Positions 1 to 64,000 of a stretch of DNA of 64,000 bases are shown one piece after another; positions within the stretch are counted from its first letter, which is position 1; the number at the start of each line of letters is the position of its first letter. A program made the position numbers and the translations under genes. The notes beneath the pieces were generated by a model that was given only the letters and a program-made list of their open reading frames with translations, was not told where the DNA came from and searched no databases. The stretch comes from Mycolicibacterium diernhoferi (GTDB taxonomy: Bacteria > Actinomycetota > Actinomycetes > Mycobacteriales > Mycobacteriaceae), in the NCBI RefSeq assembly GCF_019456655.1, contig NZ_CP080332.1, positions 5,518,001 to 5,582,000 of the forward strand. Reading direction: 5' to 3'.

Positions 1-856
1 TGTTGTCCAGCAGCCGGGTGCTGCCGAGCCGGGCGGCCACCAGCATCCGGGCCCTGCCGGTCTCCGGTGCGGGCCCGAGCCAGTTGTTCCGGACCTCCAG
101 GTAGTCGACGCCGATATCGGGCACCTCGTCGAGCACGGCGCGGGCGGCGTCCAGCGCGGCCGACGCCCCCTCCCCCGCCGCGTACACGCCGGCCAGCAGC
201 GCCGACGGGATGGCGAGCGCCTGCTCGCGCTGCACCGCGTCGAGGTAACGGTTGCGCGAGGACATGGCCAGCCCGTCAGCCTCGCGGACGATCGGCACCG
301 CGACGATGCGGGTGTCCAGATTGAGGTCGTCGGCCATCTGCCGGATCAGCACCAGCTGCTGGTAGTCCTTCTCCCCGAAGAACGCCCGGTCCGGCGCGAC
401 GATCTGGAGCAGCTTGCACACGACGGTCAGCATTCCAGCGAAATGCGTTGGCCGCGAAGCTCCTTCGAGTTCCTCTCCGAGCGGACCCGGCTGCACGGTG
501 GTGCGCGGCCCGGTCGGGTACATGTCGTTCGCGGTGGGGGTGAACGCGATGTCGACGCCCTCGGCCCGCAGCGCCGCCAGGTCCTCGTCGAGGGTGCGCG
601 GGTAGGCGTCGAGATCCTCCCCGGCGCCGAACTGCAACGGGTTGACGAAGATGGACACCACCACGGCCGACCCCGGCACCTGCCGGGCCTTGCGGATGAG
701 GGTCAGATGCCCCTCGTGCAGGGCGCCCATGGTCGGCACCAGCATCACCCGCCGGCCTGCGCCCCGCAGCGCCCGGGTCACGTCGGCGACATCGGCGGGC
801 CTGCGGTAGACGTTGAGCTCACCCGCGGTGAAGGTCGGCTTCTTGCGTTCGGTCAC
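1..856 (-). CDS. panC: Pantothenate synthetase, 3' end outside window
   Basis: Condenses D-pantoate and beta-alanine with ATP to make pantothenate for coenzyme A, in the cytosol. The minus-strand reading begins with GTG at 856 and gives 285 residues before the window edge; the family is about 310 residues, so roughly 25 C-terminal residues are missing. Visible signatures are [10 protein letters not shown] at about residues 41-50 (nucleotidylyl transferase HxGH), FGEKDYQQL in mid-protein and the SSRN motif of the pantoate/ATP site. The GTG overlaps the TGA of the upstream gene in a GTGA tetranucleotide, so translation is probably coupled. It is the last visible gene of the ftsH-fol-pan cluster, matching Rv3602c in order. 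Confidence 0.96.
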
Positions 857-1776
857 GGTTGGCCTGTCCCATTCGTCTGGAGCACTTCGAATACTTCCTC
901 CGGTGCGTGCGCACGCTCGGCGGTGCGCAGCGAATTCGCCCGATAGGCTTGCGCCAGTTCGGGATCGGTTTCACTCAGGGCCTGCAGATGCCTACCGAGC
1001 GAGTCGGCGTCACCGCGAGCCACCGGGCCGGTCAGGGCCGCCTGCCCACGCTGCAGGGCATTCTCCAGCGACGCCCGTGCCAGCGGCGCGACGATCCGTT
1101 CGGCCAGCCCACCCGGTGCGTCGACGATCAGTTCCTGGCCGAGTAGTTCCTGCCCGCGCAGCGCGGCCCGCAGCGCCTCGACGGCATCGAGGACGACCGT
1201 CGTGACGTGGTTTCCGGCATGCGCGAGTGCGGCGTGGTACAGCGCGCGGGCGTCCTCGCGGACCCGGAACGGCTCGCCGCCGATCTCCAGCACCAGCGAC
1301 TGCCCGATCGCGTAGCCGATCTCGTCGGCGGCCGTCACCCCGAAGCAGGCGTCGGACAGCCGGTCGATGTCCTCGTCGGCGCCGGTGAACGTCATGGCCG
1401 GGTGGATCGCCAGCGGGATGCAGCCCTGGGCGGTCAGCGGCTCCAGGACGCCGATCCCGTTGATACCCGAGGTGTGCACGACGATCGCACCGGGACGGAC
1501 CGCGCCGGTCGCGGCCAGCCCGGAGACCAGGGCGCCGAGTTCGGCGTCGGGGACCGCGAGCACCAGCAACTCGGCGCGCCCGGCGACCTCCTGGACCGGG
1601 AGCACCGCGGTGTCGGGCAGCCGGCGGGCGGCACGCAGCCGGGATTCGTTGGAGATCGCGCTGCACGCCACGACGACGTGCTCGCAACGCTCGAGCGCCA
1701 CGCCGAGCGCGGTGCCCACCCGGCCGGCGGAGATGATGCCGACGGTGAGGCGAGCTGGACGGAGTCCGTCGACCAT
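853..1776 (-). CDS. Rossmann-fold DUF2520 oxidoreductase, possible ketopantoate reductase
   Basis: A 307-residue protein with an N-terminal dinucleotide-binding fold: a beta strand followed by [13 protein letters not shown] at about residues 13-25 is a glycine-rich NAD(P) loop. The C-terminal half has the helical layout of DUF2520 proteins. It matches the Rv3603c position directly upstream of panC and overlaps it by 4 bp. Known family context: DUF2520-type proteins (PanG-like) have been linked to reduction of ketopantoate in some bacteria, so a role in making pantoate for PanC is a reasonable inference. It is not shown by the sequence. ATG at 1776 is used; 81 bp separate it from the preceding gene. 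Confidence 0.85.
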
Positions 1777-1857
1777 GACAGACGACCTCGCAAACTCTTC
1801 GGTGATAAACGTTGCGGTCCCGCACTGCGGGTACCGGACGGCCGTGCCGAGCCTAGC

Positions 1858-3000
1858 TCACTCCTCGCGGCGTCGACGCCGGCCACCGGTCGTGGGCGTC
1901 GCCTGCAGCCGCGAGAGCAGTTCGGAGACAGGCTGGCCACCGGCGTGCTGACCGCTCTCGGCCTCCGGCTCCTCATCCGGGCCCTGCGGTTCGTCGGCGC
2001 CGCGGTGCCGGGACTGGGCCACGGGTCCCGCCGGCGCCTCCTCCGGGGCGGCACGCCATCTGCGCGGGGGCGCCGGCTCGGGCTCGCCGGGCACGGCGTG
2101 CCGGGCCCGGCGCGGCGTGCCGGTCTGTTCGGCCTCGCTGCTGTAGTGCCGGCCGCGGCGATCGGGCTCAACCTCCGGCGCGGGCGGCTCGGGGACAGGC
2201 TGCGGGGGCGACACCGGTGGTGTCGGTGCCACTGGTGGTGTCGGTGCGGGGGCCGGCGGCGGGGCCCACTGGCTCGGTGGCGGTGTGGTTGGTGGTGGCG
2301 GTGGAGCGGGAGGAGGCGGGCTCTCGGCCCGGCGCTGCTGCCACGGCGCGGGATCCTCGGTTTCCGACGGCCGCCGGTGCGCGCCACCGAACAGCTCCAC
2401 CGGTTCCGAGGGCGTCCATCTGAACTCCGGTGGCTGCGGTTCGGCGGGCACGTCGATGATCGGGCTTTCCTCGGTCCGCGGCTCGGCCTCCGCTCGCACC
2501 GGTGTGTCGACCCGGCTGGCGATCACCCGGCCCGCAGGGCGGTCCGTCTCCAGTGCGGGGCGCGCCTCCAGGTCGGTGTCGAACAGGATCTCCAGACTGG
2601 TGCGCAGCGCCGCGAGTTCGGCCCGCAGCGCGGCGACCTCGTCGGCCGCCTGGGCGCGCAGTTCGGCTGAGAGGTCCCGGCGCAGTTGCGCCTCCACCGC
2701 CAACTCGTACTCCCGGCGCGCGGAGATCTCGCGGTCGAGCTGGAGGTCGTAGACGTACTTGAGGTCGCGCACCTTGGCCTGGTCGAGATCGCTCTGGCGC
2801 CGGTAGATGAACGATACGAAGGCCGCGGCGACGGCTGCCCACAACGACAGCACCACAGCCAACTTGAGCAGTTCGACCCGATTGGTGAAGACCAGCACCG
2901 TGCTGGCGACGATGGCCAGCACCAGCAACACCGTCAGCAGGACCCAACCCGGCCTGCGGTTGACGCGTCGAACGCGCACGCCGCGGGACGGATCGGTCAT
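1858..3000 (-). CDS. Membrane protein with coiled coil and proline-rich tail (Rv3604c-like)
   Basis: A 380-residue protein of unknown function. A basic N-terminus is followed by two transmembrane helices (about residues 18-37 and 45-67). Next comes a charged, heptad-like helical stretch around residues 70-145, rich in Arg, Glu and Ala (a likely coiled coil). The rest is a long disordered region rich in Pro, Ala and Glu, ending in a basic tail of repeated Arg. The layout suggests an inner-membrane anchor with a cytosolic tail that may bind partners; the partner is unknown. It lies between the DUF3180 gene and the DUF2520 gene, the same place as Rv3604c in M. tuberculosis. Confidence 0.85.
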   Translation of the reverse strand: MTDPSRGVRVRRVNRRPGWVLLTVLLVLAIVASTVLVFTNRVELLKLAVVLSLWAAVAAAFVSFIYRRQSDLDQAKVRDLKYVYDLQLDREISARREYELAVEAQLRRDLSAELRAQAADEVAALRAELAALRTSLEILFDTDLEARPALETDRPAGRVIASRVDTPVRAEAEPRTEESPIIDVPAEPQPPEFRWTPSEPVELFGGAHRRPSETEDPAPWQQRRAESPPPPAPPPPPTTPPPSQWAPPPAPAPTPPVAPTPPVSPPQPVPEPPAPEVEPDRRGRHYSSEAEQTGTPRRARHAVPGEPEPAPPRRWRAAPEEAPAGPVAQSRHRGADEPQGPDEEPEAESGQHAGGQPVSELLSRLQATPTTGGRRRRREE

Positions 3001-3056
3001 GGGGCGACTGTACCGTTCACCGTTGCGTCGGCGTGTCGACCGGTCCGGCGATTCGG

Positions 3057-3542
3057 CTACTCGGGTGCCGCACCGAGCCGATCCTGGTCCTCATCGCGGT
3101 CCTCGGGCGACTTGCAGCAATGCTGCAACCACAGTCCGGCGGCCAGTAACGCCAGCGCGCACAGCGCCGCGACCGCCGCGCCGGCGGTGTCCTGCTCGGC
3201 CACCCGCATGCTGTGCCGGCGCGGCAGCAGATAGCCGAGAACCCCGATCCACCAACCCAGTACCACGGCACCGACCCACGCCGAGGCCTTCGCGATGACC
3301 ACGGACCGGGCCACCGCGAGCGGATGCAGCCGGCCCGCGCCGATGCCGATCTGCCCCTCGGCGATCCGGGTGCGGATGAGGTGCCCCCAGACCGCCTCGG
3401 CGATCGCCACCGCGGCCAGCGACACCCCGGTCCACACCGTGATCGGCGGGAACCACCGGTAGGTGAAGGTGACCAGCAGATAGCAGACGACGGCCGCGAC
3501 ACCCGTCCCCGCCGCGAGGTCGCGCTTTCGGGTCGGCCCCAT
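3057..3542 (-). CDS. DUF3180 four-helix membrane protein (Rv3605c-like)
   Basis: A 161-residue integral membrane protein. Hydrophobic segments near residues 11-27, 36-53, 86-106 and 124-143 predict four transmembrane helices, the DUF3180 layout, with a charged acidic C-terminus. A Cys-Cys pair (QHCCKS) follows the last helix. The ATG at 3542 shares its first base with the last base of the folK stop (TGATG), so it is translationally coupled to folK. It is conserved at this place in mycobacterial folate clusters, but no biochemical role is known to me. Confidence 0.88.
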   Translation of the reverse strand: MGPTRKRDLAAGTGVAAVVCYLLVTFTYRWFPPITVWTGVSLAAVAIAEAVWGHLIRTRIAEGQIGIGAGRLHPLAVARSVVIAKASAWVGAVVLGWWIGVLGYLLPRRHSMRVAEQDTAGAAVAALCALALLAAGLWLQHCCKSPEDRDEDQDRLGAAPE

Positions 3543-4054
3543 CAGGGCTCCAAGGCCAGGTCGGTGCGCCGCACGCCGGCGCGTTCCTGCGCGTCGAGCT
3601 GATCCAGCAGGTCGGCCACCGGTCGGCCGGACAGTTGCGCGCCGGGGTCGGCGGCCAGCCAGGGCACCAGCACGAAGGCCCGCTGCTGCGCGAACGGATG
3701 GGGCAGCCTGAGTTCGGGGTCATCGGAACGTATCTCGGTGGCGCCGTCGCGGCAGCTGATCACGTCGACGTCGAGAGTGCGTGGACCCCAGTGCACCTCA
3801 CGCACCCGGTCGGCCGCGGCCTCCAGTCGCTGACCGCGGCGCAGCCAGCCGTGGCCGTCGCAGGATGGGTCGTCGGCGATCAGCACGGCGTTGAGGAAGG
3901 CCCCCTGCTCGACCCCGCCCCAGGCGTCGGTCTCATATACCGGGGAGACCGCCACGATGCGGGCGCCCGCCTCGGCCATCCCGGTGACCACGGACTGCAG
4001 ATGGGCCAGCCGGTCGCCCAGATTGGACCCGATGGACAGCACCGCGGTGCTCAC
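3542..4054 (-). CDS. folK: 6-hydroxymethyl-7,8-dihydropterin pyrophosphokinase
   Basis: Transfers pyrophosphate from ATP to 6-hydroxymethyl-dihydropterin, the step before FolP in folate synthesis. The 170-residue product starts [14 protein letters not shown], the usual HPPK N-terminus. It contains [11 protein letters not shown], the metal- and ATP-binding signature (family form RWGPRTLDLDI), followed by [17 protein letters not shown] longer reading frame exists upstream, but it runs through folB in the wrong frame. The GTG at 4054 is chosen because it begins the conserved domain and makes a GTGA overlap with the folB stop. Confidence 0.96.
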
Positions 4055-4434
4055 GGCGCCGCCCCCCGACCACCGCGGCGGGACCGGCGGGCCACCACCG
4101 CAACGTCGGTGAACGTCAACGGAATGGGGGCGCTGGGCTTGTGCACGACGACCTCGACCGCGTGCACCCGCTCGTCGGTCATCACATCCTCGGCGATCTC
4201 GGCGGCCACCGTCTCGATGAGGTCGCGGGCCGGTCCGCCGACGATCGCCGCCGCCCGGGTGGCCAGGGTGCCGTAGTCCAGGGTGTCGGCGAGGTCGTCG
4301 GAGGCGGCCGCCGCGGCGAGGTCGATCCACACCGTCACATCGACGATGAAGTCCTGGCCGTCCCGGCGTTCATGCTCGAAGACGCCGTGGTTACCCCGAA
4401 CGGTCAAGCCGCGCAGTTCGATTCGGTCAGCCAC
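4051..4434 (-). CDS. folB: Dihydroneopterin aldolase
   Basis: Cleaves 7,8-dihydroneopterin to 6-hydroxymethyl-dihydropterin and glycolaldehyde. The 127-residue protein has the family start [23 protein letters not shown]. The middle carries DTLDYGTL with the substrate-binding Tyr, then [14 protein letters not shown] with the conserved pterin-binding Glu. VHKPSAPIP near residue 98 holds the catalytic Lys. It ends with a basic RRSRRGGRG tail. It overlaps folP by 8 bp upstream and folK by 4 bp downstream, placing it in the coupled folate operon (equivalent of Rv3607c, also called folX). Confidence 0.96.
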
Positions 4435-5278
4435 CGGCCTGCCTTCCCTGAGTCCACGACTGGACCACCTTGATCGCGTCCACCGATGCCCTTACATCGT
4501 GCACCCGCACGCCCCATGCGCCCTGCTGGGCCGCCAGCGCCGAGATCACCGCCGTCGCGGTCTCCCGCCCGTCGGCCGGGCGCATCTCGCCGTCCGCACC
4601 GGCCAACAGCGACCCGAGGAAGCGCTTGCGCGACGCCCCGACCAGCACCGGGAAACCGGTGTCCACGAAGGCCGGCAGCGCCTGCAGCAGCTGCCAATTG
4701 TGTTGTGCGGTCTTGGCGAACCCCAGACCGGGGTCGATGATCACCTTCGCCGGGTCGACACCGGCCGCGACGGCGTCGTCCACGCTGCGCAGCAGTTCCG
4801 CCCGGACCTCGGCCACCACGTCGGTGTAGGAGGGCACCTGGTGCGGGGCGTCGGCGCGGACGGACCGCCAGTGCATCAGCACCCACGGCACGCCCGCATC
4901 GGCCAGCACCGCGGCCATGTTCGGGTCCGCCAGACCGCCGGACACGTCGTTGACGATCTGGGCTCCGCTCTCCAGCGCGGCACTGGCCACCGAGGAGTGC
5001 ATGGTGTCGATGCTGACGGTGAGCCCCTCCGCGGCGAGGTCGGCGATCACCGGCCGCACCCGGGCGCTCTCGATCTGCGGGTCCACCCGGGTGGCACCGG
5101 GGCGCGTCGACTCACCGCCGACGTCGATGATGGTCGCGCCCGCGGCCGCCAGCTCCAGCGCCCGCGCGACGGCACGGTCGCGATCCAGAAACAGCCCGCC
5201 ATCGGAGAACGAGTCCTCGGTGACGTTCACGACACCCATCACCTGGATGCCCGTCACCTGCCTGCCGGGCCCGCTCAC
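4427..5278 (-). CDS. folP: Dihydropteroate synthase
   Basis: Joins para-aminobenzoate to hydroxymethyl-dihydropterin pyrophosphate; the sulfonamide target. The 283-residue TIM-barrel protein has [16 protein letters not shown] near the N-terminus (pterin/pyrophosphate loop), [14 protein letters not shown] (loop 2), NDVSGG, and [10 protein letters not shown] with the active-site Lys and Arg near the C-terminus. GTG at 5278 is chosen over an upstream ATG at 5398 because it sits directly before the conserved domain and forms a GTGA overlap with folE. The strong match to FolP1 and the operon position make this the active synthase rather than a FolP2-type paralogue. Confidence 0.97.
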
Positions 5279-5892
5279 CGCCGGAGGATCAGTTCCAGCG
5301 CCTCGGACCGCGATGCCTTGTCGGTCTTGAACTGTCCGCGCACCGCGGAGGTGGTGGTGATCGCGCCGGGCTTGCGCACACCGCGCATCGCCATACACAG
5401 GTGCTCGGCCTCGACGACGACGATGACCCCGCGCGGGTCGAGCTTGCGCATCAGGGCGTCGGCGATCTGCGCGGTCAGACGCTCCTGCACCTGGGGGCGC
5501 TTGGCGTACAGGTCGACGAGCCGGGCGATCTTGGACAGTCCGGTCACCCGGCCGTCCAGCCCGGGGATGTACCCGACGTGGGCGACCCCGTGGAAGGACA
5601 CCAGGTGGTGCTCGCAGGTGGAGTACATCGGGATTTCCTTGACCAGCACCAGTTCGTCATGCTGCTCGTCGAAGGTGGTGTTGAGCACCGCGTCCGGGTC
5701 GGTGTACAGGCCGCCGAAGATCTCCTTGTAGGCGCGGGCCACCCGGGCGGGGGTGTCCACCAGACCGTGCCGGTCCGGGTCCTCTCCGACCGCGATCAGC
5801 AGCTCTCGGACGGCAGCCTCGGCCCGAGCCTGATCGAAGTTCACCGGAGTGAACGCCGTCGTCTCGGCGAGGTTGTTTCCCGACGTCGTCAT
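5275..5892 (-). CDS. folE: GTP cyclohydrolase I
   Basis: Converts GTP to dihydroneopterin triphosphate, the entry step of folate synthesis. The 205-residue protein has [14 protein letters not shown] (zinc Cys and His), [34 protein letters not shown] and [16 protein letters not shown] (second zinc Cys), all in family order. The ATG at 5892 has GGAG five bases upstream; an in-frame ATG at 5907 would add five residues and is the alternative. Its C-terminus overlaps the folP start by 4 bp. The gene follows ftsH after 16 bp, as in Rv3609c-Rv3610c. Confidence 0.96.
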
Positions 5893-5908
5893 CGACGCTC
5901 CGTTCATG

Positions 5909-8167
<2,259 letters not shown>

Positions 8168-8322
8168 CGATATCTCCGGCCTGCGAGAGCGCGGCCGGCC
8201 CGGTCCTTCCGATATGCGCAGTTGGGAAACTTAAGGCTACCGCTTGACCAACGATCGGAAGTTCCCTGCCCACCTGCTCGGTCCTCATGGCCAGGCGCGA
8301 CACAGTGTGCTTGGGTGAGATC

Positions 8323-9297
8323 GTGATCACACCAACCGAGCGGTTAGTCGAGACCAATGGCGTGACGCTGCGGGTGACGGAGGCCGGCGAACGCGGAAAT
8401 CCGGTCGTCGTCCTGGCCCACGGCTTCCCCGAACTGGCCTATTCCTGGCGCCACCAGATCCCCGCGCTGGCCGCGGCCGGATACCACGTTCTCGCCCCCG
8501 ACCAGCGGGGATACGGCGGATCGTCGCGGCCCGAGGCGATCGAGGACTACAACATCATCGAATTGACCGCCGACATCGCCGGTTTGCTCGACGATGTCGG
8601 CGCCGAGCGGGCGGTGCTGGTCGGCCACGACTGGGGCTCGCCGGTGGTGACGAATTTCCCGTTGTTCTACCCTGACCGGGTGCGGGCGGTGGCCGCCCTG
8701 AGCGTGCCGCCGATCCCGCGGTCCGCCGCCCCGCCCACCCAGATCTGGCGGGGCATCTTCGGCGACAATTTCTTCTACATCCTGTACTTCCAGGAGCCCG
8801 GAGTGGCCGATGCGGAGCTCGACGGCGATCCGGCCCGCACCTTGCGCCGGATGATGGGCGGGCTCGGCGCAGACGCCGGGGAGGCCGCGGCGCAGCGGAT
8901 GGTCGCTCCAGGACCCGAAGGCTTCATCGACCGGCTGTCCGAGCCGCAGCGTCTGCCCGGCTGGATCACCGAGGCCGAACTCGAGCACTATGTCGCCGAG
9001 TTCACCCGCACCGGGTTCACCGGCCCGCTGAACTGGTACCGCAATTTCGACCGGAACTGGGAGATCACCGACCCCGCGGCGGGCAACGTGGCCGCCACCA
9101 CGATCACCGCGCCACTGCTCTTCCTGGCCGGCAGCGCCGACCCGGTGCTGGGCTTCACCCCGCGCGACCGGGTCACCGAGGTCGCCACCGGCGGCTACCG
9201 CGAGGTGTTGCTCGAGGGCGCCGGGCACTGGTTGCAGCAGGAGCGCCCGGACGAGGTGAACGCGGCGCTTCTCGAGTTCCTGGGTGAGTTGCCATGA
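8323..9297 (+). CDS. ephA: Epoxide hydrolase, alpha/beta hydrolase (EphA-like)
   Basis: Hydrolyses epoxides to diols through a covalent ester. About 324 residues: LAHGFPELAYSWRHQ holds the HGxP oxyanion motif, VGHDWGSPV carries the nucleophilic Asp, FFYILYFQEPG is in the cap and GAGHWLQQERP supplies the catalytic His. The lid includes LNWYRNFDRNWE with a ring-opening Tyr. Closely resembles EphA (Rv3617). The GTG at 8323 gives VITPTERLVETNG, which lines up with the short N-terminus of EphA; an ATG at 8287 would add 12 residues without a visible ribosome binding site. The stop overlaps the next gene in ATGA. Confidence 0.93.
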   Translation: MITPTERLVETNGVTLRVTEAGERGNPVVVLAHGFPELAYSWRHQIPALAAAGYHVLAPDQRGYGGSSRPEAIEDYNIIELTADIAGLLDDVGAERAVLVGHDWGSPVVTNFPLFYPDRVRAVAALSVPPIPRSAAPPTQIWRGIFGDNFFYILYFQEPGVADAELDGDPARTLRRMMGGLGADAGEAAAQRMVAPGPEGFIDRLSEPQRLPGWITEAELEHYVAEFTRTGFTGPLNWYRNFDRNWEITDPAAGNVAATTITAPLLFLAGSADPVLGFTPRDRVTEVATGGYREVLLEGAGHWLQQERPDEVNAALLEFLGELP

Positions 9298-10469
9298 ACC
9301 CGCTGAACTTCGGGGTCTTCATCACCCCGTTCCATCCGACCGGGCAGTCCCCCACCGTGGCACTGCAGTACGACATGGACCGGGTGCAGATGCTGGACCG
9401 GCTCGGCTACAACGAGGCCTGGTTCGGTGAACACCATTCCGGCGGTTACGAACTCATCGCCTGCCCAGAGGTGTTCATCGCCGCGGCCGCCGAACGCACC
9501 CGGCACATCCGGCTGGGCACCGGCGTGGTGTCCTTGCCCTACCACCATCCGCTGATGGTCGCCGACCGCTGGGTGTTGCTCGATCACCTGACCCGCGGCC
9601 GCGTGATGTTCGGCACCGGGCCGGGCGCGCTGCCGTCGGACGCCTACATGATGGGCATCGATCCGGTCGATCAGCGCCGGATGATGCAGGAGTCGCTGGA
9701 GGCCATCCTGGCCCTGTTCCGGGCGGCCCCCGATGAACGTATCGACCGGCAGACCGACTGGTTCACACTGCGCGATGCGGCGCTGCACATCCGGCCCTAC
9801 ACCTGGCCGTATCCGGAGATTTCCACCGCGGCAATGATTTCCCCGTCCGGCCCGCGGTTGGCCGGCCAGTTCGGCACCTCACTGCTCTCGCTGTCGATGT
9901 CGGTGCCCGGCGGCGTCGCGGCGGTGGAGACCACCTGGGACATCGTCACCGAACAGGCGCTCAAGTCCGGACGCGACGTCCCCGACCGCAGGGACTGGCG
10001 GGTGCTGGGCATCGTGCACGTCGCCGATACCAAGGAGCAGGCCATCGAGGACTGCACCTACGGGCTGCAGGATTTCGCGAACTACTTCGGGGCGGCCGGG
10101 TTCGTCCCGCTGGCCAATGCCACCGACGGGAAGGCCGAGGATGCCCGCCAGTTCGTCGAAGACTATGCGGCGAAGGGGAATTGCTGCATCGGCACCACCG
10201 AGGAGGCGATCGTCTACATCCAGGATCTCCTGGACCGCTCCGGCGGATTCGGCACGTTCCTGCTGCTGGGCCACGACTGGGCCTCCCCCGCGGCCACCTA
10301 CCACTCCTACGAACTGTTCGCCCGCGAGGTGATCCCGCACTTCAAGGGGCAGCTGACCGCACCGCGCGCCTCCCACGACTGGGCCAAGGGCATGCGCGAT
10401 CAGCTGCTCGGCCGGGCCGGGCAGGCCATCGTGAACGCCATCACCGAACACACCGGAGACAAGAGCTGA
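9294..10469 (+). CDS. LLM-class flavin-dependent monooxygenase (Rv3618-like)
   Basis: A 391-residue luciferase-like TIM-barrel oxidoreductase using reduced FMN or a related flavin. It begins MNPLNFGVFITPFHP, then NEAWFGEHHSGGYEL (the EHH substrate/flavin motif common to alkanal monooxygenase relatives), a GTGVVSLPYHHPLMVADR strand and GRVMFGTGPGALPSD. The start overlaps the epoxide hydrolase stop by 4 bp and the stop overlaps the next start by 1 bp. The three genes are thus one coupled unit, probably catabolic, converting a hydrophobic or terpenoid substrate through epoxide, hydroxylated and alcohol intermediates; the substrate is unknown. Confidence 0.9.
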   Translation: MNPLNFGVFITPFHPTGQSPTVALQYDMDRVQMLDRLGYNEAWFGEHHSGGYELIACPEVFIAAAAERTRHIRLGTGVVSLPYHHPLMVADRWVLLDHLTRGRVMFGTGPGALPSDAYMMGIDPVDQRRMMQESLEAILALFRAAPDERIDRQTDWFTLRDAALHIRPYTWPYPEISTAAMISPSGPRLAGQFGTSLLSLSMSVPGGVAAVETTWDIVTEQALKSGRDVPDRRDWRVLGIVHVADTKEQAIEDCTYGLQDFANYFGAAGFVPLANATDGKAEDARQFVEDYAAKGNCCIGTTEEAIVYIQDLLDRSGGFGTFLLLGHDWASPAATYHSYELFAREVIPHFKGQLTAPRASHDWAKGMRDQLLGRAGQAIVNAITEHTGDKS

Positions 10470-11485
10470 TGCGCAGCGCGGTGCTGCGCGCCGGCCGGAT
10501 GGTGGTGCGCGACGACGTGCCCGAACCGGTGCCCGGTCCCGGTCAGGTGCTGGTGGCGGTGAAGGCGTGCGGAATCTGCGGATCCGACCTGCATTTCGCC
10601 TCGCACGGGGACCAGATGCTGGCCGCGGGCGCCGAGATGGAAGGCATGCCCGACACCATGTCCGGCATCGACCTGGCGGCCGACATCTTCATGGGTCATG
10701 AGTTCAGCGCCGAGATCCTGGAGGCCGGGCCGGGCACCGACACCCATCCGCCGGGCACCCTGGTCACCTCGGTCCCGGTGCTGGTGACATCCGGCGGGCT
10801 GGACATGATCGTCTACAGCAACAGCACCGTCGGTGGCTACTCCGAACGCATGTTGCTCTCGGCCCCGCTGCTGTTGCCGGTGCCCAACGGTCTGGACGCT
10901 CGGCAGGCCGCCTTGACCGAGCCGATGGCGGTCGGCCTGCATGCGGTCAACACCTCCAGGATCGAGCGCGGTGAGGCCGCGCTGGTGATCGGGTGTGGAC
11001 CCATCGGCATCGCCATCATCGCCGCGCTGCGCCACCGGGGTGTGGAAAACATTGTGGCGGCCGACTTCTCCTCCACCCGCCGGGCTCTGGCCGCGACGGT
11101 CGGCGCCCATCTGACGGTGGACCCCGCCCAGGGATCCCCGTTCCACCAGAGCGCACCGGCGGTGGTGTTCGAGGCCGTCGGCGCGCCCGGGGTCATCGAT
11201 GATGTGCTGCGGCGCGCACCGGCCGGGGCGCGGGTGGTGGTCGCGGGTGTGTGCATGCAGCCCGACACCGTGCACCCGTTCTTCGCCAGCGCCAAGCAGA
11301 TCAGCCTGCACTTCGTATTCGGTTATGACCCAGGTGAATTCGCCGAGTCGCTACGTGCCATCGCCGAGGGCGAGATCGACGTCACGCCACTGATCACCGG
11401 CGAGGTGGGTCTCGACGGTGTGGGGGAGGCCTTCGATCAGCTGGCCGACCCGGACCTGCACTGCAAGATCGTGGTCACCCCGTGA
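10469..11485 (+). CDS. Zinc-binding alcohol dehydrogenase family protein without structural-zinc loop
   Basis: A 338-residue medium-chain dehydrogenase. Catalytic zinc ligands appear as KACGICGSDLHF (about residues 33-44) and MGHEF (His-Glu). The coenzyme fold has ALVIGCGPIGIAI, the GxGxxG loop, followed by AADFSSTRR whose Asp after the second strand favours NAD. The lobe that in classical ADHs holds four Cys for structural zinc is replaced by a Cys-free stretch, VTSVPVLVTSGGLDMIVYSN. The ATG at 10469 overlaps the preceding TGA by one base; a longer upstream frame is only a shadow of the LLM gene. Last gene of the ephA operon. Confidence 0.9.
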   Translation: MRSAVLRAGRMVVRDDVPEPVPGPGQVLVAVKACGICGSDLHFASHGDQMLAAGAEMEGMPDTMSGIDLAADIFMGHEFSAEILEAGPGTDTHPPGTLVTSVPVLVTSGGLDMIVYSNSTVGGYSERMLLSAPLLLPVPNGLDARQAALTEPMAVGLHAVNTSRIERGEAALVIGCGPIGIAIIAALRHRGVENIVAADFSSTRRALAATVGAHLTVDPAQGSPFHQSAPAVVFEAVGAPGVIDDVLRRAPAGARVVVAGVCMQPDTVHPFFASAKQISLHFVFGYDPGEFAESLRAIAEGEIDVTPLITGEVGLDGVGEAFDQLADPDLHCKIVVTP

Positions 11486-11518
11486 CCGATGGATGTGGTC
11501 ACCCCGTGACCGATGGAT
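11471..11518. repeat. Perfect 24-bp tandem duplication over a stop codon
   Basis: Positions 11471-11494 are repeated exactly at 11495-11518, and a third copy begins at 11519 but diverges after GTGGTCAG. The unit begins GTGGTCACCCCGTGACC and contains the dehydrogenase stop codon, so the second copy is a non-coding echo of the gene's last codons. The repeat ends within a few bases of the stop codon of the convergent SDR gene. It looks like a recent slippage or duplication event. Confidence 0.95.
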
Positions 11519-11522
11519 GTGG

Positions 11523-12401
11523 TCAGCGCTTGGAAAGCCCGGTCCCGACGAACATCGCGTTCTGCAGCCGGTAGAGCGTGCCGGGTGCTATCGCGGCCCC
11601 GGCCAGATACATCGAACCCAGTGGGTTGTTCACCGACCGCGGGCGACGACGGATGGCGTCGACCAACATGTCCGCCCCCTCGTCGACGGTGAGTGCGGTG
11701 AAGCCGCCCCAGTCGGTGGGGGCGATCATGTCGGTCTTCACCAACGGCAGGTGCACGTTGGTGAATTCGATGTCGTCGTTCAGACTTTCGACGGCGGCCA
11801 CCCGGAAGAACGCCTCCAGCGCGGCCTTGGACGCGATGTAGGCGGAGAAGGTGGGCAGATTGGACAACACCCCGACCGAGGAGCTGTGCACGATGTGCCC
11901 GGATCCGCGTCTGCGCATCTCGGGCAGCAGGCGCAGGGTCAGGCCCACCGCGGCCAGATAGTTCAGCCGCATGGTGCGTTCGTAGTCGTGGAGCCGGTCC
12001 TGGGAGGCCGCAACGGATCGCATGATGGACCGGCCCGCGTTGCTGACGAAGATGTCCGGCGCACCGTGGCGGTCCAGTACGGCCTGCGCGACGCCGTCGA
12101 TCCCGTCCGGGCTGGAGAGATCGCCGACCACCGCGTGCGCGACTCCGCCGGCCGCCTCGATCGAGCCGACCACGTCGGCGAGTTCCTCGGCCCGGCGCGC
12201 GGTGATCACCGTGGTGGCGCCTGCGGCCGACACCCGCTGCGCCAGCCGGCGCCCGATCCCGCTGGAGGCGCCGGTGATGAACACCACCCGCCCGTCCACC
12301 CGTGCCCGCAGGGACGGGCTGAGCGGCCGGGGTATGGGCACGGGTCTGGTCAGGACGTTGATCGAATAGCGCAATGCGCCGAGCAAGGGTTTCGGTGCCA
12401 T
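11523..12401 (-). CDS. Short-chain dehydrogenase/reductase
   Basis: A 292-residue SDR. After a hydrophobic-basic N-terminus (MAPKPLLGALRYSINVL) the protein has FITGASSGIGRRLAQ, the TGxxxGxG cofactor loop, near residues 40-54. TARR after the second strand favours NADP(H). VSNAGRS corresponds to the NNAG motif, followed by the catalytic Ser region HSSSVGVLSN and the Tyr-x-x-x-Lys motif YIASKAALEAFF. The substrate is unknown. ATG at 12401 is preferred over a frame beginning at 12482 because GGAGTCCTGAGG lies just upstream and homologues begin with MAPK-like ends. It sits 2 bp after a broken CoA-transferase gene and may be co-transcribed with it. Confidence 0.88.
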   Translation of the reverse strand: MAPKPLLGALRYSINVLTRPVPIPRPLSPSLRARVDGRVVFITGASSGIGRRLAQRVSAAGATTVITARRAEELADVVGSIEAAGGVAHAVVGDLSSPDGIDGVAQAVLDRHGAPDIFVSNAGRSIMRSVAASQDRLHDYERTMRLNYLAAVGLTLRLLPEMRRRGSGHIVHSSSVGVLSNLPTFSAYIASKAALEAFFRVAAVESLNDDIEFTNVHLPLVKTDMIAPTDWGGFTALTVDEGADMLVDAIRRRPRSVNNPLGSMYLAGAAIAPGTLYRLQNAMFVGTGLSKR

Positions 12402-12403
12402 CC

Positions 12404-12712
12404 TCAGGACTCCTGTCCCACGACGCCGGCGGCCCGCAGCCCGGCACAGATCGGTCCCGCCTCGGTGCCCACCTCCCGCCACCGGTCCCGCGCGGCCAGC
12501 TGCGGGTGTGCGATCAGACTCTGCATGTCGTTGAGCTCCAGGCCGTGTACGGCGGTGTCGTAGTTGCGGGCGAAATCGCCTTCACCGACCCGTTCCACCT
12601 TGATGACGCGTGCCCCGAGGTCCGCGAGATGACGGCTGGCGATCGGGGCGGCGACCGCCTGTTCCAGGCTGACCACGGTGATGCCGGCCAGCGGTAGTTC
12701 CCCGGAATCCAT
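12404..12712 (-). pseudogene. Internally deleted CoA-transferase family III (CaiB/BaiF) remnant
   Basis: The 102-residue frame joins two separated parts of a CaiB/BaiF CoA-transferase. Residues 6-58 (LPLAGITVVSLEQAVAAPIA ... DFARNYDTAVHGL) are the family N-terminus. Residues 60-88 (LNDMQSLIAHPQLAARDRW and REVGTEAGPI) are the C-terminal segment that normally lies near residue 330 or later. The junction is near 12538 and the frame is kept, so about 270 residues are missing. The last 14 residues no longer look like the family. The catalytic Asp region is lost, so it should be inactive. GGGGAG lies before the ATG at 12712. Seen directly; deletion size inferred from the usual length of about 390 residues. 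Confidence 0.8.
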
Positions 12713-12829
12713 CAGCTCTCTCCCCGAACTCGGCAGTACCGGCATTACCGTAGTGCGGGAGCTCGGCTCTCACGCTCCCGGACCCGACATCCCGCGGCCG
12801 AGCTCACCGGCGTGCGTCCGCGCAGCCGT

Positions 12830-12835
12830 TAGGGT
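12830..12835 (+). promoter_or_regulatory. -10 box TAGGGT, leaderless start of the SIMPL gene
   Basis: TAGGGT ends six bases before the ATG at 12842, the TANNNT spacing typical of mycobacterial leaderless transcripts. No Shine-Dalgarno sequence lies between. A -35 element is not obvious. The 129-bp gap from 12713 holds nothing else that I can recognise. Confidence 0.6.
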
Positions 12836-12841
12836 TCGATC

Positions 12842-13579
12842 ATGACCCTCGCGAAACGATTGCCGGTCCGTGTCTGCCTCACCCTGGCCGCGGCGGCGGT
12901 GGCTGTCGGGGTGACCGGATGCGATGCGACCGCGGGACCCGTGGCCGGCGGCGACCAGTCCGCCGCGGCCCGCCAGGTGACGGTGATCGGCGCCGGCGAG
13001 GTGCAGGGCACCCCGGACACCCTGACCGTGTCGGCTGCCATGGAGGCCACCGCCTCCGATGTCACCGGTGCGCTGAACCAGACCAGCCAGCGCCAGCAGG
13101 CCGTCATCGACGCCCTGCGCGGGGCGGGGGTGGAGGACAGGGACATCAGCACCACGCAGGTGTCACTGCAACCGCAGTACAACGCCGACGGCACCAGCAT
13201 CACCGCGTACCGGGCGGGCAACGCCGTCGACGTGAAGATCCGCGACGCCGACCGGGCCTCGGACATCCTGGCGCTCATCGTCAACACCGGCGGGGACGCG
13301 ACTCGCATCAACTCGGTGAGCTACTCGATCGCCGACGACTCCGAGCTCGTGCGCGATGCGCGCGCCCGCGCGTTCGAGGACGCCAAGGACCGCGCCCAGC
13401 AGTACGCGGAACTGTCCGGGCTCACCCTCGGCGACGTGATCTCCATATCCGAGGCCGACGGGTCGCAGCCGCCACCGCCGGTCCCGATGCCGCGCGCCGC
13501 GATGGCCGAGTCCGTGCCGCTGGCCCCGGGCGAGCAGAGCGTCGGGTTCTCCGTGACGGTGGTCTGGGAACTGACGTGA
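12842..13579 (+). CDS. SIMPL (DUF541) domain lipoprotein
   Basis: A 245-residue exported protein. Residues 1-27 form a lipoprotein signal peptide (basic start, hydrophobic core, lipobox VTGC), so Cys27 should be lipidated and the protein held on the outer face of the membrane. The rest matches SIMPL/DUF541: QVTVIGAGEVQGTPDTL, AMEATASDVTGAL, the AYRAGNAVDVKI strand, NTGGDATRINSVSYSI, ARARAFEDAKDRAQQYAELSG and a final VGFSVTVVWEL strand. Related proteins (BP26 and others) form ring-like oligomers in the envelope; the molecular role is unknown. Preceded by a leaderless-type promoter. Confidence 0.9.
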   Translation: MTLAKRLPVRVCLTLAAAAVAVGVTGCDATAGPVAGGDQSAAARQVTVIGAGEVQGTPDTLTVSAAMEATASDVTGALNQTSQRQQAVIDALRGAGVEDRDISTTQVSLQPQYNADGTSITAYRAGNAVDVKIRDADRASDILALIVNTGGDATRINSVSYSIADDSELVRDARARAFEDAKDRAQQYAELSGLTLGDVISISEADGSQPPPPVPMPRAAMAESVPLAPGEQSVGFSVTVVWELT

Positions 13580-13592
13580 TCCCCGCCGGGGG

Positions 13593-14234
13593 TCACCCGG
13601 CCGCCGTGCCGTGCCGGCCGATCGCCCCCTCGGCGGGTGACGGTGCCGTCAACCCGGCGAGGATCAGGCCGCCCGCGGACTGCAGGCATTCGGCGAGTTG
13701 ATCGACGTTCACGGTGCTCGCCGCCGAATGCATCGACATGGCGATCACGCCGTTCCAGGAGCCGACCAGGTAGCGCGCCAGCAGCCCGGATCCCACCGGG
13801 CGGAAGAACCCCGCGGCGATGCCCTCGTCGATCAGGCCGGCCAGGCTGACGTACAGCACGGACAGGTGCTCGGTCATCCGGGCGAGCACGGCCGCGTCCG
13901 CGGGCAGCGCGAAATCACTGACCAGCAGTCGTACCAGGAACGACCGCTCCAGCATGGCCTCGAGATACGCCTCGGCGATGTTCTCGATGCGCTCGGCCGG
14001 GGTCTTTCCGGTGCCGCGTTCCCGGACGTAGTCGGCGGCGTAGAGCATCGCGCGGTCCGCGACCGCGAGGAAGAGTCCGTCCTTGTTGCCGAAGTGCGTG
14101 TACACCGTCCCGATCGACACGTCGGCGGCCTCGGCGACATCGCTGATGTGGACGGAATCGAATGGGGCCCGGGCGAACATCGCCTCGCCGACGTCCATGA
14201 TCGCAACCCGGTTGCGCGCCCGCCGGCGTTGCAC
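13593..14234 (-). CDS. TetR/AcrR family transcriptional regulator
   Basis: A 213-residue regulator. The N-terminal helix-turn-helix is VHISDVAEAADVSIGTVYTHFGNKDGLF at about residues 28-56, a classical TetR DNA-binding domain; the remaining helices form a ligand/dimer domain without recognisable identity. GTG at 14234 is the only in-frame start close to the domain and lies 41 bp after hpt. It may be read through from hpt or have its own promoter. Its target cannot be named from position: the neighbours are hpt (same strand) and the convergent SIMPL gene. Confidence 0.88.
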   Translation of the reverse strand: MQRRRARNRVAIMDVGEAMFARAPFDSVHISDVAEAADVSIGTVYTHFGNKDGLFLAVADRAMLYAADYVRERGTGKTPAERIENIAEAYLEAMLERSFLVRLLVSDFALPADAAVLARMTEHLSVLYVSLAGLIDEGIAAGFFRPVGSGLLARYLVGSWNGVIAMSMHSAASTVNVDQLAECLQSAGGLILAGLTAPSPAEGAIGRHGTAAG

Positions 14235-14275
14235 CCGCCCGCCGGGCTCCGGTGTGTTGACGTGTTCGCCGCCCG

Positions 14276-14857
14276 TCAGGGGGTCTCGTAGACCTTGGGC
14301 TCCAGCGTCCCGATGTAGGGCAGATCGCGGTACCGCTCGGCGTAGTCCAGGCCGTACCCGACGACGAACTCATTGGGGATGTCGAAGCCCACGTACTCGA
14401 TCTCGACATCGGCGCGCACCGCATCGGGCTTGCGCAGCAACGTGCACACCCGCAGCGAGCGCGGACGGCGGGTCGCCAGGTTGCGCAGCAGCCAGGACAG
14501 CGTCAGACCGGAGTCCACGATGTCCTCGACGATCAGCACGTCACGATCGTTGATGTCGCGATCGAGATCCTTGAGGATGCGCACGACGCCCGATGAGGAC
14601 GTGGAGGATCCGTACGAGCTGACCGCCATGAACTCCAGCTGGGTGGGCACCGGGATGGCGCGGGCCAGATCGGTCACGAACATGACCGCACCCTTGAGCA
14701 CCGTGATCAGCAGCAGATCCTGTTCAGGGGCGCCGTCCCGATAGTCGGCAGCGATCCGCTCGGCCAGTTCGGCGGTCTTGGCTTTGACTTCGGCTTCGGA
14801 CAGCAGGACCGACTTGATCTCGCCGGGATACAACTCCGCAGTATCGGGCACGGACAC
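14276..14857 (-). CDS. hpt: Hypoxanthine (guanine) phosphoribosyltransferase
   Basis: Salvages hypoxanthine and guanine to IMP and GMP with PRPP. The 193-residue protein has [15 protein letters not shown] with the PPi loop, then a flexible loop ([13 protein letters not shown]). The PRPP signature is [15 protein letters not shown] near residues 109-123, followed by [30 protein letters not shown], which contacts the base. Equivalent of Rv3624c. GTG at 14857 gives the normal length. It lies 13 bp after tilS, an arrangement conserved in many bacteria, and is part of the dacB-zincin-tilS-hpt unit. Confidence 0.96.
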
Positions 14858-14870
14858 AGCCTAGCCGGGA

Positions 14871-15842
14871 TCAGTCGACGGGCTCCCGGTAGAGCACCAG
14901 AGTGCCGTTTCGCCGCCCGGCGAACAGTCGCTCCCGGACCAGGCCGCTCGGCACCGCCACCCCGCCCTGGCCCCGCCAGGCGACGAGCAGCGCGTCGACC
15001 GCGCGGATCTGGACGTCGGTGAGGTCACAGGCGCCGCCGTCGAGCAACCAGGCCCGGATGACACGGCGCCGGACCCCGACCGGCAGGTCGGACATCCCGG
15101 CCGCGTCCAGTCGGGTGTCGGCACCGCTTCCGGTGCGCAACCCGGCACCCGCGGCGGCCGCCAGCTCGTCGAGTGTCTCGCCGTCCTCGCGTAACGCGGT
15201 CGCGGTGCGGGCGAGGGCCTCGGCCACCCCGCCGCCGAGCACCTGCTCCAGCAGCGGCAGCACCTCGGTGCGCAGCCGGACCCGGGTGAACCGCGGGTCG
15301 GCGTTGTGCGGGTCCTGCCACGGCCGCAGCCCCAGCTCGGCGCACGCCGCGACGGTGACCGCCCGCCGGACCCCCAGCAGCGGCCGCCCCCAGGGCGGGT
15401 CGTAGGCCCGCATCCCGGACAGCGACCGGGCCCCCGAACCGCGGCCCAGACCCAGCAGCACCGTCTCGGCCTGATCGTCGAGGGTGTGGGCGAGCAGCAC
15501 CGGCGCGCCGTCGCGGGCACCCTGCAGCGCGTCGTAGCGCGCCGTCCGGGCGGCGGCCTCCGGCCCGCCCACCGAGCCGACGGTCACCGGAAGAACCTGT
15601 GCGTCAACGCATCCCAGTTCAAGGGCGGCGGCGCGGGCCCGCTCCGCGACGGCCGCGGAGCCCGGCTGCAGGCGGTGGTCGACGATCAGGGCGGTGGTCG
15701 GCCGCAACCGGGTGGCCACCGCGGTCAAGGCCAGCGAATCCGCGCCGCCGGACAACGCCACACACCAACGCTGCCCGGGATGCGTTCTCCCGAACGCCGA
15801 TACCGCCGCGCGCAACCGCGCTACAGGACCCGATCGATCCAT
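14871..15842 (-). CDS. tilS: tRNA(Ile)-lysidine synthetase
   Basis: Adds lysine to C34 of tRNA-Ile(CAU) so that it reads AUA. The 323-residue N-type ATP pyrophosphatase shows the PP-loop SGGADSLAL at about residues 31-39, VDHRLQPGS, and LLAHTLDDQAETVLLGLGRGSG, the strongly conserved TilS motif. The C-terminal domain is short, as in other actinobacterial forms. The ATG at 15842 overlaps the end of the zincin gene by 22 bp. Equivalent of Rv3625c (mesJ). Confidence 0.96.
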   Translation of the reverse strand: MDRSGPVARLRAAVSAFGRTHPGQRWCVALSGGADSLALTAVATRLRPTTALIVDHRLQPGSAAVAERARAAALELGCVDAQVLPVTVGSVGGPEAAARTARYDALQGARDGAPVLLAHTLDDQAETVLLGLGRGSGARSLSGMRAYDPPWGRPLLGVRRAVTVAACAELGLRPWQDPHNADPRFTRVRLRTEVLPLLEQVLGGGVAEALARTATALREDGETLDELAAAAGAGLRTGSGADTRLDAAGMSDLPVGVRRRVIRAWLLDGGACDLTDVQIRAVDALLVAWRGQGGVAVPSGLVRERLFAGRRNGTLVLYREPVD

Positions 15843-16924
15843 CGTTGCGGTTCTTCGATCTCCGCCGGCAGCGGCAGGGTTTCGGCGTTGGTCCAGATGG
15901 TGTTGAAACGGTGCATCCCGACTCTGCCGACCACCTCGTCGACGAACACCTTGCCCCGGGTGTACTGGTTGAGCTTGGCGTCGAAGCCGAGCAGGGTGCG
16001 GATGATGCGTTGCAGGGGCGGCTGTTTGCGTTGTCGCCGATCGTCGAAACGCCGCCGGATGGTCGCCACCGTCGGTACCACCGCCGGCCCGACGGCGTCC
16101 ATCACATGCTCGGCGTGCCCCTCCAGCAGCGTGCCCAGCACCAGCAACCGGTCCAGCGCCTGCCGTTGCGGCTCGGCCTGCACGGCGCGCAACAGACCGA
16201 TCACACCCGACGAGTTCGCTTCCGACGCTTCGCCTTTGCGCTGTGCGCGGACGTACTCCCCGAGCCGGCCGATGACCTCACCGACCTGCTCTCCGGCGTC
16301 GTCGGTGAGCGCGGCCAGCGAGTCGGACATGTGATCGGCCAGCCAGGGATTGGCCCGGAACTGCACCCGGTGGGTCACCTCGTGCAGGCACACCCACAAC
16401 CGGAAATCGGCCGGCTTGACGCGCAGCTGCCGTTCCACCGCAATGACATTCGGATAGACCAGCAGAAGTTCGCCGCGACGATCCCCCAGCCCGCCGGCGA
16501 ACGGGTCGTACTGGCCCAGGATCCCGGACGAGATGAACGCCAGCACCGCACCGGTCTGCGCACCGGCCACCTTGGCGGCCAACCCGGCGGCCGGCCCCTT
16601 CGACGAGGACTCGCCGCCGCCGGTCATCACCTTCATCGACTCGGTCGCCGCGTGCACCCACTGCGGCCGGTCGATGATCCGGGCCTCGGGTACCTCGGCA
16701 CCCTCGTTGAGGTGGGTGACCTCGCGCACCGGTAGTTCCGCGGCGCGGGCGGACTCGGCGAGTTCGGCGATCGCCTGGTCGCGGGTGTAGTCGGTGGTGG
16801 GCGGGGCCGGCCGGCTCAGCTTCGCACCGACACCGGCGGCGAAGGACCAGTCGACCGCGCCGCCGACGCTCAGGTTGTTCCCCCGGTCGCCCCGCTCCAG
16901 CCCACCGGGGCTGGTCCCGCTCAT
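15821..16924 (-). CDS. Zinc-dependent metalloprotease-like protein (DUF2342, Rv3626c-like)
   Basis: A 367-residue zincin-superfamily protein. Its centre carries LHEVTHRVQF, an HExxH zinc/catalytic motif within a family-typical context, preceded by LVYPNVIAVERQL. A Glu-rich downstream stretch, LGTLLEGHAEHVMDAV (GHAEH), probably supplies the third zinc ligand. There is no signal peptide, so it is likely cytosolic. The substrate is unknown. The ATG at 16924 overlaps the dacB stop in ATGA. A longer upstream frame lies inside dacB in the wrong phase and is not used. Confidence 0.9.
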   Translation of the reverse strand: MSGTSPGGLERGDRGNNLSVGGAVDWSFAAGVGAKLSRPAPPTTDYTRDQAIAELAESARAAELPVREVTHLNEGAEVPEARIIDRPQWVHAATESMKVMTGGGESSSKGPAAGLAAKVAGAQTGAVLAFISSGILGQYDPFAGGLGDRRGELLLVYPNVIAVERQLRVKPADFRLWVCLHEVTHRVQFRANPWLADHMSDSLAALTDDAGEQVGEVIGRLGEYVRAQRKGEASEANSSGVIGLLRAVQAEPQRQALDRLLVLGTLLEGHAEHVMDAVGPAVVPTVATIRRRFDDRRQRKQPPLQRIIRTLLGFDAKLNQYTRGKVFVDEVVGRVGMHRFNTIWTNAETLPLPAEIEEPQRWIDRVL

Positions 16925-18297
16925 CCGCCGCATCCACAGGACCGCAGTTTGGCGGCCAGCGCATCCAGCGAGGTACGCCCCGTCGGCCCGGCGTTGTTGG
17001 AGATCAGCGCGAAGGTCAGCACCCGGCCGCTGGCGTCGGTCACGATGCCGGCCAGCGTGTTGGTGCCGGTCAGCGATCCGGTCTTGGCGCGCAGCCACCC
17101 CGCCGAGGCCCGGCCCTCCTCGGTGTCCAGGTAGCGGTTGGACAGGGTGCCGCTGCCGCCGGCGATCGGCAGGAGGTCCACCAGCGGACGAAGCCTCGGA
17201 TGATCCTCGCCGACCGCGGCGGCGATCACCCCGTCCAGCGTCAGCGCGGTGAGCCGGTTGTCCACGGACAACCCGCTGGAATCGAGCAGGATGGCGTTCG
17301 CGGTGTCGACACCGGCGCCGCGCAGCTGACCGAGGACGGCCTGCACCGCGCCGTCGAAGCTCTGCGGCCGGTTCAGCGCCGCGGCCACCTCCCGGCCGAT
17401 CGATTCGGCCATCACGTTGTCCGAGTCGTTCATCATCTGCCGCAGCCGCTCGATCAGCGGCGGGGACTGCACCGCGGCCAGCTCGTCGGCGTCCGCGGAT
17501 ACCGAACCGACGGTCACCGTCGCCGGGTCCACACCCAGCGCCGCGGCCAGCGCACGGCCGGCGTCCAGGCCGGGGGTGCGGGAGCGCCGCGAATCCACCG
17601 TCGTCGGCTGGGTGCGGCCGCCGTCGAGCATCACCGACTCGATCGGCGCGATGTCCCCGCCGTCGATGTCGAGCGGATCCCAGCCCGGCGCCATCGTGGG
17701 CCCGCTGTATTCGCCCAGGTCGACCTGCACCGCGGTGACCCGGGTGCCGGTGCTGCGGACCTGTTCGGCGAGATCGCTGATCCGGGCCGCGCCCTTGTAC
17801 CAGGTGCGCCTGCCCGGTTCGAAGGCCGACAGGGTCGGATCCCCGCCACCGTGCAGCACCACCACGCCGGGACGGTTGCCGGCCAGGACCCGGGTGGTCA
17901 GGGTCGCGTCCCGGTCCAGCGTCAGCAGCGCAGCCGCCGCGGTGAGCACCTTGTTCGTCGACGCCGGCTGCATGGGGATGCGTTCGCCCTGTTCCCACAG
18001 TTCAGCACCGGTGACGCCGTCGGTCACCCGGCCGGTCAGCGCGCCGAGGTTCGGGTCGGCCAGCGCGGCGGCCAGCGTGGCGGTCAACCCCTTGCGGGTC
18101 GGTTCGGTGGTGGCCTCGCCCAGCGGCCGGACCCCGGGTGCGGCCGTCACCGCGGCGGGTTGTTCGGGCAGGGCACTGCGCGCCGACGTGCGTGAGGAGG
18201 TCAGCACCGCGGTGACACCGACCACGGCAGCCACCAGAACGAGTACCACCAGGCCGATCACCAGGTGGGTGGATCGGCGCCATCTCCCGGGCCGCAT
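16921..18297 (-). CDS. dacB: D-alanyl-D-alanine carboxypeptidase/endopeptidase, class C PBP4 type
   Basis: Periplasmic peptidoglycan hydrolase removing terminal D-Ala and possibly cutting cross-links. The 458-residue protein has a signal-anchor helix at about residues 11-35. The three penicillin-binding motifs are PASTNKVLT (SxxK, nucleophilic Ser), NDSDNVMAE (SxN) and LRAKTGSLTG (KTG). The region between the first two motifs is long, as in PBP4/DacB proteins. Equivalent of Rv3627c. Divergently transcribed from ppa with 67 bp between starts; translation is coupled to the zincin gene by ATGA. Confidence 0.95.
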   Translation of the reverse strand: MRPGRWRRSTHLVIGLVVLVLVAAVVGVTAVLTSSRTSARSALPEQPAAVTAAPGVRPLGEATTEPTRKGLTATLAAALADPNLGALTGRVTDGVTGAELWEQGERIPMQPASTNKVLTAAAALLTLDRDATLTTRVLAGNRPGVVVLHGGGDPTLSAFEPGRRTWYKGAARISDLAEQVRSTGTRVTAVQVDLGEYSGPTMAPGWDPLDIDGGDIAPIESVMLDGGRTQPTTVDSRRSRTPGLDAGRALAAALGVDPATVTVGSVSADADELAAVQSPPLIERLRQMMNDSDNVMAESIGREVAAALNRPQSFDGAVQAVLGQLRGAGVDTANAILLDSSGLSVDNRLTALTLDGVIAAAVGEDHPRLRPLVDLLPIAGGSGTLSNRYLDTEEGRASAGWLRAKTGSLTGTNTLAGIVTDASGRVLTFALISNNAGPTGRTSLDALAAKLRSCGCGG

Positions 18298-18319
18298 GCC
18301 TTGCAGCGTATCGCTCCTC

Positions 18320-18357
18320 TAGGGTGGACCCGCCAGAGGAAAGCAAGCCGAAGGAGC
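18320..18357 (+). promoter_or_regulatory. ppa promoter -10 box and ribosome binding site
   Basis: TAGGGT at 18320-18325 fits a mycobacterial -10 box and would start transcription near 18332, giving a leader of about 33 nt. AAGGAG near 18351-18356 is a strong Shine-Dalgarno sequence about eight bases before the GTG at 18365 and decides that start. The same short gap must hold the divergent dacB promoter, which I cannot place. Confidence 0.6.
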
Positions 18358-18364
18358 AACGCCG

Positions 18365-18853
18365 GTGTCGTTCGACGTCGTCATCGAGATCCCCAAGGGA
18401 TCGCGCAACAAGTACGAAGTGGACCACGAGACCGGCCGCGTCAAGCTCGACCGGTACCTGTACACCTCCTTCGGATACCCGGCTGACTACGGCTTCTTCG
18501 AGGACACCCTCGGCGAGGACGGCGATCCGCTGGACGCGCTGGTGCTGCTGCCCGAGTCCGTGTTCCCCGGCTGCATCGTCGAGGCCCGCCCGGTCGCGAT
18601 GTTCAAGATGACCGACGAGGCCGGCGGCGACGACAAGCTGCTGTGCGTGCCCGCCGGCGATCCGCGCTGGGACCACATCCAGGACCTCGCCGACGTGCCA
18701 CCCTTCGAGCTCGAGGCCATCAAGCACTTCTTCGTGCACTACAAGGACCTGGAGCCGGGCAAGTTCGTCAAGGCCGCCGATTGGGCCGGCCGCGAAGAGG
18801 CCGAGGCCGAGCTGCAGCGCTCGATCGAGCGTTTCAAAGCACAAGGTCACTGA
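18365..18853 (+). CDS. ppa: Inorganic pyrophosphatase
   Basis: Hydrolyses pyrophosphate to phosphate and drives biosynthetic reactions. The 162-residue family I enzyme begins [17 protein letters not shown] and has [25 protein letters not shown]. The metal-binding signature DGDPLDALV lies near residues 57-65, and [13 protein letters not shown] provides further active-site Asp residues. Length and motifs are normal (Rv3628). A strong ribosome binding site precedes the GTG start. Confidence 0.97.
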
Positions 18854-18919
18854 CACTCCCCCGCGGGACTCCGCGGTGGGACACGATTTTGCCTCGATGT
18901 AACACGAGGTAACCCGGGC

Positions 18920-19468
18920 GTGTCCTGGCCCTTCGATCATGGATGCGTGTTGCTGCATCAAGGGATCGGCCTCGACGTGTTCAACACGCTGCCCGAACGC
19001 AAGGCCGTGCACGCGCTCTATGAGTGCGTCAACAGCTACGGGCTGGCCCGTGAGCTCGCCCGCGGCCGCCCCTACGCCGATCACGAGGCGCTGTTCCGCC
19101 GGGCCGACGCGCTGCTGTTCGCGTTGTCCGAGCCGGCGGTCGATCAACTGCTGGAAACCTGCCCGGACGTCGGCCGACGCCCCCGTAGTGCCCGGTCGGC
19201 GGCCGAGCAGTGCGCGGTGTGGGACGAGGACCCCACCACCATGGACGCCCTCAGCACGGCCGCCCGCGAGTACTTCGACCGGTACGGCTTCCCGTTCGTG
19301 ATGTTCGTCGACGGCCGTTGCGCCACCGAGGTCCTGAAAGCCCTCGACAGTCGCCTGCATCACGAGGTGGAGATGGAACGCAAGATCCTGCGCAACGAAC
19401 TCGCCAAGATCGGCCGGACCCGGTTGGAGCGCATGCTCGGACCCGAAGGCGGATTTCACAACTGGTGA
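18920..19468 (+). CDS. OHCU decarboxylase (UraD)-like protein with catalytic His replaced by Cys
   Basis: A 182-residue helical protein resembling 2-oxo-4-hydroxy-4-carboxy-5-ureidoimidazoline decarboxylase, the last step of urate oxidation to allantoin. Family-like parts are GLDVFNTLPERKAVHALYEC, ARGRPYADHEALFRRAD, SAAEQCAVW (the EQ pair) and YFDRYGFPFVMFVDG (the best-conserved motif). In known enzymes the catalytic His begins an HPxxG motif; here that site reads ETCPDVG, so His is Cys. No uricase or hydroxyisourate hydrolase gene is nearby. The start is uncertain: GTG 18920 or GTG 18947, the latter giving a shorter family-like N-terminus. Activity is doubtful. Confidence 0.72.
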   Translation: MSWPFDHGCVLLHQGIGLDVFNTLPERKAVHALYECVNSYGLARELARGRPYADHEALFRRADALLFALSEPAVDQLLETCPDVGRRPRSARSAAEQCAVWDEDPTTMDALSTAAREYFDRYGFPFVMFVDGRCATEVLKALDSRLHHEVEMERKILRNELAKIGRTRLERMLGPEGGFHNW

Positions 19469-19483
19469 CAGCCCACCCGGTAC

Positions 19484-20665
19484 ATGATGTCGGGCATGGG
19501 AAATGTCGAAGGGTTCTGGTCGCCGGAGTTCGCCCCCCTCGCGGAGGCACTGCAGCAGGCCATCAACGACGGCGAGGAGTGCGGCGCGGCGATCGCGATC
19601 GACGTCGACGGCGAACTGGTCGTGGACATCTGGGGTGGCCACGCCGACGCGGCGCGTACGACACCCTGGACGGCCGACACCATCGTCAACGTCTGGTCCT
19701 CCACCAAGAACGTGACCGCACTGGCCGGGCTGATGCTCATCGACCGGGGACTGATCGACGCGCACACCCCGGTGGCCGAGGCCTGGCCGGAGTTCGGCGC
19801 CGCGGGTAAACAGCGAATCACATTCGGCCACTTACTGACCCACTCGTCGGGACTATCCGGGTGGGAGCAACCGGTGACACCCGAGGATCTGCTGGACTGG
19901 GACCGCTCGACCACCATGCTGGCCACCCAGGCGCCGTGGTGGGAACCGGGAACGGCCACCGGCTATCACGCGCTCACCCACGGACACCTCATCGGCGAAG
20001 TCGTCCGTCGGCTCACCGGTCAACCGTTGAAGCAGTTCGTCGCCGAGCAGATCGCCGGCCCGCTGGGTGCGGACTTCCAGATCGGCGCCCGGCCCGAAGA
20101 TGCCGGACGGATCGCCGAGATCATCGCCCCCGCAGATCCGTTCGAGGGCATTCCGCCGATGGACCAGTGGAGTGAACCGATGCTCAAGACGTTCACCGGT
20201 CCGGCACCGGACCCGCTGATCGCCAACACCGCAGGATGGCGGGGCGCCGATATCGGTGCGGCCAACGGCCACACCAACGCCCGCGCGCTGGCCAGGATCC
20301 TGTCCGCAATCTCGCTGGGCGGCACCGTGGACGGGGTGACGCTGCTGCGTCCGGAGACCGTCGAGCGCATCTTCGAGACCCAGCTGGAGGGCCCCGATCT
20401 GGTGCTGGCCGGCCATCACCTGCGGATGGGCCTGGGCTTCGGATTGCCCAGTCCCGCCATCGGTTACATCCCGGACGGCAAGATCTGCTTCTGGGGTGGC
20501 TGGGGCGGTTCCTGGGAGTCGATGAATCCGGACCGGCGCACCACCATCGCGTACGTGATGAACAAGATGGGCCCCGGTATCGAGGGATCGGCCCGCACCG
20601 ACCGCTACTTCCGGCTGATCTACGAGGCCCTGGGCGCGAACGACTCCAACTCGTGGCGGGTGTGA
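19484..20665 (+). CDS. Serine hydrolase of the beta-lactamase/esterase (EstB) family
   Basis: A 393-residue class C beta-lactamase-fold hydrolase, probably an esterase. The nucleophile motif SSTK (Ser72, Lys75) follows NVW. LLTHSSGLSGW is typical of this family, and GYHALTHGHLIGEV carries the second-motif Tyr (Tyr-x-x-like rather than a strict YxN). The C-terminal KTG/HxG position appears as CFWGGWGGSW. There is no signal peptide. ATG at 19484 is used; ATG at 19496 (MGNVEG) is an alternative. The 3' end overlaps the convergent MpaB gene by 46 bp. Confidence 0.88.
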   Translation: MMSGMGNVEGFWSPEFAPLAEALQQAINDGEECGAAIAIDVDGELVVDIWGGHADAARTTPWTADTIVNVWSSTKNVTALAGLMLIDRGLIDAHTPVAEAWPEFGAAGKQRITFGHLLTHSSGLSGWEQPVTPEDLLDWDRSTTMLATQAPWWEPGTATGYHALTHGHLIGEVVRRLTGQPLKQFVAEQIAGPLGADFQIGARPEDAGRIAEIIAPADPFEGIPPMDQWSEPMLKTFTGPAPDPLIANTAGWRGADIGAANGHTNARALARILSAISLGGTVDGVTLLRPETVERIFETQLEGPDLVLAGHHLRMGLGFGLPSPAIGYIPDGKICFWGGWGGSWESMNPDRRTTIAYVMNKMGPGIEGSARTDRYFRLIYEALGANDSNSWRV

Positions 20666-21585
20666 AAGGCCCGCAGCTGCTCGTAGCGGTACCGGTTGTA
20701 CGCCATCGGCTCCAGCACGGCCCATTTCGGTAGCCAGCGCCGCGCCGCCTTGATTCCGGCTTTGTAACAGGAGAATTCGGCTTGCTTGGCCGGATTCCAA
20801 CTGCTGTTCAGCAGTTCCTGCATCTTCGGGTGGGTTGCCGACTCGGCGCAGATACGGGCCGGGCGGGCCAGCGCGGGCACCGCGAGCTTCCACACCGGCG
20901 CCACGATCTGATGCAGCCACTGCGGGCCGAACAGGGTCGGCACCGGCGGCGCGGCGAACTGATCGGCCGCCCACTGCAGGAACGGGTTGTCCGCGAGTTC
21001 GGTCGCCGCGACCTCGTCGTAGTAGGCCTGCATCTCGGCCACCGTCGCGGGCACGTCGGCGGCCGAGGACGGGATCCCGACATCGGCCACCGCACCCACG
21101 GTGCGCCACACCACCTCCCGTTGTTCATCGGTGAAGTTCTCGCCGTAGACGGCGATGTAGCCCGCGTAGAACACGTTGAGTGAGGTGGCCCCGACCCACT
21201 TCCACAGCTTGGGGTCCAGTGCGCTGTACCGCTCGCCGTCGAACTCGCCCTTGCCCACCCCGTGCACGGCGGCGTGCTTGGTCTTCAGCCGCTGCGTGGT
21301 GGCCGCCCGGTCCGCCTCGTCGGCGAATGCCAGCGGGCCGTTCCACAGATAGCTGTTGATCCCGCGGTCGGTGAAGTTGGCGGCAAACCGGCCGCTGGCG
21401 TCGACGGCGGCGGCCACCTTGCGGTAGGCCACCTGATCGAGGGCGAGCCGGCCGAACAGGCCGAACGCCAACGGCATCCCCATCCACCAACGCACGTCGG
21501 CGGCCAGTTCGCGGTGCGGCTGGCCGGGGTCCCAGGGCTTGGGATCGCCGGTCTGCGAGTCGATCTCCGATACCGTGTCCGTCAT
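20620..21585 (-). CDS. Oxygenase MpaB family protein (DUF2236)
   Basis: A 321-residue protein of the DUF2236/MpaB/latex-clearing family, helical proteins that often bind haem and act on hydrophobic substrates. Family parts include WWMGMPLAFGLFGRLALDQV, NSYLWNGPLAFADEADRA, HAAVHGVGKGEFDGERYSA (His residues in the likely haem region), NVFYAGYIAVYGENFTDEQRE and FLQWAADQFAAPPVP. The ATG at 21585 has GAGAGG upstream. It is divergent from a TetR gene with a dyad between them, so that regulator probably controls it. Substrate unknown. Confidence 0.85.
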   Translation of the reverse strand: MTDTVSEIDSQTGDPKPWDPGQPHRELAADVRWWMGMPLAFGLFGRLALDQVAYRKVAAAVDASGRFAANFTDRGINSYLWNGPLAFADEADRAATTQRLKTKHAAVHGVGKGEFDGERYSALDPKLWKWVGATSLNVFYAGYIAVYGENFTDEQREVVWRTVGAVADVGIPSSAADVPATVAEMQAYYDEVAATELADNPFLQWAADQFAAPPVPTLFGPQWLHQIVAPVWKLAVPALARPARICAESATHPKMQELLNSSWNPAKQAEFSCYKAGIKAARRWLPKWAVLEPMAYNRYRYEQLRAFHTRHELESFAPRAS

Positions 21586-21620
21586 CTTCCGGCCTCTCTG
21601 CCAAACAGGAAACGCCCGTG

Positions 21621-21640
21621 TGCAGATTAGGAAATCAGCA
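21621..21640. promoter_or_regulatory. Candidate TetR operator between mpaB-like and tetR genes
   Basis: A 20-bp dyad reads TGCAGATT, four bases, AATCAGCA; the arms match at 7 of 8 positions. It lies in the 82-bp gap between divergent starts at 21585 and 21668. Size and place fit autoregulation by the TetR protein encoded to its right plus control of the oxygenase gene. Confidence 0.6.
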
Positions 21641-21667
21641 TCCATCGGGCTGTGTCAAGATGTTCCG

Positions 21668-22312
21668 GTGAGCAAGGTCAGCCGTCGCTACGGCGGACAG
21701 TCCGCCGATGACCGGGTGGCCGAACGCCGGGCCCGGCTACTGGCGGCCGGCCTGGAGTTGATGGGCACCCGCGGCATCGCGGGCACCACCGTGCGTGGGG
21801 TCACCGAGGCCTCCGGGGTGGCGCCGCGCTACTTCTACGAGAGCTTCTCCGACATCGAGGCCCTGCACCTGGCGGTCTATGACGCGATCATCGAGGAGAG
21901 CGCGCACCGGTCGGTCACCGCGCTGGCCGACGCCCCCGACGACGACCTCGCCCGGACCCGGGCGGTGCTCAGCGAACTGGTCGACCTCATCCTCGCCGAC
22001 CCGCGCAAGGGCAGGATCCTGGTCCTGGAGGCGACCGCCTCCCCGGTGCTGGGCCGGCGCAGCCTGGTCGAGTCCAGCCGCTTCGCCGGGATGCTGGCGT
22101 CCACGGCGTCCAGCGGCGGCGATCCCGGCCTGCAGCCCGAAGGCCTCCCGACGGACCTGCGACTGGTCGCCCAATTCCTGGTCGGCGGGGTGATCAGCAC
22201 CATCGGGGCGGTACTGCTCGGCGATGTCGAGGTCGACCGCAAGCACCTGGTCGACGTACTGGTCAACCTGTTCGAGGCGGTCCGCGCCCCGGCGGCCGTC
22301 AAGAAAGCTTGA
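21668..22312 (+). CDS. TetR family transcriptional regulator
   Basis: A 214-residue regulator. After a basic start (VSKVSRRYGGQSADDRVAER) the helix-turn-helix is TTVRGVTEASGVAPRYFYESFSDIEAL at about residues 42-68. The remaining helices form the ligand domain. GTG at 21668 is chosen because the longer frame (ATG 21539) would overlap the divergent oxygenase gene. Its position and the dyad in the shared promoter point to the MpaB-like gene as target. The 3' end overlaps the convergent DUF385 gene by 14 bp. Confidence 0.9.
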   Translation: MSKVSRRYGGQSADDRVAERRARLLAAGLELMGTRGIAGTTVRGVTEASGVAPRYFYESFSDIEALHLAVYDAIIEESAHRSVTALADAPDDDLARTRAVLSELVDLILADPRKGRILVLEATASPVLGRRSLVESSRFAGMLASTASSGGDPGLQPEGLPTDLRLVAQFLVGGVISTIGAVLLGDVEVDRKHLVDVLVNLFEAVRAPAAVKKA

Positions 22313-22772
22313 TCGCCGCGATCTTCAGTCGGCCGACCGCGTCCTCCCACTCGGCGCGGGTGGGCAACCGGCCGCCGGAAAAGCTCATGCCCATCTGGCG
22401 TTGCGCCTTCTTCGGGCCGTAGGAAAGCGCGAGCCGCTCGACGATGTCGACGACCGCCGCCGGGTCGGTGATCAGCTCGCCGCGCATGGTGCGGGTCTTC
22501 CCGCGGTGCGACACCTGGACCGGCGCACCGCCTTTGAAGTTGTACTTCCATTGCGCCTCCAGCACGACGTAGAGCGAGCCGTCGAGCTGGTGGGCGCTGA
22601 CCGGGGTCGCGTACCGCTTACCGGATTTGCGGCCGGTGAACGACACCAGCATGAAATCCGACAGCGGCCCGCCGAGCGGGGACTTGAGGGCGAACTTCAG
22701 CGCGGGGTTGACCACACGCAGGAGCGCGTCGGGGGGATGCACGGCCTCGACGGCCGCCGATTGGTCTGCCAT
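22299..22772 (-). CDS. Deazaflavin-dependent nitroreductase-family protein (Ddn-like)
   Basis: A 157-residue split beta-barrel protein related to F420-binding Ddn/FDOR proteins (DUF385). FMLVSFTGRKSGKRYATPV matches the family core (TTxGRKSGxxRxTP form). LYVVLEAQWKYNFKGGAPVQV and a WEDAVGRL end resemble the barrel strands. It probably uses F420H2 or another flavin-like cofactor to reduce an unknown substrate. It starts 9 bp after the aldehyde dehydrogenase gene and may share its transcript. Confidence 0.8.
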   Translation of the reverse strand: MADQSAAVEAVHPPDALLRVVNPALKFALKSPLGGPLSDFMLVSFTGRKSGKRYATPVSAHQLDGSLYVVLEAQWKYNFKGGAPVQVSHRGKTRTMRGELITDPAAVVDIVERLALSYGPKKAQRQMGMSFSGGRLPTRAEWEDAVGRLKIAAIKLS

Positions 22773-22781
22773 GTCCCCACG

Positions 22782-24383
22782 TTAGGGCCCCTCGGCCGGG
22801 CTGACCAGCACACCGTCGACACGGCGCCACAGCCCGTCGGGGTTGCCGTCGGCAACGGCGCTGGGCAGCAAGGCTTTCGGAACGTTCTGATACGCGACGG
22901 GACGCAGGAAACGCTCGATCGCCCGGGATCCGACCGAGGTGGTCCGCGAATCCGAGGTGGCCGGGAACGGGCCGCCGTGCACCATGGCGTGGCAGACCTC
23001 GACACCGGTGGGCCAACCGTCGAACAGCACCCGTCCCGCCTTGAGTTCGAGTAGCGGCAGCAACTCACGCGCGACGTCGTGGTCGGACTCGTCGGCGTGC
23101 ACGGTCGCGGTGAGCTGACCTTCGATGCCGCGGGCAACGGCCTGCATCTCGGCGGTGTCGGCACAGCGCACGATCAGGCTCGACGAGCCGAACACCTCGG
23201 CCTGCAGATCGTCCGACGCCAGGAAGGTCTGCGCATCGGTGGTGAAAAGAGCTGCGTGACAGGTTGTCTCACCGCCCGGCTCGCCGCGTCCGACCAGCTC
23301 GGCGCGCGCGGCCAGCTTCTGCACACCGGCCGCGTAGTTGCCGGCGATGACCGGTGTGAGCATCGCGGTGGCCGGAGCCGCGGCCAGCGCTGCGCGGGCG
23401 GCGGCGACGAAGGCGTCCAGGCCGGGCCCGTCGACGGCGACGATCAGTCCGGGATTGGTGCAGAACTGCCCCGACCCCAGCGTCAGCGAACCGATGAACG
23501 CCCGGCCCAGCTCGGCGCCCCGGCCACCCAGTGCACCGGGGAGCAGGAAGACCGGGTTGATCGAACTCATCTCGGCGTAGACCGGGATGGGCTCGGGGCG
23601 GGCGGCCGCCGCGGCAGCCAGCGCGAGCCCACCGCCGCGGGATCCGGTGAAGCCGACGGCCTTGATCCGCGGATCGCTGACCAGCGCGGTACCGAGACCG
23701 GGACCGGTGCCGAACAACAGCGAGAAGGTTCCGGGCGGCAGCCCGGCATCGGCGACGGCCGCGGTGACGGCGCGGGCCACGATCTCCGAGGTGCCGGGGT
23801 GCGCGTCGTGGCCCTTGACCACGACGGGGCAGCCGGCGGCCAGGGCGGACGCGGTGTCGCCACCGGCCACCGAGAACGCCAGCGGGAAGTTCGATGCGCT
23901 GAACACGGCCACCGGGCCGAGCGGGATGAAACGCTGCCGGACGTCGGGGCGCGGCACCGGCGTGCGGTCGGGTTGCGCGGTGTCGATGCGCGCGCCGTTC
24001 CAGCTGCCCTCGCGCAGCACCTCGGCAAACAGCCGCAACTGGCCGGTGGTGCGCCCGAGCTCCCCGGTGATGCGGGGCTGGGGCAGGCCGCTCTCGGCAA
24101 CGGCCCGCGCGATCAGGCCCTCGCCGGCCGCTTCGAGGCGTGCGGCGATGTCGTCCAGGAATCGGGCGCGCGCCTCGGCGGTGGTGGCGCGGTACACCGG
24201 GAAGGCCTCGGCGGCTGCGGCGGCTGCAGCCTGCACATCGTTGGCGTCGCCGTAGCGGTAAACGGGGTCGAGCTGTTGCCCGGCGGCCGGGTCGAAACCT
24301 CGGATCTGCGGACCGGTACCGGTGACCGGTGTTCCGGCGATGATCATCTGGCCGGTCGGAGGGCTGGAAACGCTGGTGGTCAC
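22782..24383 (-). CDS. Aldehyde dehydrogenase (NADP+), KGSADH type
   Basis: A 533-residue aldehyde dehydrogenase. GSGQFCTNPGL contains the catalytic Cys (about residue 306) and PVYAEMSSINPVF the catalytic Glu. AVFSASNFPLAFSVAGGDT and VVVKGHDAHPGTSE form the cofactor region, with Lys in the NADP-binding position; GFTGSRGGG is the loop before the Glu. The pattern is that of 2,5-dioxovalerate (alpha-ketoglutarate semialdehyde) dehydrogenases, but substrate cannot be fixed. GTG at 24383 has TAGCGT seven bases upstream (plus-strand positions 24391-24396), a leaderless layout. Confidence 0.9.
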   Translation of the reverse strand: MTTSVSSPPTGQMIIAGTPVTGTGPQIRGFDPAAGQQLDPVYRYGDANDVQAAAAAAAEAFPVYRATTAEARARFLDDIAARLEAAGEGLIARAVAESGLPQPRITGELGRTTGQLRLFAEVLREGSWNGARIDTAQPDRTPVPRPDVRQRFIPLGPVAVFSASNFPLAFSVAGGDTASALAAGCPVVVKGHDAHPGTSEIVARAVTAAVADAGLPPGTFSLLFGTGPGLGTALVSDPRIKAVGFTGSRGGGLALAAAAAARPEPIPVYAEMSSINPVFLLPGALGGRGAELGRAFIGSLTLGSGQFCTNPGLIVAVDGPGLDAFVAAARAALAAAPATAMLTPVIAGNYAAGVQKLAARAELVGRGEPGGETTCHAALFTTDAQTFLASDDLQAEVFGSSSLIVRCADTAEMQAVARGIEGQLTATVHADESDHDVARELLPLLELKAGRVLFDGWPTGVEVCHAMVHGGPFPATSDSRTTSVGSRAIERFLRPVAYQNVPKALLPSAVADGNPDGLWRRVDGVLVSPAEGP

Positions 24384-24411
24384 GTCATCAACGCTAAGCC
24401 CCCGGTGCGGG

Positions 24412-24798
24412 CTAGGCGCAAGCGCGGTTGCGCTGCTCCAGCAGATCGAGCACGGTGTGCCCCAACTCTGCGAGGTCCTCGCCGGATGTGGCGTCGACCA
24501 GGGTCACCCCGTCGGCCACCCCCGCGGTCTCGATGTCGGCGATCAGCCCGGCCAGCCCGCTGACGGTGCCCGCGTAGCGCACCCCGTCCGCGTCGGACCC
24601 GAGCGAGGCGTAGGCGGCACGCACGTCACCGGCGACGGCCACCAAGATGTCGAGGATCACCGCGACCTCGCCGTCGTCGCCGCGCAGCCGGGCCCGGGCC
24701 CGTCGCGCCTGCTGCAGGTCACTGGCGGACACCCGGACAACCGGGGCCGGACCGGAGGTCAGCTCACTCCACGCTTCATCTGCCACGAATAACCGCAC
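24412..24798 (-). CDS. Hypothetical protein
   Basis: A 128-residue acidic protein that I do not recognise. It starts RLFVADEAW after GTG and alternates hydrophobic and polar residues without a signal peptide or transmembrane helix. A central ARRARARLRG helix is followed by EVAVILDILVAVAGDVRAAYA, and it ends near LGHTVLDLLEQRNRAC. It is probably coding: GC bias matches neighbours, and TAACCT lies six bases before the GTG (plus-strand 24805-24810), a leaderless arrangement. It sits back-to-back with the NRPS-like gene, whose start is 125 bp away. Confidence 0.65.
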   Translation of the reverse strand: MRLFVADEAWSELTSGPAPVVRVSASDLQQARRARARLRGDDGEVAVILDILVAVAGDVRAAYASLGSDADGVRYAGTVSGLAGLIADIETAGVADGVTLVDATSGEDLAELGHTVLDLLEQRNRACA

Positions 24799-24911
24799 AT
24801 ACCCAGGTTAGGAACGCACCGCGGCCCGGCCAACGGTTGCAATCAGCACGACCGTAAGGAAATTTTCCCGGTGCATTCACGCGCCGCTCGCGGGCCCGCC
24901 GGGGCGCTTAG

Positions 24912-24917
24912 TAGTTT
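24912..24917 (+). promoter_or_regulatory. -10 box TAGTTT, leaderless start of the NRPS operon
   Basis: TAGTTT ends six bases before the GTG at 24924, the spacing for leaderless transcription. No clear -35 element is visible. It would drive the three-gene NRPS, peptidase and flippase operon. Confidence 0.55.
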
Positions 24918-24923
24918 GGAGCA

Positions 24924-27900
24924 GTGACAGCGGAGACCGGCCAGGCGATTCCTCCTCAGTACCTTCTCTCCCCGGCAGCCGCTCCGCCACGGACCCTGGT
25001 CGACGTCCTCTACGAGACGGCCAACCGCTACCCGGACGCCCCCGCCATCGACGACGGTGAGGTGCAGCTCACCTATGCCGAGCTGATCAGCGACATCGAG
25101 GACAGCGTGGAATGGCTGGCGGCCCGCGGTATCGGCCGCGGTGACCGGATCGGCATCCGGATGGCCTCGGGCAGCTACGCCCTCTACACCGCGATCCTGG
25201 CCACCCTGGCCACCGGCGCCGCCTACGTCCCGGTCGACGCCGACGACCCCGAGGAACGCGCCGCACTCGTCTTCACCGAGGCCGAGGTGGTGGCGGTCAT
25301 CACCGACCAGGGCCTGGTGCGCGGCCCGGGTTCCTCCCGCGGCTGGCGGGCGGCGGCGCCACTCACCCGCGACGACGCCTGGATCATCTTCACCTCCGGA
25401 TCGACCGGCACCCCCAAGGGTGTCGCGGTGACGCACCGCAGCGCCGCGGCCTTCGTCGACGCCGAGGCGCGGATGTTCCTGCAGTCCTCGCCCATCGGCC
25501 CCGGCGACCGGGTGCTGGCCGGGCTGTCGGTGGCCTTCGACGCCTCCTGCGAGGAGATGTGGCTGGCCTGGCGCAACGGCGCCTGCCTGGTCCCGGCACC
25601 GCGGTCGCTGGTGCGCAGCGGGATGGACCTGGGCCCGTGGCTGGTGTCCCGGGACATCACCGTCGTCTCGACCGTCCCCACGCTGGCCGCGCTGTGGCCG
25701 GCCGAGGCACTGGAGTCGGTGCGGTTGCTGATCTTCGGCGGTGAGGCCTGCCCGCCCGAACTCGCCGAACGGCTCGCGGTGGACGGGCGCGAGGTGTGGA
25801 ACACCTACGGCCCGACCGAGGCGACCGTGGTGGCCTGCGCGGCCCGCCTGGACGGGTTCGGAAGGCTGGAGCGCAGCGACCCGGGTCATGAGCCGCGCCC
25901 GGTCAGCATCGGGCTGCCGCTGCCGGGCTGGGACCTCGTCGTGGTGGACCGCGCCGGTCTGCCGGTGGGCCCGGGCGAGGTCGGTGAGCTGGTGATCGGC
26001 GGCGTCGGGCTGGCCCGCTACCTGGACCCGGAGAAGGACGCCGAGAAGTACGCGGCCATGCCGTCGCTGGGCTGGGAGCGCGCCTACCGCAGCGGCGACC
26101 TGGTGCGGCTGGAGGCCGACGGCCTGTACTTCCAGGGCCGCGCCGACGACCAGGTCAAGGTCGGTGGGCGGCGTATCGAACTCGGCGAGGTGGACAACGC
26201 GCTGGTGCACCTACCCGGGGTGAGCGCCGGGGCGGCCGCCGTGCGCCGCACCGCCAGCGGCACGCCCCTGCTGGTCGGCTACATCGCAAGCGCCGACCCG
26301 GAATTCGACCTCGCCAAGGCCCGCGCCGAGCTTTCCGAGGCGCTGCCCGCCGCGCTGGTCCCCCGCCTGGTGCTGCTCGACGAACTGCCCACCCGGACCT
26401 CGGGGAAGGTGGATCGCAACGCGCTGCCGTGGCCGGTCGACCCCGCCGCCGGAGGCGCGGGGGCCGAGGAGCCCGAACTGGGCGGCACCATGGGCTGGCT
26501 GGCCGGACTGTGGCGCGACGTGCTGGCCGCGGTGGTGGACGGACCGGAAGCCGACTTCTTCGCCCTCGGCGGCGGATCGCTGTCGGCCGCGCAACTGGTC
26601 GCGGCGGTGCGCGCCCGTTATCCGCAGGTCACCGTCGCCGATCTGTACGACCACCCGCGGCTGGGTTCGCTGGCCGGCTATCTCGACGAGCTGGCCCCGC
26701 CCCCGGAGGTGGTGCGCCGCGACGTCACACCCACACCGGTTCGCACCCAATTGGCACAGGTGGCGCTGTCGGTGCCGCTGGCCACGCTGACCGGCCTGCA
26801 GTGGGTGATCTGGCTGGCCATCCTGAACAACCTCGCCGCCGCCGTGGACCTGGTGCCCTGGGCGGCAGGCGTGAACTGGTGGTGGATCATCGCCGGGTTC
26901 CTGGTCTTCATCACCCCGCCCGGACGGATGGGCATCGCCGTACTGGGTGCGCGCACCCTGCTCTCCGGGTTGCAGCCGGGCACTTACCGGCGCGGCGGAT
27001 CCGAGCACCTGCGGGTCTGGTTCGCCGAGCGGCTGGCCGAGGCCAGCGGGGCGGAGAATCAGGCCGGGGCCCCGTGGCTGGTGTATTACGCCCGGGCCCT
27101 TGGTAATTCGATCGGCAAGGGGGTCGACCTGCACTCCGCACCGCCGGTCACCGGGATGCTCACCCTGGGCCATCGGTGCTCGATCGAACCCGAGGTCGAC
27201 CTGACCGGGCACTGGATCGACGGGGACCTGTTCCACGTCGGCCCGATCACCATCGGCAACGACTCCACCATCGGTGCCCGCACCACCCTGCTGCCGGGGG
27301 CGTCGATCGGCAAGAACGCCGATGTCGCCGCCGGCTCCGGCGTGATCGGCAAGGTCAAGAACGGGCAGTACTGGAAGGGCTCGCCGGCGGCGAAATCCGG
27401 TAAGGCGCGCCACCCTTGGCCGCAGGAGCGGCCCGCCCGCGCCCCGGTGTGGGTCGCCGTCTTCGGCATCACCTCGATGCTGCTGGGCGCACTGCCGCTG
27501 GCCGGGCTCGCCGCCGGGCTGGCCGTGCTCGGCTGGGCGATCCGCGACACCGCCACCGGAGCCGACGCGATCGTCCCGGCCCTGATGTGGACCCCGGTGG
27601 GAGCACTGGTCGCCGTGGCCGTGTACGCCGCACTGACCGTGATCGGGGTACGCCTGCTGGCCATCGGACTGACCGAGGGCTATCACCCGGTGCGCAGCCG
27701 CGTCGGGTGGCAACTGTGGGCCACCGAACGGCTGATGGACGCCGCGCGCAACTATCTGTTCCCGCTCTACGCCAGCCTGCTCACCCCGTGGTGGCTCCGC
27801 CTGCTCGGCGCCAAAGTGGGCAAGGACACCGAGATTTCGACCGCGCTGCTCACCCCGAAGTTCACCGAGATCTGCGACGGCGCTTTCCTGGCCGACGACA

Positions 27901-28850
27901 CCATGGTGGCCTCCTACGAGCTCGGCGGCGGCTGGATCCACGTCGCGAAGGCCACCATCGGCAAACGAGCGTTCCTGGGCAACTCGGGTATCACCCAGCC
28001 CGGCCGCCGGGTGCCCGACGACGGGCTGGTGGCCGTGCTGTCGGCCACCCCGCACAAGGCCAAGGCGGGTTCCTCCTGGCTGGGCAGCCCGCCGATCCGG
28101 TTGCGCCGCAAGCCCACCGCCGCGGACACGATCCGCACCTTCCACCCGTCCACCGAGCTGCGGGTGATGCGCGCGGTCGTCGAGACCTGCCGGCTCATCC
28201 CGGTCATCGTCACCTTCGCGATCGGCGTCGCGGTGCTGGGCGCGCTGCACCACCTGGCCGGCGCCATCGGCTACGGCTGGACCGCGCTGGCCGGCGGTTT
28301 GGTGCTGCTGGCCGCCGGGGCTGTCGCGGGTGCGATTGCGGTGGCGGCGAAATGGATTGTGGTGGGCCGCATCGAGGCGGTCGAACACCCGCTGTGGTCA
28401 TCGTTCGTGTGGCGCAACGAGGTGTCGGACACCTTCGTCGAGACGGTGGCCGCGCCGTGGTTCGCCCGGGCCGCCAGCGGCACCCCGGTGATGAACATCT
28501 GGCTGCGTGGTCTGGGTGCCCGGATCGGCCGCGGGGTCTGGTGCGAGACCTACTGGCTGCCCGAGGCGGATCTGATCACCCTCGGCGACGGCAGCACCGT
28601 GAACCGGGGTTGTGTGGTGCAGACCCACCTGTTCCACGACCGGATCATGCGGATGGACACCGTGATCCTCGACGAGGGCGCCACCCTGGGCCCGCACTGC
28701 GTGGCGTTGCCGGCCTCGCGCATCGGCGCGGGCGCCACCGTCGGCCCCGCCTCGTTGGTGATGCGCGGTGACGAGGTGCCGCCGTGGACCCGCTGGCAGG
28801 GCAACCCGATCGCACCATGGACGGTCAAGCGCAAGAAGCACGACCGATGA
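24924..28850 (+). CDS. Pls/PosA-type NRPS: adenylation, carrier and membrane/hexapeptide terminal domains
   Basis: A 1308-residue membrane NRPS. The adenylation domain occupies roughly residues 20-510: IIFTSGSTGTPKG (about 153), FDASCEEMW (about 203), NTYGPTEATVV, YRSGDLVRLEADG and RTSGKVDRNALP. A carrier domain follows with LGGGSLSAAQL, where Ser552 takes phosphopantetheine. No ordinary condensation or thioesterase domain follows. Instead there are about six transmembrane helices in pairs (near 620-680, 845-900 and 1095-1150) alternating with three hexapeptide-like beta-helix segments (for example ITIGNDSTIGARTTLLPGAS). This is the layout of the Pls/PosA family that includes epsilon-poly-lysine synthetase. 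The hand-read specificity pocket D-A-E-S-I-G-T-V-V plus Lys suggests a basic amino acid. It is ATGA-coupled to the next gene. Confidence 0.88.
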   Translation: MTAETGQAIPPQYLLSPAAAPPRTLVDVLYETANRYPDAPAIDDGEVQLTYAELISDIEDSVEWLAARGIGRGDRIGIRMASGSYALYTAILATLATGAAYVPVDADDPEERAALVFTEAEVVAVITDQGLVRGPGSSRGWRAAAPLTRDDAWIIFTSGSTGTPKGVAVTHRSAAAFVDAEARMFLQSSPIGPGDRVLAGLSVAFDASCEEMWLAWRNGACLVPAPRSLVRSGMDLGPWLVSRDITVVSTVPTLAALWPAEALESVRLLIFGGEACPPELAERLAVDGREVWNTYGPTEATVVACAARLDGFGRLERSDPGHEPRPVSIGLPLPGWDLVVVDRAGLPVGPGEVGELVIGGVGLARYLDPEKDAEKYAAMPSLGWERAYRSGDLVRLEADGLYFQGRADDQVKVGGRRIELGEVDNALVHLPGVSAGAAAVRRTASGTPLLVGYIASADPEFDLAKARAELSEALPAALVPRLVLLDELPTRTSGKVDRNALPWPVDPAAGGAGAEEPELGGTMGWLAGLWRDVLAAVVDGPEADFFALGGGSLSAAQLVAAVRARYPQVTVADLYDHPRLGSLAGYLDELAPPPEVVRRDVTPTPVRTQLAQVALSVPLATLTGLQWVIWLAILNNLAAAVDLVPWAAGVNWWWIIAGFLVFITPPGRMGIAVLGARTLLSGLQPGTYRRGGSEHLRVWFAERLAEASGAENQAGAPWLVYYARALGNSIGKGVDLHSAPPVTGMLTLGHRCSIEPEVDLTGHWIDGDLFHVGPITIGNDSTIGARTTLLPGASIGKNADVAAGSGVIGKVKNGQYWKGSPAAKSGKARHPWPQERPARAPVWVAVFGITSMLLGALPLAGLAAGLAVLGWAIRDTATGADAIVPALMWTPVGALVAVAVYAALTVIGVRLLAIGLTEGYHPVRSRVGWQLWATERLMDAARNYLFPLYASLLTPWWLRLLGAKVGKDTEISTALLTPKFTEICDGAFLADDTMVASYELGGGWIHVAKATIGKRAFLGNSGITQPGRRVPDDGLVAVLSATPHKAKAGSSWLGSPPIRLRRKPTAADTIRTFHPSTELRVMRAVVETCRLIPVIVTFAIGVAVLGALHHLAGAIGYGWTALAGGLVLLAAGAVAGAIAVAAKWIVVGRIEAVEHPLWSSFVWRNEVSDTFVETVAAPWFARAASGTPVMNIWLRGLGARIGRGVWCETYWLPEADLITLGDGSTVNRGCVVQTHLFHDRIMRMDTVILDEGATLGPHCVALPASRIGAGATVGPASLVMRGDEVPPWTRWQGNPIAPWTVKRKKHDR

Positions 28851-30187
28851 GGCCGGCCAAGAAGCCGGCCCGCAAGTCCGCCCACCAGCCCCCGGTGATC
28901 GACCCCTACCTGCCCCGCAACGGCAACTTCGGCTACCGGGTATCCCGCTACGAACTCGACCTCGAATACAAGGTGGCGATCAACCGGCTCGCCGGATCGG
29001 TCACCATCACCGCGGTGACGCTGGCCGCGCTGCGCACCTTCAGCCTGGACCTCTCCGATGCCATGTCGGTGTCGAAGGTGACGGTGAACGGTCGGCGCCC
29101 CAACCAGTTCCGCTGTTCGGCGGACAAGCTGCACATCACCCTCGGCGCGGCCCTGCCCGCCGGCGCCGCGATGACCATCGCGATCCGCTACGGCGGGACA
29201 CCCCGTCCGCTGCGCACCGTCTGGGGAGAGGTCGGCTTCGAGGAACTGTCCAACGGCGCGCTGGTCGCCGGGCAGCCCAACGGGGCGGCCTCCTGGTTTC
29301 CCTGCGACGATCACCCGGCGGCCAAGGCCAGCTACCAGATCCGGATCAGCACCGACAGCCCGTATTACGCACTGGCCAACGGCGAACTGGTCTCCAAGCA
29401 GGTGCGGGCCAGCCACACCGTCTGGGTCTACGAGCAGGCCGAGCCCACCTCCACCTACCTCATCACGCTGCAGATCGGGGAGTACGAACGGCTCCGCCTG
29501 CAGAAGAGCCCGGTGCCGATGTACGCCGTGCTGCCGGACCGGTTGCGCGGCGACTTCGAACACGACTTCGCCCGCCAGCCCCAGATGATGAAGCTGTTCA
29601 CCCGGCGGTTCGGGCCGTACCCGCTGGCCACCGGGTACACCGTCGTCGTCACCGATGACGACCTGGAGATACCGCTTGAGGCCCAAGGGCTTTCGATCTT
29701 CGGCGCCAATCACTGCGACGGCAGCGGCTCGGCGGAACGGCTGATCGCCCACGAACTGGCACACCAGTGGTTCGGCAACTCGGTGACGGTGCGGCGCTGG
29801 CGCGACATCTGGCTGCACGAGGGGTTCGCCTGCTACGCGGAATGGCTGTGGTCCGAGGAGTCCGGCGGGCCCAGCGCCGAGGAGCGGGCACGCAGTTACC
29901 ACCGCAGGCTCTCCGATTCCCCGCAGGATCTGCTGCTGACCGATCCCGGCCCGGCCGACATGTTCGACGACCGGGTGTACAAGCGCGGCGCGCTCACCCT
30001 GCACGCCCTGCGCGGAGTCATCGGTGACGATAATTTCTTTGCGCTGCTTCAGGATTGGACCGCCCGCTACCGGCACAGCACCGCCGTCACCGATGACTTC
30101 ACCGGTCTGGCCGCCAATCACACCGACGTCTCGCTGCGGTCGCTGTGGGACCGCTGGCTGTACTCCGAGGACGTACCGGACCTGTGA
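28847..30187 (+). CDS. M1 family aminopeptidase
   Basis: A 446-residue zinc metallopeptidase. The zinc motif HELAH is at about residues 301-305 and is followed after 18 residues by the Glu of WLHEGFACYAEW. The usual exopeptidase GAMEN motif is replaced by PLEAQGLSIFG, similar to the LETQ-type form of small actinobacterial M1 enzymes. The beta-sandwich N-domain is present, but the large C-terminal helical domain of PepN is lacking. No signal peptide; the first 13 residues are very basic. The start overlaps the NRPS stop (ATGA) and the stop overlaps the flippase start (GTGA), so its role is probably tied to the NRPS product. Confidence 0.9.
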   Translation: MRPAKKPARKSAHQPPVIDPYLPRNGNFGYRVSRYELDLEYKVAINRLAGSVTITAVTLAALRTFSLDLSDAMSVSKVTVNGRRPNQFRCSADKLHITLGAALPAGAAMTIAIRYGGTPRPLRTVWGEVGFEELSNGALVAGQPNGAASWFPCDDHPAAKASYQIRISTDSPYYALANGELVSKQVRASHTVWVYEQAEPTSTYLITLQIGEYERLRLQKSPVPMYAVLPDRLRGDFEHDFARQPQMMKLFTRRFGPYPLATGYTVVVTDDDLEIPLEAQGLSIFGANHCDGSGSAERLIAHELAHQWFGNSVTVRRWRDIWLHEGFACYAEWLWSEESGGPSAEERARSYHRRLSDSPQDLLLTDPGPADMFDDRVYKRGALTLHALRGVIGDDNFFALLQDWTARYRHSTAVTDDFTGLAANHTDVSLRSLWDRWLYSEDVPDL

Positions 30188-31440
30188 CCGACGCCAGCGC
30201 GGCAGTACCGGCCCGCGGCCCGGTGACGCGGGGCAGCGTCACCCGGGTCGGGATCGCCACCGCGTGCTCGGCGCTGTGCGGCTACGCCGTGCTCTATCTG
30301 GCCGCCCGCGATCTGGAACCCGCCGGATTCTCCCTGTTCGGGGTGTTCTGGGGGGCGTTCGGACTGGTCAGCGGCGCGGCGAACGGCCTGCTCCAGGAAT
30401 CCACCCGCGAGGTCCGGGCGCTGCGCGGCCAGATCGTAACCGGGCCCGAACGCACCCGCCCGATGCGGGTCGCGGCCGTCGTCGGCGTGGCGGCGGCCGG
30501 TGTGATCGTGCTCAGCTCGCCGCTGTGGTCGGCGCAGGTGTTCGGGGAGTCCCGGTGGCTCAGTGTGGTGCTGCTGAGCATCGGCCTGGCCGGATTCTGC
30601 CTGCACGCAACGCTGCTCGGCATGCTGGCCGGGGTCGACCGGTGGACGCAGTACGGATCGTTGATGGTGACCGACGCCGCGATCCGGGTGGCGGTCGCCG
30701 CTGCGGCCTTCGTGCTGGGCTGGGGACTGGCCGGGTTCCTGTGGGCGACCGTCGCCGGATGTCTGGCCTGGCTGATCCTGCTGGTGGCCTCGCCAACGGC
30801 CCGGGCAGCGGCCCGGTTGGCGACCGCCGGTTCGCCGCGCACCTTCCTGACCGGGACGCTGCACTCGGTGGCCGCCGCCGGTGCCAGCGCCGTCCTGGTG
30901 ATGGGTTTCCCGGTGCTGCTCAAGGCCACCTCCGGCGAGCTCGGGGCGGCCGGCGGTGTGGTCATCCTGGCGGTGACACTGACCCGGGCGCCGCTGCTGG
31001 TGCCGCTGACGGCCATGCAGGGCAACCTGATCGCACATTTCGTGGATCAGCGGCACCGCCGTTTGCGCGCACTGGTCGCGCCCGCGGGCCTGGTCGTTGC
31101 AGTCGGGGCGGTCGGGGTGCCGGCGGCCTGGCTGGCCGGACCGTGGCTGCTGCGCACCGCGTTCGGAGCGGACTATCAAGCCCCCGGCGTGCTGCTGGCC
31201 TGGTTCACCGCCGGGGCGGTGTCCCTCGCGCTGCTCACCCTGACCGGCGCCGCCACCGTGGCCGCCGCGCTGCACCGGGCGTACGCGGCGGGCTGGGTGG
31301 GCGCCACGCTGGCCGCGGTCGCCCTGCTGCTGCTCCCGCTGGACCTGGAGACCAGGACCGTCGTCGCGCTGCTGTGCGGTCCGATGGTGGGCATCGCGGT
31401 GCACCTGTACGCGCTCAGCGTCCACCGAGCAGGTCGGTGA
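30184..31440 (+). CDS. Polytopic membrane protein, polysaccharide-flippase-like (Rv3630-like)
   Basis: A 418-residue protein with about 12 hydrophobic segments arranged like MOP-superfamily exporters (Wzx/MurJ relatives). Conserved-looking parts are YLAARDLEPAGFSLFGVFWG near the N-terminus and LKATSGELGAAGGVVILAVTLTRAP around residue 245. Equivalent in place and type to Rv3630. The GTG at 30184 makes a GTGA overlap with the peptidase stop; upstream starts fall inside the peptidase. It may move a lipid-linked or peptide product of the operon across the membrane (inference). The 3' end overlaps the convergent TetR gene by 26 bp. Confidence 0.8.
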   Translation: MTDASAAVPARGPVTRGSVTRVGIATACSALCGYAVLYLAARDLEPAGFSLFGVFWGAFGLVSGAANGLLQESTREVRALRGQIVTGPERTRPMRVAAVVGVAAAGVIVLSSPLWSAQVFGESRWLSVVLLSIGLAGFCLHATLLGMLAGVDRWTQYGSLMVTDAAIRVAVAAAAFVLGWGLAGFLWATVAGCLAWLILLVASPTARAAARLATAGSPRTFLTGTLHSVAAAGASAVLVMGFPVLLKATSGELGAAGGVVILAVTLTRAPLLVPLTAMQGNLIAHFVDQRHRRLRALVAPAGLVVAVGAVGVPAAWLAGPWLLRTAFGADYQAPGVLLAWFTAGAVSLALLTLTGAATVAAALHRAYAAGWVGATLAAVALLLLPLDLETRTVVALLCGPMVGIAVHLYALSVHRAGR

Positions 31441-31999
31441 GCAACGCGATCCGCTTGTCCTCCAGATCGGGGGTCGGCAGCACCCCGCGCAGCAGCGCGG
31501 CGCCGTCGAAGGCGTTGGTCAACAACGCCCGGACGACGGGCAGCAGGTCGGGGTCGAGGTTGTCGATGCCGGGCACGCCCGCGGCGACCTCGTCGATCTT
31601 GGCCGCGTACTCGGTGAGCACGTGCTGCAGGGTGGCACGCAGCGCAGCGTCGGTGCGGGCCGCCACCATCAGTTCGTAGAGCACGGCGTTGGTGTCGTTG
31701 CCGGTGACGTCCCGCAGGATCGTCAGTGCCGATTCCAGCGCGGGCTTGTCCGCGGGGATCTCGGCGACCCGTTTCCCGAACAGGTCGAGCTGGCGGCGCA
31801 ACACCTCATGGCCGGTGGCGGCCATGAAGTCCCCCATCGTCGGGTAGTGCCGGAACAGCGCGCCGACGGACAGGCCGGCCCGTTTTGCGATGATCGCCGC
31901 CGACGCACGGGCGTAACCGATTTCGATGATCGTCTCGATGCCGGCGTCGAGCAGCCGGGCGACGGTCTCCGCCCGGCGCTGCTGTTGGGTGCGGGCCAT
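31415..31999 (-). CDS. TetR family transcriptional regulator
   Basis: A 194-residue regulator. Helix-turn-helix: ASAAIIAKRAGLSVGALFRHYPTMGDFM at about residues 31-58. It starts MARTQQQRRAETVARLLDAG, a standard TetR N-terminus. Only 2 bp separate it from the end of the upstream amidohydrolase gene, so both are one operon and the regulator probably acts on the dyad at 33794-33815 in front of that operon. The C-terminal domain gives no ligand clue. Confidence 0.9.
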   Translation of the reverse strand: MARTQQQRRAETVARLLDAGIETIIEIGYARASAAIIAKRAGLSVGALFRHYPTMGDFMAATGHEVLRRQLDLFGKRVAEIPADKPALESALTILRDVTGNDTNAVLYELMVAARTDAALRATLQHVLTEYAAKIDEVAAGVPGIDNLDPDLLPVVRALLTNAFDGAALLRGVLPTPDLEDKRIALLTDLLGGR

Positions 32000-32001
32000 C
32001 G

Positions 32002-33777
32002 CTAGACCGTGGCGGTTGCCGCAGTACCGGCCCGCAGGTACCGGCCGCTGCGGACCGTGGCGCCGTAGCCGTCACGGAATCTGCCGCGGGCGAACACCAC
32101 CTGGCCGTTGACACCGGTGGCGATGACGGTGTCGTCGTTGCGGTTCACCATGCGGCTCAGTCCGCCGTAGAACGGCACCACCGCCTCGTGATAGGCGTTG
32201 ACCGAATCATCGAGGGCGCCCACGTCGATCACCACGAAGTCGGCCCGGTCCCCGCGGCGCAGGGTGCCGGCGTCGAGTCCGAACCAGTCGGCGACCTCCG
32301 CGGTCAGCCGGTGCACGGCGCGCTGCGGGGTGAGGAACGGCCGCCCGGCCTCATCCGCATCGCGGACCCGCTTGAGCAGGCGCAGCGCGTAGTTGTAGAA
32401 CGCCATGTTGCGCAGGTGCGCGCCGGCATCGGAGAAGCCCATGTGCACCGAGGGATCCGCGGCCAGCCGGTCGAGCACGTCGGGGCGGTGGTTGGCCACG
32501 ATCGTGGTCCAGCGGACATTGCGTTCGCCGTTGTCCACCAGCACATCCAGGAAGGCGTCCAGCGGATGGATGCCCCGCTCGTCGGCGATCTGGCCGAAGC
32601 TCTTGCCGATCAACGACCCGTCCGGGCATTCGACGATGGTGGCGTCGTGGAAATCACGGTGCCACAAGGTGGGTCCGAGCTTGCGCCGGTCGAACGACCG
32701 GCGGAACCGGCGCCGGTATTCGGGGTCGGCGAGCAGCGTGTTGCGCTCCAGCTGATCACGCAGGTGCAGCGCCGCGGTACCGGCGCCGAACTCCTCGAAG
32801 ACCGGCAGATCGATTCCGTCGGAATACAATTCGAACGGCACCGGGAGATGCTGGAACCGCACCTGGGCGCCGATCAGCTTGTTCAACACCCGGGTGCCGA
32901 TGCCGATGACCCGCGCGGCGCCCGGTGAGGACTTGGCATCGGCCGACACCAGCAGGCTCATCTTCACACCGGGCCGGCGGCCGAACAGGCCGCTGCTCTC
33001 CAGGAAGAAGTTCAACGCTTCCTGCGCGCGGGCCACGTTGGGTGCGCTCTGCAACATGCGGCCGCGCCGGCGCAGCACCTTGATCAACCGGCGGCGTTCG
33101 CGCCAGGTGGCGAAGGTGGACGGCAGCGCGCGGGACCGGAACCGGTCACCGTCGAGTTTGTCGATGGCGGCATCCATCCCGGACATGCCGAGCATCCCGG
33201 CGTCCAGGGCCTGCTCGAGGCGCTGGGCCATGGTCTCCAGCTCGGCGTCGGTCGGGACGACACCGCGGGTGGTGGCGCGGTCCAGGCCGAGCACCGAGGC
33301 GCGCAGGTCGGAATGCCCGAGCAGCGAGGCGATGTTCGGGCCGAGCGGCAGTGCGTCGATGGCGGCCACGTACTCGGCGGGGTTGTGCCAGGTCTTGTGT
33401 TCGGTCAGCGCGCCGTGCACGTACTCGCGCGGTACCGCCTCGACCCGGCTGAACAGATCGGCGGCGTCCTCGGTGTCGGCGTACACCGTGGACAGTGAGC
33501 ACATGCCGAGCAGCACGGTGGTGACGCCGTGGCGCACCGATTCGCGCAGGCCCGGGTCGAGGAGCACCTCGGCGTCGTAGTGCGTGTGCACGTCGATGAA
33601 ACCGGGGACCACCCATTTGCCCGCGGCGTCGATCACCTCGGGGCACCCGGTCTCGTCCAGTGGTGCGGCGGAGACCTCGGCGACGATGCCGTCGCGGATG
33701 CCGAGGGAGCGGGTCAGCGGCGGGCGTCCGGTGCCGTCGAACCACAGGCCGTCGCGGATGATCACGTCGTAGGACAT
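32002..33777 (-). CDS. Amidohydrolase, N-acyl-D-amino-acid deacylase type
   Basis: A 591-residue metal-dependent hydrolase. GFIDVHTHYDAEVLLDPGL near residues 59-77 contains the HxH metal motif, and GVTTVLLGMCSLS holds the Cys ligand typical of D-aminoacylases. GHSDLRASVLG and SDAGAHLRNMAFYNY (catalytic Asp and His) fit the same family, and DFVVIDVGALDD belongs to the small beta domain. Related mycobacterial proteins act on N-acyl-D-amino acids or other cyclic/amide bonds; the substrate is not known. ATG at 33777 follows TAGGGT by six bases, so it is leaderless, with a TetR-type operator just upstream. Confidence 0.88.
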   Translation of the reverse strand: MSYDVIIRDGLWFDGTGRPPLTRSLGIRDGIVAEVSAAPLDETGCPEVIDAAGKWVVPGFIDVHTHYDAEVLLDPGLRESVRHGVTTVLLGMCSLSTVYADTEDAADLFSRVEAVPREYVHGALTEHKTWHNPAEYVAAIDALPLGPNIASLLGHSDLRASVLGLDRATTRGVVPTDAELETMAQRLEQALDAGMLGMSGMDAAIDKLDGDRFRSRALPSTFATWRERRRLIKVLRRRGRMLQSAPNVARAQEALNFFLESSGLFGRRPGVKMSLLVSADAKSSPGAARVIGIGTRVLNKLIGAQVRFQHLPVPFELYSDGIDLPVFEEFGAGTAALHLRDQLERNTLLADPEYRRRFRRSFDRRKLGPTLWHRDFHDATIVECPDGSLIGKSFGQIADERGIHPLDAFLDVLVDNGERNVRWTTIVANHRPDVLDRLAADPSVHMGFSDAGAHLRNMAFYNYALRLLKRVRDADEAGRPFLTPQRAVHRLTAEVADWFGLDAGTLRRGDRADFVVIDVGALDDSVNAYHEAVVPFYGGLSRMVNRNDDTVIATGVNGQVVFARGRFRDGYGATVRSGRYLRAGTAATATV

Positions 33778-33783
33778 CTCGCG

Positions 33784-33815
33784 ACCCTAGGTTAGATAGC
33801 GATTGCTCACTATCT
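33784..33815 (-). promoter_or_regulatory. Amidohydrolase-tetR promoter with TetR-type operator
   Basis: On the minus strand TAGGGT (33789-33784) is a -10 box six bases before the ATG at 33777. Directly upstream, 33794-33815 is a 22-bp dyad with arms AGATAGCGA and TCACTATCT around four central bases, matching at 8 of 9 positions. It covers the -35 region, so binding would block transcription. The likely binder is the TetR protein of the same operon. Confidence 0.7.
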
Positions 33816-33858
33816 TTTTGCCGAATTTCGTCCACAGCACGGGCACCACATGTCTGCC

Positions 33859-33864
33859 TAGACT
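33859..33864 (+). promoter_or_regulatory. galE -10 box TAGACT
   Basis: TAGACT matches TANNNT and would start transcription near 33871, giving a leader of about 27 nt. AAAGGA at 33885-33890 is a ribosome binding site eight bases before the ATG at 33898 and favours that start over an in-frame TTG at 33865. Confidence 0.55.
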
Positions 33865-33897
33865 TTGCCCCCGAAGGACCCGAACAAAGGACAACAC

Positions 33898-34881
33898 ATG
33901 ACCTGGCTCGTCACCGGTGGCGCCGGATACATCGGTTCGCACGTCGTGCGTGCGCTGACCGCATCCGGTACCGACGTCGTCGTGATCGACGACCTGTCGA
34001 CGGGGCTGGCCCACTTCGTGCCCGCTCGCGTCGAGCTGGTGACCGCAAACCTGCTGGACTACGACACGGTCCGGGCCACCCTGGCCGACCACCGGGTGAC
34101 CGGGGTGATCCACGTCGCCGGCTACAAGTACGCCGGCGAGTCGGTGAAGTACCCGCTGCACACCTATCAGCAGAACGTCACCGCCATGGCGACCCTGCTG
34201 CAGGCGATGGCCGATACCGGCGTCGACCAGATCGTCTTCTCCAGCAGCGCGGCCACCTACGGAACCCCCGACGTCGAGCTCGTCGACGAGCTGACCCCCA
34301 CCGCGCCCGAGTCCCCGTACGGGGAGAGCAAGCTGATCGGGGAATGGCTGCTGCGCGACGTCGCCCGGTCCCGCGACCTGCGGCACACCAGCCTGCGGTA
34401 CTTCAACGTGGTCGGCTCGGGATCGGTGGACCTGTTCGACCGCAGCCCGCACAACCTGTTCCCCAAGGTCCTCGACATGCTGTTCAACGGGAGTGTCCCG
34501 CAGATCAACGGCGGGGATTACGACACACCCGACGGCACCTGTGTGCGCGATTATGTGCACGTCTCGGACCTGGCCTCCGCCCATGTGGCGGCCGCCCGCC
34601 GGATGGAGGCCGGCAAGGACCTGGAGCCCGTGTACAACCTGGGCAGCGGATCGGGCACCTCGGTGCGCGAGATCATGACGACCATCCGCGAGGTCACCGG
34701 GATCGACTTCGAGCCGAAGGTGAACCCGCGCCGGCCCGGCGATCCGGCCCGCATCGTGGCAGCCGGCGATCTGGCCGCCCGCGACCTGGACTGGCAGATG
34801 CGCCATTCGCTGACCGAGATGGTCGCCTCGGCCTGGGCCGCCCGCCAGGAGGTCGGGCAGGACTATCCGACCGTGAGCTGA
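33898..34881 (+). CDS. galE: UDP-glucose 4-epimerase
   Basis: Interconverts UDP-glucose and UDP-galactose, feeding galactan and other cell-wall sugars. The 327-residue extended SDR starts MTWLVTGGAGYIGSH (GxxGxxG NAD loop). It has VIHVAGYKYAGESVKYPL, SSSAATYGTP (catalytic Ser/Thr region), SPYGESKLIGEWLLRD (Tyr-x-x-x-Lys), LRYFNVVGS and DGTCVRDYVHVSDLA, all GalE hallmarks. Equivalent of Rv3634c. Unlike the minus-strand M. tuberculosis label, here it runs on the plus strand ahead of the GT-C-like gene. Confidence 0.95.
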   Translation: MTWLVTGGAGYIGSHVVRALTASGTDVVVIDDLSTGLAHFVPARVELVTANLLDYDTVRATLADHRVTGVIHVAGYKYAGESVKYPLHTYQQNVTAMATLLQAMADTGVDQIVFSSSAATYGTPDVELVDELTPTAPESPYGESKLIGEWLLRDVARSRDLRHTSLRYFNVVGSGSVDLFDRSPHNLFPKVLDMLFNGSVPQINGGDYDTPDGTCVRDYVHVSDLASAHVAAARRMEAGKDLEPVYNLGSGSGTSVREIMTTIREVTGIDFEPKVNPRRPGDPARIVAAGDLAARDLDWQMRHSLTEMVASAWAARQEVGQDYPTVS

Positions 34882-34914
34882 TGCACGGCAGCGGGCTCCG
34901 TACAGTCGGCTGAG

Positions 34915-36702
34915 ATGAAATGGAGTCCGGGCGAGCGGAGCGACGGGAGATGGATCTGCCGCACTGCCGTCGCGCTGATCGCGGTGCAGCTGCTGATCCG
35001 TTCCGTGCTGGCCTTCGGCGGCGACTTCTACTGGGATGACCTGATCCTGGTCGGCCGCGCCGGCACCCAGGACCTGCTCTCGGCTCAGTACTTGTTCGAC
35101 GACCACGACGGGCACGTCATGCCCGGGGCGTTCCTGTTGGCCGGCGCCATCACCCTGGCCGCCCCGCTGCAGTGGTTCGGCCCGGCGCTCAGCCTGATCG
35201 TGCTGCAGGCGCTGGCCTCGGCGGCGTTGCTGCGGGCGTTGTACGTGATCTTGGGCTGGCGGCCGGCACTGCTGGTCCCGTTGACCTTCGCGCTGTTCAC
35301 GCCGCTGACCGTGCCGGGTTTCGCCTGGTGGGCGGCCGGCCTGAACTCGCTGCCGATGCAGGCCGCGCTGGCCTGGGTGTGTGCCGACGCGATCCTGTTG
35401 GTGCGCACCGGCAATCGGCGATACCTCGTGACCGGCGTCCTGGTCTACTTCGGCGCGTTGCTGTTCTTCGAGAAGTCCGCGGTGATCCCGTTCGTCGCGT
35501 TCGCGGTGACCGCGCTGCTGGCCTGGGTGACCCGCGCGTCGGTGGCGCAGGTGTGGCGTCGTGGCCTCCGCCTGTGGGTGGGATTGCTCGCGGTGACGGT
35601 CGCATGGATCGGCGTGTACCTGATCGTCGTCGACCAGAAGCGCTGGTCGCTGGACCTTCCGATGACCTGGGACCTGCTGTGGCGCTCGATCACGCACGGC
35701 ATCGTCCCGGGGTTGGCCGGCGGTCCGTGGGAGTGGCAGCGCTGGGCGCCGGCGTCGCCGTGGGCCACCCCGCCGGTGACGGTGATGGCGCTGGGCTGGC
35801 TGGTGCTGGCCGGCACGCTGGCGGTGTCGCTGTACCGCAAGGAGCGCATCGGCCCGGTCTGGCTGGCCGCCGTGGGGTACGCGGTGGCGTGCCAGGTGCC
35901 GATCTATCTGATGCGGTCATCGCAGTTCACCGCGCTGGAACTGGCTCAGACGCTGCGTTATCTGCCCGATCTGGTGGTGGTGCTGGCGCTGCTGGCCGCG
36001 GTTGCCTTCCGCGCCCCGAACCGGGAGTCCTCGCGTCGCCTGGACGCCTCCCCCGCCCGGTCGGCGGTGGTCATCACGGTGGCGGTGGCGTTCGTGGCCA
36101 GCAGCCTGTATTCGACGGTGACGTTTCTGCGGGCGTGGCAGGACAGCCCGGTGCCGGAGTATCTGGCCAACGCCCGCGCCGGACTCGCCGCGGTCGATCC
36201 GCTGGCGGCCCCGCTGCTGGATCAGGAGGTGGACCCGATGATCATGCAGCGTGTGGCGGCCCCGGAGAACCTGGCCAGCCACATGTTCGCGCTGCTGCCG
36301 GGACCCGGATTCAGCAGCGCCACAACGGAACTGCGCGTCTTCGACTCGACGGGCCGGTTGCGCGACGGATTGGTCACCTGGATCCGGACCATCACCCCGG
36401 GGCCCGAGCCGGGCTGCGGCTACCTGGTGCAGACCGATGGCGACGAGGTCGTCATGAAACTGGACGGGCCGCTGCTGCCGGCGGACTGGACGGCCGAGAT
36501 CAACTACCTGGCCAACAGCGAGGGGTCGCTGACCATGTCGCTGAGCGAGGGCCCTGCGGTGAAGGTGCCGGTGCATCCGGGCCTGAACCGGGTGTTCGTC
36601 CGGCTGCCCGGGGCCGGTGACGCGATCCGGGTGAGCGCGAACACCGCCGCGTTGGCGGTGTGCATCGCGTCTGGGCCGATCGGGTTCGTCGCGCCTCGTT
36701 GA
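34915..36702 (+). CDS. Polytopic membrane protein, GT-C glycosyltransferase-like (Rv3635-like)
   Basis: A 595-residue membrane protein with 9-11 predicted helices in the first 400 residues and a C-terminal extracytoplasmic beta-rich domain of about 190 residues. The first outer loop contains GGDFYWDDLILVGRAG; paired acidic residues at that place are a mark of GT-C enzymes that use polyprenyl-phosphate sugars. It follows galE after 33 bp, like Rv3634c-Rv3635, and may transfer a sugar to a cell-wall polymer; donor and acceptor are unknown. TACAGT at 34901-34906 lies eight bases before the ATG, so an extra leaderless promoter is likely. Confidence 0.82.
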   Translation: MKWSPGERSDGRWICRTAVALIAVQLLIRSVLAFGGDFYWDDLILVGRAGTQDLLSAQYLFDDHDGHVMPGAFLLAGAITLAAPLQWFGPALSLIVLQALASAALLRALYVILGWRPALLVPLTFALFTPLTVPGFAWWAAGLNSLPMQAALAWVCADAILLVRTGNRRYLVTGVLVYFGALLFFEKSAVIPFVAFAVTALLAWVTRASVAQVWRRGLRLWVGLLAVTVAWIGVYLIVVDQKRWSLDLPMTWDLLWRSITHGIVPGLAGGPWEWQRWAPASPWATPPVTVMALGWLVLAGTLAVSLYRKERIGPVWLAAVGYAVACQVPIYLMRSSQFTALELAQTLRYLPDLVVVLALLAAVAFRAPNRESSRRLDASPARSAVVITVAVAFVASSLYSTVTFLRAWQDSPVPEYLANARAGLAAVDPLAAPLLDQEVDPMIMQRVAAPENLASHMFALLPGPGFSSATTELRVFDSTGRLRDGLVTWIRTITPGPEPGCGYLVQTDGDEVVMKLDGPLLPADWTAEINYLANSEGSLTMSLSEGPAVKVPVHPGLNRVFVRLPGAGDAIRVSANTAALAVCIASGPIGFVAPR

Positions 36703-36719
36703 GTGGCACGATAATAAGC

Positions 36720-37094
36720 ATGACTAACTTACGCGCCGACGGCCTGCGTGTGTTCCGTGAACTGCTCCCCGGCCTGCTGCCCGACGACGACGCGGACGTC
36801 GAATTCGGCGACGGGTTCGCCCCTGAACTCATGGACATCGGCATGCAGACCGTCTTCGGCGCGTTGTGGACCCGCCCGGGCCTGGCCAAGCGGGACCGCA
36901 GCCTGGTCACCCTCGGCATCCTGATCGCATTGCGCGCGACCGACGAACTGCCCTATCACTTCAAGATCGCCCGGCAGAACGGGCTGACCGACTCCGAACT
37001 CGCCGAGGTCATCTACCACGCCAGCGGATACGCCGGATTCCCCGCCGCGAGTACGGCCCGCACCATCGCCGCCGACGCGCTCGCCGACGACTGA
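36720..37094 (+). CDS. Carboxymuconolactone decarboxylase family protein
   Basis: A 124-residue all-helical AhpD/CMD-like protein. LVTLGILIALRATDELPYHFKIARQNGLTDSELAEVIYHASGYAGFPAA matches the family core (quoted in part: LPYHFKIARQNGLTDSEL, the His of the active-site region). It lacks the CxxC of AhpD, so it resembles the gamma-carboxymuconolactone decarboxylase branch rather than a peroxidase. ATG at 36720 is chosen because it starts the domain and is preceded by an AT-rich GATAAT. Confidence 0.85.
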   Translation: MTNLRADGLRVFRELLPGLLPDDDADVEFGDGFAPELMDIGMQTVFGALWTRPGLAKRDRSLVTLGILIALRATDELPYHFKIARQNGLTDSELAEVIYHASGYAGFPAASTARTIAADALADD

Positions 37095-37146
37095 CCACCG
37101 GCGTGTGCGCACGCCACTTGTCGGTGCCGGTCCCTACCCTGTTGGC

Positions 37147-37506
37147 ATGGATTCCCGGCCGTCCGTCGTCGCACCCTGCAGGCACTGCAATATCGAGACG
37201 GTCTGGCTGCAGATGGCCTACGGCGGCTGGCGGCTGTTCGACGCCGAGATGCACCCCACCGATGAGAGTGCCGCCGGGAACCGGTTCGCGATCCGGCGCC
37301 TCACCCGCCAGGTCGTCGATCTCGACGATGTCCACGAGGCCCGTTGGCCGGCGAAGTGCCTACAGCTGCACCGGTTCCGCTGCCCGGCCAGCCATGACGA
37401 TTCGCTGTTCCACCACCGCCGGCCGCGGCAGGCCAACGACATCGATCTCGAGGATCTGTGGCACCGCCTGGCGGAGCGTAAGGTCGCCCAGCGCCGGGCC
37501 GGCTAG
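37147..37506 (+). CDS. Hypothetical protein with CxxC motif
   Basis: A 119-residue polar protein that I cannot assign. It begins MDSRPSVVAPCRHCNIETVW; the C-x-x-C pair and later Cys and His residues (AKCLQLHRFRCPASHDD) could bind zinc. The C-terminus is helical and basic (LWHRLAERKVAQRRAG). TACCCT ends six bases before the ATG, suggesting a leaderless start. Its TAG stop shares the tetranucleotide CTAG with the stop of the convergent TetR gene. Confidence 0.65.
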   Translation: MDSRPSVVAPCRHCNIETVWLQMAYGGWRLFDAEMHPTDESAAGNRFAIRRLTRQVVDLDDVHEARWPAKCLQLHRFRCPASHDDSLFHHRRPRQANDIDLEDLWHRLAERKVAQRRAG

Positions 37507-38072
37507 CGCCGTTCGGCGATGAGGCGGCTAGCGGCGTCCACCGCGACCGCGCGCCGGTGCGCGATCGTCTCCGGATCGTCGGTGACCGCGTCGGGGTGCG
37601 GCAGGTGCGCCCAGGCCAACCCGGTCGAGAACAACAGCACGATCAGGTCCTCGGGCCGCCAGGCCGGGTCGACGTGGCCGGCGGCCTGCGCGGCTTCGAT
37701 GGCCGCAACCGCCTGCCCGGGCATCGGTTCGCCGTCGAACTCGGGCGCACCGAGGTCGAGTCCCTCCAGCTTGGCCCAGGTGATCATCCGGAGATGCTCG
37801 GGCCGGCGCCACGCCAGGTCATAGATCTCACCGACGAATTCCGCGACCGCCTCGGGGCGCAGCGTGACCGACGCGAAGAGCTCCCGGCCATCGCCGACGA
37901 ACACCTCCCGGAACAGGGTCTCCTTGTCGCCGAAGTGGGCGTACAGGCGTTCCTTGCTGGCCTTGGCCTCCTTGGCGATGCGGTCGATGCGGGCGCCGGC
38001 CAGACCGCACCGAGCGAACTCGGCGCGGGCGGCAGCCAGGATCGCCGAACGTAGTTCCGTCGTGGTTCTCAC
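37503..38072 (-). CDS. TetR family transcriptional regulator
   Basis: A 189-residue regulator. The helix-turn-helix is ARIDRIAKEAKASKERLYAHFGDKETLF at about residues 27-54. GTG at 38072 starts RTTTELRSAILAAARAEFARCG, a normal TetR N-terminus; the longer frame to 38450 lies antisense to the acyltransferase and is rejected. TATGCT (38084-38079) lies six bases before the GTG. It is divergent from an acyltransferase gene with strong dyads between them, so it should control that gene and itself. Confidence 0.9.
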   Translation of the reverse strand: MRTTTELRSAILAAARAEFARCGLAGARIDRIAKEAKASKERLYAHFGDKETLFREVFVGDGRELFASVTLRPEAVAEFVGEIYDLAWRRPEHLRMITWAKLEGLDLGAPEFDGEPMPGQAVAAIEAAQAAGHVDPAWRPEDLIVLLFSTGLAWAHLPHPDAVTDDPETIAHRRAVAVDAASRLIAERR

Positions 38073-38078
38073 AGCGGA

Positions 38079-38113
38079 AGCATAACCAGACGAACTGGTT
38101 CGTTCGGTATGGT
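38079..38113. promoter_or_regulatory. Divergent leaderless promoters with overlapping palindromes
   Basis: Two -10 boxes face away from each other: TATGCT for the TetR gene (38084-38079) and TATGGT for the acyltransferase (38108-38113), each six bases from its start codon. Between them are two nested perfect dyads: AACCAG, five bases, CTGGTT at 38084-38100, and ACGAAC, two bases, GTTCGT at 38090-38103. This is a compact TetR operator that would silence both genes at once. Confidence 0.75.
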
Positions 38114-38119
38114 GGCCGT

Positions 38120-38950
38120 ATGAGCGTCCTGACCGACACCGGATCCCTGATGGATCAGCCCGGACGCATCCGGGCCATTCGGCGTGCCGTCCAAACCGTC
38201 GCCGACCGGATCGACCCCCTGGTGAGCCTCTGCCGTCCATACGTCGAGGGCCTGGACCGCCTACCCCGCGATGGCCGATTCCTGTTGGTGGGCAACCATA
38301 CTCAGGCGGGGATCGAAGGGTTCCTGATTCCGTATCTGGTGCGCCGGGAGATCGGGCGGCTGGTGCGCCCGTTGACCGACCGGGCATTCGGCAATATGCC
38401 GCCGCCGATGGCCGATCTGCTGGCCGCGTGCGGCGCGACCGTCGGCGCACCGGAGTCGGCCCGGGAACTGATGCGGCATGGCGAACCGATCCTGGTGTTC
38501 CCCGGCGGCGGGCGCGAGATCTCCAAGTTCCAAGGCGAAGAGAACACCTTGAGCTGGGAGGGCCGCGCCGGGTTTGCCCGCCTCGCGGTCGAGAACGACT
38601 ATCCGATCGTGCCGGTGGCGCTGCTCGGCGGTGATGAGATCTACCAGAGCTTCACCACCCGCGATGGCCGCTGGGGGCGGCTCAGCCAGGCCCTGGCCGG
38701 GAAGCTGCCCGGGAAACCCGATACACCGATACCGCTGCTGCACGGGGTCGGCCCGACGCTGATCCCCCGACCACAGCGGATGTACGTCCGGTTCGGGGCG
38801 CCGATCCGGGGAACCCAGACCGACGAACTGCGTGAACAGACCAAGGATGCGCTGGAAGGGGCGCTGGCCGACCTGATCCGGGTGCGCGCCGAGGATCCCT
38901 ATCGCCGACTCAACCCGCTGGCCTGGACCGCAGCGGTCCGCCCGAAGTGA
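38120..38950 (+). CDS. Lysophospholipid acyltransferase family protein (PlsC-like)
   Basis: A 276-residue acyltransferase-fold protein. VGNHTQAGIEGFLIPYLV has the Asn-His of block I, followed by a Glu rather than the usual Asp of NHx4D. LVFPGGGREISKFQGEENTLSWEGRAGFARLA is the block III region (FPGG.R form), and YPIVPVALLGGDE is block IV. Such proteins acylate lysophosphatidate, diacylglycerol or a glycolipid on the cytosolic face; the acceptor is unknown. The stop codon TGA at 38948-38950 abuts the 3' end of tRNA-Thr on the other strand. Confidence 0.85.
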   Translation: MSVLTDTGSLMDQPGRIRAIRRAVQTVADRIDPLVSLCRPYVEGLDRLPRDGRFLLVGNHTQAGIEGFLIPYLVRREIGRLVRPLTDRAFGNMPPPMADLLAACGATVGAPESARELMRHGEPILVFPGGGREISKFQGEENTLSWEGRAGFARLAVENDYPIVPVALLGGDEIYQSFTTRDGRWGRLSQALAGKLPGKPDTPIPLLHGVGPTLIPRPQRMYVRFGAPIRGTQTDELREQTKDALEGALADLIRVRAEDPYRRLNPLAWTAAVRPK

Positions 38951-39022
38951 GCCACCCAGGGGAATCGAACCCCTGACCTATTCATTACGAGTGAATTGCT
39001 CTACCGACTGAGCTAGGGTGGC
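38950..39022 (-). tRNA. tRNA-Thr (anticodon CGT)
   Basis: The minus strand folds into a standard cloverleaf: acceptor stem GCCACCC with GGGTGGC, D stem GCTC with GAGC, anticodon stem ATTCA with TGAAT around loop CTCGTAA (anticodon CGT, Thr), and T stem AGGGG with CCCCT around TTCGATT. Discriminator T; CCA is not encoded. Its last base coincides with the last base of the acyltransferase stop codon on the opposite strand. Confidence 0.96.
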
Positions 39023-39023
39023 G

Positions 39024-39039
39024 CGCTCTTTGCAGAGCG
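39024..39039 (-). other. Short perfect inverted repeat at the tRNA-Thr 5' leader
   Basis: CGCTCT, four bases (TTGC), AGAGCG lies two bases upstream of the mature tRNA 5' end on the minus strand. It could be a leader hairpin of the tRNA precursor or a weak terminator for holB, which ends at 39087. There is no T-run. Confidence 0.5.
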
Positions 39040-39086
39040 GCATGAGTCTACGACAGCACCTGCGCAGCACCCAAGTTGATGTCCGA

Positions 39087-40298
39087 TCAGGTCCGCAGCG
39101 CCTGCCCGATGGTGGCCACCATGGCATCCACGGCGAACTTCGGCTTCACGTTCGTGGCGAGCGCCTCTCGGCACTGCAGCACCGCCTCGATACAGCGCAG
39201 CAGCCGGTCCGGCGGGACGTGCTCGGCCATCGCGCCGGCCTTCTCCGCCATGTCCGGGTGGTTGGCCACCACCTGACCGGCGCCCGCCGACACCACCATC
39301 GCGTCCCGGAAGTAGGTGGCCAGGTCCATCAGGGCCCGGTCCAGCGCGTCCCGGGATGCGCGGGTCTGGCGCGACTTCTGCCGCTGTTCGAGCTGTTTCA
39401 TCGCGCCGGCCGCACCGCGGATGGTGCCCGCGGTGCCCTTCCCGGTCCCGCCCGCGCCGAGGGCGGTCCGCAGTTCCTCGGCCTCGGTCTCGTTGCGGTC
39501 CACGGTCAGCGCCTTGGCCTCCGCCTCGGCGGTGGCCACCAGTTCCTCGGCGGCGCCGAACGCCCGGGACGGCGTCGCCGCGTCGCGGGCCAGGCTCAGC
39601 GCGCGTTCCCGGCGCAGCCGGGACTCCGGGTCGGTGGCCAGCCGCCGCGCCCGGCCCACATGCCCGCCGCTGACCGAGGCCGCCCAGGCCGCCACATCGG
39701 CGGCGATTCCGTCGCGCTCGGTGAGCACCGTGGCGATCGCCGCGGTCGGCGGCGTCACCAGGGCGACATGCCGGCACCGCGAGCGCAGCGTGACCGCGAT
39801 GTCCTCCGGGTCCACCGACGGCGCGCAGAGCAGGAACACCGTCGACGGCGGCGGTTCCTCCACCACCTTGAGCAGCGCGTTGGCCGCCCCCTCGGTGAGC
39901 CGGTCGGCATCCTCGACCACCACGATCTGCCACCTCCCGGTGCCGGGCCGCCGTGACGCGATCTGGACGATGTCGCGCATCTCCTTGACCCCGATGGACA
40001 ACCCCTCCGGGATGATCCGGCGCACATCGGCGTGGGTGCCGGCCATCGTGGTGGTACAGGCGCGACATTCACCGCACCCGGGTTCCCCCTCGGACGTGCA
40101 CTGCAGGGCGGCGGCGAAACACACTGCGGCGATGGAGCGTCCCGAGCCCGGCGGGCCGGTGATCAGCCAGGCGTGGCTCATCCCACCGGCCGTCAGACCG
40201 CTGTGAGACTTTTCACCCCGAGCTGCCGTCGCGGCCGTGAGCAACTCGGCCTCCACGAGGTCCTGGCCCACCAGACGCGAGAAAACACCGCTACGCAC
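39087..40298 (-). CDS. holB: DNA polymerase III subunit delta'
   Basis: Clamp-loader subunit, cytosolic. The 403-residue AAA+ protein has GMSHAWLITGPPGSGRSIAA: the P-loop Lys is Arg, a known trait of non-hydrolysing delta' subunits. Four Cys in CTSEGEPGCGECRAC form the zinc module. VVVEDADRLTEGAANALLKVVEEPP is the Walker B/sensor region, and TLRSRCRHV holds the SRC arginine finger. Equivalent of Rv3644c. Starts at GTG 40298 with TACTGT six bases upstream (leaderless layout). tRNA-Thr follows on the same strand 64 bp later. Confidence 0.94.
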   Translation of the reverse strand: MRSGVFSRLVGQDLVEAELLTAATAARGEKSHSGLTAGGMSHAWLITGPPGSGRSIAAVCFAAALQCTSEGEPGCGECRACTTTMAGTHADVRRIIPEGLSIGVKEMRDIVQIASRRPGTGRWQIVVVEDADRLTEGAANALLKVVEEPPPSTVFLLCAPSVDPEDIAVTLRSRCRHVALVTPPTAAIATVLTERDGIAADVAAWAASVSGGHVGRARRLATDPESRLRRERALSLARDAATPSRAFGAAEELVATAEAEAKALTVDRNETEAEELRTALGAGGTGKGTAGTIRGAAGAMKQLEQRQKSRQTRASRDALDRALMDLATYFRDAMVVSAGAGQVVANHPDMAEKAGAMAEHVPPDRLLRCIEAVLQCREALATNVKPKFAVDAMVATIGQALRT

Positions 40299-40378
40299 CG
40301 GTCAACAGTAGTGCCACCCGGGGACACGACACGCTGGCAGCGGCACGACACGTCCGCCCGGCCCGATACGGTAAACGG

Positions 40379-41947
40379 GTGAACGCGGAGGTGATACCCA
40401 TCGGGCGCATCAGCGCGTTCATCCGATGGGTGGCCCGCACGCCATGGCCGGTGTTCGGTCTGGGGATGGTTCAGGCCGACATCATCGGCGCGTTGCTGGT
40501 GCTCGGCTTCCTGCGCTACGGCCTGCCACCGGAGGACCGGATCCAGTTGCAGGAGCTGCCCGCCTTCAACCTCGCCGTCTTCCTCGGCTATCTGTTCGTG
40601 TCGTTCACCATCGCCGCCTACATCACGCTGCGGATGCTCATCCCGGTGATCCGCTGGCAACGCCGCGACACCCTGCTCGGCGACACCTCCACCACCATCA
40701 CCGAGGTGGCCCGGGTCCGCGCCCTGAAGATGCCGTTCTACCGGTCGGTCATCAACGTGACCAACTGGTGCCTGGGCTCGATCGTGTTCATCGTGGCCAG
40801 TTGGCCGGTCGCCAGCAAGTCGGCTCCGGTGGTGGCGGTGGCCACCGCGCTGGGGGCCACCGCGGTGGCGATCATCGGCTATCTGCAATCGGAACGGGTG
40901 CTGCGCCCGGTCGCGGTCGCCGCACTGCGCACCGGGGTGCCGGAGAATTTCCGGGCCCCCGGGGTCATCCTGCGCCAGGTGCTGACCTGGGTGCTGTCCA
41001 CCGGGGTGCCGATCCTTGCCATCGTGCTGGCGGTGGTGGCCAGCAAGTTCGAGGTTCTCAGCGCACCGGCGGAGAAGCTGACCACGCCGATCCTGCTGCT
41101 GGCCATCGCGGCACTGCTGATCGGTCTGATCGGCACCATCCTGGTCTCGATGTCGATCGCCGACCCGCTGCGGCAGCTGCGCTGGGCGCTCGGCGAGGTG
41201 CAGCGCGGAAACTACAACGCGCATATGCAGATCTACGACGCCAGCGAGCTCGGACTCCTGCAGGCCGGCTTCAACGACATGGTGCGCGATCTCGCCGAGC
41301 GGCAGCGGCTGCGTGACCTGTTCGGCCGCTATGTCGGCGAGGACGTGGCCCGCCGTGCGCTGGAGCGCGGCACCGAGCTGGGCGGCCAGGAACGCGACGT
41401 CGCGGTGCTGTTCGTCGACCTCGTCGGTTCCACACAGCTGGCCTCGACCGTCCCGGCCTCGGAAGTGGTGAACCTGCTCAACGAGTTCTTCCGCGTCGTC
41501 GTCGACACCGTGAACAAGCACGGCGGGTTCGTCAACAAGTTCCAGGGCGACGCGGCACTGGCCATCTTCGGCGCCCCGATCGAGCATCCCGACGCCTCCG
41601 GTGCCGCGCTGGCGGCCTCCCGTGAACTGCACGACGAACTGGTGAATGTGTTGGGGCAGACCGAGTTCGGCATCGGGGTGTCCGCGGGCCGGGCGATCGC
41701 CGGACACATCGGGGCCCAGGCCCGGTTCGAATACACCGTCATCGGCGACCCGGTGAACGAGGCCGCCCGGCTCACCGAGTTGGCCAAGCTGGAGGAGGGT
41801 CACGTGCTCGCCTCCGCCATCGCGGTCAGCGGGGCCCTGGACGCCGAGGCTCTGGCCTGGGACGTCGGCGAGACCGTCGAACTGCGCGGGCGCACGGCCC
41901 CGACGCAGCTGGCCCGGCCGGTCAGGCCTTTTTCGCGGCCTTCTTAG
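40379..41947 (+). CDS. Class III adenylate cyclase with six-helix membrane domain and HAMP (Rv3645-like)
   Basis: Makes cAMP from ATP at the membrane. The 522-residue protein has six transmembrane helices between about residues 20 and 255. A HAMP linker follows (PLRQLRWALGEVQRGNYNAHM), then a cyclase homology domain from about 335. Metal Asp residues occur in AVLFVDLVGSTQLAS and KFQGDAALAIFGAP (with the adenine-selecting Lys). GRAIAGHIGAQARFEYTVIGDPVNEAARLTE carries the Asp-Asn/Arg region of the transition-state site. TACGGT lies six bases before the GTG at 40379. The 3' end overlaps topA by 26 bp. cAMP made here is a plausible signal for the CRP-like sites at 55507 and 56692. Confidence 0.93.
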   Translation: MNAEVIPIGRISAFIRWVARTPWPVFGLGMVQADIIGALLVLGFLRYGLPPEDRIQLQELPAFNLAVFLGYLFVSFTIAAYITLRMLIPVIRWQRRDTLLGDTSTTITEVARVRALKMPFYRSVINVTNWCLGSIVFIVASWPVASKSAPVVAVATALGATAVAIIGYLQSERVLRPVAVAALRTGVPENFRAPGVILRQVLTWVLSTGVPILAIVLAVVASKFEVLSAPAEKLTTPILLLAIAALLIGLIGTILVSMSIADPLRQLRWALGEVQRGNYNAHMQIYDASELGLLQAGFNDMVRDLAERQRLRDLFGRYVGEDVARRALERGTELGGQERDVAVLFVDLVGSTQLASTVPASEVVNLLNEFFRVVVDTVNKHGGFVNKFQGDAALAIFGAPIEHPDASGAALAASRELHDELVNVLGQTEFGIGVSAGRAIAGHIGAQARFEYTVIGDPVNEAARLTELAKLEEGHVLASAIAVSGALDAEALAWDVGETVELRGRTAPTQLARPVRPFSRPS

Positions 41948-44747
41948 CCGGCGCCTTCTTGGCGGCCGTCTTCTTGGCGGCGGCCTTCTTCGCCGGAGCC
42001 TTCTTGGCGGCCTTCTTCACCGGACCACGGGCCCGACGATCGGCCAGCAACTCCGAGGCCCGCTCGTCGGTGATCGACAGCACGTCGTCACCCTTGCGCA
42101 GGCTGGCGTTGGTCTCGCCGTCGGTGACGTAGGGGCCGAACCGGCCGTCCTTGATCACCATCGGCTTCTCCGACACCGGATCCACCCCGAGCTCGCGCAG
42201 CGGCGGGGTGGCAGCACCCTGACGGCCCCGCCGTTTGGGTTCGGCGTAGATCTTCAGCGCCTCATCGAGGGTGATGGTGAACATCTGCTCTTCGGTGGCC
42301 AACGATCGAGAGTCGGTGCCGCGCTTCAGATATGGGCCATAACGGCCGTTCTGCGCGGTGATCTCTTCCTTGCTCTCGGGATCGACACCCACCACCCGCG
42401 GCAGCGACAGCAGCTTGAGTGCGTCCTCGAGGGTGACCGTCTCCAGATCCATCGTGCGCAGCAGCGAACCGGTGCGCGGCTTCGGACCGGTGGGCTTCTT
42501 GCCCTTCTTCGCCGGGCTGCCCGCCTCCCCGTCATCCGGTGGCTCGGGCAGGATCTCGGTGACGTACGGGCCGAATCGTCCGTCCTTGGCCACGATCTCG
42601 TGCCCGGTCTCCGGATCGACGCCCAGCGATCGTCCCTCTTGCGGTGTGGCGAAAGCCTTTTCGGCGAGCTCGAGGGTCAGCTCGTCCGGCGTCAGCTCAT
42701 CCTTGAGGTTGGCGCGCTGCGGCTTGAGTTCACCCGGATTGTCCGGGTCGGCGATCATCCGCTCCAGGTACGGCCCGTTGCGGCCGACGCGCACATTGAC
42801 CGCGCGCCCCTCGGCATCGTCGAACAGCTTGATGGAGTTGACCTCTCGGGCATCGATGCCCTCCAGGTTGCCGCCGACGAGCTGTTTGAGCCCGCCCTCC
42901 CGGGCGACCGAGCCGTCCGCACCGTGCTCGCCACCGAAGTAGAAGTTGTTGAGCCAGTTGGTCCGTCGCTCGTTGCCGGCGGCGATCTCGTCGAGTTCGT
43001 CCTCCATGGCGGCGGTGAAGTCGTAGTCGACCAGCCGACTGAAATGCTGTTCCAGCAGCCCGATCACCGCGAACGCCACCCAGGACGGCACCAGCGCGCT
43101 GCCCTTCTTGTGGACGTAGCCGCGGTCCTGGATCGTCTTGATGATCGAGCTGTAGGTCGACGGCCGCCCGATACCCAGGTCTTCCAGCGCCTTGATCAGC
43201 GAGGCCTCGGTGTAGCGGGCCGGGGGCGAGGTGGTGTGCCCGTCTGCGGTGAGATCGGCGGCGTCGACCCGCTGCCCCTGGGTGAGGTTGGGCAGGCGGC
43301 TCTCGGCGTCGTCGGCCTCGCCACCGGCCTGGTCGTCCAGGCTCTCGACGTAGGCCTTCAGGAAACCCGGGAAGGTGATGGTGCGCCCGGAGGCGTTGAA
43401 CACGACCTGCTCGCCACCGGCGGCCTGGCCGGCGATCCGCAGGCTCAGTGTGGTGCCGCGCGCGTCGGCCATCTGCGAGGCCACGGTGCGCTGCCAGATC
43501 AGCTCGTAGAGCCGGAACTCGTCGGTGTCCAGGGCGCTGTGCAACTGACCCGGGGTCTGGAACACGTCGCCGGCGGGGCGGATCGCCTCGTGGGCCTCCT
43601 GCGCGTTCTTCACCTTGCGGGTGTACTGGCGCGGGGTGGGGTGCACGTACTCCTGGCCGTAGAGCTGACCGGCCTGCGTACGGGCGGCGTTGATCGCGGA
43701 CTCCGACAGCGTGGTCGAGTCGGTACGCATGTAGGTGATGTAGCCGTTTTCGTACAGCCGCTGCGCGATGCTCATGGTGCGCTCGGAGGTGAAGCGCAGC
43801 TTGCGGCCGGCCTCCTGCTGCAGCGTCGAGGTCATGAACGGCGGGTAGGGCTTGCGCGTGTAGGGCTTCTGCTCCACCGAGGAGACGGTCAACTGTGCCC
43901 CGCGCAGCCCGGTGGCCAGCGCCGCCGCGGCGGCCTCGTCGAGCACCCGCACCTCGTCGGGCTTGCGGACCGCGCCGAGGGAGTCGAAGTCGCGCCCGGT
44001 CGCCACCCGGCGCCCGTCGACGGTGTTCAGTTTCGCGGTGAACTTCGGCGGGGCGGCCTGCGGATCGGACACGCTGGCGTCCAACTCGGCGGTGACATCC
44101 CAGTACCCGGCGCTGCGGAAGGCCATCCGCTCGCGTTCACGCTGCACGATGATGCGGGTCGCCACCGACTGCACGCGGCCGGCCGACAGCTTCGGGGCCA
44201 CCTTCTTCCACAGCACGGGTGAGACCTCGTAGCCGTAGAGCCGGTCCAGGATGCGCCGGGTCTCCTGCGCGTCTACCAGGTCGATGTCCAGGTCACGTGG
44301 GCTTTCCGCGGCGGCCCGGATCGCCGGCTCGGTGATCTCGTGGAACACCATCCGTTTGACCGGGATGCGCGGTTTGAGCGTTTCGAGCAGATGCCAGGCG
44401 ATCGCCTCGCCCTCACGGTCACCGTCCGTCGCGAGATAGAGCTCGTCGACGTCCTTGAGCAGGCTCTTGAGCTCGGTGACGGTGCTCTTCTTGTCCGGGC
44501 TGACGATGTAGAGCGGTTCGAAGTCCGCATCGACGTTGACGCCGAGACGCGCCCACGGTTCGGACTTGTACTTCGCAGGCACATCGGCGGCAGCTCGCGG
44601 CAGGTCACGGATGTGGCCACGGGAGGATTCGACGATGTAATTGGAGCCGAGGTAGCCCGCAATCTTGCGTGCTTTAGTCGGCGACTCGACAATCACGAGC
44701 CGCCGAACGTTACCGGCGCCTGCCCGGCTCCGGTCGTCGTCAGCCAC
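41922..44747 (-). CDS. topA: DNA topoisomerase I
   Basis: Relaxes negative supercoils by single-strand passage. The 941-residue type IA enzyme starts its Toprim domain with LVIVESPTKARKIAGYLG. ATDGDREGEAIAWHL holds the metal Asp/Glu residues, and ENGYITYMRTDSTTLS contains the active-site Tyr. RPSTYSSIIKTIQDRGYV and several Topo_C repeats (GPYV or GPYL followed by acidic runs) follow; zinc-finger Cys are absent, as in mycobacteria. The last about 30 residues are a Lys/Ala-rich basic tail of KKA-type repeats that aids DNA binding. The start is GTG 44747. Equivalent of Rv3646c. Confidence 0.97.
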   Translation of the reverse strand: MADDDRSRAGAGNVRRLVIVESPTKARKIAGYLGSNYIVESSRGHIRDLPRAAADVPAKYKSEPWARLGVNVDADFEPLYIVSPDKKSTVTELKSLLKDVDELYLATDGDREGEAIAWHLLETLKPRIPVKRMVFHEITEPAIRAAAESPRDLDIDLVDAQETRRILDRLYGYEVSPVLWKKVAPKLSAGRVQSVATRIIVQRERERMAFRSAGYWDVTAELDASVSDPQAAPPKFTAKLNTVDGRRVATGRDFDSLGAVRKPDEVRVLDEAAAAALATGLRGAQLTVSSVEQKPYTRKPYPPFMTSTLQQEAGRKLRFTSERTMSIAQRLYENGYITYMRTDSTTLSESAINAARTQAGQLYGQEYVHPTPRQYTRKVKNAQEAHEAIRPAGDVFQTPGQLHSALDTDEFRLYELIWQRTVASQMADARGTTLSLRIAGQAAGGEQVVFNASGRTITFPGFLKAYVESLDDQAGGEADDAESRLPNLTQGQRVDAADLTADGHTTSPPARYTEASLIKALEDLGIGRPSTYSSIIKTIQDRGYVHKKGSALVPSWVAFAVIGLLEQHFSRLVDYDFTAAMEDELDEIAAGNERRTNWLNNFYFGGEHGADGSVAREGGLKQLVGGNLEGIDAREVNSIKLFDDAEGRAVNVRVGRNGPYLERMIADPDNPGELKPQRANLKDELTPDELTLELAEKAFATPQEGRSLGVDPETGHEIVAKDGRFGPYVTEILPEPPDDGEAGSPAKKGKKPTGPKPRTGSLLRTMDLETVTLEDALKLLSLPRVVGVDPESKEEITAQNGRYGPYLKRGTDSRSLATEEQMFTITLDEALKIYAEPKRRGRQGAATPPLRELGVDPVSEKPMVIKDGRFGPYVTDGETNASLRKGDDVLSITDERASELLADRRARGPVKKAAKKAPAKKAAAKKTAAKKAPAKKAAKKA

Positions 44748-44858
44748 CTTCTTCTTCTCTCCACTTCAGCTGTTGCCAAACGTCGTGCGACGACCTGGCA
44801 ACTGACAATTTCGCATCCTGGGCGGGCATGTGCAAACTGGCTCGCCCGTCAGACACCC

Positions 44859-45440
44859 TTATATTCGCGGCCACTGTGCGAACGCATCAGGGTCGTCCGG
44901 AGGTTCCCCGACATTCTCTACCAGCCGTGACAGCCGTCGCCTACCGCTGATGCGCAACCCCGGACGCGACCCCCGAGTTCCGATCAGCGTCGGGGCGATT
45001 CCCACCCGCATCAGCGCCGACGCGAGCGCGGCGTGGGTGTCGGGCGCGTGCGGGTCCAATCCCAGCAAGAAGCGATCATCGGCCTCGGGGTGCCCCGCGG
45101 CCAGCGTCCAGGCCCGCAGCTCGCGCGCGCCGGGCAGCCACTGGGCCGGCACGGTCTTCACCGCGCCGCGCGTCCACTCCCGGGCGATGTCTGCCAGCCG
45201 GCCGTGCATCCCGGTGCGCACCAACGGGGTGTTCTCGTCGGTGCGCGCGATCTCCGGTTCCAGACCGACCTCGCTGATCATCGCGGCCAGTTCCCGGGCC
45301 CGCCACAGCTGATCGACGACGACGGACAACCGCGCCGCACCGCCGCCGATCACCACCTGACCGTGGGCAGCCAGCAGCCCGGTCAGGTCGGCGACGGCGG
45401 GCGGCACCGACTCGGCCGAGAAGAAGGACAGCTGGCTCAC
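44859..45440 (-). CDS. Conserved hypothetical protein (Rv3647c-like)
   Basis: A 193-residue protein of unknown role, conserved between topA and cspA in mycobacteria. It starts SQLSFFSAES and shows GQVVIGGGAARLSVVV, WRARELAAMISEVGLEPEIART, LADIAREWTRGAVKTVPAQWLPG and LIGTRGSRPGLRISGRRRLSRL, a mixed alpha/beta pattern without transmembrane helices. The basic C-terminal third may contact nucleic acid (inference). TAGTGT lies about seven bases before the GTG at 45440, suggesting a leaderless promoter separate from cspA, whose terminator lies just upstream. Confidence 0.85.
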   Translation of the reverse strand: MSQLSFFSAESVPPAVADLTGLLAAHGQVVIGGGAARLSVVVDQLWRARELAAMISEVGLEPEIARTDENTPLVRTGMHGRLADIAREWTRGAVKTVPAQWLPGARELRAWTLAAGHPEADDRFLLGLDPHAPDTHAALASALMRVGIAPTLIGTRGSRPGLRISGRRRLSRLVENVGEPPDDPDAFAQWPRI

Positions 45441-45471
45441 ATGACCGACACTATCGGCGTCCGATACGAAA

Positions 45472-45496
45472 ACACCCCCGGCTCGGCCGGGGGTGT
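45472..45496 (-). terminator. Rho-independent terminator of cspA
   Basis: A perfect 11-bp GC-rich stem (ACACCCCCGGC with GCCGGGGGTGT) with a 3-base loop lies 18 bp after the cspA stop. On the minus strand it is followed by TTTT. Such a canonical intrinsic terminator is uncommon in mycobacteria and isolates cspA from the next gene. Confidence 0.88.
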
Positions 45497-45513
45497 CCTC
45501 CTAGTGAGGTGGC

Positions 45514-45717
45514 TCAGACGGCGCGAACGCCGGTGGCCTGCGGCCCCTTGGGGCTCTGGCCGACCTCGAACTCGACCTTCTGGTTCTCTTCCAGGGTGCG
45601 GAAGCCCGACCCCTGGATCTCCGTGTAGTGGACGAAGACGTCAGCGGAGCCGTCCTCGGGGGCGATGAAGCCGAAGCCCTTTTCCGCGTTGAACCACTTC
45701 ACAGTTCCCTGTGGCAT
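45514..45717 (-). CDS. cspA: Cold shock protein CspA
   Basis: A 67-residue single-domain RNA/DNA chaperone with the OB-fold. [34 protein letters not shown] contains RNP1 (GFGFI) and RNP2 (VFVHY); only a part is quoted as [38 protein letters not shown] is the normal C-terminus. ATG at 45717 has AAGG-type purines upstream (GAAAGATGCC region). It has a long 5' region and its own terminator, as expected for a strongly expressed monocistronic gene. Equivalent of Rv3648c. Confidence 0.98.
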
Positions 45718-46001
45718 CTTTCGTACATTCCTTCTCTTACCGGGTGCGGTTCACCGACTTCCGGTGTACCGGGCCCGTTCCGACCGCTTACCAACGCGTG
45801 TGTCGCCGGAACTCGACCCGACCTACAACCTCGCAGGAACCGCGATCGCAACGTTCGATCCTGCGGGTGCTGAAACACGAACACAGAAGCTGCGACCACG
45901 TTCAGTCAACCATGTTCAACGCGTCTGCGACAGTCTTCAAAATGATCATGTAGTTAACAATTGACCTGGATACGCATCAAAACGATCTTGAAAGGCGACC
46001 C
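45718..46001. promoter_or_regulatory. Divergent cspA/helicase intergenic region
   Basis: 284 bp without a gene. It must hold the cspA promoter and leader (minus strand) and the helicase promoter (plus strand). It is AT-richer than its surroundings between 45900 and 46000. TTGACC at 45961 is a possible -35 for the helicase, but I see no convincing -10 at the right distance. Cold-shock leaders are often long and structured; no clear motif is visible here. Confidence 0.4.
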
Positions 46002-48350
46002 TTGTCTGATTCCGGGACGGATTCCGGGTCCGATTTCGGCCGGGACCTGCTGACTCGGGCGATCGAGGGCACCGACCCGGGCGAGCATCCGGTGCGCCAC
46101 GTCGAGGACCTGCCGCCCAGGCGCGGGGCGCCCCGGGACTGGCCGCGCTGGGCCGATCCGGACCTGGTCGCCGCATTCGCCGACCGGGGCGTCAACGCCC
46201 CGTGGTCCCATCAGGTGGAGGCCGCCGACCTGGCTCATGCCGGCCGGCACGTGGTGCTGTCCACCGGGACCGCGTCGGGCAAGTCGCTGGCCTACCAGCT
46301 ACCCATACTCACCGCGCTGGCCGCCGATCCGCGGGCCCGCGCGCTGTATCTGTCCCCGACCAAGGCGCTCGGGCACGATCAGTTGCGCGCCGCGCAGTCG
46401 CTGACCGATGCGCTGCCCCGGCTGCGGGATGTGGCGCCGAGCGCCTACGACGGGGATGCCACCACCGATCTGCGCCGGTTCGCCCGCGAACGGTCGCGGT
46501 GGATCTTCTCCAATCCGGACATGATCCACCTGTCGCTCCTGCGTAACCACGCGAAATGGGCCGTCTTCCTGCGGAATCTGCGCTACGTCGTGGTCGACGA
46601 ATGCCACTACTACCGCGGCATCTTCGGATCGAATGTGGCCCTGGTGCTGCGCCGGTTGCTGCGCCTGTGCGAGCGGTACTCGGGATCGCCGACGGTGATC
46701 TTCGCCAGTGCCACCACCGCGGCGCCCGCCGACACCGCCTCCGAGTTGATCGGGCAGACCGTCGCCGCGGTGACCGAGGACGGCTCCCCGCAGGGCGGGC
46801 GGACGGTCGCGCTGTGGGAGCCGGCCCTGCTGCCCGAACTGGTCGGCGAGAACGGGGCGCCGGTGCGCCGCTCCGCCGGAGCAGAGGCCTCCCGCGTGAT
46901 GGCCGACCTGATGGCCGAGGGGGCCCGCACCCTGACCTTCGTGCGATCGCGCCGCGGTGCGGAGCTGACCGCGCTCGGCGCCCGGGCGCGATTGGAGCAG
47001 GTGGCTCCGGACCTGGTCGACCACGTCGCGTCCTACCGGGCCGGATACCTCGCCGAGGACCGCCGGGCACTGGAGCACGCGCTGTCCGAGGGGCAGCTGC
47101 GCGGCCTGGCCACCACCAACGCCCTGGAGTTGGGTGTCGACATCGCCGGGCTGGACGCGGTGGTGCTGGCCGGCTTCCCCGGCACGGTCGCCTCGTTCTG
47201 GCAGCAGGCCGGGCGCTCGGGGCGGCGCGGGCAGAGCGCACTGATCGTGATGATCGCGCGGGACGATCCGCTGGACACCTACCTGGTGCATCATCCGCAG
47301 GCGCTGCTGGACAAACCCATCGAGCGGGTGGTCATCGACCCACGGAATCCGTACGTCCTGGGCCCGCAACTGCTGTGCGCCGCCACCGAGCTGCCGCTCA
47401 CCGACGCCGAGGTGAGGGCCTGGGACGCCGATGCCGTCGCCGCGACGCTCATCGACGACGGTCTGCTGCGCCGCCGGCCCGGCGGGTACTTCCCGGCCCA
47501 GGGCGTGGATCCGCATCCGGCGGTCGACATCCGCGGCTCCACCGGCGGGCAGATCGCGATCCTGGAGACCGGGACCGGGCGGGTCCTGGGCACCACCGGC
47601 ACCGGCCAGGCCCCGGCGACCGTGCATCCCGGCGCCGTCTATCTGCATCAGGGCGAGACCTATGTGGTGGACGATCTGGACTTCGAGGACGGCATCGCCC
47701 TGGTGCACGCCCAGGATCCCGGGTACACCACCTCGGCGCGGGAGGTCACCGACATCGCGGTGACCGGCGACGGCGAGCTCAGCAGCCACGGTCCGGTGAC
47801 GGTGGGCGTCGTTCCGGTGTCGGTGTCGAACACCGTCACCGGGTACCTGCGGCGCGCGCTGGACGGCGAGGTGATCGACTTCGTCGAGCTCGACATGCCG
47901 ACCCGCACCTTGGACACCGTCGCGGTGATGTGCACGATCACGCCGGAAGCGTTGTCCGACAACGGTATCGAAGCGTTGTCGGTCCCCGGCGCGTTGCACG
48001 CGGCCGAGCACGCGGCGATCGGCCTGTTACCGCTGGTGGCCAGCTGCGACCGCGGCGACATCGGCGGCGTGTCCACAGCCGTCGGTCCTGGGCCCGGCAC
48101 GACGGCCGGGTTGCCGACGATTTTCGTCTACGACGGGTATCCCGGCGGCGCGGGTTTCGCCGAACGCGGCTACCGGCAGATCCAGACGTGGTGGGCGGCG
48201 ACCGCCGCGGCGATCGAGGCGTGTGAGTGCCCGGCCGGTTGCCCGTCCTGCGTGCAGTCCCCCAAGTGCGGCAACGGGAACGACCCCCTGGACAAGGCGG
48301 GCGCGGTGCGGGTGCTCCGCCTGGTACTCGACGCGCTGGCGCGACACTGA
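46002..48350 (+). CDS. DEAD/DEAH-box helicase with C-terminal DUF1998 four-Cys domain (MrfA-like, Rv3649)
   Basis: A 782-residue superfamily 2 helicase. VLSTGTASGKSLAYQLP is motif I, YLSPTKALGHDQ motif Ia, VVVDECHYYRGIFG motif II (DECH), FASATT motif III, and QQAGRSGRRGQSALI motif VI. The C-terminus has CECPAGCPSCVQSPKCGNGNDPLDKAGA (quoted in short: CPAGCPSCVQSPKC), the four-Cys zinc motif of DUF1998. This is the MrfA layout, DNA-repair helicases linked to removal of mitomycin-type crosslinks in other bacteria. TTG at 46002 with GAAAGG about nine bases upstream is the best start available. Confidence 0.9.
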   Translation: MSDSGTDSGSDFGRDLLTRAIEGTDPGEHPVRHVEDLPPRRGAPRDWPRWADPDLVAAFADRGVNAPWSHQVEAADLAHAGRHVVLSTGTASGKSLAYQLPILTALAADPRARALYLSPTKALGHDQLRAAQSLTDALPRLRDVAPSAYDGDATTDLRRFARERSRWIFSNPDMIHLSLLRNHAKWAVFLRNLRYVVVDECHYYRGIFGSNVALVLRRLLRLCERYSGSPTVIFASATTAAPADTASELIGQTVAAVTEDGSPQGGRTVALWEPALLPELVGENGAPVRRSAGAEASRVMADLMAEGARTLTFVRSRRGAELTALGARARLEQVAPDLVDHVASYRAGYLAEDRRALEHALSEGQLRGLATTNALELGVDIAGLDAVVLAGFPGTVASFWQQAGRSGRRGQSALIVMIARDDPLDTYLVHHPQALLDKPIERVVIDPRNPYVLGPQLLCAATELPLTDAEVRAWDADAVAATLIDDGLLRRRPGGYFPAQGVDPHPAVDIRGSTGGQIAILETGTGRVLGTTGTGQAPATVHPGAVYLHQGETYVVDDLDFEDGIALVHAQDPGYTTSAREVTDIAVTGDGELSSHGPVTVGVVPVSVSNTVTGYLRRALDGEVIDFVELDMPTRTLDTVAVMCTITPEALSDNGIEALSVPGALHAAEHAAIGLLPLVASCDRGDIGGVSTAVGPGPGTTAGLPTIFVYDGYPGGAGFAERGYRQIQTWWAATAAAIEACECPAGCPSCVQSPKCGNGNDPLDKAGAVRVLRLVLDALARH

Positions 48351-48622
48351 TACCGCGCTTCGGCCCACCCCTCGGCGACCGCCACTGCCGGCGCGCCGAG
48401 TCCAGGCCTAGCGGAAAACGGTCGGACAACGCGATCCGTTTTCATCCCCGATCACCCGGGCACGTCGGGAAAATTACCCCTGACCGGCAGTTACCGCAAT
48501 CCTTCGGACTTCCGCAACCATGTTGAACGGTATCCACGAAGGACATACCCAGCATGTTCCTACGAAATCCGCACCCTGAGCGAACCCGGCTTGCGCCCCG
48601 AATCGCCGCTAGACTGCCTGCC
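48351..48622 (+). promoter_or_regulatory. Intergenic region with leaderless promoter of the Rv3651-like gene
   Basis: 272 bp without a gene; in M. tuberculosis this place holds PE/PPE genes, which are absent here. TAGACT at 48610-48615 ends seven bases before the ATG at 48623, a leaderless -10 box that also supports that start over an upstream in-frame ATG at 48554. No terminator for the helicase gene is evident. Confidence 0.55.
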
Positions 48623-49708
48623 ATGAACCACGACTGGTTGCTCGTGGAGACGCTCGGAGACGAACCTGCCGTGGTGGCGCAGGGCTCCAGAACCAAGAAC
48701 CTGGTACCGACCAGCAGTTTCCTCCGTCGGAATCCGCATCTGATGGCCATCGAGTCCGCCATCGGGGCGACCGTGCGCGCCGGGCACGGCCTGAACATCA
48801 TCACCCCCAAACATGACCGCGTAATTCGTACCGAGGTGGTGTGCATGACCGACGGGGTGGTCCACGGGGTGCATCTGTGGGTGGGGCCGCCGGACGCCGA
48901 ACCCCCGGAGCGCCCGATCCCCGGCCCGGTCAAATGGGACCTGTCCTCCGGTATCGCCACCGACACCCCGGAGTCGCTGGCCAACGCCGGCCGGGATGTC
49001 AGCGTCGAGGCCACTCACGGGCGGGCGTTCGCCGAGGATCTGCCGGCCCGCGCGTTGAACGCCAACGAGTCCGAGGTGCTGTCCATGGTGATCAAGGCCA
49101 AACCGGGCTATCAGCTGTGCAGCACCTGGGATGTCACCGACTACCGCGGCGAGCCGATCACCGTCGGTTTCGTCGCCCGGGCGATCGAGGAGCAGCAGGA
49201 GGACGGCAGCGATCGGCTGATCTGCCGGGCGATGAACTGGCGCAGCGTGCGCGAGGGTCCGGTGGTGCGCCCCGACGATCTGGCCCAGCGCATCCTCAAC
49301 GGATTGGCCGCACCCGGCGTGCACCGCGCTCTGGTCGACCTGACCCACTGGCGGTTGCTCAAGTGGCTGGACCGCCCGGCCCCGTTCTACGACTGGCGGG
49401 CCTTCGACGGCGACGTACCGGCGCTGCATCCCGACGATTTCGACCAGACGCAGACCATGCGGGCCGAGATCGCGGGTGGCCCGACGGCGCGGGTGCTCCG
49501 GTTGCCCGCCGTCGGCGGGGGTTACACCCCGGTGCACGTCACCGCCAACATGGTGGAGATCGACGAGGACACCCACGCCGCACTGCTGTCCATGCGGCTG
49601 CCCACCGAGGAGGAGCTCGCGGCGGTCCGGGACGGTGCCGACCACTCGACCCGCACCAGCCTGAAATCTATTCTGCGCCTCGGCAAATCGACCGACTCCG
49701 CGGACTAG
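48623..49708 (+). CDS. Rv3651-like PAS-containing protein
   Basis: A 361-residue protein conserved in mycobacteria. It starts MNHDWLLVETLGDEPAVVAQG and has LVPTSSFLRRNPHLMAI, then a middle region with PAS/GAF-like strands (GHGLNIITPKHDRVIRTEVV and VVHGVHLWVG), and a C-terminal half with LTHWRLLKWLDRPAPFYDWRAFDG. Rv3651 is recalled as a three-domain protein with a PAS fold and no enzyme motifs; ligand and partners are unclear. Its TAG stop and the stop of the convergent tadE/G-like gene share CTAG inside an 18-bp perfect palindrome (49698-49715). Confidence 0.85.
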   Translation: MNHDWLLVETLGDEPAVVAQGSRTKNLVPTSSFLRRNPHLMAIESAIGATVRAGHGLNIITPKHDRVIRTEVVCMTDGVVHGVHLWVGPPDAEPPERPIPGPVKWDLSSGIATDTPESLANAGRDVSVEATHGRAFAEDLPARALNANESEVLSMVIKAKPGYQLCSTWDVTDYRGEPITVGFVARAIEEQQEDGSDRLICRAMNWRSVREGPVVRPDDLAQRILNGLAAPGVHRALVDLTHWRLLKWLDRPAPFYDWRAFDGDVPALHPDDFDQTQTMRAEIAGGPTARVLRLPAVGGGYTPVHVTANMVEIDEDTHAALLSMRLPTEEELAAVRDGADHSTRTSLKSILRLGKSTDSAD

Positions 49709-49998
49709 TCCGCGGGCCCGGCGCGGGCCCGGGCGGAGGCCCGCCAGCCCGGCACCCCGGCCGCGGCCTCGACGGTGATGACGGCGTCGAGCCCCTGCAC
49801 GGTGCAGTCGGTGACCGCGGTGCGCACCGCCGCGGCAACCGACACCGCCCGGGCGCAGGCGACCTGATGCCCGGCCGCCACCCAGGCGGCCGCCGACAGC
49901 GCGGCCAGATCCGCCGCGGACTGGGCCCGGTGGCGCGCGATCACCACCGACCCCAGCACCGCCACGCCGACCGTCACGGCCGAGAGCACCGCGATCAT
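49705..49998 (-). CDS. TadE/TadG-like pilus-assembly protein (Rv3654c-like)
   Basis: A small protein with one N-terminal transmembrane helix and a TadE/G-type continuation: VVIARHRAQSAADLAALSAAA is the family hallmark. Two Cys (VACARA and TDCTVQG) may form a disulfide outside. The only nearby ATG is at 49998 (97 residues). The family-like residues EDTGSASLVGLAM continue upstream of it in frame, so the real start may be a non-standard codon near 50035 or GTG at 50130, overlapping the preceding tadE. Last gene of the tad cluster. Confidence 0.72.
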   Translation of the reverse strand: MIAVLSAVTVGVAVLGSVVIARHRAQSAADLAALSAAAWVAAGHQVACARAVSVAAAVRTAVTDCTVQGLDAVITVEAAAGVPGWRASARARAGPAD

Positions 49999-50032
49999 CG
50001 CCAGGCCGACCAGGCTCGCCGACCCGGTGTCC

Positions 50033-50356
50033 TCAGCCGCCCGGCTCCACCGCCGACACCGCCTCGGCCGTGATGGTGATCCCCGGCAGCAGCGGCGATC
50101 TCGTGCTGACCCGGGCGACCAGCGTCTCACCGTCACGCCGTATCGAGACCACCGCACCGTCCGGCCCGGCCCGGCGCGCCGCCGCCGCCCCGTCATCACC
50201 GCGGGCGGCCAACCGAGCCGCCTCCCGGGCGGCATCCACGCAGCGGATCTGCAGCACCACGGCATTGAGCCCGGCCAGGCACACCACCAGCACCGAGGCC
50301 AGCGCGGCGATGGCGAACGCGGCCTCCACGGTGACCGCACCGCTGTCATCGGTCAG
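50033..50356 (-). CDS. TadE family pilus-assembly protein (Rv3655c-like)
   Basis: A pseudopilin-like minor component of the Flp/Tad system, about 107 residues. The N-terminal DSGAVTVEAAFAIAALASVL has the Gly and Glu(+5) of the prepilin/TadE motif, followed by a hydrophobic helix and QIRCVDAAREAARLAARGD, typical of TadE. No ATG, GTG or TTG lies in frame ahead of the Gly unless one goes far back into flp. CTG at 50356 forms a CTGA overlap with the flp stop and is the most economical start. GTG at 50329 would remove the conserved Gly. Confidence 0.72.
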   Translation of the reverse strand: MTDDSGAVTVEAAFAIAALASVLVVCLAGLNAVVLQIRCVDAAREAARLAARGDDGAAAARRAGPDGAVVSIRRDGETLVARVSTRSPLLPGITITAEAVSAVEPGG

Positions 50357-50556
50357 ACGCTGGTGCTCAGCGCGCGGCTGATGATCTTCGACAGGGCGCT
50401 GACGATGGAGTCGCCGGTCACCACCGTGTACAGGATCGCGCCGAACGCCGCGGCGGCGATCGTGCCGATGGCGTACTCGACCGTGCTCATCCCGGATTCG
50501 TCCGCCACGACGAGCATCAACCGGGCTTGAAGGCCCCGAATAGTGCTGCGTACCAT
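50353..50556 (-). CDS. flp: Flp-type pilin (DUF4244, Rv3656c-like)
   Basis: A 67-residue pilin. VADESGMSTVEYAIGTIAAAAFGAILY contains the prepilin cleavage Gly with Glu at +5 (GMSTVEYAIG) and then the hydrophobic assembly helix. The leader is long and basic. ATG at 50556 has AAAGGGG about six bases upstream; a GTG just before it is the alternative. It should form the fibre exported by TadA/B/C. No dedicated prepilin peptidase gene is seen in the window. Confidence 0.88.
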   Translation of the reverse strand: MVRSTIRGLQARLMLVVADESGMSTVEYAIGTIAAAAFGAILYTVVTGDSIVSALSKIISRALSTSV

Positions 50557-50568
50557 CACTTTCCCCTT

Positions 50569-51126
50569 TCACCACAGACCCGACCACATCAGGTCGCCGG
50601 CCAGCCCGGCGACCACCGGGACGATGCCCAGGCAGATGAACGCCGGCAGATAACAGAGCCCGAGCGGGCCGGCGATGAGCACCGCCGCCCGCTGGGCCGC
50701 AGCGTCGGCCGCGGCCCCGGCATCGACGCGCACCTGCTCGGCCAGTTCGGTGACATTGGTTGCCAGCGCCGCCCCGGAACTGGCCGAGCGGCGCGCCAAC
50801 CGCGCCAGCACCACACCGTGCCGGTCACCCTGATCACCGGGATCCGCCCAGGCGCGTTCGGAACCGGCACCGAGGGCGAGCAGTTGCGCGGCGCGGTTGA
50901 GCTGCCCGGCCAGCGCGGGCGGCGCCAACTCGGCTGCGGCGGCGGCCGCCGAGGCCGTCGCCATGCCCGCGGACAGACAGGCGGCCAGCACATCGAAACA
51001 GGAGGCCGCCGCCAGCGGATCGGCCGGCCGGACACCGGCCGTGTCGCCGGATGGGGCTCCCCGGAGCGGCGCCCGCCCGGTGCCCACCAACAGCGCGGCA
51101 GCGAGAAACACAGCAGCCCAAGTCAT
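50569..51126 (-). CDS. tadC: TadC-like type II secretion F-family membrane protein (Rv3657c-like)
   Basis: A 185-residue inner-membrane platform protein. It has an N-terminal helix (TWAAVFLAAALLVG), a cytosolic helical region with LARRSASSGAALATNVTELAEQVR, and a C-terminal hydrophobic pair ending LPAFICLGIVPVVAGLAGDL. ATG at 51126 overlaps the TadB-like stop (ATGA). It ends 12 bp before flp. It is shorter than proteobacterial TadC, as usual in actinobacteria. Confidence 0.85.
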   Translation of the reverse strand: MTWAAVFLAAALLVGTGRAPLRGAPSGDTAGVRPADPLAAASCFDVLAACLSAGMATASAAAAAAELAPPALAGQLNRAAQLLALGAGSERAWADPGDQGDRHGVVLARLARRSASSGAALATNVTELAEQVRVDAGAAADAAAQRAAVLIAGPLGLCYLPAFICLGIVPVVAGLAGDLMWSGLW

Positions 51127-51905
51127 ATCGGCAGTCCCGCGACGATCCGGTCCGACCAGTACAGCCCCAGACACGACAGCGCGATCCCGATCACCAGCAG
51201 CACTCCTCCCGTGCCCCCGGAGAACAGGAAACCGAGCGGGTCCGCACCGATCAGTTGGCCCAGCGCGATCCCCAGCACCGGCATGCCGGCCAGCACCGCG
51301 GCCGTCGTCCGCGCACCCGCCAGCCCGGCCTCCACCCTGGCCCGGAACCGGTCCCGCTCCACGATGTCGTGCTGGGCGGCGCGCATCAGGGTCGCGATGG
51401 CCAAACCGTGCGAGGCCGCCAGCTGCCAGCACACCGCCAGCCGTTCCCAGCTGTCCGCAAGCGCGGACCGTTGCGCAACCGCCCGCAGACCCATCGCCAC
51501 GTCGGCGCCGAGCCGTCCACGGGCGGCCACCAGGCACAGCCGCTCACCCACATCGCCACCGAGTTCGGCACCCGCGGCGCCGAACGCCGCCACCGGATGC
51601 GCACCGGCTCGCAGCTCCCCGGCCACCATGTCCAGACCGTCGCGCAGAGCGGCCGATTCGGTGGATCGTCGGCGCCGGACCGCCGCCGCGCGCCGGCGGG
51701 CGGCCAGGGTGATCCCGAGGAGGGCCGCCGCGATCAGCACCGTCGCCGGCAGCACGAGGGCGACGGCGAGCGCCACCGGCACAGCGGTGGCCCGTACCGT
51801 CCACGCCGAGGGTTTCCGGGCCCGGCCCACCCCGGCCAGCCTGGTCCGCGCGGGCGCCGGTGTCACCAGCAGTGCCGCGGCCAGCAGCACGGCCGCGGCG
51901 GTCAC
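51123..51905 (-). CDS. tadB: TadB-like type II secretion F-family membrane protein (Rv3658c-like)
   Basis: A 260-residue membrane protein with an N-terminal hydrophobic pair, a cytosolic helical core (LRDGLDMVAGELRAGAHPVAAF and LAVCWQLAASHGLAIATLM, the T2SSF-like core) and a C-terminal pair of helices (AAVLAGMPVLGIALGQLIG and GVLLVIGIALSCLGLYW). It anchors the TadA ATPase. GTG at 51905 makes a GTGA overlap with tadA. Confidence 0.87.
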   Translation of the reverse strand: MTAAAVLLAAALLVTPAPARTRLAGVGRARKPSAWTVRATAVPVALAVALVLPATVLIAAALLGITLAARRRAAAVRRRRSTESAALRDGLDMVAGELRAGAHPVAAFGAAGAELGGDVGERLCLVAARGRLGADVAMGLRAVAQRSALADSWERLAVCWQLAASHGLAIATLMRAAQHDIVERDRFRARVEAGLAGARTTAAVLAGMPVLGIALGQLIGADPLGFLFSGGTGGVLLVIGIALSCLGLYWSDRIVAGLPI

Positions 51906-53068
51906 CGGATACCCCGCTCTGCCAGATGGGTGTCGAGTATCGCTGCACCCGAACCGAATCCGCCATCGGCATGCCAGGCGGTCCGGGCCTGCACCCAGCC
52001 CTGCGATCCGCGGCCCAGCACCGCGATCTCCGCGAGCCGACGTCTCCCACGGACATCGCGGCCGACGTGCAGGACGACCTGCACCGCGGCGGCGAGCTGA
52101 CTGTGCAGGGCGGCCCGATCCAGTCCGCCGAGGCCGGCGAGCGCCTCCAGCCGGGCGGGCACCTCGGCGGCGCTGTTGGCGTGCACCGTGCCGGCTCCGC
52201 CGTCATGCCCGGTGTTGAGTGCGGTGAGCAGATCGACCACCTCGGCACCGCGAACCTCCCCCACCACGATGCGGTCCGGGCGCATCCGCAGCGCCTGGCG
52301 CACCAGGTCGCGGACGGTGACCTGGCCGACGCCCTCGATGTTCGCGCCCCGGGCCACCAGCTTGACCACGTGCGGATGCCGCGGCGCGAGTTCCGGTGCG
52401 TCCTCGACGCAGACGATGCGCTCATGCGCGTCGACCGCGCCCAGCGCGGCCGACAGCAGGGTTGTCTTCCCGGCACCGGTACCGCCGCAGATCAGGAATG
52501 CCAACCGGCCGGCGATGATCCGGTGCAGCAGTTCCAGGGCGGGCCCGGGGATCGCACCGCCGGCCGCCAGTGCGGCGAGGTCTTGCCGGGCCGGGCGCAG
52601 GACGCGCAGTGAGATGCAGGTGCCGGCGGCCGCGACGGGTGGCAGCACGGCATGCAGCCGCACCGAATCCTCCCCGAGACAGCTGATCTGACCGTCCACC
52701 CAGGGTTGGCTGTCGTCGAGCCGACGGCCGGCCACCAGCGCCAGCCGCTGGGCCAGCCTGCGCACCGACTCCTCGTCATCGAACCGGATCGCGCTGCGGC
52801 GCAATCCGTTCCCATCGTCCACCCACACCGCGTCGGGCGCGGTGACCAGCACATCGGTGGTGCCCTCGCCACGCAACAGCGGGTCCAGGATGCCCGCGCC
52901 GGTCAGCTCGGTCTGCAGGATCCGCATGCCGGCGAGCACCTCGGTGTCACCGAGCAGGCCGCCGGATTCCGCGCGGATCGCCTCGGCGACGACCCCGGGG
53001 CGCAGTGGTGCCCGTTCGACGGCAAGGCGCTCCCGGACCCGGTCGATCAGCGAGCCGGTGTCGGTCAT
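51902..53068 (-). CDS. tadA: TadA/CpaF-type secretion ATPase (Rv3659c-like)
   Basis: The 388-residue motor of the Flp/Tad system. LAFLICGGTGAGKTTLLSA is Walker A, then VEDAPELAPRHPHVV (Asp box region), RMRPDRIVVGEVRGAEVVDLL (Walker B with Glu) and GTVHANSAAEVPARLEAL (His box). An N-terminal helical domain precedes. ATG at 53068 starts MTDTGSLIDRVRERL and overlaps the preceding stop in ATGA. A longer frame upstream is the shadow of ssd. Confidence 0.94.
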   Translation of the reverse strand: MTDTGSLIDRVRERLAVERAPLRPGVVAEAIRAESGGLLGDTEVLAGMRILQTELTGAGILDPLLRGEGTTDVLVTAPDAVWVDDGNGLRRSAIRFDDEESVRRLAQRLALVAGRRLDDSQPWVDGQISCLGEDSVRLHAVLPPVAAAGTCISLRVLRPARQDLAALAAGGAIPGPALELLHRIIAGRLAFLICGGTGAGKTTLLSAALGAVDAHERIVCVEDAPELAPRHPHVVKLVARGANIEGVGQVTVRDLVRQALRMRPDRIVVGEVRGAEVVDLLTALNTGHDGGAGTVHANSAAEVPARLEALAGLGGLDRAALHSQLAAAVQVVLHVGRDVRGRRRLAEIAVLGRGSQGWVQARTAWHADGGFGSGAAILDTHLAERGIR

Positions 53069-54120
53069 GACGCGGGCTGCCCGGTGAGCATGCCCATGAC
53101 GCGGTTCGCAGCCCGTGCCAGCGGGGACCGGGTTCGCATCCGCAGCCCGCCCCGCTCCAGCGCATCGGCCAGCCCCGGTTGTGGCCGCATGGTGGCGACC
53201 ACCGGCAGGCCCACCGTGGCCGCGATGTCCGCGGCCCGCAGACCGCCGGGCGACGGACCGCGCACCACCAGGCCGACGTTGGGATTCACGGTCTTCACCC
53301 ATCCGGCCAGCGCTCCGGCGGCCGCGGCCGACCGGACATCCGCCGGCACCACCATCGCCACCAGATCCGCGGATTCCAACGCGGTTTCGGCGGCCGGGCT
53401 CACCCGCCGGGGAACGTCGCAGACCACCGTCACCCCTGCGCGCCGGCCCGCGTCGATGACGGCGCCGAGCGGCCCGGCCTCGACATCCCCGCCGTCCCGG
53501 CCGCCGGAGAGCACGGTGACCCCGCGACGCTGCGGCAGCGCCGCGTGCAGCGCATCGAATCCGAGCCGGCCGTCCCGCAGGGTCAGGTCCGGCCACCGCA
53601 GGCCCGGCGTGTTCTCGGTCCCCATCGCCAGGTCGATGCCACCGCCCCACGGGTCGATGTCGATCAGCAGGGATTGTGGGGCCGACTGGGCCAGTGCCGC
53701 CGCGAACAGCGAGGCGCCCGCTCCTCCGCACCCGCCCAGCGTCGCCAGCACCGCGCCGTGGAGGGTGGTCGAGCCGTGGTCCTGCGCTGCCGCCGCCAGC
53801 AGGTCGACGAGCACCTCGTCCTGCTGGGGCAGTCGGACGACCTGTTGCGCGCCGACCGCCACCGCCGCCTTCCAGTCCTCGACGTCGGGAGCCGCGGATC
53901 CGACCACCAGGACCTGATCGCGACGGGGCAGAGCCTGCGCACAGAGCCGGCCGGCGGCCGGCGTGTCGAGCACGACCGCCCGCGCGCTCACCCAGACCGT
54001 GCGACTGGACGGGTGGTGGGCGTGCACCACCCGGGCCCCCGTCGCGGCGGCCACCCGGTCGATGTCGTCCCGCAGCGCCGGATCGTCGATCAGAGCCAGC
54101 ACTGCCGCGGTCGTCGCCAT
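53065..54120 (-). CDS. ssd: CpaE/MinD-like septum-site-determining protein Ssd (Rv3660c-like)
   Basis: A 351-residue MinD/ParA-related protein at the head of the tad operon. The deviant Walker A position reads LGGCGGAGASLFAAALAQ and lacks both signature Lys residues, so ATP hydrolysis is doubtful. LLIDIDPWGGGIDLAMG corresponds to the A' Asp motif, and VVRGPSPGGLRAADIA is a family-specific stretch. In M. tuberculosis Ssd is linked to septum placement and stress; CpaE-type proteins localise Tad pili. ATG at 54120 gives the usual length; ATG at 54180 would add 20 residues. Confidence 0.88.
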   Translation of the reverse strand: MATTAAVLALIDDPALRDDIDRVAAATGARVVHAHHPSSRTVWVSARAVVLDTPAAGRLCAQALPRRDQVLVVGSAAPDVEDWKAAVAVGAQQVVRLPQQDEVLVDLLAAAAQDHGSTTLHGAVLATLGGCGGAGASLFAAALAQSAPQSLLIDIDPWGGGIDLAMGTENTPGLRWPDLTLRDGRLGFDALHAALPQRRGVTVLSGGRDGGDVEAGPLGAVIDAGRRAGVTVVCDVPRRVSPAAETALESADLVAMVVPADVRSAAAAGALAGWVKTVNPNVGLVVRGPSPGGLRAADIAATVGLPVVATMRPQPGLADALERGGLRMRTRSPLARAANRVMGMLTGQPAS

Positions 54121-54325
54121 GGCGTCCACCGTGCCGAACCGCGTCGCGGCGGCACCAGGGGTCGCCGGCGATCTGTGCATGCAGGGGTGATTGTGGAAAA
54201 CCTCGGACCTTCGCCGAGCCGCCTCCGACGTTGTGCAACGAACGTAGAAAACCGCGTTCCGCAACGATCATGAACCGTGCCGACGAAATCGGCCCAGAGG
54301 GCTTTGATGAGCGAATTTTGTCCCA

Positions 54326-54422
54326 CAAAAAGGACGACCCCCGCCAGGGGGGGAGGAGGCGGAGGTCGTCGTGTATCAGCCCCGGGAGGTCGGGCTGATC
54401 CACACTCGGCCATAGCCGAGTA
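54326..54422 (-). ncRNA. 6C small RNA (B11-type)
   Basis: A minus-strand transcript of about 97 nt is predicted in the 461-bp gap between ssd and the HAD gene. TATAGT (54434-54429) is a strong -10 box with TTGCGC further upstream as a possible -35. Three hairpins follow: ACTCGGC/GCCGAGT (54404-54421), an 8-bp stem at 54375-54399, and a 13-bp stem with one mismatch at 54333-54370 whose loop holds seven consecutive C. Then comes TTTTT (54331-54327). C-rich loops and the place beside Rv3660c-Rv3661 match the 6C RNA family, known as B11 in M. tuberculosis. It is linked there to growth control by base pairing through its C-rich loops. The rest of the gap shows nothing else. Confidence 0.88.
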
Positions 54423-54581
54423 AGGCCCACTATACACACGGAAATGCCCGGTCGCGCAAGTACCAATCCAGGACATTTGCCCAAATTGCGAAAATTTGTG
54501 CAGTTTGCGACACGTGGCGTGACCTGCCACTTTCCCAGCGTTGGGAAACCCGTCCCTCGGCCTGCACCTATGCTGTGACGC

Positions 54582-55457
54582 GTGACGGAATCCAATGGGC
54601 ACGCCGACGAAACGGGCGCACCGGAACCCGCAGCACACACCGGCCAACCGGTGCGCACCGCCGCCTTTTTCGATCTTGACAAGACAGTCATAGCAAAGTC
54701 GAGCACCCTGGCGTTCAGCAAACCGTTCTTCGATCAGGGACTGTTGAACCGGCGTGCAGTCCTCAAGTCCTCCTATGCCCAATTCCTGTTCCTGATGTCG
54801 GGCGCCGACCACGATCAGATGGATCGGATGCGGACCTACCTCACGGATATGTGCACCGGCTGGGACGTCGAGCAGGTGCGTTCGGTGGTCGGCGAGACGC
54901 TGCACGAGATCGTCGACCCGCTGGTCTTCGCGGAGGCCGCGAACCTGATCGCCGACCACAAGCTGTGCGGCCGCGACGTCGTGGTGGTGTCGGCATCGGG
55001 CGAGGAGATCGTCGCGCCGATCGCCCGCGCGCTCGGCGCCACCCACGCGATGGCCACCCGGATGGTGGTCGAGGACGGCAAGTACACCGGTGAGGTCGGG
55101 TTCTACTGCTACGGCGAAGGCAAGGCCGAAGCGATCCGCGAGCTCGCCGCCCGGGAGGGCTACGCGCTCGAACACTGCTACGCGTACTCCGACTCGATCA
55201 CCGACGTGCCGATGCTGGAAGCCGTCGGGCACCCCTCGGTGGTCAACCCGGACCGCGCCCTGCGCAAGGAGGCGGCCGCCCGATCCTGGCCGGTGCTGAC
55301 CTTCAGCCGGCCGGTATCCCTGCGCGACCGGCTGCCGGCACCGTCGGGCGCGGCGGTGGCCACCACCGTGGCCGTCGGCCTCAGCGCCCTGGCCGGCGGG
55401 GCGCTCACCTACTCCGTGCTCCGCAAAGTCCTGCCCCGCACCGTTACCCGCCGGTAG
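54582..55457 (+). CDS. HAD-superfamily IB hydrolase, SerB-like (Rv3661-like)
   Basis: A 291-residue phosphatase-like protein. TAAFFDLDKTVIAKSS (DxDxT nucleophile), VVVSASGEEIVAPIAR (motif II Ser) and AYSDSITDVPMLEAVGHPSVVNPD (motif III/IV Asp residues) place it in HAD-IB. A C-terminal hydrophobic helix (VATTVAVGLSALAGGALTYSVL) suggests membrane attachment. Relatives act on phosphoserine or lipid phosphates; substrate unknown. TATGCT at 54569-54574 ends seven bases before the GTG, so it is leaderless. The gene lies between two regulatory RNAs. Confidence 0.88.
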   Translation: MTESNGHADETGAPEPAAHTGQPVRTAAFFDLDKTVIAKSSTLAFSKPFFDQGLLNRRAVLKSSYAQFLFLMSGADHDQMDRMRTYLTDMCTGWDVEQVRSVVGETLHEIVDPLVFAEAANLIADHKLCGRDVVVVSASGEEIVAPIARALGATHAMATRMVVEDGKYTGEVGFYCYGEGKAEAIRELAAREGYALEHCYAYSDSITDVPMLEAVGHPSVVNPDRALRKEAAARSWPVLTFSRPVSLRDRLPAPSGAAVATTVAVGLSALAGGALTYSVLRKVLPRTVTRR

Positions 55458-55506
55458 CTGGGCGGGGAGCCGTAACGATCGGGATTCACCCCGGGTTGAT
55501 ACTTGA

Positions 55507-55522
55507 TGTGACTGCGGTCACG
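55507..55522 (+). promoter_or_regulatory. CRP-like site in the Ms1-type RNA promoter
   Basis: TGTGACTGCGGTCACG matches the CRP dimer consensus TGTGA-N6-TCACA at all but the last base, with a perfect GTGAC/GTCAC dyad. It lies directly upstream of TAGTAC (55523-55528), the likely -10 of the RNA, so a bound protein would cover the spacer and hinder RNA polymerase. Site and promoter are read by eye; regulation is inferred. Confidence 0.6.
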
Positions 55523-55534
55523 TAGTACAAAGGA

Positions 55535-55850
55535 GGCACGGAAGCTCGACGAGGCCAAGGCCACATCGGAAGAGAAGATGTGATCTCCCGACTCAGGCTT
55601 CCCAGCGCGGATCCCCGGAACCCACGCGGAGCACATGCCGCGGAATAGGCAGAAGCGTTGTGGGCCTGCGGAATTGCGAGAAGCGAATGACGTCGACGAC
55701 CCCTTGGGTGGGGTTGCAGTCGTAGCGCACCGGAAGAACGCCGAGGCCACCCACACAACCGACCTGAGCACGCATGGTAACCGGAGTCCGTGCTAGCGGG
55801 CGGCGAGCCGAATCAGACGAGAGTCTGACCTCGGAACGTCGCCCGCTTCA
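55535..55850 (+). ncRNA. Ms1/MTS2823-type RNA polymerase-binding small RNA
   Basis: The 390-bp gap between the HAD gene and the Fic-like gene has no credible ORF but is promoter-like at its left and terminator-like at its right. In M. tuberculosis the abundant MTS2823 RNA (Ms1 in M. smegmatis, about 300 nt) lies between Rv3661 and Rv3662c, exactly here. The predicted RNA of about 315 nt starts seven bases after TAGTAC. It ends in a long GC stem (55796-55805 with 55837-55846) enclosing CAGAC/GTCTG, followed by TTCATTT. Ms1 binds core RNA polymerase lacking sigma and accumulates in stationary phase. Identification rests on synteny, size and structure; ends are approximate. Confidence 0.8.
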
Positions 55851-56585
55851 TTTGCTGGCCTGTGCAATCGAAAGCGCTTCGCGCGCACCGGCAAGCAGCC
55901 CCTGACTGCTGAACACCAGCCACGCGCCCAAGCCGTTCGGTGTCCCCGACGCGAATCCGCGGGCGGCCGCCCGGTAATTGCCCGACTGCTTCATCCAGAA
56001 CATCTCCGGCACGCCGAGCCCGTGTGGGTCCAGACCGGTGGACATCGTGATGAGCCGGGACACCGCCCGCGCCACCACGCCGTCGGCGGTGCCGAACGGC
56101 GCCAGCGTCAGCAGTTCCCCGTGCGCGACCGCCGCCAGCACGAAGGCCGGCACGTTGGTCCCGCCGGTCACCAACTCGGCCAGCATCTCCAGCCTCGGCC
56201 CCACCTCGGGCGCCGATCGCGGCCGCCCCAGATGCTCGTCGTCGACCAGATCCGCGGCCGCCAGCGCGTGCAGTCGCGCCAGCGCCTGCAACGGTGCGCG
56301 CTGCCACACACCGGTCAGCGCGGTGGCCCCGCCCTCCAGGGCTTCGGACACCCGCAGCGCACCGGCGAGCACCGGGTCGGGCTCGCCGTCCTCGGACAGG
56401 CTCAGCGACCCGCCGTCGAGCACCGACGACGCCCGGGCGGCCCGCAGCGAGGCCTCGGCCGCGGTGGCCGGCCAGCCGCGTAGGTTGGTGCGGTGCCGGT
56501 GGGCCCGGCCGAGCTCCTCGCGGGCCTCCTCTCCGGCGGCCACGACGCCCTCGAGGGCAACCAGCGGGGCGAGTGGATCGGTCAT
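55848..56585 (-). CDS. Degenerate Fic/DOC-fold protein (Rv3662c-like)
   Basis: A 245-residue protein with the Fic layout but without its active site. ARASSVLDGGSLSL resembles the SxxxE(G/N) inhibitory helix region with Asp for Glu. LARLHALAAADLVDDEHLGRPR resembles the Fic core entry. The place of the catalytic HPFxDGNGRxxR reads LAPFGTADGVVARAV: His is Ala, and the Asn-Gly-Arg is lost. HGELLTL before it fits the helix that normally precedes the motif. So AMP transfer is unlikely; a binding or scaffold role is possible. ATG at 56585. Its stop lies in the 3' end of the Ms1-type RNA on the opposite strand. Confidence 0.75.
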   Translation of the reverse strand: MTDPLAPLVALEGVVAAGEEAREELGRAHRHRTNLRGWPATAAEASLRAARASSVLDGGSLSLSEDGEPDPVLAGALRVSEALEGGATALTGVWQRAPLQALARLHALAAADLVDDEHLGRPRSAPEVGPRLEMLAELVTGGTNVPAFVLAAVAHGELLTLAPFGTADGVVARAVSRLITMSTGLDPHGLGVPEMFWMKQSGNYRAAARGFASGTPNGLGAWLVFSSQGLLAGAREALSIAQASK

Positions 56586-56691
56586 TTCGATTACGCTAGC
56601 CGACCGCTGGGCTCGCAATCTCCGACGCTCGGCGCAGTACGCGCGCCGTCCGCAGGGCTTATTGTGACGACCCAACGTTGGTGCAACCCCC

Positions 56692-56707
56692 GGTGACTAC
56701 AGTCACA
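56692..56707 (+). promoter_or_regulatory. CRP-like site overlapping the acs -10 box
   Basis: GGTGACTACAGTCACA fits TGTGA-N6-TCACA except the first base, with a perfect GTGAC/GTCAC dyad at 56693-56706. The -10 box TACAGT (56698-56703) is inside it and ends seven bases before the ATG at 56711, so transcription is probably leaderless and CRP binding would repress it. Confidence 0.65.
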
Positions 56708-56710
56708 CCC

Positions 56711-58657
56711 ATGAGCAACTCCGCTTACCCGCCGCCCGCCGATTTCGCGGCCAACGCCAACGCCACCAGCGCCCTCTACGACGAAGCCGAGCACGACAGG
56801 CTGGCCTTCTGGGCCACACAGGCCAACCGGCTGTCCTGGCAGGCCCCGTTCGACGAGGTCCTGGACTGGTCGAACGCACCGTTCGCGAAATGGTTCGTCG
56901 GCGGAAAGCTCAACGTCGCCTACAACTGCGTGGACCGCCACGTCGAAGCCGGCAACGGCGACCGCGTCGCCATCCACTGGGAGGGTGAGCCCGTCGGTGA
57001 CGCCCGCTCCATCACCTACGCCCAACTCCAGGACGAGGTGAACCAGGCCGCCAACACCCTGACCGAACTCGGCCTGACCGCCGGCGACCGGGTCGCCATC
57101 TACATGCCGATGGTGCCCGAGGCCATCATCGCCATGCTGGCCTGCGCCCGCCTGGGCGCCATGCACAGCGTCGTCTTCGCCGGCTTCTCCGCCTCCGCAC
57201 TCAAGGCGCGCATCGAAGACGCCGCGGCCAAGATCGTCATCACCTCCGACGGCCAGTTCCGCCGCGGCAAGGCCGCCCCGCTCAAGGCCGGTGTCGACGA
57301 AGCGCTGCACGCCCTCGGCGAGGCCAGCCCCGTGCAGCACGTTCTGGTGGTGCGCCGCACCGGAATCGACGTGCCCTGGCAGCAAGGCCGCGATCTGTGG
57401 TGGGACCAGACCGTCCCCAAGGCGTCGGCCGAACACACCCCGCAGGCCTTCGATTCCGAGCAACCGCTGTTCCTGCTCTACACCTCGGGCACCACCGGCA
57501 AGCCCAAGGGCATCGTGCACACCTCCGGTGGCTACCTGACCCAGGCCTCCTACACCCATTCGGTCGTCTTCGACCTCAAGCCCGAGACCGACGTCTACTG
57601 GTGCACAGCCGATATCGGCTGGGTGACCGGGCACACCTACATCGTCTACGGGCCGCTGTCCAACGGCGCCACCCAGGTGGTCTACGAGGGCACCCCGGCC
57701 TCCCCGACCGAACACCGCCACTTCGAGGTCATCGAAAAGTACGGTGTCACCATCTATTACACCGCGCCGACGGTGGTGCGCACCTTCATGAAGTGGGGCC
57801 GCGAACTGGCCTTCGAGCACGACCTGTCCAGCATCCGGCTGCTCGGCTCGGTCGGCGAACCGATCAACCCCGAAGCCTGGCGCTGGTACCGCCTGGTGTT
57901 CGGCGCCGACACCGCCCCCATCGTGGACACCTGGTGGCAGACCGAGACCGGCGCGGCGATGATCAGCCCACTGCCCGGGGTGACCACCTGCAAACCGGGC
58001 TCGGCCATGACCCCGCTGCCCGGCATCTCGGCCAAGATCGTCGACGACGACGGCAACGACCTCAAACCCGCCATCGACGGCGAAGAGCACACCACCGGCT
58101 ACCTCGTCCTGGACAAGCCGTGGCCGGCCATGCTGCGCGGCATCTGGGGTGACGACGAACGGTTCAAGGACACCTACTGGTCCCGGTTCGCCGAACAGGG
58201 CTGGTACTTCGCCGGTGACGGCGCCCGCTACGGCACCGACGGCGAGATCTGGGTACTCGGGCGCATCGACGACGTCATGAACGTCTCCGGGCACCGGATC
58301 TCCACCGCCGAGGTCGAATCCGCGCTCGTCGGGCACGCCGGGGTCGCCGAAGCCGCCGTGGTCGGCGCCACCGACGAGCAGACCGGCCAGGGCATCTGCG
58401 CCTTCGTCATCCTCAAGAGCCACGCCGCCCAAATGAGCCACGAACAGATGGTCGACGAACTGCGCGCCGAGGTATCCAAGGAGATCTCCCCGATCGCCAA
58501 ACCCCGTGAGATCCATGTCGTTCCGGAACTGCCCAAGACCCGCAGCGGCAAGATCATGCGCCGCCTGCTGCGCGACGTAGCCGAAGGCCGCGAACTCGGC
58601 GACACCTCAACACTGTTGGACCCCAGCGTGTTCGAGGCGATCCGCGCCAGCAAGTAG
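56711..58657 (+). CDS. acs: Acetyl-coenzyme A synthetase
   Basis: Activates acetate to acetyl-CoA through acetyl-AMP. The 648-residue ANL enzyme has YTSGTTGKPKGIVHTSGGY (P-loop), DVYWCTADIGWVTGHTY, VDTWWQTETGAAMIS (acetate pocket and A5), YFAGDGARYGTDGEIWVLGRIDDVMNVSGHRIST (hinge region, quoted in part as GRIDDVMNVSGHR) and PKTRSGKIMRR near the C-terminus, whose Lys is the known site of regulatory acetylation. ATG at 56711 is preferred over an upstream GTG/ATG frame because of the leaderless -10 box and family N-terminus. Equivalent of Rv3667. Confidence 0.97.
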   Translation: MSNSAYPPPADFAANANATSALYDEAEHDRLAFWATQANRLSWQAPFDEVLDWSNAPFAKWFVGGKLNVAYNCVDRHVEAGNGDRVAIHWEGEPVGDARSITYAQLQDEVNQAANTLTELGLTAGDRVAIYMPMVPEAIIAMLACARLGAMHSVVFAGFSASALKARIEDAAAKIVITSDGQFRRGKAAPLKAGVDEALHALGEASPVQHVLVVRRTGIDVPWQQGRDLWWDQTVPKASAEHTPQAFDSEQPLFLLYTSGTTGKPKGIVHTSGGYLTQASYTHSVVFDLKPETDVYWCTADIGWVTGHTYIVYGPLSNGATQVVYEGTPASPTEHRHFEVIEKYGVTIYYTAPTVVRTFMKWGRELAFEHDLSSIRLLGSVGEPINPEAWRWYRLVFGADTAPIVDTWWQTETGAAMISPLPGVTTCKPGSAMTPLPGISAKIVDDDGNDLKPAIDGEEHTTGYLVLDKPWPAMLRGIWGDDERFKDTYWSRFAEQGWYFAGDGARYGTDGEIWVLGRIDDVMNVSGHRISTAEVESALVGHAGVAEAAVVGATDEQTGQGICAFVILKSHAAQMSHEQMVDELRAEVSKEISPIAKPREIHVVPELPKTRSGKIMRRLLRDVAEGRELGDTSTLLDPSVFEAIRASK

Positions 58658-58668
58658 CGCGGACCGGG

Positions 58669-59361
58669 CTAGCCGACCGGCACGAATCCCGTGCCGGGCC
58701 GGTTCTTGGCGGTGATGTCGGCGAGCACCGAGTTGATCGACATGGTGACCGCGGGCGTGTGCAGAGGCACGTACTTGACCACGCAGGTCGGTAGTTCCTC
58801 GGTGAACGCGCCGTGGATCATGCCGACGAGTCGGTTGTCCACGGTGACCGGGGCGCCGGAGTCACCGGGCTGCCCGCACACCTGGTTCAGGATGGTGCCC
58901 GGATCCTGTCCGGGACCCCAGGTGACGCCGCAGGAGTATCCGGTGGTGCGGCCGAGCTTGCAGGCGACCTGACCGAACGACGGGTCCGGGGCCAGCCCGT
59001 CGATGCGGAACCCCTTGACGGTGTTGACCGGACGCACCCGCTGCGGATCGAATTCGATGACGGCGTAGTCGAGGCTGTCGTTGCCGGCGACCATGACGCC
59101 CAGGGTTCCGGCGGACTGCAGCCCCTCGGCGGCGACCACGGCTCCGGGTCCACCGCAGTGCGCCGAGGTGAAGCCGACGAGCTTGCCCTGGGCGTCGTGC
59201 CCGATCGCGGTCAGCGTGCAGAAGGCGTGACCGTCGATCACGATCCCTGATCCCCCACCGAGTTCCACCGGTCCGTCCGCCTGCGCTGCCGGAGCGGTCA
59301 GCAGGGCCGCACCAACCAGCAGTGAAAACAAGCGCGCAACGTGCTGCCAGCGGTGCCTCAA
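58669..59361 (-). CDS. Secreted trypsin-like serine protease (Rv3668c-like)
   Basis: A 230-residue S1-family protease. Residues 1-28 form a signal peptide ending TAPAAQA. The catalytic triad is visible: His in GFTSAHCGG, Asp in SLDYAVIEF, Ser in GQPGDSGAPV. Four Cys (FCTL/AHCG and ACKL/YSCG type pairs plus NQVCGQ/TCVV) can form disulfides outside the cell. Length and order match Rv3668c. It is convergent with acs, 11 bp apart. Confidence 0.92.
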   Translation of the reverse strand: MRHRWQHVARLFSLLVGAALLTAPAAQADGPVELGGGSGIVIDGHAFCTLTAIGHDAQGKLVGFTSAHCGGPGAVVAAEGLQSAGTLGVMVAGNDSLDYAVIEFDPQRVRPVNTVKGFRIDGLAPDPSFGQVACKLGRTTGYSCGVTWGPGQDPGTILNQVCGQPGDSGAPVTVDNRLVGMIHGAFTEELPTCVVKYVPLHTPAVTMSINSVLADITAKNRPGTGFVPVG

Positions 59362-59442
59362 GATGTCCCCGTTCAGTCGGTTCCGGCCATTCTATGTCGG
59401 CTATGACGGACCGCCCGCTGCTGACATGGCAACATAGCCCGC

Positions 59443-59946
59443 ATGAGTAATGGGGACCGCAAGAACGGCGTGCCAGCCACCGTGACGTCGATTCCGCTCG
59501 TCGATCCACACGCTCCGAAGGTCGACCCGTCCATCGGCGACCTCGTCAAGGACGCCACCGCGCAGGTCTCGACGCTGGTGCGTGCCGAGGTGGAGTTGGC
59601 GAAGGCCGAGATCACCCGCGACGTCAAGAAGGGGCTGACCGGCAGCGTCTTCTTCATCGCGGCGCTGGTGGTGCTGTTCTACTCCACCTTCTTCCTGTTC
59701 TTCTTCATCGCCGAACTGCTCGACAGCTGGCTGTGGCGCTGGGCGGCGTTCCTGATCGTGTTCGGCGTGATGGTGCTGACCACGATCGTGTTGGCCCTCT
59801 TCGGTTATCTCAAGGTGCGCCGGATCCGCGGTCCGCAGCAGACCATCGAGTCGGTGAAGGAGACCAAGGAGGCGCTGACCCCGGGCCACGACCGGCCGGC
59901 GGAGGCACCGCGTCCCGCGCTCACCACCGATCCTTCGGGCTGGTAG
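59443..59946 (+). CDS. Phage-holin-family (DUF1469) membrane protein (Rv3669-like)
   Basis: A 167-residue protein with an N-terminal amphipathic region (IGDLVKDATAQVSTLVRAEVELAKAEI), two long transmembrane helices (about 68-92 and 99-125) joined by a short WLWRW loop, and an acidic/polar tail. This is the DUF1469 pattern, named after phage holins but common as a small membrane protein in actinobacteria. Function unknown. It ends 10 bp before ephE and is probably co-transcribed. Confidence 0.85.
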   Translation: MSNGDRKNGVPATVTSIPLVDPHAPKVDPSIGDLVKDATAQVSTLVRAEVELAKAEITRDVKKGLTGSVFFIAALVVLFYSTFFLFFFIAELLDSWLWRWAAFLIVFGVMVLTTIVLALFGYLKVRRIRGPQQTIESVKETKEALTPGHDRPAEAPRPALTTDPSGW

Positions 59947-59956
59947 CCACCGCGTC

Positions 59957-60943
59957 ATGCACCCCCGTCCCGATCCGTCGGTTGTGCGCATAGACGGACC
60001 GTGGCGGCACCTGCAGGTCCACGCGAACGGCATCCGCTTCCATGTGGTGGAAGCCGAGAGCTCGCAGGGCGACCATCACGGCGGCGGCGACCGCCCGCTG
60101 GTGATCCTGCTGCACGGCTTCGGGTCCTTCTGGTGGTCGTGGCGCCACCAGCTGAGCGGGTTGAGCGACGCGGCGAGCGCAGCGACGGGGGAGATCAGAC
60201 CCCGGGTGGTGGCCGTCGACCTGCGCGGCTACGGCGGCAGCGACAAACCCCCGCGCGGCTACGACGGCTGGACGCTGGCCGGTGACACCGCCGGCCTGGT
60301 GCGGGCGCTGGGCCACAGTTCGGCGACGCTGGTCGGCCACGCCGACGGCGGCCTGGTCTGCTGGGCCACCGCCCTGCTGCATCCGCGGGCGGTGGACGCC
60401 GTCGCGTTGGTCAGCTCACCCCATCCGGTCGCGCTGCGCGATTCGGTGCTCACCGACGCCGCTCAGCGCCGGGCGCTGCTGCCCTGGTTGCTGCGCTACC
60501 AGATGCCCATCTGGCCGGAACGCAAACTGATGCGGCACAACGCGATCGAGGTCGAGCGCGTGGTGCGCAACCGGGCCGGGGGCAGCTGGCAGGCCACCGA
60601 GGACTTCGCCGCGACGATCCGCCACCTCCGGGAGGCCATCCAGATCCCCGGCGCGGCGCATTCGACGCTGGAGTACCAGCGTTGGGCGGTGCGCAGCCAG
60701 TTACGCGCCGAGGGACGCCGATTCATGCAGTCCATGAAACGGCCGCTGACCATCCCGCTGCTGCATCTGCGCGGCGGGAGTGACCCCTACGTGCTTGCCG
60801 ACCCGGTGCGCCGCACCCGGCCGTTCGCACCGCAGGGCCGGTTCGTATCCGTCGACGGCGCCGGTCATTTCGCACACGAGGAAGCCCCGGGGCGGGTCAA
60901 CGACGAGCTGACCGGATTCTTCGGCGAGCTCTATCCAGGCTGA
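59957..60943 (+). CDS. ephE: Alpha/beta hydrolase, EphE-type epoxide hydrolase
   Basis: A 328-residue alpha/beta hydrolase. VILLHGFGSFWWSWRHQL contains the HGxx oxyanion motif, AVDLRGYGGSDKPP the family strand-turn, TLVGHADGGLVCW the nucleophilic Asp, and GAGHFAHEEAPG the catalytic His. EphE (Rv3670) is the match by place and sequence style; whether it truly opens epoxides is not shown by sequence alone. Its end overlaps the convergent marP by 13 bp. Confidence 0.9.
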   Translation: MHPRPDPSVVRIDGPWRHLQVHANGIRFHVVEAESSQGDHHGGGDRPLVILLHGFGSFWWSWRHQLSGLSDAASAATGEIRPRVVAVDLRGYGGSDKPPRGYDGWTLAGDTAGLVRALGHSSATLVGHADGGLVCWATALLHPRAVDAVALVSSPHPVALRDSVLTDAAQRRALLPWLLRYQMPIWPERKLMRHNAIEVERVVRNRAGGSWQATEDFAATIRHLREAIQIPGAAHSTLEYQRWAVRSQLRAEGRRFMQSMKRPLTIPLLHLRGGSDPYVLADPVRRTRPFAPQGRFVSVDGAGHFAHEEAPGRVNDELTGFFGELYPG

Positions 60944-62121
60944 CCGATGCAGGTGCCGGTGGGCACCGGCGTGGTGTTACCGACCTTGAGCCGCTGTGGC
61001 AGCACTTCTTGGGCGGTGAGCACGAACCCGGTGTCCGCGTCGTCGACGGCGGCACCGAACACCACGCCGAGCACCTTGCCATCCTTGTCGACCATCGGGC
61101 CGCCGGAATTGCCTTGTTTGACAGTCCCTCTGATGGTGTAGACGGTGCGGTTCACGGTCGTGGAGTTGTAGATGTCGGGGCCGTTGAGCTCGATCGTCTC
61201 GCGCACCCGGGCCGGCGTCGCGGTGAAATCCCCGCCGCCCGGGTAGCCCATCACGATGGCGTCGGTGGTCGGCTTGGCCTCGTAGTCGTCGAAGAGCAAC
61301 GGCACCGACGGCAGGTCCGGGACGGCCAGGATGGAGATGTCCTGGTTCGGGTCATAGGACACGACGCTGGCCTCGTAGGACTCGCCGTTGACCTCGACGG
61401 TGACGGTCTCCGCCCCGGCCACCACGTGCGCGTTGGACATCACCCGGTTCGGCGCGATGACGAAACCGCTGCCCTCCAGCACCTTCTGGCAACTCGGCGC
61501 GACCCCGCGGATCTTCACCACGCTGCCGCGGGTCGCCTCCACGACCGGTGACGCCGCCAGCGTCGCATCGGGCGCGTCCACCGCGACGACCGGGGTGCGG
61601 CTGAAGGGCTCCAGCACGGCGGGCAGACCGGAGGTGTCCAGCAGATTCGCCAGTCGCGTCGGGACCTTCTTCAGCCATTCCGGTGCGAGCGCGTCGACCT
61701 CGCTGAGCACCTTGGAACCACGGACCGCCCCGGCCAGCGTCGGCTGACTGGTCAGCGGGGTCGCCAGCAGCCAGGCCGCCACCAGCACCGTGACCAGTTG
61801 CAGCGCCGAACCGATGAGCGAGTCGACCGCCCGCAGAACGGGATTACGGATGGCGCTGCGCACCGCGCGGCCCAGCACGACACCGGCGATCTCGCCGATC
61901 ACCACCAGGGCCAGGATGAGGAACAGGGTCGCGAACAGTTTGGTGCGGGGGCCGTCGATGCCGCCGACCACGTGCGGGGCCAGCAGCACACCGGCCACCG
62001 CGCCGAGCACCACGCCGACGAAGGACAGCAGCGAGCCGAGCGCACCCGAGCGCCATCCGGAAACCGCGGCCACGAAGGCGACGGCGAGAATGGCGAGGTC
62101 GAGCCACTGGGACGATGTCAT
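60931..62121 (-). CDS. marP: Membrane-anchored periplasmic serine protease MarP
   Basis: A 396-residue protease needed for acid resistance in M. tuberculosis (Rv3671c). Four transmembrane helices fill about residues 5-120. The periplasmic chymotrypsin-fold domain has the triad His in MSNAHVVAG, Asp in NQDISILAV and Ser in KQGNSGGPMVD. A Cys pair, SCQKVL and the near-terminal GTCIG, fits the MarP disulfide that locks the active form. In M. tuberculosis it activates the peptidoglycan hydrolase RipA at low pH. Start ATG 62121 overlaps the Nudix stop by 4 bp. Confidence 0.95.
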   Translation of the reverse strand: MTSSQWLDLAILAVAFVAAVSGWRSGALGSLLSFVGVVLGAVAGVLLAPHVVGGIDGPRTKLFATLFLILALVVIGEIAGVVLGRAVRSAIRNPVLRAVDSLIGSALQLVTVLVAAWLLATPLTSQPTLAGAVRGSKVLSEVDALAPEWLKKVPTRLANLLDTSGLPAVLEPFSRTPVVAVDAPDATLAASPVVEATRGSVVKIRGVAPSCQKVLEGSGFVIAPNRVMSNAHVVAGAETVTVEVNGESYEASVVSYDPNQDISILAVPDLPSVPLLFDDYEAKPTTDAIVMGYPGGGDFTATPARVRETIELNGPDIYNSTTVNRTVYTIRGTVKQGNSGGPMVDKDGKVLGVVFGAAVDDADTGFVLTAQEVLPQRLKVGNTTPVPTGTCIGQPG

Positions 62122-62882
62122 TGTTGGGCCTCACCGTACTGGCTGGCGCCACCAACCAGCGCCATTGCCTCGTTCAACTCGCGCACGTCGTCGGTGTCCC
62201 AGGGCTGCGCCCACCCGGCGACGTCCAGCATCGCCGAGATCACCTGCCCGGTGAACCCCCACACCAGCATCTGGTTGAGCAGGAACGCCGGGCCGGCGAA
62301 CCGGCTGGTGTTGGCCTCGCGGTACACCATCAACCGGTTCTCCGGATTGATGAAGGCGCGCAGCGGAACCCGCGCGACGATCGCCGCCTCGGCCGGATCG
62401 ACCACCCGGACGGGGCCGGGATCCGGCGAGTAGGCCAGCACCGGCACCACATGAAAACCGGTCGGCGGGATGAACATCCGGTCCAGCACCGCCAGCGGGA
62501 CCAGCCGGTCGGTGTCGACGCCGGTCTCCTCACGGGCCTCGCGCAGCGCGGTGGACACCGGGCCGTCATCCTCCGGGTCCGACACCCCGCCCGGGAACGC
62601 CGCCTGACCCGAATGATTTCGCAATGTGGAGGCACGCACCGTGACCAGCAGATCGGTCGCCGGCGGCGGCCCGCCCGCGGGTCCGTCGACCGGGCCGGAG
62701 AACAGCACCAGCACCGCGGCGTCGCGTTTGGTGCCCGCGCGGGTGGCCGATTCGTTGGCGGCGCTGATCGAAGCCAGAACATCGGCCGGCACCCGGCGGC
62801 GGTAGGCGTCGGGCACCGAGGCCACATTGTCGACCAGGGGCCGCAACCAGTCAGGCGCAGCCAGAGGGGTGAGGTCAGCCAA
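62118..62882 (-). CDS. Nudix hydrolase, CoA pyrophosphatase-like (Rv3672c-like)
   Basis: A 254-residue Nudix protein. The box GGVSDPEDDGPVSTALREAREETGVD is present (core quoted as ALREAREETGVD), with SGQAAFPGG just before it as in the CoA pyrophosphatase subfamily (UPF0035 signature LLTxRSxxLRxHxGQxAFPGG form; here TVRASTLRNHSGQAAFPGG). It probably hydrolyses CoA or related nucleotide derivatives. ATG 62882 overlaps the thioredoxin-like gene's stop by 8 bp, and its stop overlaps marP. Confidence 0.9.
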   Translation of the reverse strand: MADLTPLAAPDWLRPLVDNVASVPDAYRRRVPADVLASISAANESATRAGTKRDAAVLVLFSGPVDGPAGGPPPATDLLVTVRASTLRNHSGQAAFPGGVSDPEDDGPVSTALREAREETGVDTDRLVPLAVLDRMFIPPTGFHVVPVLAYSPDPGPVRVVDPAEAAIVARVPLRAFINPENRLMVYREANTSRFAGPAFLLNQMLVWGFTGQVISAMLDVAGWAQPWDTDDVRELNEAMALVGGASQYGEAQQ

Positions 62883-63525
62883 CCGGCACTCCTATCGAAG
62901 AATTCACCGCCGCGGCGATCTCATCGGCGTCGGTGAACGGTCGCGGCAGGATTTCGGCCACGCTACCGTCCGACGCCAGAACCACCGTTGCAGGCATCAC
63001 GTTCGGAACCTTGAGCGCGGCCGCGACCAGGCGGCGCCCGTCCTGCAGGGTCGGCAACCGCACCCCCAGCTCGGCGAGTCTGAGCAGACCCGCCGTTTCG
63101 TTCTCGTCCTGGTGCACGGTCAGCACGGTGACCCGATCGCCCATCCGCCGCTGGTACTCGGCCAGTGCCGGCAGTTCATCCGCGCACGGTCCACACCAGT
63201 AGGCCCACAGGTTGAGCACCACGGGCCGGCCGGCCAGCGCCGGAGCGAGATCCACCATGGTGCCGTCCCCCGCGCATTCCAGACTGATCCCGCGCAGCGA
63301 GGTCGGACCGGGCGCGGTGCCGCCGGCCGGGCACGGTGCCAGGTCGGCGCGGGCACGGGGCTCGGCCAGAGCCTCCGGGGTGTCGGCGTCCCGGTGGTCG
63401 CGGGCGGCCGGGGATCCCGGATCGACCGATTGCGGGGACCCGGTGTCGAGCTCGCGCAGGAGTGCGTAGCCGAGCGCCACCAGGATGATCAGTACTGCCG
63501 CGGTCCAGCGGGCCGAACGGCTCAC
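62875..63525 (-). CDS. Membrane-anchored thioredoxin-like protein (Rv3673c-like)
   Basis: A 216-residue TlpA/ResA-type protein. One N-terminal helix ([17 protein letters not shown]) anchors it, and the rest faces the periplasm. The active site [13 protein letters not shown] contains CxxC, and [10 protein letters not shown] the cis-Pro region. Two further Cys (LAPCPAGG and SLECAGDG) lie before the fold. Likely role: disulfide exchange, perhaps for MarP or cytochrome partners (inference from neighbours). GTG at 63525 makes a GTGA overlap with nth; an upstream frame is a shadow. Confidence 0.9.
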
Positions 63526-64000
63526 AGCCCGGCCAGCGCCAGCAGATGCTCGGTCTCCGGACCTTTCACCAGTGCTGCGGCGGTCAACTTGTCGGTGGGA
63601 CCCATACCGAAAGACGGGCAGTCCTTGGCCAGCACACACACCCCGCAGGCCGGGCGGCGGGCGTGGCAGACGCGGCGGCCGTGAAAGATCACGCGATGAC
63701 TCAACAGGGTCCACTCGCGGCGTTCGATGAGCTCGCCGACGATGTGCTCGACCTTCACCGGATCCTCTTCGTCGGTCCAGCGCCAGCGCCGGACCAGCCT
63801 GCCGAAGTGGGTGTCGACGGTGATGCCGGGGATACCGAACGCGTTACCCAGCACCACGTTGGCGGTCTTGCGACCGATCCCGGGCAACGTCACCAGGTCC
63901 TCCAGATTCGCGGGCACCTCGCCGTCGAACCGGGCCTCCAGCTGCTGGCCGAGGTTGATCAGCGAGTTGGCCTTGTTCCGGTAGAAGCCGGTGGGCCGGA
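63522..64000 (-). CDS. nth: Endonuclease III, 5' part outside window
   Basis: DNA glycosylase/AP lyase for oxidised pyrimidines. The visible 158 C-terminal residues begin in the [11 protein letters not shown] motif. [18 protein letters not shown] is the helix-hairpin-helix with the catalytic Lys, [12 protein letters not shown] carries the catalytic Asp, and [17 protein letters not shown] is the C-x6-C-x2-C-x5-C iron-sulfur cluster. Roughly 100 N-terminal residues lie beyond position 64000. Equivalent of Rv3674c; the crp gene usually follows on the far side. Confidence 0.96.

What the first reader, a model, noticed from the sequence alone, without database searches (positions are those of the whole stretch)
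24924..31440. Coupled operon of a Pls/PosA-type NRPS, M1 aminopeptidase and flippase: candidate for an undescribed cell-surface amino-acid polymer or conjugate pathway
Seen: three genes joined by ATGA and GTGA overlaps. The first encodes adenylation and carrier domains followed by paired membrane helices and hexapeptide segments, without condensation or thioesterase domains. Known: the Pls family with this layout makes homo-oligomers such as epsilon-poly-lysine. Inference: the peptidase trims or recycles, and the flippase exports, the product. The Rv3630-like flippase has no settled function in mycobacteria.
Basis: partly seen in the sequence, partly recalled or inferred. Interest (0 to 1): 0.82.

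Follow-up and report, generated by a model that had tools for sequence, protein, structure and literature searches.

The report
Mycobacterial poly-lysine operon with flippase
This mycobacterial operon looks like the known enzyme pair that makes and breaks down the antimicrobial polymer epsilon-poly-lysine, joined to a membrane flippase that, from its distribution across genomes, more likely belongs to a cell-wall sugar-decoration pathway and may be one of that pathway's missing parts.

Summary
The NRPS (24924-28850) is a full-length Pls: lysine-type adenylation domain, carrier domain and Pls/PosA terminal domain with six membrane segments. The M1 peptidase starts at an ATGA overlap, the flippase at a GTGA overlap. 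"Undescribed" does not hold for the first two genes: pls-pldII, a coupled epsilon-poly-L-lysine synthetase/degrading-enzyme operon, is published for Streptomyces albulus, and a Corynebacterium variabile homologue makes the polymer when expressed. Here the pair occurs together in 106 of 148 sampled genus genomes. The third gene behaves differently. It is in 145 of 148 (one copy broken), including 39 of 41 without the pair. Outside the genus it is in 39 of 141 genomes; 36 of these carry a ppgS-type gene (lipid-linked GalNAc for arabinogalactan), while 97 have pls-pldII with neither. Where the pair lies elsewhere in the genus, the flippase stays with ppgS (22 of 22). It is therefore a candidate for the unidentified flippase of arabinogalactan galactosamine decoration rather than a polylysine exporter. 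Against this, the window genome lacks ppgS, and in all 37 such genus genomes with pls and flippase the flippase stays beside the peptidase. Structure prediction never ran (server busy). Product and transport are inferred.

The parts
24924..28850 (+). pls-like NRPS, 1308 aa: epsilon-poly-L-lysine synthetase candidate
   Evidence: TIGR02353 748.7 bits, TIGR01733 325.1 bits; A domain 612 bits to S. albulus Pls 7wew
24972..26441 (+). adenylation domain, about residues 17-506; pocket residues D206 A207 E210 and, by spacing, S249 I270 G272 T294 V302 V303
   Evidence: pocket motif blocks aligned with S. albulus Pls
26496..26684 (+). carrier (T) domain, residues 525-587, with GGGS serine
   Evidence: PF00550 46.1 bits, sequence
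26754..28811 (+). Pls/PosA terminal polymerisation domain, residues 611-1296, six membrane segments and hexapeptide-like regions
   Evidence: TIGR02353, hydropathy, weak hexapeptide-transferase matches in PDB, best E 9.5e-5
28847..28850 (+). ATGA stop/start overlap pls-pldII
   Evidence: sequence; overlap of this kind in 79 of 85 loci
28847..30187 (+). M1 metallopeptidase, PldII-type polymer-degrading enzyme candidate, 446 aa
   Evidence: PF01433/PF17900, HELAH-X18-E, next to the NRPS in all 106 genus genomes that have the NRPS
30184..30187 (+). GTGA stop/start overlap pldII-flippase
   Evidence: sequence; overlap of this kind in 50 of 62 loci
30184..31440 (+). Rv3630-type polytopic membrane protein, putative flippase (418 aa from GTG 30184; ORF open from 30145)
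33865..34881 (+). galE-like epimerase, not the galE1 type of most relatives; neighbour of the envelope locus
   Evidence: TIGR01179 325.5 bits; 29-34% match to the opposite-strand galE1-type gene of other genomes
34915..36702 (+). Rv3635-like (name recalled) multi-pass membrane protein, possibly a GT-C glycosyltransferase; conserved neighbour
   Evidence: invariant FYWDDL in A2; no family or PDB match

Best explanation
The first two genes are a pls-pldII operon. The NRPS activates L-lysine, loads it on its carrier domain, and its membrane-bound terminal domain joins lysines through the epsilon-amine into epsilon-poly-L-lysine, which Pls itself is thought to release outside. The M1 aminopeptidase trims or destroys the polymer for self-protection or recycling. 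The third gene is an envelope flippase inherited with a neighbouring sugar-decoration locus (flippase-ppgS-DUF2304-galE1-Rv3635). In most relatives it probably flips polyprenyl-phosphate-GalNAc for galactosamine decoration of arabinogalactan. Its coupling to pldII is an old arrangement, not proof that it carries polylysine. In the window genome no ppgS was found, so here the flippase must serve another lipid-linked sugar, be a relic, or have been taken over by the polymer pathway. Shown: gene order, domains, pocket identity, co-occurrence. Inferred: substrate, product, transport.
For: NRPS: TIGR02353 and A-domain matches. Pocket motif FDASCEE with Ala at position 2 and Glu at position 3, as reported for lysine-type synthetases (PMC10522769), in 83 of 84 aligned loci; one did not cover the block (some genomes twice). 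Published pls-pldII operon with 4-bp overlap (PMC4361855, passage) and active C. variabile homologue in an operon with a peptidase (PMC8117764). In the genus all 106 genomes with the NRPS have the peptidase, with 36-141 bp between matches in 105 and a split NRPS frame in one. Outside it, 131 of 131 NRPS genomes have the peptidase, 116 of them within 7 kb on the same strand. Flippase: outside the genus (141 genomes) it is present with ppgS in 36, alone in 3, ppgS alone in 1 (G236, 81% complete), neither in 101; no association with the NRPS (p 0.14) or the peptidase (p 0.12). Flippase and ppgS occur in exactly the same 7 of 30 genera and are present or absent together within g9 (5 with, 4 without) and g11 (8 with, 1 without). 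In the genus the flippase lies upstream of ppgS on the same strand within 2.5 kb in 102 of 107 genomes with ppgS. Where pls-pldII lies elsewhere (23 by position, 22 after correcting G008, note 85) the flippase is still beside ppgS in all. eLife PMC9671496 (passages) states that the factor flipping the lipid-linked sugar is unidentified.
Against: The peptidase-flippase adjacency is itself deep: 31 of 34 genomes outside the genus that have both, 11 of them with the NRPS elsewhere, which suggests a real link. In 37 of 37 genus genomes with pls and flippase but no ppgS the flippase remains beside the peptidase, and the window genome is one of them. Three genomes outside the genus, all in g3, have the flippase without ppgS (G277, G266, G230), and one genus genome has the flippase with neither partner (G072). 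At class level the ppgS link fails: 12 genomes outside the family have ppgS-like genes (41-56% identity) without the flippase, and one (G486) has a weak flippase match without ppgS. Fisher values are not corrected for phylogeny. Absence means no match among the candidates that the search scored (for the flippase at most 12 per genome and 7, often fewer than all candidates) or, for ppgS, none at E 1e-50. 'ppgS' is named from PF00535 plus its DUF2304 neighbour and context, not by alignment with Rv3631. The window peptidase has no evident signal or anchor, while PldII is reported outside the membrane. The C. variabile pls gave no polymer in its own host nor in C. glutamicum. No fold could be obtained for the flippase.
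Confidence: 0.66

Rival explanations
1. One reading: the flippase exports or surface-displays the amino-acid polymer, so all three genes form one polymer pathway.
For: Stop/start overlaps recur (50 of 62 loci); peptidase-flippase adjacency in 31 of 34 genomes outside the genus that have both; 37 of 37 ppgS-less genus genomes with pls and flippase keep the flippase beside the peptidase.
Against: 97 of 141 genomes outside the genus have NRPS and peptidase but neither flippase nor ppgS; 39 genus genomes have the flippase without the peptidase, 38 of them with ppgS (one of the 39, G115, has broken copies). Pls is described as synthesising and excreting its product itself (PMC8117764).
Confidence: 0.17
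2. One self-protection island: polycation synthesis (pls), polycation destruction (pldII) and wall decoration with positively charged galactosamine (flippase, ppgS, DUF2304) that would repel the polycation, as D-alanylation does elsewhere (analogy recalled).
For: Gene order pls-pldII-flippase-ppgS-DUF2304 complete in L154, L157 and L163, three genera; PldII repression lowers tolerance to the polymer in S. albulus (PMC9223678, passages).
Against: 97 of 141 genomes outside the genus have pls-pldII without ppgS and flippase; 38 genus genomes keep flippase and ppgS without the peptidase. No data here on polycation tolerance.
Confidence: 0.2
3. The NRPS makes another product: short oligomers, another diamino-acid polymer, or lysine attached to an envelope component.
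For: The same family of synthetases also makes poly-ornithine, poly-diaminobutyrate and poly-diaminopropionate (PMC10522769); no product from mycobacteria appeared in the listings searched.
Against: Pocket residues identical to S. albulus Pls at the nine mapped positions; peptidase context as in pls operons, unlike the other synthetases (PMC8117764).
Confidence: 0.12

Closest known systems
pls-pldII of Streptomyces albulus (epsilon-poly-L-lysine synthetase and degrading enzyme)
   Same: Domain order A-T-terminal domain with six membrane segments, identical pocket residues at the mapped positions, peptidase gene directly downstream with a 4-bp overlap.
   Different: Third, overlapping flippase gene; the window peptidase lacks an evident export signal; host is a mycobacterium; product not shown.
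pls-peptidase operon of Corynebacterium variabile
   Same: Pls in an operon with a peptidase; made epsilon-poly-L-lysine when the pls gene was expressed in S. coelicolor.
   Different: No flippase described in the text read (parts 1-2 of 4); no polymer detected in its own host.
PosA of Acinetobacter baumannii (delta-poly-L-ornithine synthetase)
   Same: Same kind of synthetase with the same terminal-domain layout.
   Different: Met at pocket position 2 (ornithine), single-gene operon.
Rv3630-Rv3631(ppgS)-Rv3632-Rv3634c locus, arabinogalactan galactosamine pathway
   Same: In most relatives the third gene lies directly before a ppgS-type GT2 and a DUF2304 gene, with galE1-type and Rv3635-like genes next.
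   Different: The window genome has no ppgS match at E 1e-50; TetR, amidohydrolase and another galE stand in its place. Locus names are recalled or from papers, not from alignment with the M. tuberculosis proteins.

Membership tests
Pls/PosA synthetases (TIGR02353) | Terminal domain scoring above the curated cut-off | tested here: met
   748.7 bits against 423.1, positions 2-695 of 695
Pls/PosA synthetases (TIGR02353) | A and T domains, no condensation or thioesterase domain, six membrane helices | tested here: met
   (helices by hydropathy only)
epsilon-poly-L-lysine synthetase (Pls) | Lysine-type pocket code | tested here: met
   Motif blocks aligned with S. albulus Pls 7wew; the residue mapping is by spacing to PosA and PheA numbering, the latter partly recalled
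epsilon-poly-L-lysine synthetase (Pls) | Makes epsilon-poly-L-lysine | not testable with these tools
   needs expression and mass spectrometry
PldII | Overlapping gene directly downstream of pls | tested here: met
   ATGA overlap, overlap of this kind in 79 of 85 loci
PldII | Sequence homology to S. albulus PldII | not tested
   No PldII sequence was fetched; that PldII is an M1 peptidase is recalled, the passages read call it an aminopeptidase and zinc metallopeptidase
PldII | Located outside the membrane | tested here: inconclusive
   No clear signal or anchor in the window protein by hydropathy
MOP/MATE-type flippase | Fold | not tested
   Structure prediction was busy at every attempt; published match of Rv3630 to MATE
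Arabinogalactan galactosamine locus | Flippase adjacent to ppgS in this genome | tested here: not met
   No ppgS match in G000 at E 1e-50; met in 102 of 107 genus genomes with ppgS
Arabinogalactan galactosamine locus | Flippase co-occurs with ppgS across genera of the family | tested here: met
   Same 7 of 30 genera; 36/3/1/101 table
Arabinogalactan galactosamine locus | Flippase co-occurs with ppgS-like genes outside the family | tested here: not met
   12 genomes with a ppgS-like gene and no flippase; G486 the reverse

The most novel reading that the evidence does not exclude
The Rv3630-type protein is the missing flippase of arabinogalactan galactosamine decoration, and its ancient coupling to pls-pldII marks a polycation self-protection island: make the polycation, degrade it, and charge the wall positively so that it does not bind. 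In ppgS-less lineages such as the window genome the flippase would have been retained for a replacement lipid-linked sugar.
Probability: 0.2. Interest if true: 0.75.

Novelty: new variant of a known kind. Interest (0 to 1): 0.5.

Why it matters
It gives a concrete expected product, epsilon-poly-L-lysine, for an NRPS present in 106 of 148 sampled genomes of the genus. It also points to a specific candidate for a step of cell-wall galactosamine decoration that a 2022 paper calls unidentified. Both can be tested directly in environmental strains by deletion, wall analysis and expression.

Tried and rejected
Rejected: 'undescribed polymer pathway' for the first two genes, because of the pls-pldII literature. 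Rejected as proof of a joint function: the gene overlaps alone, since the flippase occurs widely without the other two. Considered and not adopted: that the flippase is unrelated to the polymer genes; the 31 of 34 peptidase-flippase adjacency outside the genus speaks against dismissing it.

Led nowhere: PDB profile searches for the flippase and the Rv3635-like protein (no match). The paper search for Rv3635 found none, and that for galactosamine, arabinogalactan and cationic (listing only) gave nothing used here. TIGR02353 matches 147 of 148 genus genomes at E 0.001, but only 106 over the cut-off; only those were counted. Dropped before the counts: two weak flippase matches outside the genus (G153, G222, E about 1e-4). 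Kept in the genus flippase count of 145: one broken copy (G115), copies with one in-frame stop (G111, G045, G074) and pieces at contig ends (such as G086, G112, G118, G139). Literature: mycobacterial epsilon-polylysine was sought (2 papers; 20 of 29 listed; 7 listed), listings only; no title or abstract start there describes it, but these papers were not read for it, apart from passages of PMC4035055 (Nocardia, which calls the homologue Pls) and parts of PMC10522769.
Full report
Check of the observation. The three ORFs lie as described. pls (24924-28850) ends in TGA overlapping the ATG at 28847; the peptidase (28847-30187) ends in TGA overlapping a GTG at 30184 (sequence). The NRPS matches TIGR02353 end to end (748.7 bits, cut-off 423.1) plus an amino-acid adenylation domain and a carrier domain. 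Pfam lists no condensation or thioesterase domain. Hydropathy shows six membrane segments in three pairs in the terminal region, as described for Pls (PMC8117764, parts 1-2 of 4) and for PosA (PMC10522769: outline, results parts 2-3, discussion, passages and section 13).

What the first two genes are. The A domain matches S. albulus Pls (7wew) at 612 bits. The window's pocket blocks are FDASCEEMW, VVSTVPTLAALW, LLIFGGEACPP and NTYGPTEATVVAC. By spacing they give D-A-E-S-I-G-T-V-V, and the aligned S. albulus residues are the same at these nine positions; the mapping to Stachelhaus numbering is partly recalled. PMC10522769 reports Ala at position 2 for lysine synthetases, Met for ornithine, Phe for the two shorter diamino acids, and Glu at position 3 conserved. 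FDASCEE is present in 83 of the 84 loci aligned; one did not cover the block, and some genomes are represented twice. In S. albulus pldII lies next to pls with a 4-bp overlap in one operon (PMC4361855, passages). PldII is called an aminopeptidase needed for self-protection (PMC9223678, passages). The C. variabile Pls, also in an operon with a peptidase, gave epsilon-poly-L-lysine when expressed in S. coelicolor, though none was detected in C. variabile itself or in C. glutamicum. I conclude that 24924-30187 is a pls-pldII operon. The step from sequence to product is inferred. I did not compare the peptidase with the S. albulus PldII sequence itself.

Co-conservation in the genus. 148 genomes, the window's own included, were searched. 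The NRPS over the cut-off is in 106, the peptidase as a strong match in 107 (the extra one, G126, has only an NRPS tail of 79.9 bits), and the flippase in 145, one of them broken (G115). All 106 NRPS genomes have the peptidase next to it: 36-141 bp between matches in 105, and a split NRPS frame in G045. The flippase follows the peptidase within 500 bp in 83 of the 107 peptidase genomes. It is present in 39 of the 41 genomes with neither partner, G115 with its remnants counted among them; the two others, G005 and G052, are 84% and 87% complete. Among 105 genomes with all three genes, 82 have the flippase adjacent and 23 do not. One of the 23, G008, is a contig break with the peptidase's end beside the flippase (note), leaving 22. 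In all of these the flippase lies 37-1786 bp upstream of ppgS on the same strand. In six of the 22 flippase and pls-pldII are on different contigs (G007, G010, G030, G047, G113, G120), so their distance is unknown. On one contig the far group has about 175-230 kb between flippase and peptidase (one more, G132, only if its chromosome is circular). In seven genomes the peptidase lies 15-18 kb downstream of the flippase; in the two of these that I mapped (L054, L055) pls directly follows the Rv3635-like gene, about 9 kb from the flippase.

The flippase locus. In L046 and L060 the flippase is followed by a GT2 enzyme and a DUF2304 protein (Pfam), in L054 likewise, then by galE1-type and Rv3635-like genes. 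I call the GT2 gene ppgS from this context; I did not align it with Rv3631, and the names Rv3630 and Rv3635 for the neighbours are recalled. Rv3631 (ppgS) and Rv3632 are reported to make the galactosamine substituent of arabinogalactan, with the epimerase Rv3634c near them (PMC5389812, passages; PMC3756022, passage). [quoted passage not shown] A ppgS query at E 1e-50 found 107 of 148 genus genomes, not the window genome; the flippase lies upstream within 2.5 kb in 102 of the 107, with four exceptions on different contigs and one (G105) at 2.7 kb. Genus classes: all three 68, flippase and pls without ppgS 37, flippase and ppgS without pls 39, flippase alone 1 (G072), pls alone 1 (G015), none 2.

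Outside the genus (141 genomes of 30 genera, same family, parsed): NRPS 131, peptidase 132, flippase 39, ppgS 37. Flippase with ppgS 36, flippase only 3, ppgS only 1, neither 101 (Fisher 7e-29, not corrected for descent). Flippase against NRPS p 0.14, against peptidase p 0.12. The genera with flippase and with ppgS are the same 7 of 30, and within g9 (5 with, 4 without) and g11 (8 with, 1 without) they come and go together; in g3, 3 of 10 genomes have the flippase without ppgS. NRPS and peptidase are on one strand within 300 bp in 80 of 131, within 7 kb in 36 more, and apart in 15. Against a simple reading, peptidase and flippase are adjacent in 31 of 34 genomes that have both, 11 of them with the NRPS elsewhere. 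In 20 mapped stretches from outside the genus the order pls-pldII-flippase-ppgS-DUF2304 is complete in L154, L157 and L163; five of the 20 show no ppgS near the flippase (L145, L146, L150, L161, L162). Between flippase and ppgS L154 and L157 hold an opposite-strand ORF that looks like a GT2 enzyme by eye (not scanned). Class level (246 genomes): flippase in 16, all but one (G486, weak) in the family; ppgS-like genes at E 1e-40 in 23, 12 of them outside the family and without the flippase. So in this sample the flippase-ppgS link holds only inside the family. The searches scored a limited number of candidates per genome, so absences are not proof.

Named relatives. One search kept the best 80 of 296 confirmed loci, many of them unnamed species or metagenome bins. 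Of these 80 around the flippase, 42 hold pls and the peptidase within the fetched stretch, among them M. frederiksbergense (84% flippase identity, among the nearest relatives of the window found), M. peregrinum, M. tusciae and M. porcinum. I searched 24 of the 38 genomes without pls in the stretch, and 10 with it as controls: 10 of the 24 have pls elsewhere (for example M. gordonae, M. szulgai, M. asiaticum), 14 have none at E 1e-50 (for example M. interjectum, M. kyorinense, M. genavense, M. uberis), and the 10 controls all matched.

Mechanism. Most likely Pls polymerises lysine at the membrane and PldII limits the polymer; the flippase belongs by descent to lipid-linked aminosugar transport. 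How it functions in the window genome, which has no ppgS match, is open: another lipid-linked sugar made with the local galE and the Rv3635-like protein (invariant FYWDDL, as in GT-C enzymes, motif meaning recalled), a relic, or use by the polymer pathway. The coupling peptidase-flippase-ppgS invites the idea that wall galactosamine protects producers against their own polycation. This is untested.

Verdict. The extra value lies in the distribution of pls-pldII across mycobacteria and in the flippase candidate for a known gap.

Noticed in passing
window 31415-34881: Between the flippase and the Rv3635-like gene the window genome carries TetR, amidohydrolase and a different galE where most mapped relatives have ppgS, DUF2304 and galE1. 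In L082, L096, L112, L121, L126, L132 and L141 this other galE follows the flippase directly on the same strand.
   Followed up: partly
window 34915-36702: Rv3635-like membrane protein with an invariant FYWDDL motif and no match in Pfam, NCBIfam or PDB; looks like a GT-C glycosyltransferase.
   Followed up: partly
L053 7399-9702 and L052 8036-9023 (G115, 3.27 Mb genome): pls, peptidase and flippase all appear as broken remnants while ppgS matches without stops. G089 (3.2 Mb) has a 53-residue peptidase-like piece.
   Followed up: no
L054 and L055: pls-pldII lies directly behind the Rv3635-like gene on the same strand, a second arrangement near the same locus.
   Followed up: no
G164, G193, G203, G209, G222, G225, G238, G250, G281: Further, more distant NRPS_term homologues beside the main one (547-573 bits), perhaps other diamino-acid polymer synthetases.
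   Followed up: no
L062 7737-11285 (G064): A second flippase paralogue and a partial third copy far from the main locus.
   Followed up: no
control genomes: Among the 14 control genomes one is over the TIGR02353 cut-off, at E 1e-50, names it as Corynebacterium glutamicum, the species in which the C. variabile gene gave no polymer.
   Followed up: no
L098: A record titled as a Bifidobacterium breve metagenome bin carries a mycobacterial-type pls-pldII-flippase locus, probably a binning or labelling error.
   Followed up: no
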